From: an uncultured Prevotellaceae bacterium
Lineage (GTDB): Bacteria > Bacteroidota > Bacteroidia > Bacteroidales > Muribaculaceae
Length of the DNA: 46,936 nt
Assembly (NCBI GenBank): GCA_900322135.1
Contig: ONYP01000039.1
Location: 1-46,936 of the forward strand
Direction of reading: 5' to 3'
Under the pieces are notes generated by a model. It saw only the letters and a program-made list of their open reading frames with translations, was not told where the DNA came from and did no database searches. The number at the start of each line of letters is the position of its first letter. Positions within the stretch are counted from its first letter, which is position 1. Positions 1 through 46,936 of the stretch are shown in pieces. Made by a program: the position numbers and the translations under genes.

Positions 1-31
1 TAAAAGCAGAATTTCGGCTGAAATTTTTGAA

Positions 32-69
32 ATGCCTGTAAAGCCAGTATTCATCGGCTCTACAGGCAT
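32..69 (+). terminator. Hairpin, probable terminator of an upstream gene
   Basis: ATGCCTGTA (32-40) pairs perfectly with TACAGGCAT (61-69), and inner AAGCC/GGCT pairing extends the stem. Only a short T-rich stretch follows, so termination is inferred. The gene it would serve lies outside the window. Confidence 0.5.
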
Positions 70-139
70 GTCTTATCCTGCAAAATGACCCTTAGGTCTT
101 TTTTCATCTCTTTATTATTAATCTTTAAATTACTTTATT

Positions 140-382
140 ATGAAAAAGACCATCTTTATTGCTCCATTGGTCTTGCAGAAAGTGGATTTAAATGAATCAC
201 AATATGTGATAGCCAGCGATGTGATTGCAGGCAGATATGTTGACGGTGATCGCACCAACGGAGATGTCATAGTGAAGAATGGTGTGGAATACGAGATAGA
301 GGCTTCAGGCACTGTGACGCTTGAGGATGGTTTTAATGTGGAGAAGGGGGCGACCTTTGCGGTCTATCCTTCATGTTTTTAA
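140..382 (+). CDS. Small orphan ORF resembling a Bacteroidales beta-stack (coathanger-type) module
   Basis: This 80-residue reading frame starts at an ATG followed by two Lys codons. It has no convincing signal peptide: the MKKTIFIAPLVLQK start is too short and runs straight into polar sequence. The C-terminal half, with GTVTLEDGFNVEKGATF, resembles the 3-coathanger-stack module that I know as a tail on large secreted Bacteroidales proteins, where each strand ends in a G-F-x-V-x-K-G-A motif. A free-standing copy is unusual, so it may be a remnant of a longer gene or a spurious frame. No clear TAnnTTTG box lies just upstream. It is followed after about 30 bases by the promoter of the first REGVKW gene. 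Function is unknown. Confidence 0.45.
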   Translation: MKKTIFIAPLVLQKVDLNESQYVIASDVIAGRYVDGDRTNGDVIVKNGVEYEIEASGTVTLEDGFNVEKGATFAVYPSCF

Positions 383-390
383 TGGACTTA

Positions 391-433
391 GTTGCTTATC
401 GCGGAGATATTCATTATTTTTGCAGCAAGCAAC
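391..433 (+). promoter_or_regulatory. Promoter of the first REGVKW gene with flanking inverted repeat
   Basis: A -7 box TATTTTTG lies at 415-422. GTTGCTT (391-397) and AAGCAAC (427-433) form an inverted repeat around it, with weaker pairing inside. The left arm falls near the expected -33 region and the right arm at the expected transcription start. The same arrangement recurs at the later paralogs. Confidence 0.55.
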
Positions 434-451
434 CATTTAAACTAGACGATT

Positions 452-1351
452 ATGAAAAAGACATTACTGATTATGATACTTGCTGTGCTGGGCTTGACCC
501 AGACAATGGCTCAGGATAATGATTTCCTGCCCATCGTGCGCGAAGGGGTCAAGTGGGTGAATGAGAAAGTCATCGTTAATCAAGGTGACACTACAAGTTA
601 TTACTATATATACGAATTTAGTGGTGAAGACCTTGATGGTGACATGTTGAACATCCTTGGCGAACCCAATAAAGCCTGTTACTATTATACAGGAAATCAT
701 CTCGATGTAGAGAAAGACAGTCTTATAGCAGGCTTGACTAGTTATGATGTAGAAGTGGAGTGTACACGGAATAACGCTTATGACAAGATGATGAATGAAG
801 ATAGGGTTATGTTCCCTTTGAGCAGCTATGTCTGTCTTAATAATATCTATTTACTATACCGTTTTCGAGCCCATGGGGGGTGTCTTGAGTATTATTTCAC
901 GATACAAGATTTTAATCCTTGTGATGATGTGATATTAACAGAAGATAATTTCGTCAAAATCAGTCCTTTGATGATAGAGGGAGTGGAATGTCAACGTTTT
1001 GCCTTGTTGGGAGAGCATAGCGATACCATCTGCTATTTTATTGAGGGCATCGGCTTCGACAGCTATGACATGGGTGACCTGCTGACACCGTTCACTCGCA
1101 AACCCGACCCCAACGCTGATCACCAGGAGTGGTGCGGCCTGAGTCACGTGGTGAAGGACGGCCAAATCATCTACAAGGGCATGCGCTACCGCAACGGTGT
1201 GGTGACTGGCGTTGAAGATTTGATGACCGACAAGACGAGTCGCCCGCAGGATCCGTACTACTACAACCTGATGGGCCAGCGCATGGGCAAGGACGTGCCC
1301 ACGGTTCCAGGCATCTACATTCACAACGGCCAAAAAATCGTGGTTCGCTAA
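452..1351 (+). CDS. Secreted REGVKW-family protein, A-type module (paralog 1)
   Basis: The 299-residue product has a clear signal peptide (MKKTLLIMILAVLGLTQTMA, cleavage expected before QDND). The mature start carries the family motif PIVREGVKWVNEKV, then an aromatic-rich region (SYYYIYEF). The 3' third encodes VEGIGFDSYDMGDLL and an EWCGLSHV segment. The tail, LMGQRMGKDVPTVPG then IYIHNGQKIVVR, resembles the C-terminal tails of many exported Bacteroidales proteins and is distantly like type IX sorting tails. I do not recognise a catalytic domain; an exported or surface role is inferred from the signal peptide. It heads a tandem array of four paralogs, each with its own promoter. Its last 300 bases are nearly identical to paralogs 2 and 4, while the middle is diverged and AT-richer. 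Confidence 0.85.
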   Translation: MKKTLLIMILAVLGLTQTMAQDNDFLPIVREGVKWVNEKVIVNQGDTTSYYYIYEFSGEDLDGDMLNILGEPNKACYYYTGNHLDVEKDSLIAGLTSYDVEVECTRNNAYDKMMNEDRVMFPLSSYVCLNNIYLLYRFRAHGGCLEYYFTIQDFNPCDDVILTEDNFVKISPLMIEGVECQRFALLGEHSDTICYFIEGIGFDSYDMGDLLTPFTRKPDPNADHQEWCGLSHVVKDGQIIYKGMRYRNGVVTGVEDLMTDKTSRPQDPYYYNLMGQRMGKDVPTVPGIYIHNGQKIVVR

Positions 1352-1403
1352 AAGCAAACAACTGAAAATTCTGAATAATCTGGGGCTTCCGCGCTGCATA
1401 GCA

Positions 1404-1431
1404 TCACGCTAAGACGCTAAGGCGCAAAGTT
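1404..1431 (+). repeat. Dispersed repeat of the CACGCTAAGNCGC type
   Basis: The sequence TCACGCTAAGACGCTAAG followed by GCGCAAAGTT contains two CGCTAAG units. Related copies occur on the minus strand at 21319-21335 and 21389-21405, and a variant (CTAAGGCGTAAAGT) lies at 6046-6059. All are between genes or at a gene end. The 1352-1574 gap otherwise holds only the promoter of the next gene. Confidence 0.5.
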
Positions 1432-1574
1432 ATTTTAGGATTGCCGCTATTGGCTTTTCAAAAAGGAAGACAAGATTGACAATAATGACAAAGTCATCCA
1501 GATTATTGCAGAATAGAGAGAAAGAATAATGTATTGCTGGCCTTAACTCAGATTTCGAATATTTTTTTAATGAT

Positions 1575-1582
1575 TATCTTTG
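1575..1582 (+). promoter_or_regulatory. -7 box of REGVKW paralog 2
   Basis: TATCTTTG is followed by CGGCAAGC, the same start-site sequence seen at paralogs 3 and 4. The upstream partner arm is weak here (TGCTGGCC, 1535-1542, one mismatch to the complement of 1584-1591). A leader of about 24 bases precedes the ATG at 1610. Confidence 0.65.
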
Positions 1583-1609
1583 CGGCAAGCATCCGAAACA
1601 ATAACGATT

Positions 1610-2539
1610 ATGAAAAAGATCATAACAATATTATTAATGGTTGTGCTAGGTTTTTCCTATACTGTGGCACAGGAGAGTGGCCCATTGCCCATTGTTCGCG
1701 AAGGCGTGAAATGGGTAAACGAGAAGGTGATTGTCAATCATGGCGACACGACGAGGTATTACTATAATTACGAGATATGTGGTGATGATAGTATTATGCC
1801 GTATAAAGAAGACTGGGGACCTTATAAGGCTTGTTATTATTACACAGGCGAAAACCTTGATGTGAGCACAGACAGTTTAATAGCGAGCCTAAGAGGTGGA
1901 AAATACTTCGCACACAGCAGTAGAAATAATGCTTATTGGAAAGTGAAGCTCCTTTTCCAGGTAGATTATATGATGTTTTCTGAGCCGATGGGTGGCGAAC
2001 TAATGTTATATGAATTCTATAATACCACTGTTGAGAACACAACAGATTGTATATTAGTGCACTATTATCTTTTCTGTCAAGATTGTGATGGGAATCATGG
2101 AGTTTCCCCAAGAGATCCGTATTTGACGTATGATAATTTCTATGAAGTTGATCCGGTTGAGGTTGAGGGTGTTTCCTGCCGCCGTTGGGTCATTATGGGC
2201 GAGGATGGTGGTGCGCTGGCCTATGTGGTCGAGGGTATCGGCTTTGACAGTTATGACATGGGTGACCTGCTGACACCGTTCACATGCCGTCCCGACCCCG
2301 AAGCTGACTACCAGGAATGGTGCGGCTTGAGCCACGTGATCAAGGATGGCCAAATCATCTACAAAGGCATGCGCTACCGCAACGGTGTGGTGACTGGCGT
2401 TGAAGATTTGATGACCGACAAGACGAGTCGCCCGCAGGATCCACGCTACTATGACTTGATGGGCCGTGCCCTTGGCACCGAGGTGCCGACCACGCCAGGC
2501 ATCTACATCCACCAGGGCAAAAAGATCGTGGTTCGCTAG
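1610..2539 (+). CDS. Secreted REGVKW-family protein, A-type module (paralog 2)
   Basis: The start at 1610 is chosen because it gives a typical signal peptide (MKKIITILLMVVLGFSYTVA, then QESG) and lies just after the TATCTTTG box; the upstream in-frame extension would begin inside the promoter. The 309-residue product has PIVREGVKWVNEKVIVN, a GDTTRYYYNYE segment, the conserved VEGIGFDSYDMGDLL block and the LMGRALGTEVPTTPG / IYIHQGKKIVVR tail. Paralog 1 is its closest relative for most of its length, but its last 80 bases and downstream gap match paralog 3, which suggests recombination between array members. No enzymatic motif is visible; the product is inferred to be exported. Confidence 0.85.
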   Translation: MKKIITILLMVVLGFSYTVAQESGPLPIVREGVKWVNEKVIVNHGDTTRYYYNYEICGDDSIMPYKEDWGPYKACYYYTGENLDVSTDSLIASLRGGKYFAHSSRNNAYWKVKLLFQVDYMMFSEPMGGELMLYEFYNTTVENTTDCILVHYYLFCQDCDGNHGVSPRDPYLTYDNFYEVDPVEVEGVSCRRWVIMGEDGGALAYVVEGIGFDSYDMGDLLTPFTCRPDPEADYQEWCGLSHVIKDGQIIYKGMRYRNGVVTGVEDLMTDKTSRPQDPRYYDLMGRALGTEVPTTPGIYIHQGKKIVVR

Positions 2540-2555
2540 AAACAAACAACTATTG

Positions 2556-2596
2556 TTGCTTGCCGCAGAAATAATCGCTATATTTGCGGCAAGCAA
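2556..2596 (+). promoter_or_regulatory. Promoter of paralog 3 inside a perfect 12-bp inverted repeat
   Basis: TTGCTTGCCGCA (2556-2567) and TGCGGCAAGCAA (2585-2596) are exact reverse complements separated by 17 bases. The -7 box TATATTTG lies at 2579-2586, so the left arm covers the expected -33 element and the right arm the start site. This geometry fits a repressor operator. A 5'-end hairpin is not possible for the full repeat because the left arm is upstream of the start. Termination of paralog 2 is an alternative, but there is no T-tract. Confidence 0.65.
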
Positions 2597-2625
2597 AAGA
2601 TCTTAACCCATTAAAACAAACGACT

Positions 2626-3537
2626 ATGAAAAAGATAATACTTATCACATTGTTCACCCTGCTAGGATTGACGCAGGCGGTGGCACAGGAGTATGAGTAC
2701 GTGCCCTTTGTTCGCGAAGGCGTGAAGTGGGTTTACTTCTATAATAATGATTTTGCAAGAAATGTGCTGGATATGCCAGAGGGAATTCATTATTACAGTT
2801 TTGAGATGGAAAGTGATGTCTTGATAAATGATCAGTATTATAAACCTGTTAAGCTTACCCATTATCTTGATAATGAAGGCAATGAGAAAGAAGTGGAGGA
2901 TTTCATTCCTGTCTATCTGCGAGAGAAAGACAAAGTAGTCTATGCTATTCATCCTGACGGCATCCAGCATCCCAAGTGCCCTTGTGGCATCAACCAGTAT
3001 ATTGGTTATCCAGAACAAGGCTTGCCTATTATTACACCAAATGAAGAGTATGTACTCTATGACTTTAATGACCCTAAAGGCTTTTATGACGCATATTTTG
3101 AAGAGGAGAACTATATCTGGGAATTAGAAGGTTTGGGCCCATATGTTGAATATTTGAATGTTAATGTAATGTCAATAGGGAGCCATAAAGTCAAATGCCA
3201 TAATTTGAAAACTCCTTATAGCAGAGATAATAGAATTATTGAGGGTATTGGCTATGACGGCAGGGCAGGTATGCCTCTATTCTATTTTGAGAGATTCACA
3301 ACTGGATTGGGTGTAGATTATTTTCTAAGTCATGTGATTGAGGATAATGAAATCATCTATAAGGGATTATATTATGACCCTGATGTACATGTCGGTATTG
3401 ACGAGGTGGTGACCGACAAGACGCGCCGCCCGCTTGATCCATGCTACTATGACCTGATGGGCCGTGGCCTTGGCACCGAGGTGCCGACCACCCCCGGCAT
3501 CTATATCCATCAAGGCAAAAAGATCGTGGTTCGCTAG
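2626..3537 (+). CDS. Secreted REGVKW-family protein, B-type module (paralog 3)
   Basis: The start at 2626 gives the signal peptide MKKIILITLFTLLGLTQAVA followed by QEYEYV. The 303-residue product carries YVPFVREGVKW and then the B-type body: a YYSFEME strand, a PVYLREKDKVVYA segment and a HPDGIQHPKCPCG cysteine pair, different from the A-type body of paralogs 1 and 2. An IIEGIGYDGRAGMPL block and the LMGRGLGTEVPTTPG / IYIHQGKKIVVR tail follow. The first 110 bases of the coding region are almost identical to paralog 4. I do not recognise a function; export to the cell surface or periplasm is inferred. Confidence 0.85.
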   Translation: MKKIILITLFTLLGLTQAVAQEYEYVPFVREGVKWVYFYNNDFARNVLDMPEGIHYYSFEMESDVLINDQYYKPVKLTHYLDNEGNEKEVEDFIPVYLREKDKVVYAIHPDGIQHPKCPCGINQYIGYPEQGLPIITPNEEYVLYDFNDPKGFYDAYFEEENYIWELEGLGPYVEYLNVNVMSIGSHKVKCHNLKTPYSRDNRIIEGIGYDGRAGMPLFYFERFTTGLGVDYFLSHVIEDNEIIYKGLYYDPDVHVGIDEVVTDKTRRPLDPCYYDLMGRGLGTEVPTTPGIYIHQGKKIVVR

Positions 3538-3553
3538 AAACAAACAACTATTG

Positions 3554-3591
3554 TTGCTTGCCGCAGAAATAATCGCTATATTTGCGGCAAG
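3554..3591 (+). promoter_or_regulatory. Promoter and inverted repeat of paralog 4
   Basis: CTTGCCGCA (3557-3565) pairs with TGCGGCAAG (3583-3591), with the -7 box TATATTTG at 3577-3584. The 78 bases ending at 3591 are identical to those ending at 2593, so this promoter is a copy of the one upstream. The outermost three bases of the right arm have diverged. Confidence 0.65.
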
Positions 3592-3614
3592 TGACAGATA
3601 AAAACCAAACGGCT

Positions 3615-5843
3615 ATGAAAAAGATAATACTTATCACATTGTTCACCCTGCTAGGATTGACACAGGCGGTGGCACAGGAGTATGAGTACGTGCCCTTTGT
3701 TCGCGAAGGCGTGAAGTGGGAGTGTTCGTGCTTCAATTTTTTGTCAGACCTTTTCCCCTATGGTGTGTCGTACTACACTTTGGAGATGAAGGGGGACACC
3801 GTTATAGACGGGAAACATTATAAGCCGGTCCACCTTTATAGTGGTGAATCCATTAATGAGGAGAATGACACAGTGCCTGTTTACCTGCGTGAAGAGGACA
3901 AAGTGGTCTATGCCTATATCCCTGATGGCCGGAGGTATGTGGAATGCCCGGTAGGAATAGGGCAGACCATCTGTGGCTACGATATTGATTGGGCTTGGTC
4001 GACAGGCGAGGAGCATATATTGTATGATTTCAATGACATGGCCGGTTTTTATGATCACCTTGAGGAGACATCCGGAGGTTGGGTATGGGGACAAGTGTAC
4101 CAAGGCTCTGACATGGTGATGGTGTCTGACCGTATGGTTAAAAGGTATAAGTTTAGAAGTGACTCTGAATTTAACAAGTACACCCAGTACATTATTGAGG
4201 GATTAGGCTACATCGGCATCGATGGCATGCCATTAAGTTATTTTCAATGGGAAACGACAGGCATGCAAAACGGCTATCATTTGGAAAGAGTGATTGAGGA
4301 CGGCCAGGTCATCTACGAGAATGGTGATTTCCCGTTTGAATATGAGTATGTGCCCTTTGTTCGCGAGGGAGCCAAGTGGACTTATGAGATACTTGATTAT
4401 CATTATTGGGAATTCCATACCAATCCTGCCCGAGGAGACGGCAGGCTTTACCGTACCCTCGAACTCAAGGGAGACACTGCCATCAATGGCAAGACCTATA
4501 AGGCGATGCACAAGTACAGCGGCGACGCCATCAACTGGGAGCAGGACACCATTCCTGTTTATCTGCGTGAGGAGGACAAGAAAGTCTATGGCATCATCCC
4601 CGATGGCAAGCGTTATGACGATTGCCCCGTTTACAATAGATGGACAGATTATGACCCATGGAGTGGAAGTGGCCCCGTCACATATAATGGACAAGAGTTT
4701 GTGCTATATGACTTCGATGATCCTGTAGCCTATTGGGACAGCATTTTCAGTAATGCCGGTGAATCTTACTATTATCAGCATCTTTATACCGACACGATCA
4801 CCGTCGGCGATCATCTGGCAAAGCGGCATCGGGGTGCCCTGTTTGGTGCCCTCGATTATCAGATCATCGAGGGTATTGGTCAAGTTGCAAGGAACACCAG
4901 CCCGTTATACTATGAAGCCGACATTATGCCCGGTTTCCATTGTCAAGCGATTTATAGTTTGAAGAGAGTCTTAGACAATGATGAGGTCATCTATTCCAAT
5001 GATTACACTGATGACAGATACATGCCGCTAATCCGCGAGGGTGTCAAGTGGGTGTATGAGAAAGTGGCGGTCAACAACGGCGACACGACTTACAGTTATT
5101 ATACCTATGAATTCAGGGGCAATCATCCTGACATAGGGAATAACAACCATACCCGCAAAGCTCTGTATCGTTATGAGGAGCGCCACCATGAACTTGACGT
5201 GGAGACCGACAGCCTTGTTGCCGGCCTGAGAGAGAATGAGGCTTTCGTCATGTATTACCGTAACGAACCGTTAAATCAAGTGGTGGCACAAGGCAGGAAC
5301 ATGATTAACTTCGATATTGATTATCAGATTGTAGATGAATATGACATGACATTGTATGGTCTAGGGTCAGATGATACAGGCGAGATGAGCAGGTGGGTTT
5401 TCATCGATCATCAGCGAGAGCCATTCTTGAATGACGTAAACTTCATTAAAGTTGAGCCTATCATGATTGACGGCTATCTTTGCAGCCGCCTGGCCTACGT
5501 CAACGAGGATGGTGATGCGCTGGCCTATGTGGTTGAGGGTATCGGCTTTGACAGTTATGACATGGGTGACCTGCTGACACCGTTCACATGTCGTCCCGAC
5601 CCCGATGCGGATTACCAGGAATGGTGCGGCCTGAGCCATGTGGTTAAGGACGGCCAGATAATCTACAAGGGAATGCGCTACCGCGAGGGCGCCTTCGACG
5701 GCCTCGACGAGGTAGTGGTCGACAATACGCGTAGGCCGCAGGACCCGTACTATTACAACCTGATGGGCCAGCGCATGGGCAAGGATGTTCCCACGGTTCC
5801 GGGCATCTACATCCACAACGGCCAAAAAATCGTGATTCGGTAG
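3615..5843 (+). CDS. Three-module secreted REGVKW-family protein (B-B-A fusion, paralog 4)
   Basis: The 742-residue product starts at 3615 with the same signal peptide as paralog 3. It contains three consecutive family modules, each opening with the hallmark motif: EYEYVPFVREGVKW near residue 22, EYEYVPFVREGAKW near 244, and DRYMPLIREGVKW near 470. Modules 1 and 2 are B-type, with LEMKGDT or LELKGDT, PVYLREEDK and PDGKRYDDCP-like segments. Module 3 is A-type and ends in the GFDSYDMGDLL block and the LMGQRMGKDVPTVPG / IYIHNGQKIVIR tail. Only the last module keeps the tail, as expected if the modules arose by in-frame fusion of array members. The function is unknown. A strong terminator follows, closing the array. 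Confidence 0.85.
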   Translation: MKKIILITLFTLLGLTQAVAQEYEYVPFVREGVKWECSCFNFLSDLFPYGVSYYTLEMKGDTVIDGKHYKPVHLYSGESINEENDTVPVYLREEDKVVYAYIPDGRRYVECPVGIGQTICGYDIDWAWSTGEEHILYDFNDMAGFYDHLEETSGGWVWGQVYQGSDMVMVSDRMVKRYKFRSDSEFNKYTQYIIEGLGYIGIDGMPLSYFQWETTGMQNGYHLERVIEDGQVIYENGDFPFEYEYVPFVREGAKWTYEILDYHYWEFHTNPARGDGRLYRTLELKGDTAINGKTYKAMHKYSGDAINWEQDTIPVYLREEDKKVYGIIPDGKRYDDCPVYNRWTDYDPWSGSGPVTYNGQEFVLYDFDDPVAYWDSIFSNAGESYYYQHLYTDTITVGDHLAKRHRGALFGALDYQIIEGIGQVARNTSPLYYEADIMPGFHCQAIYSLKRVLDNDEVIYSNDYTDDRYMPLIREGVKWVYEKVAVNNGDTTYSYYTYEFRGNHPDIGNNNHTRKALYRYEERHHELDVETDSLVAGLRENEAFVMYYRNEPLNQVVAQGRNMINFDIDYQIVDEYDMTLYGLGSDDTGEMSRWVFIDHQREPFLNDVNFIKVEPIMIDGYLCSRLAYVNEDGDALAYVVEGIGFDSYDMGDLLTPFTCRPDPDADYQEWCGLSHVVKDGQIIYKGMRYREGAFDGLDEVVVDNTRRPQDPYYYNLMGQRMGKDVPTVPGIYIHNGQKIVIR

Positions 5844-5920
5844 AAGCAAACTACGAATTATGCGAATTAAAACAATTTTGGCTAACACGCTCGATTTTAA
5901 AAAATACTGATTTTTCTGAG

Positions 5921-5985
5921 AGCATCCGCACCCATTCGTTGGGGTGAAGTTTCACCCGTTGGTTAGGTGCGGATGCTTTGCTTTA
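5921..5985 (+). terminator. Strong terminator of the REGVKW array
   Basis: AGCATCCGCACC (5921-5932) pairs exactly with GGTGCGGATGCT (5966-5977), followed by TTGCTTTATTTATT. An inner GGGTGAAGTTTCACCC hairpin sits in the loop. Confidence 0.8.
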
Positions 5986-6040
5986 TTTATTGTGGTTATC
6001 GTTTTCCTTCCAGACTAGCATGGGGCTCTCATAAAAAAAT

Positions 6041-6082
6041 AAAGACTAAGGCGTAAAGTCTAAAGTCTTTTTACTACCTTTG
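6041..6082 (+). promoter_or_regulatory. Small hairpin and promoter of the acyl-CoA ligase gene
   Basis: AAAGACT (6041-6047) pairs with AGTCTTT (6064-6070), followed by a T-run. The loop contains the CTAAGGCGTAAAGT variant of the dispersed repeat. The -7 box TACCTTTG follows at 6075-6082, 26 bases before the ATG. Confidence 0.55.
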
Positions 6083-6107
6083 TAGCCTGAAAAAACCTGA
6101 TACGCCC

Positions 6108-7772
6108 ATGATGAAGGAAAACCTGATCAAGATTTATGAGCGCAGTTTCATCGACAACTGGGAACTGCCTGCACTGACCGATTACAACACCGGCGAGAAA
6201 CTGACCTACGGCGACTTCGCCCGCAACATCGCCAAGTTACATCTGCTGTTCGAGAACTGCGGCGTCAAGCAGGGCGACCGCATCGCCCTCATCGGCAAGA
6301 ACATCCCCAACTGGGTCACCGTCTTCATGGGGACCATTACCTATGGTGCCGTCATCGTGCCCATCCTGCAGGAGTTCAACCCTGCCGACGCACAGCACAT
6401 CATCAACCACAGCGAGGCCACCATGCTGTTCATCAGCAAGAGCATCTGGGAGAACCTGGAGTTTGACAAGATGCCCCGCGTGCGCGCCGTCATCCAGCTC
6501 GAGGACATGAAACTCCTGGCCGAGAAGGAGGAAGAGGACATGGTCGCCAAGGCCATGGCCGGGCTGGAAGATGCCTTCAACGAGAAATACGGCGACGGTT
6601 TCTACCGCAACCACATCCACTATGCCGACATTCCCAACGACGCGCTGGTCGAGATCAACTACACCTCGGGAACGACAGGTTTCTCCAAGGGTGTGATGCT
6701 CACCGCCAACAACTTGGCGGGCAACATCATCTACGGCATCAACTCGCAACTGCACTTCAAGGGGTCGCGTGACCTGGCCTTCCTGCCGCTGGCACACGCC
6801 TTCGGGTGCGCATTCGATATGCTCACCCCGCTGGCCGTCGGCGCACACATCACCCTGCTGGGACGCATCCCGTCGCCCAAAATCCTGGTCAAGGCGATGG
6901 CCGAGGTCAAGCCCAATGTAGTGTTCACCGTGCCCTTGGTGCTCGAGAAAATCTACAGCAAGATGATTGTGCCCATGATCAGCAGGGGCGCATTGCGCTG
7001 GGCGCTGGCCGTCCCCTATCTGGACCGCCGCATCTACAGCCAGATACGCAACAAACTCATCGAGGCCTTCGGCGGCGAGTTCGAAGAGGTCATCGTCGGC
7101 GGTGCACCGTTCAACGCCGAGGTCGAGGACTTCCTCTACAAGATCAAATTCCCCTTCACCGTGGGCTACGGCATGACCGAGTGCGGACCGCTGGTGAGCC
7201 ACACCCCGTGGCGCGAGTTCGTGCCCCACAGCGCCGGACGCATCCTGCCCGGCATCATGGAGTGCAAGATCCTGAGCGATGACCCCGAGAACATCCCCGG
7301 CGAGATCTGCGTGCGCGGCGAGAATGTCATGCAGGGCTACTTCCACAACAGCGAGGCCACCGACAAGGTGCTGCATGAGGACGGATGGCTGCACACCGGC
7401 GACATGGGAACCCTGAATGCCGACGGCACATTATTTATTAGGGGACGATTGAAGACCATGCTCCTGAGTTCGAGCGGACAGAATATCTACCCCGAGGAAA
7501 TCGAGGCCAAGTTGAACAACATGCTCTATGTGAGCGAGAGCCTTGTGGTCATGAGAGAAGGAAAACTCATCGCGCTCGTCTATCCCGACTACGACGCCAT
7601 GGACCAGTTGGGTGTCACACGCGACAAGCTGCCAGAACTCATGGAGGAAATACGCACCGAGTTGAACAAACTCGTCGCCCCCTATGAGCGCATCGCCAAG
7701 ATTCAGCTGATGGCAACCGAGTTTGACAAAACGCCCAAGCGCAGCATCAAGCGCTACCTCTACAGCAACTGA
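6108..7772 (+). CDS. AMP-forming long-chain acyl-CoA synthetase (FadD-like)
   Basis: The 554-residue protein belongs to the AMP-binding adenylate-forming superfamily. It shows the phosphate-binding TSGTTGFSKG near residue 186, the YGMTECGP adenine/AMP motif, GWLHTGDMG, and the hinge RGRLKTMLLSSSGQNIYPEE that precedes the C-terminal lid domain with a catalytic Lys in TPKRSIKRYL. These predict ATP-dependent activation of a carboxylic acid, most likely a fatty acid, to acyl-CoA at the cytoplasmic membrane face. Length matches the short FadD15-like class. It stands alone, with its own promoter and a double terminator. Substrate specificity cannot be read from sequence. A second possible ATG lies one codon in. 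Confidence 0.9.
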   Translation: MMKENLIKIYERSFIDNWELPALTDYNTGEKLTYGDFARNIAKLHLLFENCGVKQGDRIALIGKNIPNWVTVFMGTITYGAVIVPILQEFNPADAQHIINHSEATMLFISKSIWENLEFDKMPRVRAVIQLEDMKLLAEKEEEDMVAKAMAGLEDAFNEKYGDGFYRNHIHYADIPNDALVEINYTSGTTGFSKGVMLTANNLAGNIIYGINSQLHFKGSRDLAFLPLAHAFGCAFDMLTPLAVGAHITLLGRIPSPKILVKAMAEVKPNVVFTVPLVLEKIYSKMIVPMISRGALRWALAVPYLDRRIYSQIRNKLIEAFGGEFEEVIVGGAPFNAEVEDFLYKIKFPFTVGYGMTECGPLVSHTPWREFVPHSAGRILPGIMECKILSDDPENIPGEICVRGENVMQGYFHNSEATDKVLHEDGWLHTGDMGTLNADGTLFIRGRLKTMLLSSSGQNIYPEEIEAKLNNMLYVSESLVVMREGKLIALVYPDYDAMDQLGVTRDKLPELMEEIRTELNKLVAPYERIAKIQLMATEFDKTPKRSIKRYLYSN

Positions 7773-7780
7773 TTGGGAGG

Positions 7781-7865
7781 GGTCAAAAATCATGTTTTTT
7801 GACCCGATATACATAGTATTAACAAAATTTAACGGATGCCCCACCCATGGCATCCGTTGTTTTAT
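7781..7865 (+). terminator. Two consecutive terminator hairpins after the acyl-CoA ligase
   Basis: GGTCAAAAA (7781-7789) pairs with the TTTTTTGACC strand ending near 7804. The second stem, AACGGATGCC (7831-7840) with GGCATCCGTT (7849-7858), is perfect and followed by GTTTTAT. Confidence 0.75.
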
Positions 7866-7975
7866 CTAGTTATCAATCAGCAGTTTACGGGAAAATAATT
7901 TTGACAAGCAAAAATTGGCAAAAAAAAAGTATGCAAAAAAAAACGGCAAAAAGTTTGCAGGTGAAAATTTTGTTA

Positions 7976-7983
7976 TACCTTTG
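7976..7983 (+). promoter_or_regulatory. -7 box of the small lipoprotein gene
   Basis: TACCTTTG lies 72 bases before the ATG, preceded by an A-rich tract with several AAAA runs (7911-7952). The A-tract may act as an UP-like element. The predicted leader is about 69 bases. Confidence 0.65.
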
Positions 7984-8055
7984 CACCCGTTTTGGTAACA
8001 GAACATTTTTAACAACAGAATATTAATTGTTTTATTATTTAAATTTTACAAAGAA

Positions 8056-8322
8056 ATGAAGAAGTTAGTTTTGGCTCTTGCCGTTATCGCTAGCATTAGC
8101 ATGATTTCATGCACCAACAACACTGAGAACACCGAGGCTACCACCGAGGAGCAGCCCGCAACCGAGCAGGTTGAGGCTCAGGCCGACACCACCAAGGCTG
8201 AGGCTACCGAGCAGGCTCCCGCCGAGGTAAAGGAAGGTGAGCAGGCTCCCGCCGCTGACCCTGCCGCTACCGAGCAGGCTCCCGCCGAGGACAAGAAGGC
8301 TGAGGAGAAGCCCGCTGCTTAA
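8056..8322 (+). CDS. Small Ala/Glu/Pro/Thr-rich lipoprotein
   Basis: The 88-residue product has a lipoprotein signal peptide with lipobox SMISC, so lipidation is expected at Cys19. The mature part is entirely low complexity, with repeated EQAPAE and TEEQPATEQ units and a high negative charge, and is predicted to be disordered. It could be an envelope spacer or an abundant surface lipoprotein; no fold or activity can be assigned. It has its own promoter, A-rich upstream region and terminator, and translationally favourable codons (GAG, GCT, CCC), which suggest high expression. Its tail resembles the C-terminal extension of the SecG encoded at 34.6-35.0 kb in composition. Confidence 0.85.
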   Translation: MKKLVLALAVIASISMISCTNNTENTEATTEEQPATEQVEAQADTTKAEATEQAPAEVKEGEQAPAADPAATEQAPAEDKKAEEKPAA

Positions 8323-8348
8323 TTGCAAGAGATCTTACAAACCGTTTG

Positions 8349-8389
8349 AAGCTGTTCGCCCGCAAGGGTTGAGCAGCTTTCTTTTTTTT
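8349..8389 (+). terminator. Terminator of the small lipoprotein gene
   Basis: AAGCTG (8349-8354) pairs with CAGCTT (8374-8379), with an inner CCC/GGG stem, followed by an eight-T run. Confidence 0.8.
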
Positions 8390-8493
8390 CCCTAACCGGG
8401 CCAAATAATAATGCAATGATAAAGCAATTGGTCCATTGGTGAAATTAACCGCCCCATGGGCGGGAAATTGAACAAAGTATAATTTTAAAAATA

Positions 8494-8523
8494 ATGCCGG
8501 CAGGCCATGGGACCTGTCGGCAT
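8494..8523 (-). terminator. Terminator of nagB
   Basis: ATGCCGGCAGG (8494-8504) pairs with CCTGTCGGCAT (8513-8523) with one G-U pair. On the minus strand it is followed by ATTATTTTAAAATT, and it lies just downstream of the nagB stop. Confidence 0.7.
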
Positions 8524-8549
8524 CGTTATATGCTAACCCGCTATGGCGT

Positions 8550-9359
8550 TTACAGCAGGGTGTCGGGGTCGAGGTTATGGGCCTCAATGTCCTTGAAGTA
8601 GCGGTAGGTGCTCACCTTGAGTTCATCGACGGCCATCTCATCGGCGATGATGACGGCATGGGGATGCATCTGCAGGGCGCTCAGGGTGCACATGTGCGAC
8701 ACGCCGCCCTCAACAGCCTGCTGCAGGGCGCGGGCCTTGCCGTGGCCGTTGACGATAATCATCACCTCGCGGGCATCCATCACGGTGCCGACGCCCACGG
8801 TGAGAGCAGTCTTGGGCACCTTGTTCAGGTCGCCGTCAAAGAAGCGGCTATTGGCGATGATGGTGTCCTGGGTGAGCGTCTTCTGGCGGGTGCGCGACGA
8901 GAGTGAGGAACCCGGCTCGTTGAAGGCGATGTGGCCGTCGGGGCCAACGCCGCCCATGAACAGGTCGATGCCACCGGCAGCCTGGATGCGGGCCTCATAG
9001 TCGGCACATTCCTTGACCAGGTCCTCGGCGTTGCCATTCAGGATATTCACATTCTCGGGCTTGATATCGATGTGGGAGAAGAAGTTGTTCCACATAAACG
9101 AGTGGTAACTCTCGGGGTGTTCCTCGGGCAGGTTGCAGTATTCATCCATGTTGAATGTGATGACATTCTGGAACGATACTTTACCGGCCTTGTTCATCTC
9201 GATAAGTTCACGGTACATGCCCAGGGGCGAACTGCCCGTGGGGCATCCCAGTTTGAAGGGTTTTTCGGCCGTGGGGCAGGCATCATTGATGCGCTTGGCC
9301 ACAAAGCGGGCCGCCCACTTCGACACATTCTCATAATCCGGTTCAATAATCAGTCTCAT
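8550..9359 (-). CDS. nagB: Glucosamine-6-phosphate deaminase
   Basis: The 269-residue protein has the length and residue numbering of E. coli NagB. It converts glucosamine 6-phosphate to fructose 6-phosphate and ammonia in the cytoplasm, linking amino-sugar catabolism to glycolysis. The family's catalytic residues are present at the canonical numbers: Asp72 (FNMDEY), Asp141 and His143 (GPDGHIAF) and Glu148 (NEPGSS). A phosphate-binding GCPTGSSP loop lies near residue 38. It is a single-gene unit divergent from surE. Substrate amino sugars from host mucin or peptidoglycan recycling are an inference from lifestyle. Confidence 0.97.
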
Positions 9360-9393
9360 AATTCAATTATTAATTTGATGTATTTTGACATGG

Positions 9394-9401
9394 CAAAGTT
9401 A
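9394..9401 (-). promoter_or_regulatory. -7 box of nagB
   Basis: On the minus strand this reads TAACTTTG, about 35 bases upstream of the nagB ATG. It lies back to back with the surE promoter. Confidence 0.65.
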
Positions 9402-9433
9402 ACCTATTTCTGCGAAATCTCCATAAAAAAGTG

Positions 9434-9441
9434 TAACTTTG
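9434..9441 (+). promoter_or_regulatory. -7 box of the surE-gltX unit
   Basis: TAACTTTG is followed by CGGCC. The start site is expected near 9445, 23 bases before the surE ATG. The two divergent boxes share the same eight bases and lie 32 bases apart. Confidence 0.65.
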
Positions 9442-9467
9442 CGGCCAAAATAACGCGTACCTGTCAA

Positions 9468-10241
9468 ATGGACAAGAACAGACCTCTCATCCTCATCAGC
9501 AACGATGACGGTTACAACTACAACGGCATCCAGTCGCTCATCAAGGTGGCACGCACGCTGGGCGATGTGTTTGTCGTTGCCCCTGCCGTGCACCAGAGCG
9601 GCAAGGCCAGCGCCATCACATTTGTCAATCCCGTGCGCACGACGCGCATAGCCCAGGAGCCGGGTTTTACCGCTTACCTGGCCACCGGGACGCCCGCCGA
9701 CTGCGTGAAACTCGCGCTGAGCCAACTCATGGCCGACAACATGCCTGACCTGGTGCTCGCCGGCATCAACCACGGGCTCAACAGCGGCCTGAACACGCTG
9801 TACAGCGGCACGATGGCGTGCGTCTTTGAGGGCATCCTGCACGGGGTGCCGTCGGTAGCGTTCTCCTATGGCGACTACAGCGCCGATGCCGACACCAGCG
9901 TGTGCGAGCCCATCGTCAAGCATGTGACCGAGCGGGTGCTCAAGGGCGGCCTGCCCAAGGATGTGTGCCTCAATGTGAACATCCCCAAGATGGACGGTCC
10001 CTTCAACGGCATGAAGGTGACCACCGGCGACATGGGCCGCTGGATCAACGAGTGGGAACACCGCGTCGACCCCACGGGCCGCGACTACTACTGGCTCACC
10101 GGCGAGTTTGAGATTGCCGACAAGGATGAGGGCATCACCGACTACTACTGGCTGCATCGCGGCTATGTGACGGTCACGCCCACCCATGTCGACCAGACCG
10201 ACTTCGCATCGATGCGCCAAATCGCCGACCTGCTGCTGTGA
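9468..10241 (+). CDS. surE: 5'/3'-nucleotidase SurE
   Basis: The start at 9468 gives a 257-residue protein and follows the TAACTTTG box; the frame is open further upstream, but that part lies antisense to nagB. SurE is a metal-dependent phosphatase acting on nucleoside monophosphates. Metal ligands are visible: Asp13 and Asp14 in SNDDGY, Ser44 in HQSGKAS and Asn101 in AGINHG. It opens a plus-strand unit with gltX 67 bases downstream. Cytoplasmic. Confidence 0.95.
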   Translation: MDKNRPLILISNDDGYNYNGIQSLIKVARTLGDVFVVAPAVHQSGKASAITFVNPVRTTRIAQEPGFTAYLATGTPADCVKLALSQLMADNMPDLVLAGINHGLNSGLNTLYSGTMACVFEGILHGVPSVAFSYGDYSADADTSVCEPIVKHVTERVLKGGLPKDVCLNVNIPKMDGPFNGMKVTTGDMGRWINEWEHRVDPTGRDYYWLTGEFEIADKDEGITDYYWLHRGYVTVTPTHVDQTDFASMRQIADLLL

Positions 10242-10308
10242 CCCTCACGCCGCATCAACTGACAGCTAAAACGAACTGAACATTAACCACATACAAGACA
10301 TCAATCAC

Positions 10309-11847
10309 ATGGAAAGAAGAGTAAGAGTGCGCTTTGCGCCATCACCCACCGGACCGCTGCACATCGGCGGCGTGCGCACCGCGCTGTATAACTACCTGTT
10401 TGCCCGCCAGCACGGCGGCGACATGATCCTGCGCATCGAGGACACCGACAGCACACGCTTCGTGCCCGGCGCCGAGGAGTATATCAACGAGGCCCTGCAC
10501 TGGCTGGGCATCGGCATCGACGAGGGCGTGCGCGAGGGCGGCAACTATGGCCCCTACAAGCAGAGCGAGCGCCGTGACCTGTACCGCAAGTACACCCAGC
10601 AACTCATCGACGCCGGCAAGGCCTACTATGCCTTTGACACCCCCGAGGAGCTCGAGGCCAAGCGTCAGGAAATCAAGAATTTCCAGTATGACGCACGCAC
10701 ACGCGGCATGATGCGCAATTCGCTGTCGCTGCCGCCCGAGGAGGTCAAGGCCCTCATGGACCAGGGCGCCAAATGGGTGGTGCGCTTCCGCATCGACCCC
10801 GACCAGGATGTCGTGGTTCACGACCTGCTGCGCGGCGATGTGACCATCAACTCGTCCATCCTCGACGACAAGGTCCTCTACAAGAGCGCCGATGACCTGC
10901 CCACCTACCACCTGGCCAACATCGTCGACGACCACCTGATGGAGGTGTCACATGTCATCCGCGGCGAGGAGTGGCTTCCCAGTGCTCCGCTGCATGTGCT
11001 GTTGTACCAAGCCTTCGGCTGGGAGGACACCATGCCCGCATTTGTACACCTGCCGCTGCTGCTCAAGCCCGACGGCAAGGGCAAGCTGAGCAAGCGTGAC
11101 GGCGACCGCCTGGGCTTCCCCGTCTTCCCGCTGGACTGGAACGACCCCAAGAGCGGAGAACGCTCCAGCGGATACCGCGAGGCCGGCTACCTGCCTGAGG
11201 CCGTGGTCAACTTCTTGGCCCTGCTAGGCTGGAACCCCGGCGACGACCGCGAGATTTTCTCGATGGACGACCTCATCAAGGAATTCTCTATCGACCACTG
11301 CTCACGCAAGGGTGCCAAGTTTGACTTCGAGAAGGGCAAGTGGTTCAACCACGAGTACATCATGAAGATGGACGACAAGGAGTTGGCCCAGCTGTTCAAA
11401 CCCGTGCTCGAGCAGCACGGCGTGAATGCCGCCGACTACAGCGACCAATACATTACCCAGGTGGTGGCACTGGTCAAGAGCCGCGCCAACTTCGTGGGCG
11501 ACCTGTGGGACCAGGCAAGCTTCTTCTTCACCCGTCCCGCCGGCTACAGCGAGAAGGACATCCGCAAGCGCTGGAAACCCGAGACGCCTGAACTCATGCG
11601 CCAACTCATCGCCCTGCTCCAGACCGCCGACTTCCAGGAGAGCGAGGCCTGTGAAGCCCTTGTCATGGACTGGATTGACAAGAATGGCCTGCACAAGGGC
11701 AATGTGATGAACGCCTTCCGCCTGACCGTGGTAGGCGAATGCCGTGGCCCGCACATGTTTGACATCATCAAGCTGTTAGGCAGCGAGGAAACCCTTGCCC
11801 GCATCAACGCCGGCATCCAGAACATCCAATTGCCCGCCGATGCTTAA
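10309..11847 (+). CDS. gltX: Glutamyl-tRNA synthetase
   Basis: The 512-residue class I aminoacyl-tRNA synthetase charges tRNA-Glu. The ATP-binding HIGG signature is at residues 18-21 (PTGPLHIGG) and the second signature, GKLSKRDG, near residue 260. Length matches the Bacteroidota enzyme. The C-terminal anticodon-binding region is complete. No separate promoter is seen between surE and this gene. The 3' end overlaps the next gene by eight bases, which implies co-translation. Confidence 0.97.
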
Positions 11848-12892
11848 ACGGCTGACGGCCATATTGCTCTCCATTGTCGCCATGTCGCCCCTTGCCGCGC
11901 AAGAGGTGGCGTGGAGCATCGATGCGACCGTACTGCTCAACAATCGCGAGGGCGGTGACGAATACACGCCCGACCAGACCTTCATGTTCACCCGCCTCGC
12001 CCCCGAAGTGGGAGTGTCGCTCAACGACGATGCCCACCTGCTCAAGGGAGGTGTCGCCTGGTATCAGCCCATGATCGACGACATGAGTGGCTACAAGGTG
12101 CTGCCCACGCTCTATTACCGCTACAACCGCAACGACGGCTGGCATGTGACGACCGGCATGTTCCCGCGCTCGCTCATGGTGCATCGCGCACCGCGCTACA
12201 TGTGGAGCGACTCGCTGGATTATTGCCAGCCCAACATTCGCGGTGTCATGACACAGGTCATCAAGCCCGCCGGCTATGCCGAACTGGCCGTGGACTGGCG
12301 CCAGATGCAGACCGACAGCCGACGCGAGGCCTTTGCCGTCATGCTCAATACCGACTGGCGCGTGGCAGGCCCCCTCAGGCTGGAAGGGCACTTGCAATAC
12401 AGCCACCTGGCCAAATCGCGCATCAACAAGGAGGACCAGCATGTCAACGACGACCTGCTCATCAACCCGATGCTGGCACTCGACCTGTCGCAACGCACCG
12501 CGCTCGACTCGCTGCGTCTGGCCGCCGGAGCGCTCATCACCATGGAACGCGACCGCGGCGACATGAAGTGGCTGAACCATGCCGGGATGGTCGCTACAGC
12601 AACAGCCCAGTGGCGCTGGTTGCAACTCGACGAGACCTTCTACACCGGCAAGGACCTGATACCCTTGTACCCGCGATACGGCAGTCTGCTCAACCTGGGC
12701 GACCCGTACTACCACAACAAGCTGTACAGCCGTACCGACCTCATCGGCCACATCGTGAACAACCGCTATGTGGACATGACCGCTTCGCTGGTCTTCCATG
12801 CCACCGACAAGGCAACCGGAATCTGGCAGCAGATTACCTGCCGCGTCTATCTTGACAACCGCCTGTGGAAAGCGGCAAAAAACAAACATTAA
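11840..12892 (+). CDS. Predicted outer-membrane beta-barrel protein of unknown function
   Basis: The start at 11840 overlaps the gltX stop and gives a signal peptide [20 protein letters not shown] followed by QEVAW. The 350-residue mature part is rich in alternating polar/aromatic strands ([30 protein letters not shown]) and short turns, as in outer-membrane barrels. [13 protein letters not shown] strand and a basic tail ([10 protein letters not shown]) end it. I do not recognise a substrate or enzyme motif. Its place between gltX and waaA, with short spacings, recalls the order in other Bacteroidales and points to an envelope role. Confidence 0.75.
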
Positions 12893-12916
12893 CCCATTAT
12901 ATCCCGAGACTCGCCC

Positions 12917-14173
12917 ATGGACCCACTCTACAACCTGGGAATCACTACCTACCGCAACGCCGTCCGCCTGGCGGCGACACGCAACCGCAAAGCCAAACTG
13001 CTCCTGCGCGGCCAGCGCCGATGTTTCCGCACACTGCAGCGCAAACTCGACCCTGCAGGCGGCTACATCTGGGTCCATGCCTCGTCATTGGGCGAGTTTG
13101 AGCAGGGACGCCCCCTCATCGAGAAAATCAAGCGCGAGCAGCCCGATGCCCGCATCCTGCTCACCTTTTTCTCCCCCTCGGGCTACGAGGTGCGCAAAAA
13201 CTTCAGCAAGGTCGACACCGTGGTCTATCTCCCCTTTGACCTGCCCGGCAATGTAAAGCGTTTCCTGGACCTGGTCAAGCCCTCCGTCGCGATTTTTGTC
13301 AAGTATGAATTCTGGGGCAACTACCTGAGCGCCCTCAGGCGCCGAGGCATCCCCACCTACATCATCTCGGCCATCTTCCGCCCGAGCCAGATTTTCTTCA
13401 AGCCTTGGGGCGGCTTGTTCCGCAAGATGCTCAAGTGCTTCGATACCCTGTTCGTGCAGAACGAGAAATCACATGAACTGCTTGCCGGCATCGGCATCGA
13501 CAATGTCATCGTGGCAGGCGACACCCGCTTTGACCGCGTGGCCGATGTGCGCGCTGCGGCAAGGGAATTCCCACTGGTAGCGAAGTTTGTCGAGAAATCC
13601 AAGTTCACCCTGGTCATGGGTAGCTCGTGGCCTCCCGACGAGGACATTGTCATCCCCTACTTCAACGCCCACCGCGAGATGAAACTCATCATCGCCCCGC
13701 ACGAGTTTGACCGCCACCGCCTGCATGTGCTCATGTCCAAGCTAGCCCGCTCCACCCGCTTCTACAGCGAGGCCACGCCGCAGAATATCGAGAGCGCCGA
13801 CTGCCTGATTATCGACAGTTTCGGCCTGCTCTCCTCGCTCTACCGCTACGGCCAGGCAGCCTATGTGGGCGGCGGATTCGGCGCAGGCATCCACAACATC
13901 AACGAGGCCGCCGTCTATGGCATCCCCGTCATCTTCGGGCCCAAGTACCACAAGTTCCAGGAGGCCAACGACCTTATCGAACTCGACGGTGCCATGAGCA
14001 TCCACGATGCCGACACCTTCTCGGCAGCGATGGACCCCCTGCTCGAGAATGAGCCCCTGCGTCTCAAGTGCGGCAACGCCGCCGGCGAGTACATCCAGTC
14101 CCACCTGGGTGGCACACAGCTCATCTATGACCACATCTTCAAGAAAGGTCCGTCCATTCAAGACCCATCCTGA
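12917..14173 (+). CDS. waaA: 3-deoxy-D-manno-octulosonic acid (Kdo) transferase
   Basis: The 418-residue GT-B glycosyltransferase adds Kdo from CMP-Kdo to lipid A precursor at the inner face of the cytoplasmic membrane, the first step of LPS core assembly. The N-terminal domain has HASSLGEFEQG, whose Glu60 corresponds to the catalytic base of the family, and FVKYEFWGNYL. The C-terminal domain has YVGGGFGAGIHNINEAAVYG and GPKYHKFQEAND, the CMP-sugar binding region. The hydrophobic N-terminal anchor of E. coli WaaA is weak here. It lies 24 bases after the preceding gene. Confidence 0.95.
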   Translation: MDPLYNLGITTYRNAVRLAATRNRKAKLLLRGQRRCFRTLQRKLDPAGGYIWVHASSLGEFEQGRPLIEKIKREQPDARILLTFFSPSGYEVRKNFSKVDTVVYLPFDLPGNVKRFLDLVKPSVAIFVKYEFWGNYLSALRRRGIPTYIISAIFRPSQIFFKPWGGLFRKMLKCFDTLFVQNEKSHELLAGIGIDNVIVAGDTRFDRVADVRAAAREFPLVAKFVEKSKFTLVMGSSWPPDEDIVIPYFNAHREMKLIIAPHEFDRHRLHVLMSKLARSTRFYSEATPQNIESADCLIIDSFGLLSSLYRYGQAAYVGGGFGAGIHNINEAAVYGIPVIFGPKYHKFQEANDLIELDGAMSIHDADTFSAAMDPLLENEPLRLKCGNAAGEYIQSHLGGTQLIYDHIFKKGPSIQDPS

Positions 14174-14300
14174 GGAGTCTGCCCACAGTGCACTGCACGG
14201 CCTTGAAGTCCTAAAAAGCTTTATTGGCCTTTATGGCCATAACAGACACCTTAATCTTAAAAAAAAACGGAAAATCGTTGATTATTAACGGAATTTGATA

Positions 14301-14308
14301 TACCTTTG
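14301..14308 (+). promoter_or_regulatory. -7 box of the yceD-rpmF-fabH unit
   Basis: TACCTTTG predicts a start site near 14312. Only ATG codons at 14335 and 14370 can therefore begin the downstream gene. Confidence 0.7.
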
Positions 14309-14329
14309 TGGCGCTTTAACGAAAAAATC

Positions 14330-14399
14330 AGGAGATGGTAGATGCTTTGAAATTGAAAATCAAGAGGAGATGGTAGATGCTTTGAAATTGAAAATCAAG
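14330..14399 (+). repeat. Perfect 35-bp tandem duplication covering the yceD start codon
   Basis: The 35 bases 14330-14364 are repeated exactly at 14365-14399. Each copy includes AGGAGATGGTAGATGC. Because 35 is not a multiple of three, the ATG in the first copy (14335) opens a 13-codon frame that stops at 14374-14376, overlapping the real start at 14370. Confidence 0.9.
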
Positions 14400-14912
14400 T
14401 CGTTACCATTTGGCACTCATGCGGTTGAATGTCATGTGGACGAGTCATTTTTCAATATCGACGAGCAAACCGAGGTGCGCCGAGCCGATGTCGATGTCAC
14501 GCTTGAAGTGACCCGCAAGAGCGAGAACACCTACCGCCTGGAGATCTCGTGCCACGGCACAGTCACCACAAGCTGTGACCGCTGTCTCGACGATCTGGAT
14601 TTGCCGGTGGAGACGGACTACTGCCTGACCGTGGAGCAGATGGGCACCGAGCTTGACGACAGCAACGACGAGCTCCTGATAGTGCCATCGGACTGGCGAG
14701 AGCTGGATGCCGCACCCCTGGTGCGCGACACCGTGCTGCTGGCCCTGCCGATGACGCATTGTCATGAGAGCGAACAGGACTGCAACGCCGACATGCTGGC
14801 CGCCCTTGACCGACACCGCGCCGAGGCCGTCCCCGACGACGATGACAACGAGAGTGAAACAACCGGCACCGACCCCAGGTGGGAGGCGCTTAAAAAACTG
14901 AAAGAACAATAA
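14370..14912 (+). CDS. YceD/DUF177 family protein
   Basis: The start at 14370 lies in the second copy of the tandem duplication and gives 180 residues beginning MVDALKLKIKSLPFG. The family motif TSCDRCLDDLDLPVE is present, with two cysteines. An acidic tail and the C-terminal DPRWEALKKLKEQ match DUF177 proteins. The family is almost always encoded just before rpmF, as here (21 bases), and is implicated in 23S rRNA or large-subunit maturation; that role is family knowledge, not visible in the sequence. An in-frame extension upstream would begin before the promoter. Confidence 0.92.
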   Translation: MVDALKLKIKSLPFGTHAVECHVDESFFNIDEQTEVRRADVDVTLEVTRKSENTYRLEISCHGTVTTSCDRCLDDLDLPVETDYCLTVEQMGTELDDSNDELLIVPSDWRELDAAPLVRDTVLLALPMTHCHESEQDCNADMLAALDRHRAEAVPDDDDNESETTGTDPRWEALKKLKEQ

Positions 14913-14933
14913 TTTTTAAATAACAACAAGAAA

Positions 14934-15116
14934 ATGGCACATCCTAAAAGAAGACAGTCTAAGACTCGTACCGCTAAGCGCCGCACCCACGATGTGGCTG
15001 TGGCTCCGACGATTGCCCAGTGCTCCAACTGTGGTGCATGGCATGTTTATCACACCGTATGCCCCGAGTGCGGTTACTACCGCGGCAAGAATGTGATGGG
15101 CAAGGAGGAAGCATAA
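14934..15116 (+). CDS. rpmF: 50S ribosomal protein L32
   Basis: The 60-residue basic protein begins MAHPKRRQSKTRTAKRRTH. It carries a zinc-ribbon with CSNCGAWH and CPECGYY, four cysteines, so this is the zinc-binding form. It is a structural component of the large ribosomal subunit. It lies between yceD and fabH, the standard bacterial order. Confidence 0.98.
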   Translation: MAHPKRRQSKTRTAKRRTHDVAVAPTIAQCSNCGAWHVYHTVCPECGYYRGKNVMGKEEA

Positions 15117-15131
15117 ATCGGCGGCAACAGC

Positions 15132-15229
15132 AGCCGGCGTGAGCCGGCTACAACTTGCCACGATGAACGCTAACGATATATCCTGAATGGGTTGGACCCG
15201 CCATTGGTGTTCATTCTCATTTAGGATAT
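15132..15229 (+). promoter_or_regulatory. Two hairpins between rpmF and fabH
   Basis: AGCCGGC (15132-15138) and GCCGGCT (15143-15149) form a perfect stem closed by GTGA, a GNRA-type tetraloop. ATATCCTGAATG (15178-15189) pairs with CATTTAGGATAT (15218-15229) over 12 bases with one G-U. Neither is followed by a T-run, so processing or attenuation is more likely than plain termination. Confidence 0.55.
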
Positions 15230-15277
15230 TGAATTAAAACAAACACCTCAAGATAACACATATTTGCTTTCACGCTT

Positions 15278-16261
15278 ATGCTGAACGCTAAGATCACGGG
15301 CATTGCATCCTATCTGCCCGATGACATACTGGATAACGAGATGCTCTCACAGATGGTTGACACCAACGACGAGTGGATTACCACGCGCGTCGGTGTTAAG
15401 GAGCGTCGTATTCTCAAGAAGCCCGTCGGCTCGTCCTACATGGGAATCCAGGCAGTAAACAAGCTGCTCGAGGAGACCGGCACCAACCGTGATGATATCG
15501 ACCTGCTCATCTGCCCGACATCCAACCCCGACCATCGTTTCCCATCCACGGCATCTATCATTGCCCATGGTGTGGGTATCGAGAAGAAGTGCTATGCCTA
15601 CGACATCCAGGCTGCTTGTGCAGGTTTTCTGGTAGGCCTCTATGAAGCCACCGCATTTATCCGCGCCGGCATCTACAAGAAGGTCATCGTCGTTTCGGCC
15701 GAGAAGATGTCGAGCATGGTGGACTATAATGACCGCGCCACCTGCCCGCTGTTTGGCGACGCAGCAGCATGCATGCTGCTCGAGCCTACCGAGGAGCCCA
15801 TCGGAGTGATGGACGGCATCTTCCATGTGGATGGTTCAGGACTGGAGCACCTGGTCTACAAGGCCGGTGGCTCGGCTCTGCGCACCAGCCACGAGACCGT
15901 AGACGCCAACTACCACTGCGTTTATCAGGAGGGCCGTGCCGTCTACCGTCATGCCGTCGTCGACATGCTCACCTCGAGCAGGGACATCATGGAGCGCAAC
16001 AACCTGACCATCGACGATATTCAGTGGTTCGTACCCCATCAGGCCAACCTGCGCATCATCGAGGCCGTGGGCGAACGGTTGAAATGCCCCGAGGAGAAGG
16101 TTCTGGTCAACATCCAGCATCGCGGCAACACCAGTGCTGCCAGCATCCCCTTGTGCCTCGACGAGAACAAGCACCTCCTCAAGAAGGGCGACAAGATGGT
16201 CCTCACCGCATTCGGTGCAGGATTCACCTGGGGAGCCCTCTATCTCATCTGGTCACTATAA
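15278..16261 (+). CDS. fabH: 3-oxoacyl-ACP synthase III
   Basis: The 327-residue thiolase-fold enzyme condenses acyl-CoA with malonyl-ACP to start fatty-acid synthesis. The catalytic triad is visible: Cys114 in IQAACAGFL, His254 in FVPHQANLRI and Asn284 in HRGNTSAAS. The C-terminal GFGAGFTWGALYL-like glycine-rich end is intact. It lies in the yceD-rpmF-fabH cluster, a classic growth-linked arrangement. Two structured elements precede it and a long hairpin follows, which may set its expression apart from its neighbours. Confidence 0.97.
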   Translation: MLNAKITGIASYLPDDILDNEMLSQMVDTNDEWITTRVGVKERRILKKPVGSSYMGIQAVNKLLEETGTNRDDIDLLICPTSNPDHRFPSTASIIAHGVGIEKKCYAYDIQAACAGFLVGLYEATAFIRAGIYKKVIVVSAEKMSSMVDYNDRATCPLFGDAAACMLLEPTEEPIGVMDGIFHVDGSGLEHLVYKAGGSALRTSHETVDANYHCVYQEGRAVYRHAVVDMLTSSRDIMERNNLTIDDIQWFVPHQANLRIIEAVGERLKCPEEKVLVNIQHRGNTSAASIPLCLDENKHLLKKGDKMVLTAFGAGFTWGALYLIWSL

Positions 16262-16281
16262 AGTGCCCGGACACATCACCT

Positions 16282-16329
16282 GAAGCATCACTACTCCCAA
16301 TGGAAACACCACGCGAGTAGCGATGCTTC
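16282..16329 (+). terminator. Long hairpin between fabH and era
   Basis: GAAGCATCACTACTC (16282-16296) pairs with GAGTAGCGATGCTTC (16315-16329) with one mismatch, then TTGAAT. No long T-run follows, so it may be partial. Confidence 0.55.
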
Positions 16330-16371
16330 TTGAATAAAACAACTAACGACTATCAAACAAGCACCGAGAAC

Positions 16372-17253
16372 ATGCACCGAGCAGGATTTGTCAACATCGT
16401 GGGCAACCCCAATGTGGGAAAATCGACACTGAGCAACCGCCTGGTGGGCGAACGCCTGTCCATCATCACTAGCAAAGCCCAGACCACGCGCCACCGCATC
16501 ATGGGCATCGTCAACGGCGACGACTATCAGATTGTGTTCAGCGACACGCCCGGCGTGCTCAAGCCCAAGTTCCGCCTGCAGCAGAGCATGCTCGAGTACT
16601 CGACAGGAGCACTGGTCGATGCTGATGTGCTGCTCTATGTCACCGATGTCATCGAGTCGCCCACCAAGAACCAGGACTTCCTCGACCGCGTGGCGCGCGA
16701 GAAAGTCCCCATCCTGTTGGTCATCAACAAGATTGACCTCTTGAAGGGCAACGACGAACTCATCAACATCATCGACCAGTGGAAGCAACTGCTGCCTAAC
16801 GCCGAGGTCTTCCCCACCAGCGCGCTGGAGAACTTCAATGTGGACAACATCATGAAGCGCATCGTGGAACTCCTGCCCGAGAGCCCCCCTTACTTCGGCA
16901 AGGACGCGCTGACCGACCGCAGCAGCCGCTTCTTTGTCACCGAGATCGTGAGGGAAAAAATCCTCATGACCTATGACAAGGAAGTCCCCTATGCCACTCA
17001 GGTCATCGTCGAGAAATTTGACGAGAGCGACACCGCCATACACATCATGGCAGTCATCTATGTCGAGCGCGATACCCAGAAGGGCATCATCATCGGGCAC
17101 CAGGGCAAGATGCTCAAGCGAGTGGGCACCCTGGCACGCAAGGACATCGAGACCTTCTTTGAGAAGAAAGTCTATCTCGAACTCTATGTCAAGGTAGAGA
17201 AGGACTGGCGCAACCAGGAGAACAAACTGCGCGCCTTTGGATACATCGAGTAA
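16372..17253 (+). CDS. era: GTPase Era
   Basis: The start at 16372 gives 293 residues beginning MHRAGFVNIVGNPNVGKST, with the G1 loop at residues 11-19. An in-frame TTG at 16330 would add 14 residues not typical of Era. DTPG (G3) and NKIDLL (G4) follow, and the C-terminal KH domain carries GIIIGHQGKMLKRVG. Era binds the 3' end of 16S rRNA and helps assemble the 30S subunit. It precedes the related GTPase gene der by 70 bases. Confidence 0.95.
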   Translation: MHRAGFVNIVGNPNVGKSTLSNRLVGERLSIITSKAQTTRHRIMGIVNGDDYQIVFSDTPGVLKPKFRLQQSMLEYSTGALVDADVLLYVTDVIESPTKNQDFLDRVAREKVPILLVINKIDLLKGNDELINIIDQWKQLLPNAEVFPTSALENFNVDNIMKRIVELLPESPPYFGKDALTDRSSRFFVTEIVREKILMTYDKEVPYATQVIVEKFDESDTAIHIMAVIYVERDTQKGIIIGHQGKMLKRVGTLARKDIETFFEKKVYLELYVKVEKDWRNQENKLRAFGYIE

Positions 17254-17261
17254 TCATCTGA

Positions 17262-17310
17262 CAACTAGAAACTAAGGACTAAGAACTAGGGACTAGGGAC
17301 TAGAAACCAA
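17262..17310 (+). repeat. Degenerate ACTAGGGACTAG-type intergenic repeat
   Basis: The gap before der is a run of related 7-8-base units (ACTAGAA, ACTAAGG, ACTAGGG). ACTAGGGACTAGAAAC (17292-17307) recurs exactly at 30309-30324, and ACTAAGGACTAA (17271-17282) recurs on the minus strand at 28303-28314. Confidence 0.6.
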
Positions 17311-17323
17311 ACTAAACTGAAAT

Positions 17324-18637
17324 ATGGGACGATTAGTAGCAATTGTAGGAAGGCCCAATGTGGGCAAGTCAACGCTGTTTAACCGCTTGACGCAAACGCG
17401 TGCAGCCATCGTCAACGACACCAGCGGAACCACGCGCGACCGTCAGTACGGCAAGATGGAGTGGAACGGCATGGAGATGTCGGTCGTCGACACCGGCGGC
17501 TGGGTAGTCAACAGCGAGGACATCTTTGAAGACGAGATCAACAAGCAAGTGCATCTCGCCATCGACGAGGCCGATGTCATCCTCTTTGTCGTCGACATCA
17601 AGAACGGCATCACCGACCTCGACGACAGCGTCGCCGACATCCTGCGCCGCACTTCCAAGCCCGTCATCGTCGTCGCCAACAAGGACGACAACAACCAGAG
17701 CATGTATGCCGAAGCCGAGTTCTACGCCCTGGGTCTGGGCAAGCCTTACTCCATCTCGGCGGCCAACGGCAACGGCACCGGCGACCTGCTCGACGAGGTC
17801 GTCAAGCAGATGCCCGAGAAGGCCGAGGAGACCATCGAGGAGGACCTGCCCCGCTTTGCCATCGTCGGCCGCCCCAATGCCGGCAAGTCATCGCTCATCA
17901 ACTCGCTGATGGACGAGCAGCGCAACATCGTCACCGACATCGCCGGCACCACACGCGACAGCATCTACTCGCGCTACAACAAGTTCGGATTTGACTTCTA
18001 CCTCGTCGACACCGCCGGCATCCGCAAGAAGAACAAGGTCAACGAGGACATCGAGTACTACTCGGTGCTCCGCTCCATCCGCGCCATCGAGAACAGCGAT
18101 GTGTGCATCCTGCTCATCGACGCCACACGCGGCATCGAGGCCCAGGATGTCAACATCTTCTCTATCATACAGAAGAACCGCAAGGGGCTCGTCGTGCTCG
18201 TCAACAAGTGGGATGTAGCCGAGAACAAGACGCAACAGAGCATCGACCACTTCGAGGCAACCATCCGCGAGCGTTTCGCCCCGTTCACCGACTTCCCCAT
18301 CATCTTCGGGTCGGCACTCACCAAGCAGCGCATCCACAAGGTGCTGCAGACAGCCATCGATGTCTACAACAACCGCCGCATCGTCATCCCCACCTCGCAA
18401 CTCAACAATGTGCTGCAAGAGGCCATTCAAGCCTACCCGCCCCCCGCAGTCAAGGGCAAATATGTCAAAATCAAGTACATCACCATGCTCAAGGGTGCCC
18501 ATGTGCCCACCTTTATCTTCTTCTGCAACCTGCCGCAGTGGATCAAGGACCCCTACAAGCGTTATCTCGAGAACAAGATTCGAGAGCACTGGAACCTGCA
18601 CGGCACCGTCATCAACCTGTTTTTCCGCGAGAAATAA
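17324..18637 (+). CDS. der: Ribosome biogenesis GTPase Der (double Era-like)
   Basis: The 437-residue protein has two GTPase domains in tandem: GRPNVGKST at residues 8-16 with DTGGWV, and [10 protein letters not shown] near residue 182 with DTAGIRKK. The NKWD and NKDD recognition motifs are present. The C-terminal KH-like domain includes [10 protein letters not shown]. Der acts in late 50S subunit assembly. Length and layout match the family. A perfect terminator follows. Confidence 0.97.
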
Positions 18638-18659
18638 GCAAATTGTTACAAATAATGCA

Positions 18660-18700
18660 TTGGCAGCCAATAATAATTAAATTATTGGCTGCCAATTTGT
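18660..18700 (+). terminator. Terminator of der
   Basis: TTGGCAGCCAATAAT (18660-18674) pairs perfectly over 15 bases with ATTATTGGCTGCCAA (18681-18695), then TTTGTT. Confidence 0.8.
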
Positions 18701-18779
18701 TAACAATAAATGCATGTCTTTATCAAGAATTATTATTCAAATTATCACAAAAAATTTGGAACATTTCAAATATTCTTTT

Positions 18780-18920
18780 TATCTTTGCAATGCGAAATAA
18801 AAACAATTTCGGTCTACCATTTAAAGATTGACACAAGCAACAAACAACAAGAACATATATACTTGAATTTTGGTTATGAAGATGGTGTGCTTTTGTGAAA
18901 AAGCGCACTTTCGCTTTATA
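18780..18920 (+). promoter_or_regulatory. Promoter with no following gene; candidate small RNA region
   Basis: TATCTTTG (18780-18787) predicts transcription from about 18791. No convincing coding frame follows. AAAGCG (18900-18905) and CGCTTT (18912-18917) form a small terminator-like hairpin followed by ATATATA, which would give a transcript of about 125 bases. The 18638-19112 gap otherwise holds two more promoter boxes and the der terminator. Confidence 0.35.
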
Positions 18921-18990
18921 TATACCCCACCCTTCTTCACGCTATGCTCAAAAACTGCCCGATGAAAACGGGAAAATAAAAACTTTATAT

Positions 18991-18998
18991 TATCTTTG
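18991..18998 (+). promoter_or_regulatory. Upstream -7 box before the coiled-coil protein gene
   Basis: TATCTTTG is followed by CCTTCA. The 14 bases 18991-19004 are identical to 19080-19093, so two near-identical promoter cores lie 89 bases apart. Between them is the A8T8 near-palindrome at 19039-19054. Confidence 0.6.
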
Positions 18999-19079
18999 CC
19001 TTCAGCGAAGATAGGCGGCGCCTCAACCATGGCTAATCAAAAAAAATTTTTTTTGTTTGCCATAGTGTTCAACTTGCAC

Positions 19080-19087
19080 TATCTTTG
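19080..19087 (+). promoter_or_regulatory. Proximal -7 box of the coiled-coil protein gene
   Basis: TATCTTTG followed by CCTTCA lies 25 bases before the ATG at 19113, giving a leader of about 22 bases. Confidence 0.65.
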
Positions 19088-19112
19088 CCTTCAATATTCA
19101 ACATTATAAACA

Positions 19113-19826
19113 ATGAACGCTATGAAAAGAATCAAACTGATGGTCATCGCAATGGCTGTGATAATGGCCGCAGCAATGGCTCCCAATGCCCAGGCCCAAG
19201 TCACCACCCAAGATGTGCAGCAACTCGAGAGAGAAATCGAGCAACACGAGAAGAACATCAAGGAAAAGGAAGCCTCCATCAAGGACATGGAGGACAAAAT
19301 CGACAACCTCAAGTCGCAACTCAAGGACCTCGAGAACCAAAAGAAAGCCCTCGAGAAGGAACTCAAGAGCGAAATCAAGGAGCGCAAAGACAAGTTCACC
19401 GTGCGCGACGAGTTGGTCTATGACCAGGAAATCGTCGATGTGCTTTACAACCCCTATAACAAGAGCGATGTGGAGGATGCGCTCGAGAGCTTCGAGGGCA
19501 TGGAGACCAAGGATGTGCTCAAGAAGAAAGAACTTGTCGAGAAATACGGCGAGTACACCAAGGACCTCAAGGAATTCATGGAGAAGATGAAAAAACAACT
19601 CGCCGACAACCACTGGAAATATGTGTCATCGTCCTCCGACCTGTACAAGAAATTCGAGAAAGGCGTCAAGGGTACCAAGTACTGGAAAGTCTATAACAAG
19701 AAAGAGAAAAACGAGAGCATCGACTACCTGGACCGCGTCATGGACAAGATCATGACTTTCAAGAACGACGGCCTCAAGAGCGAGACCCAGTTCAACGAAA
19801 TCCTCAACATGCTCTACGCCAACTGA
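19113..19826 (+). CDS. Exported coiled-coil protein of unknown function
   Basis: The 237-residue product has a signal peptide (MNAMKRIKLMVIAMAVIMAAA, in two parts, ending in NAQAQ). Residues of about 30-95 form a strong heptad coiled coil, very rich in Lys and Glu (QQLEREIEQHEKNIKEKE and following). The rest is helical and charged (KKELVEKYGEYTKDLKEF), with a short C-terminal segment. A periplasmic or surface structural role is inferred; no enzyme motif is visible. It has one or two promoters and a strong hairpin terminator, so it is a single-gene unit. A start at the second Met (19122) is also possible. Confidence 0.85.
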   Translation: MNAMKRIKLMVIAMAVIMAAAMAPNAQAQVTTQDVQQLEREIEQHEKNIKEKEASIKDMEDKIDNLKSQLKDLENQKKALEKELKSEIKERKDKFTVRDELVYDQEIVDVLYNPYNKSDVEDALESFEGMETKDVLKKKELVEKYGEYTKDLKEFMEKMKKQLADNHWKYVSSSSDLYKKFEKGVKGTKYWKVYNKKEKNESIDYLDRVMDKIMTFKNDGLKSETQFNEILNMLYAN

Positions 19827-19850
19827 TAGACGCTGATCAGCCCACCACGC

Positions 19851-19895
19851 CACGGGATGCCGCGTCATCAATTTGCTGATGCACGGCATCCCGTG
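19851..19895 (+). terminator. Terminator hairpin of the coiled-coil protein gene
   Basis: CACGGGATGCCG (19851-19862) pairs exactly with CGGCATCCCGTG (19884-19895), with further pairing inside (CATCA/TGATG). No T-run follows. Confidence 0.65.
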
Positions 19896-19970
19896 CTATT
19901 GAATCACATAGATTCAAGAGGCAATTCATAAAAAAGCGCTCAATCATTTGGATTCTTTACAAGTAAGCAT

Positions 19971-19978
19971 TAACTTTG
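19971..19978 (+). promoter_or_regulatory. -7 box of the Cys-motif membrane protein gene
   Basis: TAACTTTG predicts a start near 19982 and a leader of about 70 bases. Confidence 0.6.
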
Positions 19979-20051
19979 TTGGCGTGCAATCCCGACATTG
20001 CGCGACTATTATTCGACTAATTATTTTTAATCTAATCATCATCACATCACT

Positions 20052-20711
20052 ATGAACGGTAAAAAGATATGCAGATCCTTGCGTGAAATCCGTTGCCGCA
20101 TCGCTCAGGCCAACGACATCGACTTCACGCCTAATGTCTGCACCCATGAGGGTGACTGTGCCGGCACCTGTCCGGCTTGTGAGAGCGAGTTGCGATACAT
20201 CGAGCGACAGTTGCTCAGGCGCACCGCAACGGGCAAGAAAGTGGCTCTAGCCGGGCTGGCCCTGGGGGCGGCCTCGTTGATGCCCATGCATGCACAGCAG
20301 GTGGCAACCACAACACCCCAAGCCACCACCCAGCGACCCACCACCCCACGGTTGGTCGACGCCGCCCCGGGCGACACCACAGCAGTAGTGGTGCGTGGCA
20401 AAGTCATCGATATGGATGACAAGAGTGAAGCCATCGGCGCGTCCGTTATCCTCAACGGGACCAACCGCGGCACAGCGACCGACATTGATGGCAATTTTGC
20501 CATTCGTGTGCCCCGCGGCAGCAAACTGAAGATCTCCTATATAGGATACGAGACTCAAGAATACGAGGTAAAAGCGACAACGGCCGATGAAGGTGTCATC
20601 ATCACCCTCAAACCGAAAGAACCCTTAAGGGAAACAGGAGTCATCGTTGGCGGGATTCAAACCCTTAATATGCCCGCTGTGGATGCCGACATCTACCTGC
20701 CTGATTTTTAA
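20052..20711 (+). CDS. Membrane protein with N-terminal Cys motif and carboxypeptidase-regulatory-like domain
   Basis: The 219-residue protein has an unusual layout. Residues of about 1-55 are cytoplasmic-type, with CTHEGDCAGTCPACESEL, a four-Cys plus His motif that looks metal-binding. Near residues 60-80, KKVALAGLALGAASLMP is a single hydrophobic anchor or signal-like segment. A Thr/Pro-rich linker (TTTPQATTQRPTTP) leads to VRGKVIDMDDKSEAIGASV, NGTNRGTATDIDGNFAI and ISYIGYETQEYEV, the carboxypeptidase D regulatory-like fold that also opens SusC-type receptors. Similar Cys-motif/TM/regulatory-domain proteins exist in Bacteroidales as I recall, but their role is not known to me. It has its own promoter and shares a terminator with the tRNA. 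Confidence 0.85.
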   Translation: MNGKKICRSLREIRCRIAQANDIDFTPNVCTHEGDCAGTCPACESELRYIERQLLRRTATGKKVALAGLALGAASLMPMHAQQVATTTPQATTQRPTTPRLVDAAPGDTTAVVVRGKVIDMDDKSEAIGASVILNGTNRGTATDIDGNFAIRVPRGSKLKISYIGYETQEYEVKATTADEGVIITLKPKEPLRETGVIVGGIQTLNMPAVDADIYLPDF

Positions 20712-20768
20712 TATCATTAAGCGCAGCCGTCCAAACAGGGCCAAGGCATAATAGCCTATAAATCAACA

Positions 20769-20800
20769 AAAACCGCCGGCACACCAGTGTCGACGGTTTT
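20769..20800. terminator. Bidirectional terminator between the Cys-motif gene and the tRNA
   Basis: AAAACCG (20769-20775) pairs with CGGTTTT (20794-20800), extended by inner CGGCAC/GTGTCG pairing. T-rich tracts lie on both sides, so it can serve both convergent units. Confidence 0.75.
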
Positions 20801-20804
20801 CTAT

Positions 20805-20881
20805 TGGTGGTCCCACTTGGGCTTGAACCAAGGACTCCCTGATTATGAGTCAGGTGCTCTAACCAACTGAGCTATAGGACC
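20805..20881 (-). tRNA. tRNA with CAU anticodon (Ile2 or elongator Met)
   Basis: The minus strand folds as a full cloverleaf: acceptor GGTCCTA/TGGGACC with one mismatch-like U-G, D-arm with AGCTCAGTTGGTTAGAGC, anticodon stem CCTGA/TCAGG around CTCATAA, and T-arm CTTGG-TTCAAGC-CCAAG. The discriminator A and CCA are encoded. The CAU anticodon occurs in Met tRNAs and in lysidine-modified Ile2. C4-G69 and C5-G68 match the TilS identity pairs of E. coli Ile2, which favours Ile2, but this is inference. Fold and anticodon are read directly. Confidence 0.95.
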
Positions 20882-20915
20882 GGCTCTTGTGGCATGCTAC
20901 CACTCAAAGCGGCTG

Positions 20916-20923
20916 CAAAAATA
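20916..20923 (-). promoter_or_regulatory. -7 box of the CAU tRNA
   Basis: On the minus strand this reads TATTTTTG followed by CAGCC, about 35 bases upstream of the tRNA. Confidence 0.6.
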
Positions 20924-21395
20924 CAAAATATTTGTGAATTGGCAATTCCAACTCGCATTTTTTTATGTCTAAAAGCAAATAGCAAGGAATAAGGTCAAAA
21001 CACTGACTTACTAATGCGATTTCTGATTGATTGGCATTAAAATGCCACTTTTTGGGGGACAAAACGCCACATTTCACATTTTTTAAACATTAAAATAGCT
21101 TTCAATAATGAAATATTTAGTTAATTTGCGCCTGTTAATCAACAAAACCCAAGTTTTACTTGGAGATTAAACATGTAAATGCTTTTATGGGGTAAATATA
21201 GTTTTCAAGTATTAGTAATTATGAGGGTCTCAGCAGTGATGCTTGGACCTTTATTTTTTGCGGCCTCTGAACCATAGAAAGACTTATCGGTCGATGCCAG
21301 GACGGCAACATTGAAACTTCGCGGCTTAGCGTGAGAATTTTTAGTCCTCGTAATTATCAATCGTTATCCAAGTTGTCTTAAAAAAACATCGCGGC
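20924..21395. other. Long AT-rich gap without a recognisable gene
   Basis: I see no coding frame or clear RNA gene here. It contains AT-rich sequence with short self-complementary stretches (GGCATTAAAATGCC at 21034-21047) and one copy of the CACGCTAAGCCGCGA repeat (minus strand, 21319-21335). A second copy overlaps the end of the next gene. A small RNA cannot be excluded. Confidence 0.5.
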
Positions 21396-22055
21396 TTAGC
21401 GTGAGGCAGTTTGCTGCATGGCCATCAGGGTAAGGATGCCCTCGCGCCCCATGTTCATCATCAGGTCGAGAATGCTCAAGTCGGCCTTAAAGCCATCCTC
21501 TCCCTTCCACATCTGGTAGTAGGGCACATTGCTCAATTGCAATGTATCCTGTTTCTTCATGGCGATGCGGCCTCTCAGGTCCATCACGCCATCATCGTTG
21601 GCTATGTTGCCGCCCGCGTCAACATAGCGGGTCGTCAGCGGCAGGTCCATGAAGTCGACGATGACCTGGTGCATCTGGCTGTTAAACTCTTGCAGGTAGC
21701 GTTGCTGGCCGTGGATGACGCGCGACAGGTCGTCGGCCACATAGTCAAAGTAAGGGGAGCGGCCATAAGCCGAGTAGAGCGCGCCCCAGTGCAGGCGCCG
21801 CCAGTCGCCGTGTTCCGAGATGAGCACATCGCGCAACGGAGTCATCATGTTGTTGGTAGCGCCCACGAGGGGCACGGTGAGCGTCTGCATGCCGTTTGGT
21901 CCATCGACACGGTAACGGTGATGGCTATGGCGCAACGGCAGGCTGCGCTCGCCCAGGTCGACCAGCAGCACGCCAGCCTTGAGGGCTGCCGCATAGCACC
22001 GCACGCTGGCGGCACACATGCTGCCCATCATCACGGCCGACGATGTGTCGAGCAT
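21396..22055 (-). CDS. WbqC-family protein
   Basis: The 219-residue protein matches the WbqC-like family through its central DWRRLHWGALYSAYGRSPYF segment, the VDGPNGMQTLTVPLVG strand region and the terminal LSILDLMMNMG. The family is linked to polysaccharide gene clusters and its activity is not established. The ATG overlaps the lepB stop as TAATG, so the two are translationally coupled; this lepB-wbqC order is familiar from Bacteroidales. Its stop codon lies inside a dispersed CACGCTAAGCCGCGA repeat, so the last residues (ASR) are encoded by repeat sequence. Confidence 0.88.
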   Translation of the reverse strand: MLDTSSAVMMGSMCAASVRCYAAALKAGVLLVDLGERSLPLRHSHHRYRVDGPNGMQTLTVPLVGATNNMMTPLRDVLISEHGDWRRLHWGALYSAYGRSPYFDYVADDLSRVIHGQQRYLQEFNSQMHQVIVDFMDLPLTTRYVDAGGNIANDDGVMDLRGRIAMKKQDTLQLSNVPYYQMWKGEDGFKADLSILDLMMNMGREGILTLMAMQQTASR

Positions 22056-23485
22056 TACTTCTTGTCGGGGTTGGGCATCTTGAAGATGCGGTTCCAGCGG
22101 ATGCCGCCGTTGAACAGCGAACGGTCCTTGTCAAAGGAGATGAGGATGATCGACGGGGTGCCCACGATGTGGTCCTCGGGCACGAAGCCCCAGTAGCGGG
22201 AGTCGAGCGAGTTGTCGCGGTTGTCGCCCTGCATCCAGTAGTAGTCCATCAGGAAGGTGTAACTTGTCGCGGGCTTGCCGTTGATATAAATCTGGCCGTT
22301 CTTCACCTCCAGGTCGTTGCCCTCGTAGTTGCGGATGCAGCGCTCATAGAGCGGCAGGTTCTCCAGCGTGAGGTCTATCTTGGCGCCCTTCTTGGGAACC
22401 CACACGGGACCGTAGTTGTCGTGAGTCCAGCCATAGTCGGTGCCGATGGGATAGGTATATATGGACTCGCCTGGCTCGGCTTTGATCTGTTGAACGACCT
22501 CTACCCACGGCTTAGACTCTAGCATCTTTTTCTTCTCGGCAGTGAGCGGCAGGACATATTCATTGGCATTGATGTACCCGCGAGACTGGTCCTCGTTGCT
22601 GATTTCCAGTTCATCCAGGCGGTCCTTGCTGATGGGCGTGCCTTTGGACTTGACATAGTAGAAATACTGTACATTCTTGGGCTGGGGCACTGCCTTGCCG
22701 TCGGCATAGACGATACCGTCCTTGATCTGAATCATCTCGCCGGGCAGACCCAGGCAGCGCTTCACATAGTTGTCGCGGCGGTCAACGGGGCGGTAAATGA
22801 TTTCGCCAAAAGCGTCTTTGTTATTGTTAACCACATCACGGCCATGACGGAAACACAAGGAATAGTAGTCCTCGCTGCTGCCATACTTGAGCGCAACGGT
22901 GTCGCCGGCGGGGAAGTTAAACACCACGATGTCCATGCGCTCCACATTGCGCAGGCCTTTCAGGCGGTGGTAGGACAACTGGGGCTTCTCAATATAGGAC
23001 TTGCAGTTCAGGAAGGGCAAGGTGTTCTGGGCCAGCGGGAAGTGCAAGGGGGTCTGCGGCACGCGGGGGCCGTAGGTCACCTTGTTGACCCACAGGAAGT
23101 CACCCGTCAGCAGCGACTTCTCGAGCGAGGACGAGGGAATCTGGTAGTTCTGTCCCACAAACAGGAACAGGAAGTAAACCAGCACCAGTGCATAGATGAT
23201 AGCGTCAACCCAGCTCATCACCATGCGCGCCGGGCCCTTCTTCATACCCTTCCAGGCGCCCCAGGGCAGGTACTGCGTCAGGTAGATGTCAACCAGCAGC
23301 AACAGACCCAGCAACAGCCAGGGGTTGCCCATCCACAGGACCCACAGCAGATAGATGACAGCCACAATGGCAAAGCGCAGCCATCGTGTGGTTTTGACAC
23401 GGCCAAGGCGCTCGGTCAGCGAACCCGTTTGCCTCACATATTCCTCTTCATTATTATCTTGTTTGTGCTTGTTATCAGTTGCCAT
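22055..23485 (-). CDS. lepB: Signal peptidase I
   Basis: The 476-residue membrane protease removes signal peptides from exported proteins. Hydrophobic segments near residues 38-75 and 92-111 precede the catalytic Ser120 (IPSSSLEKSL). The catalytic Lys242 lies in YVKRCLGLPGE. The box with GDNRDNSLDSRYWG is at the C-terminal end. The enzyme is longer than E. coli LepB because of insertions between these boxes, as is usual in Bacteroidota. It starts a minus-strand pair with the WbqC-like gene and diverges from the PH-domain gene. Confidence 0.96.
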   Translation of the reverse strand: MATDNKHKQDNNEEEYVRQTGSLTERLGRVKTTRWLRFAIVAVIYLLWVLWMGNPWLLLGLLLLVDIYLTQYLPWGAWKGMKKGPARMVMSWVDAIIYALVLVYFLFLFVGQNYQIPSSSLEKSLLTGDFLWVNKVTYGPRVPQTPLHFPLAQNTLPFLNCKSYIEKPQLSYHRLKGLRNVERMDIVVFNFPAGDTVALKYGSSEDYYSLCFRHGRDVVNNNKDAFGEIIYRPVDRRDNYVKRCLGLPGEMIQIKDGIVYADGKAVPQPKNVQYFYYVKSKGTPISKDRLDELEISNEDQSRGYINANEYVLPLTAEKKKMLESKPWVEVVQQIKAEPGESIYTYPIGTDYGWTHDNYGPVWVPKKGAKIDLTLENLPLYERCIRNYEGNDLEVKNGQIYINGKPATSYTFLMDYYWMQGDNRDNSLDSRYWGFVPEDHIVGTPSIILISFDKDRSLFNGGIRWNRIFKMPNPDKK

Positions 23486-23512
23486 GATTGTATCGATTTG
23501 ATTTTTTCGGTG

Positions 23513-23551
23513 CGAAATTACTAAATAATGTGGAAATAATCAGTAACTTTG
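23513..23551. promoter_or_regulatory. Divergent promoters of lepB and the PH-domain gene
   Basis: On the minus strand 23513-23520 reads TAATTTCG, one base from the -7 consensus, for lepB. On the plus strand 23544-23551 reads TAACTTTG for the PH-domain gene. A second plus-strand box, TAAATTTG (23606-23613), lies closer to that gene. Confidence 0.5.
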
Positions 23552-23649
23552 CCCGATAAGAAAGGATTTTTAGATAAATTTGGCTGCACCTTAACAGAAA
23601 TCAAATAAATTTGTATTTGTTTCGGTTGGCACTAATTATAGGATAAGTT

Positions 23650-24024
23650 ATGAAAATCAGCAAAATTATTGCCCCTGGCGAGACCATCCTTTACAAGCCC
23701 AAACTCTCCAAGTGGGCCTACCTGCAACTGGGCCGTCTCGTGCGCAACCTGACGACAACCATCTTTGTGAGCGACAAGCGTTTTTTCCACAGTCACGGCT
23801 GGATCAACCGCCATGCCCATGAGATTGTCATCGGCAAGGTCGAGAGCATCCTGGTCGAGCAGAGTTTCTGGGGCCGCATTTTCAACTACGGCACCGTGAA
23901 GGTATCGGGCACTGGAGCCGGCACCATCGTGCTGCGCTATCTCAAGCGTCCGCTGGAGTTCCAGCGCCAAGTGCGTGCCGCACAAGGCTCCGGCACCTCT
24001 ACCCCCACTGCCACTGCCGACTGA
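23650..24024 (+). CDS. Small PH-domain (bPH2-like) protein
   Basis: The 124-residue product begins MKISKIIAPGETILYKPKLS, the usual opening of bacterial PH-domain proteins. A strand pattern TTTIFVSDKRFFHSHGW, IVIGKVESILVEQSF, and YGTVKVSGTGAGTIVL follows, matching bPH2/YdbT-like folds. It has no transmembrane segments, unlike most family members that carry two. A short Ser/Thr-rich tail ends it. Role unknown, possibly membrane association. It leads a three-gene plus-strand unit. Confidence 0.85.
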   Translation: MKISKIIAPGETILYKPKLSKWAYLQLGRLVRNLTTTIFVSDKRFFHSHGWINRHAHEIVIGKVESILVEQSFWGRIFNYGTVKVSGTGAGTIVLRYLKRPLEFQRQVRAAQGSGTSTPTATAD

Positions 24025-24072
24025 TGCCATCAAAGGCACAGCCCACCCCCTCTTAATGACAATGACACCATC

Positions 24073-24912
24073 ATGCCGATAATAGAAATCACATCGCTGG
24101 ACCACCCTGGAGTAGAGGTCTATGGCACGCTTACCGAGGCGCAACTGCGCAACCGCCTGGAGCCGGACAAGGGCATCTTCATCGCCGAGAGCCCCAAGGT
24201 CATCCATGTCGCCCTCGACGCGGGCTACGAACCGCTGTCGCTGCTGTGTGAGCGGCGTCACATCACGGGCGATGCCGCCGGCATTATCGAGCGGTGTGGT
24301 GACATCCCCGTCTACACCGGCGAGCGCGCTCTGCTGGCCGCCCTCACGGGCTACACCCTAACGCGCGGCGTGCTGTGCGCCATGCGGCGTCCGCTGCCGC
24401 CGCCCGTCGAGCAGGTGTGCCGTGACGCTCATCGTGTGGTGGTTATCGATGCCGTGACCGACACGACCAACATCGGCGCCATCTTCCGCTCGGCAGCCGC
24501 GCTGGGCATCGACGCGGTGCTGCTCACCCCCACGGCATGCGACCCGTTGAACCGTCGTGCCGTGCGCGTGTCGATGGGCTCGGTCTTTCTCGTCCCCTGG
24601 ACCTGGATTGACGAGCCGGTCACCCCGCACCTGAATGCGCTTGGGTTCCAAACCGCTGCCATGGCCTTGAGCGACGATTCCATCCCGCTCGACGACGCCA
24701 TCCTCAAGCAGATACCCCGCCTGGCCCTGATTATGGGCACCGAGGGCGACGGCCTGTCGCACGAGGCCATCACCGCTGCCGACCATGTCGTGCGCATCCC
24801 CATGAAGCACGGCGTCGACTCGCTCAATGTCGCGGCAGCGGCTGCTGTCGCCTTTTGGGAACTGCGCCAAACACAAGACGATTCACAATCCCATTACGAT
24901 ACACAACGATGA
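24073..24912 (+). CDS. SpoU/TrmH-family RNA 2'-O-methyltransferase
   Basis: The 279-residue protein has an N-terminal RNA-binding-type region and a C-terminal SPOUT methylase domain. The three SPOUT motifs are present: DTTNIGAIFRSAAALG, LIMGTEGDGLS and IPMKHGVDSLNVAAAAAV, which form the knotted S-adenosylmethionine site. The target may be rRNA or tRNA and cannot be read from sequence. Its stop overlaps the next start as ATGA. Confidence 0.93.
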   Translation: MPIIEITSLDHPGVEVYGTLTEAQLRNRLEPDKGIFIAESPKVIHVALDAGYEPLSLLCERRHITGDAAGIIERCGDIPVYTGERALLAALTGYTLTRGVLCAMRRPLPPPVEQVCRDAHRVVVIDAVTDTTNIGAIFRSAAALGIDAVLLTPTACDPLNRRAVRVSMGSVFLVPWTWIDEPVTPHLNALGFQTAAMALSDDSIPLDDAILKQIPRLALIMGTEGDGLSHEAITAADHVVRIPMKHGVDSLNVAAAAAVAFWELRQTQDDSQSHYDTQR

Positions 24913-25772
24913 AAATACCAAGAATCAGAATCAGGATGCCGCAGAGCGCCCGCACCTGGGCCCAAGGCTCCACATGGAGGGAACTGTTACTGACCATCGT
25001 CGGTACCACCATATCGATCGTGCTCACCTTCGGCACCGCAGGCCTGCTCGACCGCTGCCAGCGCAGCGACGACCGCAAGATGTCGGCCATGATGGTGATG
25101 AGCAACATCGAGCAATACTCCAGAAATGTCGACGACATGTCCCGGAACATCGCGCGGTGTGACTCCATCGGCACATGGATGCTGAGCCTGCCGCAGGACT
25201 CGCTCGACAACATCCCGCCCGAGGAGGTCGCCGACCTCATCAACGAGATGATGGCCCTCGTCAAGTTCATGACCCACGACAAGACGGCCGAGAACATCTT
25301 CAGCAACAACATCGAGACATGGAAGAACATGGGTAATTTCCAGTTTATCGACAATGTGGGCATCTGTTTCTCCAAGATGAATGCCGAGGAGAGCAACTGG
25401 AACGAGTGGGTCAACGAGTATGAGGCCACCATCAGCCGTGTCATCGCCGAGATGCAACCCGGTGAGCACACCCTCACCAAACTGCTCAACGACAATGTCT
25501 TCCGCCAGAAGGTGGAGAGTTTCCATGTGCGCAAGTACTGGCTTGATTACCTGTCCAGTTACATCCGCTACCTCAACAGCAAGAACATGGTGCTCATCGG
25601 CATCGACGAGGACGAGGTCATGGCCTTCACCGACGAACGCTCGCGTGACATCGTCATCGACAAGAAGGAGCCCCAACAGGCCGACTTCCGCACCGATCTG
25701 CTCACTCCCGACAGCCTGACCACCCTGCGTCCACTCATCCAGCACATCGACAGCCTCATCCACAACAAGTAA
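24909..25772 (+). CDS. Membrane-anchored protein of unknown function
   Basis: The start at 24909 (ATGA overlap with the methylase stop) gives 287 residues. A basic N-terminus (KIPRIRIRMPQSAR) is followed by one hydrophobic segment near residues 27-46 (LLLTIVGTTISIVLTFGTAG), predicting an inside N-terminus and a periplasmic helical domain. The rest is mostly helix with many Met and Asn residues and no motif I recognise. Overlap with the methylase shows co-translation, which is the only functional hint. Confidence 0.8.
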   Translation: MKIPRIRIRMPQSARTWAQGSTWRELLLTIVGTTISIVLTFGTAGLLDRCQRSDDRKMSAMMVMSNIEQYSRNVDDMSRNIARCDSIGTWMLSLPQDSLDNIPPEEVADLINEMMALVKFMTHDKTAENIFSNNIETWKNMGNFQFIDNVGICFSKMNAEESNWNEWVNEYEATISRVIAEMQPGEHTLTKLLNDNVFRQKVESFHVRKYWLDYLSSYIRYLNSKNMVLIGIDEDEVMAFTDERSRDIVIDKKEPQQADFRTDLLTPDSLTTLRPLIQHIDSLIHNK

Positions 25773-25885
25773 ACACCGGGTGACCGAGAAAACGCTTCGT
25801 GGTGAGAGTGCCAGGCTACTCGTGCGCCGACCGCATCCCGCCCCTCATCGGCAACAAAAGCCGCACCGGGAAAGCACAGTTAAAA

Positions 25886-25917
25886 ATAGCGTTGACCCTA
25901 TAGTGGGCCAACGCTAT
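25886..25917. terminator. Convergent terminator between the membrane protein and nadE
   Basis: ATAGCGTTG (25886-25894) pairs perfectly with CAACGCTAT (25909-25917), with an inner CCC/GGG stem. It can serve both strands. Confidence 0.7.
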
Positions 25918-25940
25918 ATCATTCTTCTCGTTCCAGCCGT

Positions 25941-26789
25941 TTAGTTGTCGTAGAGCGAGCGCTCGATGACCAGCGGCATGCGTTTGCGCTTGAATTCCGA
26001 GCCGCGATGACGGGCCAGCACACGCTCCACCGTCTCGGCACTGTAGGCATCGTTCAGGCGCTTCATCGCCTGCTCGTCGTCGCCATGCTGCAGATAGGTG
26101 TCCAGAATGTCGTCCACATCCTCGTAGGTGTGTCCGGGAGCAATCTGCGCCATGTCGCCGCCGGCTGCCACGCCATTGCCGTCGGTGGGCATGATGTCAT
26201 AGGCGGCACGCAGGGCCCGATGGCGCGGGTCATTCTCATCGGCATAAACTTCGGTGAAGAGGTACTTGCACAGTTGGTAGACCTCATGCTTCCACAGTCC
26301 GCCGATGGGGTTGTAGTCGGCCACATCGCCATGGATGGTCCAGAAGCCCAGGTTGTGCTCGGTCAGGTTATCGGTGTCCATCACCAGACCACCTGTCACC
26401 GAGGCGAGGTTATACAGGTATATCATGCGCAGGCGGGCCTTGATGTTGCCCTGCGAGATGGGGGTTGACGCATAGCGCTGCTCACAGGTGGCCTTCAACA
26501 GCAGATATTGGGCCTGCAGGTTCTCCACCCAGTACTCGGTGCAGAAGGCCTGCATGGCCTGCATGGCCGAGTCGTTCTCCTCGACACTGTTGGATGTGCA
26601 GGGCAGGCTCACGCCGATAAACTTGAACTGCTGCTCGGGGTGCAATTCCACCACTGCACGGCAGATGGCTGCCGTCACCGTGGAGTCCAAGCCGCCCGAG
26701 AGACCCAGTATCATTGATTTCAATCGGTTGTTGATGAGATACTTGGCCGTCTCATTCACCATCGTCTCAAATACTTTCTTATAATCCAT
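25941..26789 (-). CDS. nadE: NAD+ synthase
   Basis: The start at 26789 (MDYKKVFETMV) is preferred over an in-frame GTG four codons upstream. The 282-residue enzyme makes NAD+ from deamido-NAD+. The ATP pyrophosphatase P-loop SGGLDS is at residues 31-36. There is no nitrilase-like glutaminase domain, so it should use free ammonia. DTDNLTEHNLGFWT and the C-terminal HRGSEFKRKRMPLV match the family. It is the last gene of an rsmA-mgtE-nadE unit. Confidence 0.95.
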   Translation of the reverse strand: MDYKKVFETMVNETAKYLINNRLKSMILGLSGGLDSTVTAAICRAVVELHPEQQFKFIGVSLPCTSNSVEENDSAMQAMQAFCTEYWVENLQAQYLLLKATCEQRYASTPISQGNIKARLRMIYLYNLASVTGGLVMDTDNLTEHNLGFWTIHGDVADYNPIGGLWKHEVYQLCKYLFTEVYADENDPRHRALRAAYDIMPTDGNGVAAGGDMAQIAPGHTYEDVDDILDTYLQHGDDEQAMKRLNDAYSAETVERVLARHRGSEFKRKRMPLVIERSLYDN

Positions 26790-26893
26790 CGCCTTAATCA
26801 CATTTTATCGGTTTAACTGATTGACAAGAAGGGATGTTCCCGCTCTTGCCCTGGATGTTGTCTGTGTTGTTGAAAAGATTCCAGCCCTTCAGG

Positions 26894-28285
26894 CTACATC
26901 AGGTCGGTGAGGAGCCGCATGAGCCAGCCGCTGATGGCCATATAGATGGTAATGCCCACAATATCGTTGGTCACCGTCACAAACGGGCCGGTCGCAATCG
27001 CAGGGTCAATCTTCAATCGCTCCAGCACCAGCGGCACCACCGTGCCGAACAGCGAGGCGAACATCACCACCAGGAACAGCGACGCGGTAACGGCTGCGGC
27101 GGCGATGTTGGACATCTTGGGGTCATTATCCACCGGGAAGAAGCGGGCGTACAGGAAGATGAGCAGTCCCATCACCAGCGCATTGATGAGCGCGGTGCTG
27201 AACTCCTTGAACAAGTGCCTGCCCACATGCTTGATGTCCAGGCTGCCGTTGGCAAGGCCCTGCACGACGATAGCGCTCGACTGGGTGCCTACATTACCGC
27301 CGGTGCCGCCAATCAAGGGGATGAACAATGCCAGGCCGGGCAACAGACGCAGCAGGGTCGCATCACCCTCGCCGCCGTCCAGAATCATCGCGTTGATGAT
27401 ACCGCCCACCAGGCCGATGAGCAGCCACGGCAAGCGGGCGCGCACCTGACGGAAGACATTGTCGTCGGACTCGATGTCGCCCCAGATACCGGATGCCAAC
27501 TGATAGTTGTCTTCACCCTGCTCACGCACGCGGTCGATGATATCGTCGACCGAGATGCTTCCCACCAGGCGACCGATGCTGTCCACGACGGGCATCGCCA
27601 CAAGGTCATATTTCTCGAAGTCGAGGGCCACATCCTCGATATGGGTATCGGTGCGCACGCTGAAGGGGTCGGGCTCCATGACATGCTTGATTTTGCTGGC
27701 CGACGGGTTGGTGATGGTGGTCTTCAAGGGGAAAAGGCCTTTCAGGCGGTTGTCGTCGTCGACGACATAGATGTTGTAGATCTCGTCAAGGTCCTCGGCC
27801 TGCTGACGCATTGCCTTGATGCAGTCGGGCATCGACATGTTCTCGTTCACGACAATCATCTCGGTCGACATGTAACCGCCCGCGGTATCCTCATCATATT
27901 TCAGCAGGTCCACGATGTCGCCCGCCTGCTCCACATCGTCGATGTGGCTGATGACATCCTGGCGGTCCTCCTCGTCAAGTTCCTGGATCACATCGACGGC
28001 GTCATCGGCATCCATCTGTTCCACCTGCTTGGCGATTTCCTCGTTGGGCATCAGTTCCATCAGGTCGTGGCGCTGGTCCTCATCAAGTTCGACAAGCACA
28101 TCGGCTGCCGTCTCGTCATCAAGCAGCAGCATGATGAACAGGGCCTCCTGGTCATTGAGGTCTCCCACCAGTTCGGCAATGTCGGCGGGGTGCAGGTCCT
28201 GGATCTGGTTCTTCACCTGCTCCTCGTCCTTATTATCTATCAGTTCGTTGAGGTTTGACAGATACTCCTCGGTAAATTCCTTCAT
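26894..28285 (-). CDS. mgtE: Magnesium transporter MgtE
   Basis: The 463-residue protein has the MgtE layout: an N-terminal helical Mg2+-sensing domain (HPADIAELVGDL, LMELMPNEEIA), two CBS domains (near residues 130-255), and five membrane segments. The pore region with PLIGGTGGNVGTQSSAIVVQ is the family signature. It imports Mg2+ and is gated by Mg2+ binding to the cytoplasmic domains. It lies 40 bases after rsmA; the gap carries the ACTAAGGACTAA repeat on the coding strand. Confidence 0.96.
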   Translation of the reverse strand: MKEFTEEYLSNLNELIDNKDEEQVKNQIQDLHPADIAELVGDLNDQEALFIMLLLDDETAADVLVELDEDQRHDLMELMPNEEIAKQVEQMDADDAVDVIQELDEEDRQDVISHIDDVEQAGDIVDLLKYDEDTAGGYMSTEMIVVNENMSMPDCIKAMRQQAEDLDEIYNIYVVDDDNRLKGLFPLKTTITNPSASKIKHVMEPDPFSVRTDTHIEDVALDFEKYDLVAMPVVDSIGRLVGSISVDDIIDRVREQGEDNYQLASGIWGDIESDDNVFRQVRARLPWLLIGLVGGIINAMILDGGEGDATLLRLLPGLALFIPLIGGTGGNVGTQSSAIVVQGLANGSLDIKHVGRHLFKEFSTALINALVMGLLIFLYARFFPVDNDPKMSNIAAAAVTASLFLVVMFASLFGTVVPLVLERLKIDPAIATGPFVTVTNDIVGITIYMAISGWLMRLLTDLM

Positions 28286-28325
28286 TGTTCAGTTTTCAAT
28301 CTTTAGTCCTTAGTAATACTGACTA

Positions 28326-29108
28326 CTAATCTCTCATCGATGACGCGAGACGCGTCAGAGCGACGAAATCGTCGACACCCAATTGCTCGGGGCGTTGTCG
28401 GAACACATCGCCCTCCATCAGCGACGGGTTGGCACCGAAAATCGGCTTCAACGAGCTGCGCAGCATCTTGCGGCGCTGGCCAAACGAGAGCTTGACGATG
28501 TTCTTGAACAGGCGCTCGTCAACGCCCAGGTCGGTCACCGCATTGCGCGTCAGGCGGATAACGCCGCTCTTCACCTTGGGCGGAGGGTTGAACACATGCT
28601 CGTCGACGGTGAACAGGTACTCGATGTCATACCAGGCCTGCAGCAGTACCGACAGGATGCCGTAGGTCTTGCTGCCCGGCGGCTCGGCGATGCGCTGCGC
28701 CACCTCGCGCTGCAGCATGCCGCTGCAGCAGGCGACCTGGTCGCGGTAATCCAGCACCTTGAAGAAAATCTGTGTCGAGATGTTGTAGGGGTAATTGCCG
28801 ATGACACAGAACGGCTGGTCTCCATAGAGCCGCTTGAGGTCCATCTTCAGGAAGTCCTCGCCGATGATGCGGCCATGCAGTTGCGGGAAAGCGGCCTCGA
28901 GGTAGTCCACACTCTCATGGTCAAGTTCGACCACGGTCAAGTCCAGACCCATCTCGAGCAGATATTGGGTGAGTACGCCCATACCGGGACCCACCTCAAG
29001 CACTGGCAAGTGCTTGAAGTCGTCCAGCGTGTGGGCGATGCGCTCGGCAATCGACAAATCCGTCAGGAAATGCTGCCCCAATGACTTTTTTGCTTTAACT
29101 TTCCGCAT
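28326..29108 (-). CDS. rsmA: 16S rRNA dimethyladenosine transferase
   Basis: The start at 29108 (MRKVKAKKSLGQHFL) is the normal family N-terminus; the frame is open 13 codons upstream. The 260-residue enzyme dimethylates two adjacent adenosines near the 3' end of 16S rRNA. The SAM-binding motif is EVGPGMGVLT at residues 38-47, and the catalytic NYPYNIS begins at 105. A C-terminal helical domain follows. It starts the rsmA-mgtE-nadE unit, whose promoter overlaps that of the divergent gene. Confidence 0.96.
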   Translation of the reverse strand: MRKVKAKKSLGQHFLTDLSIAERIAHTLDDFKHLPVLEVGPGMGVLTQYLLEMGLDLTVVELDHESVDYLEAAFPQLHGRIIGEDFLKMDLKRLYGDQPFCVIGNYPYNISTQIFFKVLDYRDQVACCSGMLQREVAQRIAEPPGSKTYGILSVLLQAWYDIEYLFTVDEHVFNPPPKVKSGVIRLTRNAVTDLGVDERLFKNIVKLSFGQRRKMLRSSLKPIFGANPSLMEGDVFRQRPEQLGVDDFVALTRLASSMRD

Positions 29109-29125
29109 AATTTGCCATTTATTGT

Positions 29126-29133
29126 TAACTTTG
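29126..29133 (+). promoter_or_regulatory. -7 box of the membrane protein gene at 29250
   Basis: TAACTTTG predicts a start near 29137. It lies inside the leader of rsmA, so the transcripts of the two divergent genes overlap at their 5' ends by about 40 bases. Confidence 0.6.
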
Positions 29134-29138
29134 CACGC

Positions 29139-29174
29139 TCGAGACATGCTTTAGTATCGAGACATGCTTTAGTA
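29139..29174. repeat. Perfect 18-bp tandem repeat in the divergent promoter region
   Basis: TCGAGACATGCTTTAGTA occurs at 29139-29156 and again at 29157-29174 with no mismatch. The repeat fills the interval between the two predicted start sites. Confidence 0.9.
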
Positions 29175-29179
29175 ATGTG

Positions 29180-29187
29180 CAAAGATA
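29180..29187 (-). promoter_or_regulatory. -7 box of the rsmA-mgtE-nadE unit
   Basis: On the minus strand this reads TATCTTTG, predicting a start near 29176 and a leader of about 68 bases that contains both 18-bp repeats. Confidence 0.65.
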
Positions 29188-29249
29188 GCATTTTTTTGCC
29201 GACCTGCCGCTACGGGCATAAGTTTTTAACTCATCAAGAGAAGAAAAAA

Positions 29250-30302
29250 GTGAAAAAGACCATATCCTATCTCGTGAAATACGGTATCCCCCTCGCCATC
29301 GGCGTAGGGCTGATGTACTTCTTGTACAAGAATGTAGACATCAAAGCCATGATGGCAACGCTCAAGACCGATGTCAACTACTGGTGGTTCATTCCCGTGG
29401 CCGTGGTGAGCATCTTGAGCCATGTCTTCAGGGCCTTGCGGTGGCGGCTCCAACTCAAGGCCATCGATGTGAAGCCCTCGTTCAGCGCAGTGCTCAACAG
29501 CATCTTCGGCACCTATGCCGTCAACCTGGCTTTCCCCCGCTTGGGCGAAGTGTGGCGTTGCGGCTACATCGCCAACCGCCAGAAGGCCTCGGTCACCCAG
29601 GTCATGGGCTCGATGGTCGCCGACCGACTGACCGACACGCTCACCGTGCTGCTGTTGACGCTGGTCACCTTCATGCTCGCACAGAGCGACTTCTCCAAGT
29701 TCTTTGACGCCTATCCGCAGATGAAGGAGAACTTCCTCAATGTCGCCAGTGACGGACGCATCTGGATGGGTACCGCAATCGCCATCATTGCCATCGGATG
29801 GCTGCTGGTGATGAAAACCGAGAACAAAATCATTAAAAAGATACAACTCATGGCTCGCAACCTGTGGGAAGGCTTCGCCGCCATCACCCGCATGGAGGGC
29901 AAGTGGTGGTTCCTGCTGTTGACTATCCTCATCTGGGGCTGCTATTTCCTGCAACTCTACCTGGCCTGCAAGGCGTTCACCTTTACCAGCGGCTTGAGCG
30001 TGCTGGCCGTGCTCGTGATGTTTGTATTCAGCAGCATCGGCATGGGTGTTCCCACCAACGGCGGCCTGGGCGCTTGGCATCTGGGCATCATCTTCGGGCT
30101 CTCGCTGTATGGCGTGGGCGTCTTCAGCATCAACAATCCCGACCCCAACGCATCGGCTTTCGCTATGCTCGTGTGGGGATTCCAGACGCTGCTGCTCATC
30201 GTGCTGGGTATCTACGCGTTTGCCAGCATGGCCATCGACCGCCGCCGCATCGAGAGCGGCAAGACCGTGGTCGACACCACCAATGACGAAATCAAACTCT
30301 AA
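29250..30302 (+). CDS. YbhN/UPF0104-type integral membrane protein (flippase-like domain)
   Basis: The GTG at 29250 (reading KKTISYLVKYGIPLAIG next) is the likeliest start and gives 350 residues; an ATG at 29175 would add 25 atypical residues. Seven or eight hydrophobic segments are visible. The family motif FPRLGEVWRCGYI near residue 95 and GMGVPTNGGLGAWH near 265 match the lysylphosphatidylglycerol synthetase transmembrane/YbhN family. These proteins are thought to move or modify lipids; the substrate here is unknown. It precedes the 186-residue gene by 37 bases, possibly as one unit. Confidence 0.88.
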   Translation: MKKTISYLVKYGIPLAIGVGLMYFLYKNVDIKAMMATLKTDVNYWWFIPVAVVSILSHVFRALRWRLQLKAIDVKPSFSAVLNSIFGTYAVNLAFPRLGEVWRCGYIANRQKASVTQVMGSMVADRLTDTLTVLLLTLVTFMLAQSDFSKFFDAYPQMKENFLNVASDGRIWMGTAIAIIAIGWLLVMKTENKIIKKIQLMARNLWEGFAAITRMEGKWWFLLLTILIWGCYFLQLYLACKAFTFTSGLSVLAVLVMFVFSSIGMGVPTNGGLGAWHLGIIFGLSLYGVGVFSINNPDPNASAFAMLVWGFQTLLLIVLGIYAFASMAIDRRRIESGKTVVDTTNDEIKL

Positions 30303-30339
30303 ACAATAACTAGGGACTAGAAACTAACAACTCAAAACT

Positions 30340-30900
30340 ATGGACGACAATTTCAACGACTACTTCACCGACGAAAATGTCCCCGAGGAGAAACACCCGG
30401 TCCACCAAGAGACCGAGCAGGAGCGCGAGGAGCGCGAAATCAAGGAGGCCACTATCGAGCGCCGCGGCAATTCGGTCAAGATGCTGCTCATGCTCATCAT
30501 CGTGGCGATGGCACTCTTCCTGGGATGGTGGGTTTGGCAGTACTATTTCCACCCCTATCGCATCAGTCAAGAAAAGGGATGGATTATGAAAGTGAGCATC
30601 GAAGGCTCCATCTTCCAGACCTTTGAGGGGGAGATGATCAGCGAGGGCTATGTGGACGGCGATATCGGGGCCATCAAGAGCGATTTCAAGTTCAGCATCG
30701 CCTCCGACAGCCTCATGAGCGACGCCAAGCGATGGGCCCAGAACGGCCAGCGCGTTATCCTCACCTACGATGAGTACAAGGGCAAAGTCCTGTGGCGCGG
30801 CAACTCCAAATGCGTTGTCACCAAGATTGAGCGCGACAGCGACCTCGTCAAGCCTAACCCCTATCAAGAGGCGCCCAAGCCAGCCGAGACCGACAAATAA
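30340..30900 (+). CDS. Single-pass membrane protein of unknown function
   Basis: The 186-residue protein has an acidic cytoplasmic head (DDNFNDYFTDENVPEEKH), an Arg/Glu-rich juxtamembrane helix, one transmembrane segment near residues 48-67 (MLLMLIIVAMALFLGWWVWQ) and a predicted beta-rich domain outside. Motifs such as IEGSIFQTFEGEM and RWAQNGQRVILTYDEY are familiar to me as conserved in Bacteroidota, but the function is not known. The gap before it contains the ACTAGGGACTAGAAAC repeat shared with the der upstream region. Confidence 0.82.
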   Translation: MDDNFNDYFTDENVPEEKHPVHQETEQEREEREIKEATIERRGNSVKMLLMLIIVAMALFLGWWVWQYYFHPYRISQEKGWIMKVSIEGSIFQTFEGEMISEGYVDGDIGAIKSDFKFSIASDSLMSDAKRWAQNGQRVILTYDEYKGKVLWRGNSKCVVTKIERDSDLVKPNPYQEAPKPAETDK

Positions 30901-30925
30901 GGGCCACCCACTCAAGAACGATTCA

Positions 30926-30965
30926 TGTCCGCGAATGAGCAATCGCCTCATTCACGGACATTTAT
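30926..30965 (+). terminator. Terminator after the 186-residue membrane protein
   Basis: TGTCCGCGAATGAG (30926-30939) pairs with CTCATTCACGGACA (30947-30960) with one mismatch, then TTTATTAT. Confidence 0.75.
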
Positions 30966-31077
30966 TATACCCATTTGCACTAGTGGCGATGGAGCGGGAA
31001 GAGTGTTGAACAAAGTCGTTTTCTGCCAAAATGTCATATTTTAACATTTGCATTGTGTCAGTTCCCGAAAAACATCG

Positions 31078-31085
31078 TATCTTTG
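31078..31085 (+). promoter_or_regulatory. Promoter of the acyltransferase-EBP-lptE-secG unit
   Basis: TATCTTTG lies 29 bases before the ATG at 31114. No other clear box is seen before 35.1 kb, so the five genes are probably one operon. Confidence 0.65.
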
Positions 31086-31113
31086 CAGTCCCAAAAAAGA
31101 AAATAAGCATTTC

Positions 31114-32007
31114 ATGGAAGAAAACAAGATAATTCAAAACGAACCACAAGAGCAACAGGAACAAGCACAACAGCCCATGCCCATCAAGCCCGACATTCTG
31201 GACTATGACGACATCCGCAAGATGGCGCCGTTTTTTGACGGCAAGCCCAAACTGGTCAAGTGGCTGTTCCACCTGCTCGACATGGACGACGCCAACTGGA
31301 TTCACGGCCACAACTGCCACACGCCGGGCGTGCCCTTCTGCACCGGAGTGCTCAAGGACCTGAATGCCACCATCACCTACGATAACGGCGAGGTGCTCGA
31401 CAACCTGCCCGAGGGACCCTTTATCACGGTGACCAACCACCCCTTTGGCGCCGTCGACGGCGTGATGATGATACACATCATCGGCACCCACCGCCCCGAC
31501 TACAAGTTCATGGTCAACATGATGCTGAGCAAGATTGGCGGCATGATGCCCAACTTCATCACCGTCGACGCCCTGGCCAGCAACGACCCCGCCAAGCGCG
31601 CCGTGTCGATGCAGGGCATCAGCGACACGATGAAACATGTCAAGCAAGGGCACCCGATGGGGTTCTTCCCCGCCGGTGCCGTGAGCAAACTCACCTGGAA
31701 ACTGCGTGTGGAAGACCGCGAGTGGCAACCCGTCATCATGAGGCTGATCCAGAAACTCAAGGTGCCCGTCATCCCCATCTACATCCACGGGCACAACAGC
31801 TGGATTTCGCTCGTGCTGGGTGCCATCAGTTGGAAACTCAGGACGCTCAGGCTGCCCTCCGAGATGTTCCGTCGCAAGAGTTACAATTTCCGCGTCAGCG
31901 TGCATGACCCCATCATGCCCGAGGAGTACGCACAATACAAGACGCCCGAGGAACTGGGCGCTTTCCTGAAATCAGAAACCTATAAAATGAAAAAATGGCA
32001 ACAATAA
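31114..32007 (+). CDS. PlsC-type lysophospholipid or amino-lipid acyltransferase
   Basis: The start at 31114 (MEENKIIQNEPQEQ) follows the promoter; the upstream in-frame part overlaps it. The 297-residue protein has the acyltransferase HX4D motif in NHPFGAVDG near residue 111 and FFPAGAVSKL (the EGTR-like block) further on. A hydrophobic stretch and VPVIPIYIHGHNSW complete the fold. It should move an acyl chain onto a lipid acceptor at the inner membrane. Glycerophospholipid synthesis or the amino-acid lipids of Bacteroidota are both possible. Its 3' end overlaps the next gene by 13 bases. Confidence 0.87.
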   Translation: MEENKIIQNEPQEQQEQAQQPMPIKPDILDYDDIRKMAPFFDGKPKLVKWLFHLLDMDDANWIHGHNCHTPGVPFCTGVLKDLNATITYDNGEVLDNLPEGPFITVTNHPFGAVDGVMMIHIIGTHRPDYKFMVNMMLSKIGGMMPNFITVDALASNDPAKRAVSMQGISDTMKHVKQGHPMGFFPAGAVSKLTWKLRVEDREWQPVIMRLIQKLKVPVIPIYIHGHNSWISLVLGAISWKLRTLRLPSEMFRRKSYNFRVSVHDPIMPEEYAQYKTPEELGAFLKSETYKMKKWQQ

Positions 32008-33248
32008 CCGACAACAACATCCGCAGCATCAAGCAGCGGTTTGGCATCGTGGGCGAGTCGCCCGCACTCATTGGCGCCATCCGCCGCGCCATGCTCGTGG
32101 CCCCCATCGACCTGAGTGTACTCATCATCGGCGAGAGCGGCTCGGGTAAGGAGTCTTTCCCCAAGATCATCCACGAGAGCAGCCCACGCAAGCACAAGAA
32201 GTATATCGCAGTCAACTGCGGCGCCATCCCCGAAGGCACCATCGACAGCGAACTGTTTGGCCATGTCAAGGGCTCGTTCACCGGCGCCATCGCCGACCAT
32301 AAGGGTTACTTTGAGGAAGCCGACGGTGGTGTCATCTTCCTCGATGAGGTGGCCGAGATGCCCATGAGCACCCAGGCGCGACTGCTGCGTGTGCTCGAGA
32401 ACGGCGAATACCTGCGTGTGGGCGACAGCACCGTGCGTAAGACCAACATCCGCGTCGTTGCCGCCACCAACAAGGATATGCTGCAGGCTGTCAAGGATGG
32501 CAAGTTCCGCGAGGACCTGTATTATCGACTCTCGACAGTGCAGATCAATGTGCCGCCACTGCGCGAGCGCGGCGATGATGTGCTACTGCTTTCACGCCTG
32601 TTCCTGCGCAACTTCATCAATGTCAACCGCACTGCCGAGGTCACCCTGGCTGATGACGCCCAGCGCCTGCTCAAGGCCTACCACTGGCCCGGCAATGTGC
32701 GTCAGCTCAAGAGTGTCATCGAGCAGGTCGCCCTGTTTGAGGCGGGCAATGTGGTTGACGCTGCCACGCTGAGCCAATACATGCCCAGCAACCGAGACAA
32801 GGCTCTCACAGTGCAGTCACAGCCCTCCTACGACTACAATGCCGAGCGCGAGCAGCTGTTCACGCTCATCCTGTCGATGCGTGCCGAGATTGAGGCCATC
32901 AAGAAACGGCTGGAGTCGGCAGGTCCGTCGACCCATGTCGCATCCAATGTGCATGAACTCAAACGCGAGACAAGCCCCTTGCTCGAGATGGGCGGCTCAA
33001 CCAGTGAGAACCAGTCGCCCTACCGCAGCATGCAACTCCAACCCCAAGACCTGGGACGCGTGGACGAAGTGGCTGCCATGGATGTCGAGGGCGAGACGGT
33101 CAAGACGCTTGACGAGACCGAACGCGAGACCATCGAGAATGCCCTGCGCCGCAACAACGGCCGACGCAAACTCACCGCCCAAGAGCTCAACATCTCGGAG
33201 CGCACCCTGTACCGTAAAATCAAGCAATACAATCTGGAACGGCAGTGA
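31995..33248 (+). CDS. Sigma-54-type AAA+ activator without receiver domain
   Basis: The 417-residue protein begins directly with the AAA+ domain. Walker A is GESGSGKE (46-53), the sigma-54 contact loop is GSFTGA (93-98; the usual form is GAFTGA), and Walker B is VIFLDE. The Arg finger region FREDLYYRLSTVQI is present. A linker rich in Ser and Gln leads to a C-terminal Fis-type HTH (RRKLTAQELNISERTLYRKIKQYNL). It lacks an N-terminal sensory domain, so control of its activity is unclear. It sits between envelope genes and overlaps both neighbours, suggesting a role in envelope gene control; that is inference. Confidence 0.9.
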   Translation: MATITDNNIRSIKQRFGIVGESPALIGAIRRAMLVAPIDLSVLIIGESGSGKESFPKIIHESSPRKHKKYIAVNCGAIPEGTIDSELFGHVKGSFTGAIADHKGYFEEADGGVIFLDEVAEMPMSTQARLLRVLENGEYLRVGDSTVRKTNIRVVAATNKDMLQAVKDGKFREDLYYRLSTVQINVPPLRERGDDVLLLSRLFLRNFINVNRTAEVTLADDAQRLLKAYHWPGNVRQLKSVIEQVALFEAGNVVDAATLSQYMPSNRDKALTVQSQPSYDYNAEREQLFTLILSMRAEIEAIKKRLESAGPSTHVASNVHELKRETSPLLEMGGSTSENQSPYRSMQLQPQDLGRVDEVAAMDVEGETVKTLDETERETIENALRRNNGRRKLTAQELNISERTLYRKIKQYNLERQ

Positions 33249-33760
33249 AACGGCTCTTCATCATCCTGGCACTGGTCATCGCCACTGCCACATGGCAGGC
33301 ATGCATACCGCGCTACACGCTCAACGGCGCGTCGATCGACTACAATGTCTATAAGACCATCTCGTTCGGCGAGTTCCCCATCCGTGCCGCGCTGGTATAT
33401 CCGCCCCTGCAGTCAATGTTTGAGAACCGCATGACCGACATGATTGCCCAGCAGACGCGCCTGCGCGTCATCGACGGCAACAATGCCGACCTGCGCATGG
33501 AGGGTGAAATCACCAACTACCAGCTGTCGCCCCAGGCCGTCGGCGAGGATGCCTACGCCAGCCAGACGCGCCTGACCATCTCGGTCAAGGTCAAGTACAT
33601 CAACAACAAGAACCAGAGCCTCAGCAAGGACTTGTCCTTCAGTGCTTACCGCGACTTCTCGAGCAGCGAATTGCTGGTCGATGTCCAAGACGAATTATGC
33701 AACCAGATATGCAAGGACCTGTCTGACCTGATTTTCAACGCCACACTGGGCGACTGGTAA
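33245..33760 (+). CDS. lptE: LptE-like LPS assembly lipoprotein
   Basis: A GTG at 33245 overlaps the preceding stop as GTGA. The 171-residue product has a lipoprotein signal with lipobox TWQAC (Cys20). The following body (YTLNGASIDYNVYKTISFGE, a run of strands, and ADLRMEGEITNYQL) matches the LptE family in Bacteroidota. LptE plugs the LptD barrel in the outer membrane and helps deliver LPS to the surface. The position in the acyltransferase-EBP-lptE-TPR-secG order supports this. Confidence 0.85.
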   Translation: MKRLFIILALVIATATWQACIPRYTLNGASIDYNVYKTISFGEFPIRAALVYPPLQSMFENRMTDMIAQQTRLRVIDGNNADLRMEGEITNYQLSPQAVGEDAYASQTRLTISVKVKYINNKNQSLSKDLSFSAYRDFSSSELLVDVQDELCNQICKDLSDLIFNATLGDW

Positions 33761-33823
33761 AACAGGCCTCTAGCGACTTTGGCACGATTTTTGGTAGAAG
33801 AGCAGGCGTAGCAATTTGTTTTC

Positions 33824-34597
33824 ATGACAAACGCAACTACATGGATTGAGGATATCAAGCGCATGGTCAACGATGACAACATCGATGTGACCAGGGAGTG
33901 GCTGGAACGCGCCGAGCACGACACGCCCTATAGCGTCATGCCCGCTCTGCTTTTCCTCAAGCGCAATGGCACCAAGGGCAACGAGGATGTGCTGGCCAGG
34001 CTGTCACTTGCCTTCCCCGACCGGCGGGCTTTGTCTCTCGTCCTGGGCGACGACGCGGCCTCGTTGTCGGGGTTCTACCCGCCCGAGACCTTGCCCGAGT
34101 CCCCCGACACCGACACCACCATCGACCGCTTCCTCAGCAACTACGGCAAGTCCAGCCCCAACGAGGTCGAAGCCATCAGCCGCGCCATCTTCAATCCACA
34201 GCCCGACTATGCCGATGTGCTGGCTGCACAGGAGAAGCAGGAACACGACATACAACTCACTGGCGGTGACTCGCAGGACGAACTCATCAACCAATTCATC
34301 GCCGAGCAAATGCAACTGGGAGAGCAAGCAGCCCACACCCCTATCGTCAATCCCGTGGGAGAAGAGGAGAAGGCCCAGATTGCCCAGGACAACATCGACA
34401 ATCCTACCGAAACCGATGGGTCCATGCTCAGCGAAAGTTTGGCCAAAATGTACATCGCCAGACACAAATATTCCAGGGCTCTTGAAATTATTAAAGAATT
34501 AAGTTTGAAATATCCAGAAAAAAGTATTTACTTTGCAGACCAAATTCGATTTTTGGCCAAATTGGTCCTAAATGAGACACTAAACGACAAAAAATAA
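33824..34597 (+). CDS. TPR-like protein between lptE and secG
   Basis: The 257-residue product is acidic and mostly helical. The C-terminal 50 residues (ESLAKMYIARHKYSRALEII followed by KELSLKYPEKSIYFADQI) form one clear TPR-like repeat. The middle is low complexity (GGDSQDELINQF). No signal peptide is visible, so it should be cytoplasmic. Homologues sit between lptE and secG in other Bacteroidales as I recall, but no function is established. The ATG of secG follows after six bases. Confidence 0.83.
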   Translation: MTNATTWIEDIKRMVNDDNIDVTREWLERAEHDTPYSVMPALLFLKRNGTKGNEDVLARLSLAFPDRRALSLVLGDDAASLSGFYPPETLPESPDTDTTIDRFLSNYGKSSPNEVEAISRAIFNPQPDYADVLAAQEKQEHDIQLTGGDSQDELINQFIAEQMQLGEQAAHTPIVNPVGEEEKAQIAQDNIDNPTETDGSMLSESLAKMYIARHKYSRALEIIKELSLKYPEKSIYFADQIRFLAKLVLNETLNDKK

Positions 34598-34603
34598 GAA
34601 AAA

Positions 34604-35039
34604 ATGTACACCGATTCTGTTAATCGGTGTCATCCTTATTCAAAAATCTAAAGGTGGCGGTCTGGCTGCCAATGTGAACAACTATAACCAGTTCATGGGC
34701 GTGCGCAAGACCACCGATTTCGTTGAAAAAGCAACTTGGGGACTTGCAGCATTTATCTGCGCTTTGAGTATCATGTCTGCCATCTTTGCTCCCAAGCTGA
34801 TCGTTGATGACAAGCCTGCACTCCAGAAGGTGCACCAGAATGAGACCCAGGGTCCCAACTTTGAGACTCCCGCCACCCAAGGCGAGGCCGCTCAGGCTCC
34901 CGCCAACGGCGAGGCTGCTCCCGCTCAGGCTCCTGCCAAGAGTGAGGCTGCTCCCGCTCAGGCTCCTGCCAAGAGTGAGGCCGCTCCCGCACAGGCCCAG
35001 GCTCCCGCAAAGAACGAGGCTGCTCCTGAGAGCAAGTAA
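34604..35039 (+). CDS. secG: SecG with disrupted N-terminus and long Ala/Pro/Glu tail
   Basis: SecG is the small accessory subunit of the SecYEG translocon. The body is clear: LIQKSKGGGLAANVN, MGVRKTTDFVEKATW and a second membrane helix (GLAAFICALSIMSAIF). The expected start ATG TAC ACC (Met-Tyr-Thr) lies at 34604, six bases after the previous stop, but is out of frame with the body: frame 1 stops at 34651 and the body frame has no ATG before KSKGGG. About ten residues of the first helix are missing, as if 29 bases were lost. The body could start from ATT 34614, CTG 34617 or GTG 34674. The C-terminal 50 residues are an unusual APAQAPAKSEA repeat, encoded partly by a 33-bp DNA repeat (34911-34943 and 34944-34976). 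Confidence 0.75.
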
Positions 35040-35069
35040 TTAACATCGCATCTAAAACCAACTTTAAAG

Positions 35070-35125
35070 GATGCGGTATGTCGTATCCGCATCACAGCGG
35101 AACAAGACATACCGCATCTTCTCAT
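35070..35125 (+). terminator. Terminator of the acyltransferase-secG unit
   Basis: GATGCGGTATGTC (35070-35082) pairs perfectly with GACATACCGCATC (35106-35118), with CCGC/GCGG inside the loop, then TTCTCATTTT. Confidence 0.8.
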
Positions 35126-35139
35126 TTTAATCTCCCGCT

Positions 35140-36111
35140 ATGAAAATGACATTATTATATATTGTACTGGCAACGCTGGTGACAGCATGCGGCAATGCTG
35201 GCAACACCACGGCGGCCGATAACAGTGGCGACACTACGGCAACGACTGCCACGGCAGCCAAGGCGGCATTTGACGGCAACGCGGCCCTCGAGATGGCGCG
35301 CCAGCAGTGCGCTTTTGGCCCCCGCGTGCCCGGCACGCCCCAGCACGCCCAGTGTGCCGACTGGCTCAAAAACACGCTCGAGGCCTCCTGTGACACGGTC
35401 ATCGTGCAGCAGGCACAGGTAAAGACGGGCCAGGGCAACATGATTGGCATCAAGAACATCATCGGCACCATCAACCCCGAGGCCAGCCAACGCCTGTTGC
35501 TGCTCGCCCATTGGGACACCCGCCCCTGGGCCGACAACGACCTCGACCCCGCTAACCACAGCAAGCCCGTCATGGGTGCCAACGACGGCGCCAGCGGCGT
35601 GGCAGTGCTGCTGCAACTCGCCCGACAACTCAAGGATCAAGGCACCACCCTGGGCATCGACATCGTGCTGGTGGATGCCGAGGACATGGGCATCAACGAC
35701 ATCGAGGAATCGTGGGGACTGGGCACACAGTACTGGACCAAGCACCCGCATGTGCAGGGCTACAAGCCGCTGTTCGGCATCTTGCTCGACATGGTGGGAG
35801 CCAGCGACGCCACATTCACCCGCGAGTACTACTCGCTGCAGTATGCCGGCGGGTTTGTTGACCTCGTCTGGAAGAATGCGGCGGGCAGCCACTTCATCAA
35901 TGCCAATGGCGGTGCCGTGACCGACGACCATGTGTTCGTCAACCAGGCCGGCATCCCCTGCATCGACATCATCGACATGCGCAGCGACAGCGAGACGGGC
36001 TTCTGCTCGGTATGGCACACGGTGAACGACACCATCGACGGCATCGACCCCGCCACCCTCGCCGAAGTAGGCCAGACCCTCCTCAATGTCATCGCCTCCA
36101 TCCAGAACTGA
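35140..36111 (+). CDS. M28-family lipoprotein, glutaminyl cyclase-like
   Basis: The 323-residue product has a lipoprotein signal peptide with lipobox LVTAC (Cys17) and a Thr/Ala-rich spacer. The M28 fold is indicated by zinc-ligand motifs LAHWDTRPW, GANDGASGVA and AEDMG, and by VWHTVNDTID. This pattern, with Trp/Asp variations, is close to glutaminyl-peptide cyclotransferases, which form N-terminal pyroglutamate, as well as to M28 aminopeptidases. The protein should be lipid-anchored and periplasmic or surface-facing. It is followed by a proline-specific peptidase, so a peptide-processing pair is plausible. Confidence 0.85.
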   Translation: MKMTLLYIVLATLVTACGNAGNTTAADNSGDTTATTATAAKAAFDGNAALEMARQQCAFGPRVPGTPQHAQCADWLKNTLEASCDTVIVQQAQVKTGQGNMIGIKNIIGTINPEASQRLLLLAHWDTRPWADNDLDPANHSKPVMGANDGASGVAVLLQLARQLKDQGTTLGIDIVLVDAEDMGINDIEESWGLGTQYWTKHPHVQGYKPLFGILLDMVGASDATFTREYYSLQYAGGFVDLVWKNAAGSHFINANGGAVTDDHVFVNQAGIPCIDIIDMRSDSETGFCSVWHTVNDTIDGIDPATLAEVGQTLLNVIASIQN

Positions 36112-36144
36112 AGACCAATAACTTAGTACTAAAGACCAATAACA

Positions 36145-38262
36145 ATGAGAAAAGAAAGGATTCTACTTATGAGCGCACTGATCACGGCATCGGCTGTGAC
36201 GACACAGGCTCGCATCAACTATCCCGACACCCGTCGCGTGGATACCGTTGACACCTATTTCGGCACCGAGGTGCAAGACCCGTACCGCTGGCTCGAGGAT
36301 GACCGCAGCGCCGAGACCGAGGCGTGGGTCGCAGCCCAGAACAAGGTCACCCAGAACTACCTGAACAAAATCCCCTTCCGCAAGGATGTGAAAAAGCGCA
36401 TCACCGAACTCGCCAACTACGAGAAGATGGGCGCACCGTTCAAGGTGAAGGACAAATTCTACTTTTTCAAGAACGACGGTCTGCAGAACCAGAGCGTCCT
36501 CTACGAGTATGACCCCAACGGCAACCACCGCATGGTGCTCGACCCCAACACGCTGAGCGACGACGGCACCGTGGCCCTGCAGCAGTTGGACTTCTCCAAC
36601 GACGGCCGCTACCTCGCCTATGTCATCACCCGCAGCGGCAGTGACTGGAACGAGATTTTCGTCAAGGACCTTAAGGAGGACCGCGTGCTCGACGACCACA
36701 TCGTCTGGGCCAAGTTCACCGACGCCCAGTGGCTCGGCGACGGCTTCTTCTACAGCGGCTATGACGCCCCCGAGGATGCCAAGTCGTCCAAGAACGAGTT
36801 CCAGAAGGTGTATTACCACAAGCTGGGCACTCCCCAGAGCCAGGACTATGTCGAGTATCAGGACAAGAGCGAACCGCTGCACTTCCACCAGGTGAGCGTC
36901 AGCGAGGACGAGCGCTATGTCATCCTGTGGAAGAGCGACGCCGAGGGCAACGACATCTATGTCAAGGACCTCAAGGACCGCAACCCCCACTATGTGCAGC
37001 TCATTGGCGGCATGAAGTATGAGCGCGGCATCATCGGCATCGACAACGGCAAAATCTATGTCATGACCAACGAGAACGCCCCTAAGGGCAAAATCATCAC
37101 CTACGATGCCGAGACCTTGTCTCCCGCCAGTTGCGCCGAGTTCATCCCCGAGCAGGAGTCGGTGCTCACGGGCGCTGTGATGGCCGACCACAAGTTCATC
37201 CTCACCTACGACAAGGATGCTTCGAGCCACCCCTACCTCTACGACCTGAACGGCCGTCTCATCCGCGAGATTCAGCTCCCCACCTACGGCTCTGTGGGCT
37301 TCAGCGCCAAGAAGGACGCCAAGGAGGTCTATTACAGCTTCGCCAGCTACACTTTCCCCGGCGCCATCTACAAGTATGACCTCGAGACCGGCAAGAGCGA
37401 CCTGTTCTTCCAGCCCAAGGTCAACCTCAAGAGCGAGGACTATGTCACCGAGCAGGTGTTCTTCAACAGCAAGGACGGCACGCGCATCCCCATGTTCCTC
37501 GTCTACAAGAAGGGACTCAAGCGTGACGGCCAGCGTCCCACCTTCCTCTACGGCTATGGCGGCTTCAATGTCAGCCTCAACCCCGCCTTCACCTACACCC
37601 GCACCCTGTTCGCCATGATGGACTGCGGCGGCATCTGCGCCTATGTCAACCTGCGCGGCGGTGGCGAGTACGGCGAGGAATGGCACCAGGCCGGCACCAA
37701 GATGAACAAGCAGAATGTCTTTGACGACTTCATCGCCGCTGCCGAGTGGCTCATCGACAACAACTACACCAACCCCAAGAAACTCGCCTGCAACGGTGCC
37801 AGCAACGGCGGTCTGCTCGTCGGCGCTGTCGTTAACCAGCGTCCCGACCTGTTCGCCGCTGCAGTGCCCCAGGTGGGTGTGATGGACATGCTGCGCTACC
37901 ACGAGTTCACCATCGGCTGGAACTGGGCCCCCGACTACGGCCGCAGCGACGACAGCCCCGAGATGTTCCGGTACCTGCGTGACTACTCGCCCCTGCACAA
38001 CATCAAAAACGACGGCACCCACTACCCCGCCATCCTCGTCACCACCGGTGACCACGACGACCGCGTAGTGCCCGCCCACAGCTTCAAGTATGCAGCCGAG
38101 CTGCAGTACTGCAACACCGGCGACCAGCCCAAGCTCATCCGCATCGACAGCAAGGCAGGTCACGGACACAGCAAGCCCATCAGCAAGATCATCGACGAGT
38201 ACACCGACATCCAGTCCTTCATCATGTACAACCTGGGCGTCAAGTACAAATACAAAAAGTGA
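36145..38262 (+). CDS. Prolyl oligopeptidase (S9A)
   Basis: The 705-residue serine peptidase has a signal-like start ([17 protein letters not shown]) before [13 protein letters not shown]. The N-terminal propeller includes [17 protein letters not shown]. The catalytic domain has Ser553 in GASNGGLL, Asp near 638 in [10 protein letters not shown] and His673 in KAGHGHSKP, the triad order of the family. It cleaves after proline in short peptides, probably in the periplasm. It lies 33 bases after the M28 gene and ends at a strong terminator. Confidence 0.95.
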
Positions 38263-38285
38263 TTCCAATAATCACCGCAACCGAC

Positions 38286-38320
38286 AAAGGAGGCAGGCCA
38301 ATGAGGCCCGCCTCCTTTCT
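38286..38320 (+). terminator. Terminator of the prolyl oligopeptidase gene
   Basis: AAAGGAGGC (38286-38294) pairs with GCCTCCTTT (38310-38318), with an inner GGCC/GGCC stem. The T-run is short. Confidence 0.75.
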
Positions 38321-38340
38321 CAAATCTCCCCCTCCTCTAT

Positions 38341-38389
38341 AAACTCTAGAAAATCTAGAGCATCTAGAACATCTAGAACCTCTATAGTT
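38341..38389. repeat. Left TCTAGANNN 9-bp repeat array
   Basis: Five 9-base units begin at 38345: TCTAGAAAA, TCTAGAGCA, TCTAGAACA, TCTAGAACC, TCTATAGTT. The last unit contains the stop codon of the four-helix-bundle gene on the minus strand. The 37 bases 38341-38377 recur exactly at 39118-39154. Confidence 0.9.
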
Positions 38390-39065
38390 CACCTCCCAAT
38401 CGCTTGATTTTCTCTTTCAGTATCGCGTTTTCATTTTTGAGGGCTTCCACCTCTCGGATGAGTTCTTCAATGGTCTCGCGTTGGTTAGTGCGGTAGCCGA
38501 GCCGTGCCGCCGTCATGCGTTCGCGTATCCCGCCCTCGGTGATGAATTCCTTCTCTTTCTTCTGCTGATATGTCATCATCATTTTGTCCACCATGTGGCA
38601 CAAAGTGATGGCGACATTTGCCGCTTCCTCGTCGGTCCATTTCTCGAAAAATGGCTCATAATCTCCGAGATCATTGTGTTCACGGCAATAGGTAAGCATT
38701 TGGTCATAGCGAGGGTGCCCAGGTGTCCATTTTGTCAGACGATGAGCAGGAAGATAATCCCCATAGTCCTCTAAGAGTTCCTGGATACTCGAACGCGCCA
38801 CATTGAGCAACTTCAACTCCATTTCCATTGATGTCACCCCATCGGCTGAACCCTCGACGATATTCTGCTTGCCCGAGCGGGCCGCCTGCAGCATCTGGTC
38901 CACCGTGCGGTCTCCGTAAAGGGGCAGGAAACGCTTAGTAAAGACATAGGTCATCTGGTACAGCACAACCGTCTTTTGGTAGAACCACAGGTTCTTCCAG
39001 TTGGTCTGTTTTCGCAACACCGATTCCAGTTGCTGGGCAGGTTGCCTATTATCTTTTTTCTCCAT
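38382..39065 (-). CDS. Four-helix-bundle suffix-domain protein (S23/IVP-related)
   Basis: The start at 39065 gives MEKKDNRQPAQQLES; an upstream ATT is not needed. The 227-residue product has the four-helix bundle motif YQMTYVFTKRFLPLYGDRT, then QMLQAARSGKQNIVEGSADG, the typical signature of the 23S-rRNA-intervening-sequence protein family. A central insert (YDQMLTYCREHNDLGDYEPF) and a C-terminal coiled coil (IEELIREVEALKNENAILKE) complete it. The family also includes the retroelement accessory protein Avd, but no reverse transcriptase is near. The gene lies alone between two 9-bp repeat arrays, and its function is unknown. RNA or DNA binding is plausible. Confidence 0.9.
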   Translation of the reverse strand: MEKKDNRQPAQQLESVLRKQTNWKNLWFYQKTVVLYQMTYVFTKRFLPLYGDRTVDQMLQAARSGKQNIVEGSADGVTSMEMELKLLNVARSSIQELLEDYGDYLPAHRLTKWTPGHPRYDQMLTYCREHNDLGDYEPFFEKWTDEEAANVAITLCHMVDKMMMTYQQKKEKEFITEGGIRERMTAARLGYRTNQRETIEELIREVEALKNENAILKEKIKRLGGEL

Positions 39066-39117
39066 AGCTGTCAATTATCCCCGCAAATTTACTAAAAAAG
39101 CCACAACACCTCTAGAA

Positions 39118-39229
39118 AAACTCTAGAAAATCTAGAGCATCTAGAACATCTAGAGCATCTAGAGATTCTAGAACATCTAGAGCATCTAGAGATTCTAGAG
39201 CATCCAGTCCCTCCAGCCATTCCAGAAAA
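39118..39229. repeat. Right TCTAGANNN 9-bp repeat array
   Basis: Twelve consecutive 9-base units run from 39122 to 39229. The first nine are TCTAGA followed by AAA, GCA, ACA, GCA, GAT, ACA, GCA, GAT and GCA. The last three have degenerated to TCCAG. The array is in the same orientation as the left one and ends seven bases before the uvrA-like promoter. Confidence 0.92.
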
Positions 39230-39235
39230 AATCAC

Positions 39236-39243
39236 TATCTTTG
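39236..39243 (+). promoter_or_regulatory. -7 box of the UvrA2-like gene
   Basis: TATCTTTG ends only five bases before the ATG at 39249, so the transcript should be leaderless or nearly so. The 9-bp array fills the -33 region and beyond. Confidence 0.65.
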
Positions 39244-39248
39244 CAGCC

Positions 39249-41513
39249 ATGAACGGCGACAAGATTATCATCAAGGGAGCGAGAGAGAACAACCTCAAGG
39301 ACATCTCGCTCGAGATTCCCAAGCATCAGATCACGGTTTTCACGGGCGTTTCGGGCTCCGGCAAGAGTTCGCTCGTGCTCGACACCATCGCGGCGAAGTC
39401 CCGCCGCGAGTTGAACGACACCTTCCCCTCGTTCGTGCAGCAGTACCTCCCCAAGTACGGCAGGCCCCATGTCGACGCCATCGAGAACCTCCCCATCGCC
39501 ATCGTCATCGACCAGAAGAAGCCCGCCCAGAACTCGCGTTCGACCGTGGCCACCTATACCGACATCGCCGCACTGCTGCGCCTGCTCTTCTCGCGTGTTG
39601 GACAGCCCTTCGTGGGCTATGCCGAGTCGTTCAGTTTCAACCACCCCGAGGGCAGTTGCCCCCGCTGCTCGGGCCTGGGCGAGATACGCGAGTTGGACAT
39701 CCACAAACTCGTCGATTTCGACAAGAGCCTCAACGACGAGGACACCATCCACTACATCGCCTTCGGCAAGGGCGGCTGGCGATGGATACGCTACGCCCAC
39801 AGCGGCCTGTTCGACCTCGACAAGAAAATCAAGGACTACACCCCCGAGGAACTCGACCTCTTCCTCAACAGCCCCCAGATTCGCCTCAAGAACCCGCCCG
39901 CCAACTGGCCCAAGTCGGCAAAGTATGAGGGCATCATCCCGCGCATGTACCGCAGCATCATCAACAGCGAGGAGGGACTCCTCCATGCCGCCGTCCTCAA
40001 CCCCATGCTCAACATGGGCGTCTGCCCCGACTGCGGCGGCTCGCGCCTCAGCCCCCGCGTGCTCTCCTGCAAGATTGACGGCATCAACATCGCCGACGCC
40101 TGCGCCATGTCCATCACCCGCCTCAACCAGTGGGTCAAGGCGCTCACCTCGCCGCTCGCCGTCGACATCAAGCAGGCCATCAGCGCGCGACTCACGGCGC
40201 TCGAGGAAATCGGCCTGGGCTACCTCAGCCTGGAGCGCGGCGTGGGCACCCTTTCTGGTGGTGAGGCACAGCGCTGCAAGATTGCCAAGTACATCAACTC
40301 GTCGCTCGCCGATGTGCTCTACATCCTCGACGAACCCAGCACGGGACTCCACGACCACGACATCGAGAAGATGAAACACTCCGTGCGCCGCCTGCGCGAT
40401 GCGGGCAACACCGTCCTGCTCGTCGAGCACCACCGCGAGATGATTGGCATCGCCGACCACATCGTCGACCTGGGACCCGGACCGGGCAGCCAGGGCGGAC
40501 GCATCATCTTCGAGGGCAACTACCGGCAGCTGCTCCACAGCGGCACCAGCACGGGACAGATGCTCAGCCAGCGCGGTGACTTCAAGGCGCAGCCCCGACA
40601 GGCCGCAGCGACATTTTCCCTGCGCCACGCGTCGCTCCACAACCTCAAGGACATCTCTATCGATCTGCCCATGGGCGTGTTTGCTGCCGTGGCAGGTGTG
40701 GCGGGCTCGGGCAAGAGTTCGCTCATGGAGTGCTTCCGCCGTGAGCACGGCAATGTCGTCTATGTCAGCCAGAAGAACATCGGCGTGAGCCTCCGCTCCA
40801 CCCCCGCCACCTATATGGATGTCGCCCCCGACATCCGCAAGCGATTCGCTCGCGCCCACAAGATGAAGGAACAGTACTTCACCTTCAACGGCAAGGGCGG
40901 ATGCCCCGTGTGCGGCGGCAAGGGCGTCGTCATCGCCGAGATGGCTTTCATGGACAACATCGAGACCACTTGCGAGGCTTGCCACGGACTGCGCTACAGC
41001 CCCGAGGCACTGCAGTACACCCTCGACGGCATGAACATCGCCCAGGTAATGGACCTCTCCGTCAGACGCGCCAGCGAGTTCTTCAAGGGCACCACCATCG
41101 AGCAGAAACTCAAACCCATGATGGAGGTAGGACTGCACTACCTCCACCTCAACCAGGCCCTCAGCACACTCTCCGGCGGCGAACTGCAGCGACTCAAGAT
41201 AGCCTCCTACCTGCAGCAGTACACCGCACCCATCGACGACGGCGGACAGCGAGGCGTCTTCATCATCGACGAACCCACCGACGGCCTGCACCTCAAGGAT
41301 GTGCGACACCTCATCGACCTGTTCGAGCAGATGGTCGACATGGGCAACACCGTCTATGTCATCGAGCACAACACCGATGTCATCAAGGCTGCCGACTATG
41401 TCATCGAACTCGGCCCCGGCGCCGGCGACCTCGGCGGCACCATCGTCTACCAGGGCACCCCACGCGCCATGCTCACCGCCCCCGCCAGCATCACCGCCCC
41501 CTACCTGAAATAA
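39249..41513 (+). CDS. UvrA2-like excinuclease ATPase lacking the UvrB-binding domain
   Basis: The 754-residue protein has the double ABC layout of UvrA: Walker A GVSGSGKSS (33-41) and GVAGSGKSS (near 483), signatures TLSGGEAQR (near 334) and TLSGGELQR (near 640), and zinc fingers CPRCSGLGE/CPDCGG and CPVCGGKG/CEACHG. It is about 200 residues shorter than UvrA. Between LLFSRVG and FSFNHPEGSCPRC there are only about 12 residues, where UvrA has its UvrB-binding domain of over 100. This matches UvrA2/DrrC-type paralogs, linked to tolerance of DNA-binding drugs, rather than classical nucleotide excision repair. The role here is inferred from the family. Confidence 0.92.
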   Translation: MNGDKIIIKGARENNLKDISLEIPKHQITVFTGVSGSGKSSLVLDTIAAKSRRELNDTFPSFVQQYLPKYGRPHVDAIENLPIAIVIDQKKPAQNSRSTVATYTDIAALLRLLFSRVGQPFVGYAESFSFNHPEGSCPRCSGLGEIRELDIHKLVDFDKSLNDEDTIHYIAFGKGGWRWIRYAHSGLFDLDKKIKDYTPEELDLFLNSPQIRLKNPPANWPKSAKYEGIIPRMYRSIINSEEGLLHAAVLNPMLNMGVCPDCGGSRLSPRVLSCKIDGINIADACAMSITRLNQWVKALTSPLAVDIKQAISARLTALEEIGLGYLSLERGVGTLSGGEAQRCKIAKYINSSLADVLYILDEPSTGLHDHDIEKMKHSVRRLRDAGNTVLLVEHHREMIGIADHIVDLGPGPGSQGGRIIFEGNYRQLLHSGTSTGQMLSQRGDFKAQPRQAAATFSLRHASLHNLKDISIDLPMGVFAAVAGVAGSGKSSLMECFRREHGNVVYVSQKNIGVSLRSTPATYMDVAPDIRKRFARAHKMKEQYFTFNGKGGCPVCGGKGVVIAEMAFMDNIETTCEACHGLRYSPEALQYTLDGMNIAQVMDLSVRRASEFFKGTTIEQKLKPMMEVGLHYLHLNQALSTLSGGELQRLKIASYLQQYTAPIDDGGQRGVFIIDEPTDGLHLKDVRHLIDLFEQMVDMGNTVYVIEHNTDVIKAADYVIELGPGAGDLGGTIVYQGTPRAMLTAPASITAPYLK

Positions 41514-41717
41514 ACGCCCCGCCCGCTCCTCGGTCGCCCATCAGCCCCGTCGGTGTATTGCGAGCCACCGGCTCGCTCCACGGCCCTGTAGTTTAACGGA
41601 AGGGCACTTGCCCCCGCCTGTTTAACAAGCGGGCCGCCTGCTTTGCTCATTCTGGCATTTATCGCTGTTTAAAAAAAAAATGTTGGGCAAGTTGTTTGAA
41701 TTGTCCTTTAAAATGAT

Positions 41718-41725
41718 TATCTTTG
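41718..41725 (+). promoter_or_regulatory. -7 box of ruvB
   Basis: TATCTTTG ends ten bases before the ATG at 41735, giving a leader of about six bases. Confidence 0.65.
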
Positions 41726-41734
41726 TAGTTAAGT

Positions 41735-42754
41735 ATGGATAAAGAATTTGACATCAGACAGGAGTCGTTGAAGACCGATCAGGATTTTGAGCGGGCGCTG
41801 AGGCCCGTGCGCTTTGAGGACTTTGCCGGGCAGGACAAGATTATCGAGAACCTGCGCGTGTTTGTCGCTGCCGCCAAGCTGCGTGGCGAGTCGCTGGACC
41901 ATGTGCTGTTCCACGGCCCACCAGGCCTGGGCAAGACGACGCTGAGCAACATCATCGCCAACGAGTTGGGTGTGGGCTTCAAGGTGACATCGGGTCCCGT
42001 GCTCGACAAGCCGGGCGACCTGGCGGGCCTGCTGACCTCGCTCGACGAGAACGATGTGCTGTTCATCGACGAGATTCACCGCCTGAGCCCCATCGTTGAG
42101 GAGTACCTCTACAGCGCGATGGAGGACTACCGCATCGACATCATGATTGACAAGGGCCCCGGCGCGCGCTCGGTGCAGCTGACACTCGCACCGTTCACCC
42201 TCATCGGCGCCACCACCCGCAGCGGACTGCTGACCTCGCCGCTCAGAGCCCGCTTCGGCATCAACTGCCATCTGGAATACTATGACCACAAGGTGCTCGA
42301 GGGCATCATCCGCCGCTCGGCGCGCCTGCTGGCAGTGCCCATCGACGACAAGGCCGCCATCGAGATTGCACTGCGCAGCCGCGGCACGCCTCGCATCGCC
42401 AACTCGCTGCTGCGCCGCGTGCGCGACTTCGCACAGGTCAAGGGCAGCGGACGCATCGACCTGGACATCGCCCGCTATGCCCTCGAGGCGCTCAACATCG
42501 ACAAATACGGCCTCGACGAGATTGACAACAAGATTTTGCTGACCATCATCGACAAGTTCAACGGCGGTCCCGTGGGCCTGAACACCATCGCCACGGCGAT
42601 GAACGAGGACGCCGGCACCATCGAGGAGGTCTATGAGCCCTACCTCATCAAGGAGGGCTTCATCAACCGCACCCCGCGAGGCCGCGAAGCCACGATGCTC
42701 GCCTACAACCACCTGAAGCGCGAACGCCCTGGCGAGGTGGGCAGCATTTTTTAG
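41735..42754 (+). CDS. ruvB: Holliday junction branch migration helicase RuvB
   Basis: The 339-residue AAA+ protein has Walker [10 protein letters not shown] near residue 65, Walker B LFIDEIH, the [16 protein letters not shown] segment and sensor/Arg motifs ([17 protein letters not shown]). A winged-helix domain ([16 protein letters not shown]) ends it. With RuvA it drives branch migration in recombination and repair. RuvA and RuvC are not in the window. The next gene is a polysaccharide flippase, as in other Bacteroidales. Confidence 0.97.
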
Positions 42755-42760
42755 AGAACA

Positions 42761-42836
42761 GTTAACAATGAACAGTTAACAGTTGGCATCAGTCCATCCG
42801 AAATCAACTTTTATCTATTATCTGTTCACTGTTAAC
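42761..42836. repeat. Inverted and direct repeats between ruvB and the flippase
   Basis: GTTAACAATGAACAG (42761-42775) is the reverse complement of CTGTTCACTGTTAAC (42822-42836) with one mismatch. AACAGTTAACA also occurs twice directly (42758-42768, 42771-42781). The rest of the gap is AT-rich TTAAC-type sequence. Confidence 0.7.
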
Positions 42837-42896
42837 GATTAACTCTTAACTAACTCTTATTTGTTAACTATTAATTATTAATTACTTACTGAAACT

Positions 42897-44390
42897 ATGG
42901 CTAACCTAAAATCACTGCTAAAAGACACTGCCATCTACGGCTTGAGCAGCATCATCGGGCGTTTCCTGAACTACCTGCTCGTGCCCCTATACACCGCCAA
43001 ACTGTCGGCCGCCTCGGGTGGCTATGGCGTCATCACCAACATCTATGCCTATGTGGCTCTGCTGCTGGTCATCTTGACCTACGGCATGGAGACCACCTTC
43101 TTCCGCTTTGCCAACAAGAGCGAGGAGAACCCCAACACCGTCTACAGCACCACACTCATCAGCGTGGGCTCCACCTCGTTGCTGTTCGTGCTGCTCGTGC
43201 TCGCTTTCCTGCCCGGCTTGTCAAGCTGGATGGGCTACGAAGCCCATCCCGAGTATGTCTGGGTGATGGCGGCTGTGGTGGCACTGGACGCGTTCCAGTG
43301 CATCCCGTTCGCCTACCTGCGTTACCAGGGCCGTCCATGGAAGTTCGCCGCCCTCAAGCTGCTGTTCATCTTCCTGAACATCGGGCTTAACCTGCTCTAC
43401 TTCGTCGGGTTGCCAGCCCTGTACAAGAGCCACCCCGACATCGTCGGCAAGATTTACGACCCCAGCGTGGGCGTGGGTTACGCCTTCTTCATCAACCTGT
43501 TCTGCACGGGCCTGATAACCTTCTTCTTCTGGAAAGAGCTGGTGGGTATCAAGTACAAGTTTGACTGGTCGCTGTTGAAGCGCATGCTCAAGTATGCCTG
43601 GCCCATCCTGGTGCTGGGCATCGCCGGCATCCTGAACCAGACCTTCGACAAGATGATGTTCCCCAAAATCTATCATCAAGCCGACATGCAATCGCAGCTG
43701 GGCATCTATGGCGCCGCCGTCAAGATAGCCATGATCATGGCGCTCATCACCCAAGCCTTCCGCTACGCCTACGAGCCCTTTGTCTTCAGCAAGGAGAAGG
43801 AGAAAGACAGCCACGAGACCTATGCCAAGGCAATGCGCTACTTCATCATCTTCACCCTGCTGGCCTTCCTGGCAGTGATGGCGTGGATTGACCTGTTCAA
43901 GTATATCATTGCCCCTGATTACTGGTCGGGCCTCAAGGTCGTGCCCATCGTCATGGCAGCCGAAATCATGATGGGCATCTACTTCAACCTGTCGTTCTGG
44001 TACAAGTTGATTGACAAGACCATCTGGGGCGCATATTTCTCGGGCATCGGCTGTGCAGTGCTCATCCTCGTGAACATCCTGTTCGTGCCCAAGTTCGGCT
44101 ACATGGCATGCGCTTGGGCCGGCTTTGCGGGCTACGGCACCGCGATGGTGCTGAGTTACTTTGTGGGGCAGAAGTACAATCCCATTAAGTACCCGCTGCG
44201 CGACATCCTGCTCTACACCGTCGTGGCCGGCATCCTGTTCGCCGCCATGATGCTGCCCATCGAGAACATGTGGCTCGCGCTGGCCTACCGCACAGTGCTG
44301 CTGTTGCTGTTCGCCGGCCTCATCTACCGCAGGGAGCACCTGGGACCGATGCTGGCCAAACTGCCCGTCGTCGGCCGCTTCTTCAAGTAA
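42897..44390 (+). CDS. Polysaccharide/oligosaccharide flippase (MATE-like, Wzx type)
   Basis: The 497-residue protein has about 12-14 hydrophobic segments, an N-terminal LKDTAIYGLSSIIGRFLNYL start typical of MATE/Wzx flippases, and conserved helices such as YAWPILVLGIAGILNQ. It should move lipid-linked sugars across the inner membrane. In many Bacteroidales the gene after ruvB has this fold and name, consistent with what is seen here. Substrate is unknown. Confidence 0.9.
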   Translation: MANLKSLLKDTAIYGLSSIIGRFLNYLLVPLYTAKLSAASGGYGVITNIYAYVALLLVILTYGMETTFFRFANKSEENPNTVYSTTLISVGSTSLLFVLLVLAFLPGLSSWMGYEAHPEYVWVMAAVVALDAFQCIPFAYLRYQGRPWKFAALKLLFIFLNIGLNLLYFVGLPALYKSHPDIVGKIYDPSVGVGYAFFINLFCTGLITFFFWKELVGIKYKFDWSLLKRMLKYAWPILVLGIAGILNQTFDKMMFPKIYHQADMQSQLGIYGAAVKIAMIMALITQAFRYAYEPFVFSKEKEKDSHETYAKAMRYFIIFTLLAFLAVMAWIDLFKYIIAPDYWSGLKVVPIVMAAEIMMGIYFNLSFWYKLIDKTIWGAYFSGIGCAVLILVNILFVPKFGYMACAWAGFAGYGTAMVLSYFVGQKYNPIKYPLRDILLYTVVAGILFAAMMLPIENMWLALAYRTVLLLLFAGLIYRREHLGPMLAKLPVVGRFFK

Positions 44391-44413
44391 ACAACGACAA
44401 ACGGAAAAAAACG

Positions 44414-44447
44414 ACGCCCCGGCATTCATCGCAGAGTGCCAGGGCGT
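44414..44447. terminator. Convergent terminator between the flippase and the OB/dockerin protein
   Basis: ACGCCC-C-GGCA (44414-44424) pairs with TGCC-A-GGGCGT (44437-44447). It is preceded by an A-run and followed by TGGTT, so it may serve both strands. Confidence 0.65.
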
Positions 44448-44470
44448 TGGTTATACCGTGTTCGGTCCGG

Positions 44471-46936
44471 TTAGTGGGTGATGATGTGGTCGATGATGCA
44501 GTTCACATCGGCCAGGGTCACCTCGCCGTCGCCGTTCACATCATAGGGATTGTCGGGCACATCACCCGAACCGTGGCGCACAATCCTGACGGGGTAGAGT
44601 TCCATTTCGCCCTTGTAGACACTCAGGAAACCCCACACATCGTAGGTCGCATCGGGGTCAAAGCCCTCGGCCAGCCATGCGGTGTCCAGCCTTGTCGCAG
44701 CGACACCCAGAATCTCGGCGAGTTCAGCATTCACATCGGCGATGTTCACCTCGCCATCGCGGTTCACATCACAGGGGTCATACGCCCCACCTTCAATCCC
44801 GCAGTCGAACTTGTCAAACAAACGGATTAAGCCTGTCCCGTCATCGATATAGGCATTGCCGTCGTCACCGATGACAATTTTCACATCCAGGAAACAGAAA
44901 TAGCGGTATATCATATCCTGGCTAATCTCCTCGACGGGCATCTCCTCGGGCTCAACGGGATCGGTCTCGCCGACTTTCTCCCATTCTCCCACGGGAAGGA
45001 GTTGGACATTGCCCTGATAAAGCGACCATTTAACGCTTCCCTGGATGAGGTCACCGTTCTCAAAGGGGCCGCCAACCTGGCCGTACATCACGCCGTACTC
45101 ACCACAGGAGTCCTTCACATAGAGGTAGTTTCCATGCTGGTAAATCACCGTCAACGGGCAAATGAACGGCACCACCTGTCCTTGGGGATACTCCTGCAGT
45201 TCACTGATGCAGCACACGCCGGGGGGAGGCGGAATGATAGCGCCCATGTCGATAATCATCAACTGGTAGACGGTATTGGTGCTACCATAGGAGGTGATGA
45301 CACCTGTCAAGTCCAAATATGTATCGGGATCCACCGGATAGGGCAACTGCGGATAATAGGGAATACTGTGGCCTTCATCGTCAATAATCAACCTGTTGTC
45401 ATAGTCGATGCGCACATGCTTGAGCATCACCAGATGAGCCCATCGGTCATGCCCCACATCGGTCAAGTTGATGACTTCGGGTTCCAGCAACACATGGTCG
45501 ACGGCGGGTTGGAAGCCTGAGGGATTGCCGAGTTCGGGTTCGCCGCTCCAGGTCTTCTTGATGCCACCCCATCCTGGCGGGATGACATCACCGGTGTTGT
45601 AGGTCTGGCCCGTGGGACCGTAAACCAGACCGTAACCGCAATCATCCTTCAGATACAGGTAATTGTTATACTGATAGACGACAACCGCATTGTGGCTGAA
45701 GACAATGGGCGTGTTATCGGGGACGGAGCCCAGCGTGCACAAGCCCAAATCAGGGTAAGGGCCGATGCCGTGCAGGTCGACGGGCAGTAACTGGTAGATG
45801 ATATTATCCCGGCCATAGGAGCCCACAACGGCATAAACCTCATAGGAGGAACTCAGGTCGTAGGGGGCCGACACACCCATCGACTCGAAGTAGACGGCGC
45901 AGGTGTTGCCTTGCTCGTCGGTGAGCGTGTAATTGTTGCCGTCCATGCTGAAGGTCGCTTTGTCGAGATGCACATAGTGGGCAAACAGGTCGTGACCCAC
46001 CTGGTCGGCAGTGATTTCCAAGGGCCTGACGGGCTCGTTGCCGATGGCGGGGAGCATACCCTGAGGATTGGTGAACTCGGGCTCGCCGTTATAGGTTGTC
46101 TTAGTGACAACAAATCCGCCGGGGATGATGTCGCCGTTGACATAGACCTGCCCGCAGTCGCCGTAAATCAGGGCGCAGCCCGTCTCATCAGTAATGAACA
46201 GGCGACGCCCATGCTGGGCCAGCACCTTCACTGGATGGGTGAAGCGAACGGTCTGGTCATCGGACTGGGTCACGGCCTCGGCGATAGAACCCACATCACC
46301 GGCCTGGCCGAACGCATATTCGGCAACCACCACATCGCTTGTCTCACCGTCAAGGACGGCGACAGCCTTGACCGTGGCATCGCTGTCCAGGGTGAAGGGC
46401 GCGGTGTACTCGGGCGACTCGGCAGTGGGTGTGCTGCCGTTCACGGTGTAATGGATGGTGGCGTCCTCGGTCGGGCAGGACATGCTCACCTCGATGGGCT
46501 CGTAGTAAGTGCCGCTGGGCGGAGTGATGACGGGATTCAGGAGCGTGCCCTCGCAGTCATAGGTGACCTTGATCGATGTGATGCGCACCTGGTACTTCAT
46601 AGCGGTGAAGGTTACACACGTCGCACGGCCTGACCAAACGCCCAGGTTGTTCTCCCAGGAGTAATCGCCAGTGTCGGCCACAAAGCCGGCAGGGCCGTAC
46701 TGCACATCACCCGCAGCGGTGCAGGTGAACTCAATCCGGGTCAGGTCACCCACCTCGGAGCAGATGGTGATGGTCTGGCCCTTGTAGACGCGGTATTGCG
46801 AAGTGTTGACCAAGCCGTTGCTGATTGCGACGGAAATATCGTCTTTGAAAATCTGAACGGGACCAGCAGCACCGGTACTGTTACCCACATCCCCCTCGGC
46901 GGGACTGAAGGTCACATCACAGGCGAGCGCAGCACC
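44471..46936 (-). CDS. Large exported protein with CHB_HEX, OB-like and dockerin-like repeats (N-terminus cut off)
   Basis: The frame is open to the window end, so the N-terminus is missing. Order, counted from the first Met in the window: a beta-rich domain (residues 1-120), a chitobiase C-terminal-like domain (ITPPSGTYYEPIEVSMSC, about 121-200), then three repeats of an OB-like pair marked by VLAQHGRRLFITDETG, VVYQYNNYLYLKDDCG and VIYQHGNYLYVKDSCG. A dockerin-type calcium-binding repeat, DVNRDGEVNIADVN, sits inside the third repeat (about 694), and another, DVNGDGEVTLADVN, is the C-terminal end. Secretion and protein-protein or carbohydrate contact are inferred. No catalytic motif is visible in this part. 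Confidence 0.85.
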   Translation of the reverse strand, partial: GAALACDVTFSPAEGDVGNSTGAAGPVQIFKDDISVAISNGLVNTSQYRVYKGQTITICSEVGDLTRIEFTCTAAGDVQYGPAGFVADTGDYSWENNLGVWSGRATCVTFTAMKYQVRITSIKVTYDCEGTLLNPVITPPSGTYYEPIEVSMSCPTEDATIHYTVNGSTPTAESPEYTAPFTLDSDATVKAVAVLDGETSDVVVAEYAFGQAGDVGSIAEAVTQSDDQTVRFTHPVKVLAQHGRRLFITDETGCALIYGDCGQVYVNGDIIPGGFVVTKTTYNGEPEFTNPQGMLPAIGNEPVRPLEITADQVGHDLFAHYVHLDKATFSMDGNNYTLTDEQGNTCAVYFESMGVSAPYDLSSSYEVYAVVGSYGRDNIIYQLLPVDLHGIGPYPDLGLCTLGSVPDNTPIVFSHNAVVVYQYNNYLYLKDDCGYGLVYGPTGQTYNTGDVIPPGWGGIKKTWSGEPELGNPSGFQPAVDHVLLEPEVINLTDVGHDRWAHLVMLKHVRIDYDNRLIIDDEGHSIPYYPQLPYPVDPDTYLDLTGVITSYGSTNTVYQLMIIDMGAIIPPPPGVCCISELQEYPQGQVVPFICPLTVIYQHGNYLYVKDSCGEYGVMYGQVGGPFENGDLIQGSVKWSLYQGNVQLLPVGEWEKVGETDPVEPEEMPVEEISQDMIYRYFCFLDVKIVIGDDGNAYIDDGTGLIRLFDKFDCGIEGGAYDPCDVNRDGEVNIADVNAELAEILGVAATRLDTAWLAEGFDPDATYDVWGFLSVYKGEMELYPVRIVRHGSGDVPDNPYDVNGDGEVTLADVNCIIDHIITH

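Follow-up and report, generated by a model that had tools for sequence, protein, structure and literature searches.

A four-helix gene between 9-bp tandem arrays in Bacteroidales: a possible RAYT/REPIN-like system of protein and repeat

INTRODUCTION

Four-helix proteins of the S23 type are widespread; a solved structure from among them, 2rld, still bears the title "protein with unknown function". Genes for intervening-sequence proteins of this family (S23/IVP) sit in 23S rRNA genes between inverted repeats, and an S23-like four-helix fold is also that of Avd, the accessory protein of diversity-generating retroelements. Systems in which a gene goes together with a repeat of its own have been described elsewhere. 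In RAYT/REPIN, as presented in PMC3116915, the gene is flanked by its own palindromic repeat, many gene-less copies of which are dispersed in extragenic DNA, and different genes of one genome go with different repeats, gene and repeat having diversified jointly. Short tandem arrays are known from bacteria as well. Intergenic tandem 7-mers of the word TAACTGA, often just before start codons, were found in Beggiatoaceae, Cyanobacteria and Bacteroidetes by authors who also noted other heptamer arrays in Bacteroidetes (PMC4679880); the main text of that article names no partner protein and does not contain the terms "S23", "helix bundle" or "intervening". BrickBuilt, a minisatellite/MITE of Porphyromonas gingivalis (Bacteroidales), is a dispersed tandem array with a 23-bp unit that is regarded as mobile (PMC4596501), and the same three terms do not occur in the main text of its description. 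In searches of the open-access literature, we found no report linking TIGR04258 or the S23 family to arrays. Here, we describe a TIGR04258 gene located between two 9-bp arrays and compare it with its relatives and with these systems.

RESULTS AND DISCUSSION

The locus and its protein

The gene was found in a window of 46,936 nucleotides, i.e., the whole stretch of DNA analyzed here. It lies on the minus strand at 38382..39065 (227 aa from the ATG; an alternative TTG start at 39074 would give 230 aa), and on each side of it there is an array of the 9-bp unit TCTAGANNN, both read on the plus strand. The left array (38336..38386), on the 3' side of the gene, consists of four perfect units, with TCTAGA at 38345, 38354, 38363 and 38372, and of a degenerate TCTATA at each end. 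The stop codon (38382-38384) is located inside this array, as the first-pass annotation of the locus had pointed out. The right array (39110..39229), on the 5' side of the gene and upstream of a UvrA-type gene, contains ten perfect units, nine with 9-bp spacing (39122-39194) and a tenth at 39111 with 11-bp spacing, and continues past ca. 39203 as degenerate TCCAG units to about 39229. The 5 and 12 units counted in the first pass are correct if the degenerate ones are included but drop to 4 and 10 for perfect units. Comparison of sequence and flanks confirmed the perfect 37-bp direct repeat reported there, with copies at 38341..38377 and 39118..39154 (both plus strand). This repeat is the longest string common to the two flanks of the locus, and the upstream flank has at most 16 bp in common with the downstream flanks of 66 other loci. 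With up to one mismatch allowed, TCTAGANCATCTAGA has nine matches in the window versus 0.01 expected from shuffles; this expectation and the comparisons with control genes given below rule out chance or low complexity as the origin of the arrays. Between the gene and the right array, the sequence reads TAAATTTG (39084..39091, minus strand), a putative promoter element resembling the -7 box of Bacteroidetes. Elsewhere in the window, Tandem Repeats Finder detected a perfect tandem duplication of a 35-bp unit (14330-14399).

Profile scans of the neighborhood identified an S9 peptidase, a UvrA-type ATPase and RuvB. The two adjacent genes are those of the peptidase and the UvrA-type ATPase; thus, there is no transposase beside the gene, in agreement with the first reading, and the gene is not within a 23S rRNA intervening sequence. 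Its assignment to an S23/IVP-related family also held as far as TIGR04258 and TIGR02436 are concerned. The protein scores 68 bits with TIGR04258 ("four helix bundle suffix"; curated cut-off, 40) and 30 bits with TIGR02436 (cut-off, 24), and 26.3 with PF05635, below the Pfam cut-off of 33.8. On the minus strand, the profile match to the TIGR04258 suffix domain covers 38490..38633 and the S23/IVP-like part (PF05635) 38775..38993. An AlphaFold2 model, obtained with good confidence (pLDDT 89.4, pTM 0.75), is all-helical, and its C-terminal helix (180-225) is long. Among S23-like solved structures, the best Foldseek matches were 2gsc, with a probability of 1.0 and a TM by target of.63-.79, and 2rld, with values of.94-1.0 and.60-.74, respectively; their E values were weak, none being below 0.001. 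On these matches, the protein is predicted to have an S23-like four-helix fold. Two stretches of the sequence are invariant or nearly so, the block RTxDQxxQAxRSxxQNIxE and the C-terminal motif GGxxExMxxxR. No Y1_Tnp domain was detected in the protein by Pfam or NCBIfam scans (E up to 1), no family in PHROGs or PADLOC matched it at E up to 0.01, and no catalytic partner of it was found. Phage cargo was discarded, as 92 candidate stretches in viral contigs included no relative.

Period-9 arrays accompany TIGR04258 genes

Of the 198 family genomes, 108 have a TIGR04258 match, as do 77 of the 101 genus genomes, and genes of this kind tend to be accompanied by arrays in a group of gut and rumen bacteria. 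Arrays were scored by a strict test (36-nt autocorrelation of ≥0.72 within 300-bp flanks) at 120 loci, which were mostly the top-ranked among the matches listed rather than a random sample. Seven genes of ≤140 aa, either short or cut off, were kept in this set and excluded from the tree described below (113 proteins). Period 9 was found in at least one flank at 80 of the 120 loci and in both flanks at 27, and 11 more had an array of period 10 or 11; a strict 9- to 11-bp array was missing at the remaining 29. By comparison, other genes of the same regions had period 9 in only 4 of 363 cases, the commonest period there being 7. As a further control, we inspected 20 genes encoding Y1 transposases in this genus, of which a single one was accompanied by an array of period 7 to 11 (7 bp). 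Tandem Repeats Finder, applied to 41 of the TIGR04258 loci, gave 8.06 period-9 arrays per 10 kb near the gene against 0.26 elsewhere, while the corresponding values for period 7 were 0.36 and 0.27; period 9, 18 or 27 was present at 35 of these loci. A second collection, in which the organisms are named and which was made up of the best 80 of at least 567 relatives, showed period 9 at 43 loci and period 8 or 10 at 13 more. At L210, L184, L246 and L249, the array has a period of 11 or 8, a shift seen in individual subclades of the protein that leaves the kind of word unchanged.

Since most of the genomes analyzed are metagenome assembled, short dispersed repeats might have led to chimeric joins that mimic genes inside arrays. 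Such an artifact seems highly improbable. Arrays flank the gene in the isolates Hoylesella timonensis (L266), Hoylesella loescheii (L283), Prevotellamassilia timonensis (L277) and Hallella multisaccharivorax (L301), as well as in a genome consisting of a single contig (G092, locus L027). Besides, the same filled site is present in three genomes, and the word follows the protein across genera.

Words, palindromes and the protein tree

The array period stays near 9 across TIGR04258 loci while the word itself differs (TCTAGA, CTATAG, GTCnGAC, CTTAA(A)G, including CTTAAG, CCTAGG, CTCnGAG, ACTAGT or TCCGGA). A perfectly palindromic 6- or 7-mer was contained in the consensus of 126 of 194 arrays, versus 56.8 expected from shuffled consensuses. 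Conservation is higher at word positions than in the spacers (.927 versus.736; word higher in 108 of the 126 arrays), although the best conserved frame was taken where several were palindromic, a choice that somewhat favors the word. We built a tree of the 113 four-helix proteins by a quick method and followed the word in 70 of them, belonging to six classes; the other 43 have no array or a word outside these classes. Word class changes only 9 times on the tree, compared to a mean of 44.8 (minimum, 39) in 1,000 shuffles, and to a mean of 43.5 (minimum, 32) when shuffled within genus groups. The period of the array, available for 101 rows, changes 6 times (shuffled, 11.6; minimum, 8). Of 17 genomes in which at least two loci bear an array, 16 have differing labels, the exception being G249, where both are of the TATAG class. 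These numbers of changes and the differing labels within genomes indicate that the word follows the protein and not the genome. We also considered a candidate specificity residue, the G in GGY, present in 13 of 17 proteins with GTCnGAC words and in 0 of 85 otherwise. It was rejected because supported branches provide a single independent pair, and all branches together provide two, so the correlation shows nothing yet.

Word and protein could be co-inherited passively as neighbors, which alone makes the word follow the gene tree. The arrays would then be microsatellites generated by replication slippage in intergenic DNA and carried along with a gene whose protein is not involved, and arrays of other words are indeed common in these genomes. 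We consider this improbable. Passive slippage does not account for a period near 9 at TIGR04258 genes, 7 at plain IVP genes (see below) and neither at other genes, nor for the scarcity of arrays at Y1 genes, the conservation of palindromic words above their spacers or the match between dispersed arrays and the word at the locus.

Dispersed arrays match the word at the locus

The genome to which the window belongs (3.09 Mb, 145 contigs, 82.6% complete) has one TIGR04258 gene that we could find and 67 occurrences of the TCTAGA dimer TCTAGANNNTCTAGA, with 0 for the reversed control. From the array sites listed, we took 12 stretches that are not at the gene and found in them 17 clusters of 15 to 60 bp. 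Thirteen of the 17 were intergenic by mechanical ORF calls, 12 had a start codon within 60 bp, and 10 had a stop codon within the same distance. Some dispersed clusters adjoin arrays of 7-bp words (e.g., L125).

To extend the comparison, dimers of four words were counted in the 101 genus genomes, with the dimers of the locus itself subtracted. Of the 77 that have a TIGR04258 match, 54 (74 de-duplicated loci) were divided by the word at the locus. All four words are more abundant where the locus bears them, with one-sided P values that ignore the relatedness of the genomes: GTCNGAC with period 10 has a median of 20 dimers with the word at the locus and 0 without (6 and 48 genomes; P = 2.6e-7), CTTAAAG 5 and 0 (5 and 49; P = 7.5e-5), TCTAGA 78 and 18 (9 and 45; P = 0.0055) and CTCNGAG 9 and 0 (8 and 46; P = 0.025). 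There are counter-examples. Three genomes (G207, G210 and G247) have 48 to 57 TCTAGA dimers each and no TIGR04258 match, and G227 has 102 CTCNGAG dimers, yet its one TIGR04258 locus bears another word. These mismatched genomes may reflect arrays that outlive the gene, a gene missing from an incomplete genome or a looser link. That arrays might turn out to be common and unlinked to the family, with no empty sites in relatives, had been named in the first-pass annotation as the outcome that would refute its reading. This outcome is realized by half: arrays are abundant and for the most part lie at a distance from the gene, but across genomes they are linked to the family, and there are array-only sites (see below). 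Its suggestion that the protein may recognize the repeat gains support from the way in which the word tracks both the protein tree and the dispersed arrays.

The location of the dispersed clusters also bears on a different explanation. The four-helix protein would be a regulator that binds DNA or RNA, with its own gene under the control of the flanking arrays, and the dispersed arrays would serve other genes as operators or leader elements, site differences being due to ordinary operator turnover. The proximity of 12 of 17 clusters to a start codon fits this (despite the 10 close to a stop codon), and so do the conservation of the word above the spacer and loci such as L199, in which the array sits between a promoter-like box and the gene. 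However, the overall arrangement is mixed: among 100 loci, the box precedes the array in 29, lies in the interval between array and gene in 22 and does neither in 49, and leader-RNA autoregulation as a general rule was discarded on these numbers. Regulation also leaves unexplained the 82 to 87% identical genes at other sites and the direct sharing of flanks described below, and in neighboring species the same site has another word or no word. All in all, we find a regulator with its operators unlikely, at perhaps one chance in a few.

Occupied and gene-less states of one site

The location between the peptidase and the UvrA-type gene could be followed in other genomes. We examined 30 UvrA-site loci, the best ones from 99 genomes that gave a match. 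Fourteen of them, which lack both the peptidase neighbor and the gene, were set aside, leaving 16 informative relatives. The gene with TCTAGA arrays is present in three (the window's own genome, G253 and G252). In four (G245, G180, G264 and G247), there is a single gene-less TCTAGA array, the kind of empty site for which a search in strains had been proposed at the outset, and in one more (G276) a decayed copy of it. Other arrays occupy the site in five (9-bp CTTAAAG type in three, 7-bp in two), and no array could be seen by eye in the last three. The right-hand arrays of the filled G252 and the empty G247 are nearly identical. We propose that the three states of this site, with gene and arrays, with an array alone or empty, derive from a gene that enters or leaves with duplication or loss of array sequence.

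Two of the nearest relatives of the window protein, in G253 (84% identical) and in G252 (88% for the portion that its contig contains), are at the window's own site, which indicates that much of the history of the family is vertical. Other close relatives are located at different sites. An 87% identical copy (L197) is found upstream of RuvB, beside an IS3 transposase, a position that in the window has neither a four-helix gene nor a TCTAGA array, and two 82% identical copies (L199 and L230) are at other sites. In a scanned type I restriction-modification locus, a TCTAGA-type four-helix gene lies between hsdM and hsdS (L231:4001-4678), and L233:4001-4675 appears similar, by look alone, with one extra ORF in between. 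In several genus genomes, other four-helix genes were also seen just past the 3' end of the same UvrA-type gene as in the window (G256:C5, G264:C1, G259:C27, G271:C3, G254:C11, G223:C13 and G193:C1), so both ends of this gene may be hot spots.

The two flanks of a locus tend to share sequence in direct orientation. The longest exact strings common to both flanks had a median of 14 for direct and 9 for inverted matches, and of 8 between loci, and at 30 of 67 loci the direct string was longer than every between-locus value. At L172, a 35-bp direct repeat extends 19 bp into non-array sequence. Beyond L172, the shared strings fall within arrays as far as they were inspected; target-site duplication was for this reason rejected, and duplication and gene conversion look alike in them. 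The notion of a cassette advanced in the first pass is, thus, borne out in part, by the filled and gene-less array states of one site, the 82 to 87% identical relatives elsewhere and the direct flank sharing.

Movement of this kind might depend on another enzyme, such as a Y1 transposase or a reverse transcriptase, that mobilizes arrays and gene in trans, with the four-helix protein as an accessory. Y1_Tnp was detected in 19 of 20 genus genomes searched, and the S23 fold is common to Avd. However, Y1 is present in array-poor genomes too and, hence, does not explain the words, and the single array (7 bp) beside the 20 Y1 genes gives no support to the idea that the arrays are Y1-transposase repeats. 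A reverse-transcriptase partner was rejected, as PF00078 was found in 8 of the 20 genomes and missing from 12, including the window's own (82.6% complete); it was missing as well from the array-rich G193, G246 and G205. We regard mobilization by such an enzyme, with the four-helix protein as its accessory, as quite improbable.

Plain S23/IVP genes and their arrays

Arrays are not restricted to proteins with the TIGR04258 suffix. Plain PF05635 loci have flanks of period 7 or 14 in 24 of 31 cases (both sides in 15), compared with 20 of 325 other genes. Where period 7 is found on both sides (10 loci), the arrays are inverted in nine and direct in one. A few plain S23/IVP loci have 8-bp or 22/23-bp units; two plain IVP genes, L093 and L098, lie between 22- and 23-bp arrays reminiscent of the 23-bp BrickBuilt. 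The window itself contains 7-bp tandem arrays of ACTAGGG (17271-17303), AACAGTT (42757-42784) and AACTATT (42806-42881), and the last word is the consensus of the array beside a plain IVP gene (L002) of the same genome.

A broader reading would include these genes. Four-helix proteins of the S23/IVP superfamily would be an unrecognized class of readers of nucleic-acid words, each lineage with its own palindromic 6- to 7-mer at a spacing of about one turn and plain members with 7-mers in inverted arrays, and gene plus arrays would constitute a transposase-free selfish element of Bacteroidales intergenic DNA. We put this forward tentatively, as a possibility with appreciably less than an even chance. 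If true, the proteins and words paired in this study would represent a first step toward a recognition code.

A model for gene and arrays

The explanation that we prefer, giving it about an even chance, is that the gene and its arrays form a co-evolving, mobile protein-and-repeat system, with the four-helix protein as the reader of its word, that resembles RAYT/REPIN but has no known transposase. For each TIGR04258 lineage, there would be one word to recognize, short and in most cases palindromic, with head-to-tail copies at intervals of 8 to 11 bp, about one helical turn, and the palindromes suggest that the protein probably binds as a symmetric oligomer. Arrays would be the putative binding sites at which the gene lands and from which it leaves. 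The gene would move with or into arrays by recombination, array sequence being duplicated on both sides, and its loss would leave one fused array, gene-less arrays of the same word being scattered in the genome by what may be selfish spread. Host recombination or an enzyme in trans might be the agent of the movement.

If the RAYT/REPIN-like reading is true, this would be a mobile protein-repeat system built on a fold that is not known as that of a transposase, and protein and word would have undergone joint diversification on many occasions. It offers a concrete, testable partner for S23-type proteins, a short word that can be read from the flanks of each gene, and a possible cause for many of the short tandem arrays in the intergenic DNA of Bacteroidales.

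Comparison with known systems

With the S23/IVP family (PF05635 and TIGR02436; 2gsc and 2rld), the window gene has in common the sequence family as judged by TIGR02436, the predicted fold and, since plain members are also flanked by short arrays, this kind of neighborhood. It differs from them by the TIGR04258 suffix, the long C-terminal helix and the period-9 arrays, and, unlike intervening-sequence genes, it lies between two protein genes. Unlike Avd systems, no match to the reverse transcriptase PF00078 was found in its own genome (82.6% complete). The unit TCTAGANNN, of 9 bp, differs from the 7-bp unit of the TAACTGA arrays and from the 23-bp unit of BrickBuilt as these are given in their articles, and the 7-bp arrays found here accompany plain IVP genes; on what the two descriptions contain, both kinds of array may be related to the four-helix system. 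The closest resemblance is with RAYT/REPIN as described in PMC3116915: a TIGR04258 gene is likewise flanked by a palindromic repeat with dispersed gene-less copies, different genes of one genome go with different repeats, and gene and repeat have diversified jointly. However, RAYTs are HUH tyrosine transposases and the four-helix protein has no such domain, REPINs are inverted doublets whereas here 6- to 7-bp words are in tandem with a period of 8 to 11, and the four-helix gene is itself found in and out of one site. By eye, inverted composites were seen at some loci (L004, L007 and L018). If any gene with its cognate repeats is counted as one kind, the four-helix system would belong with RAYT/REPIN as a variant. 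With the HUH transposase as the defining feature of RAYT/REPIN, the one known system that it works like, gene and arrays would represent a new kind of system.
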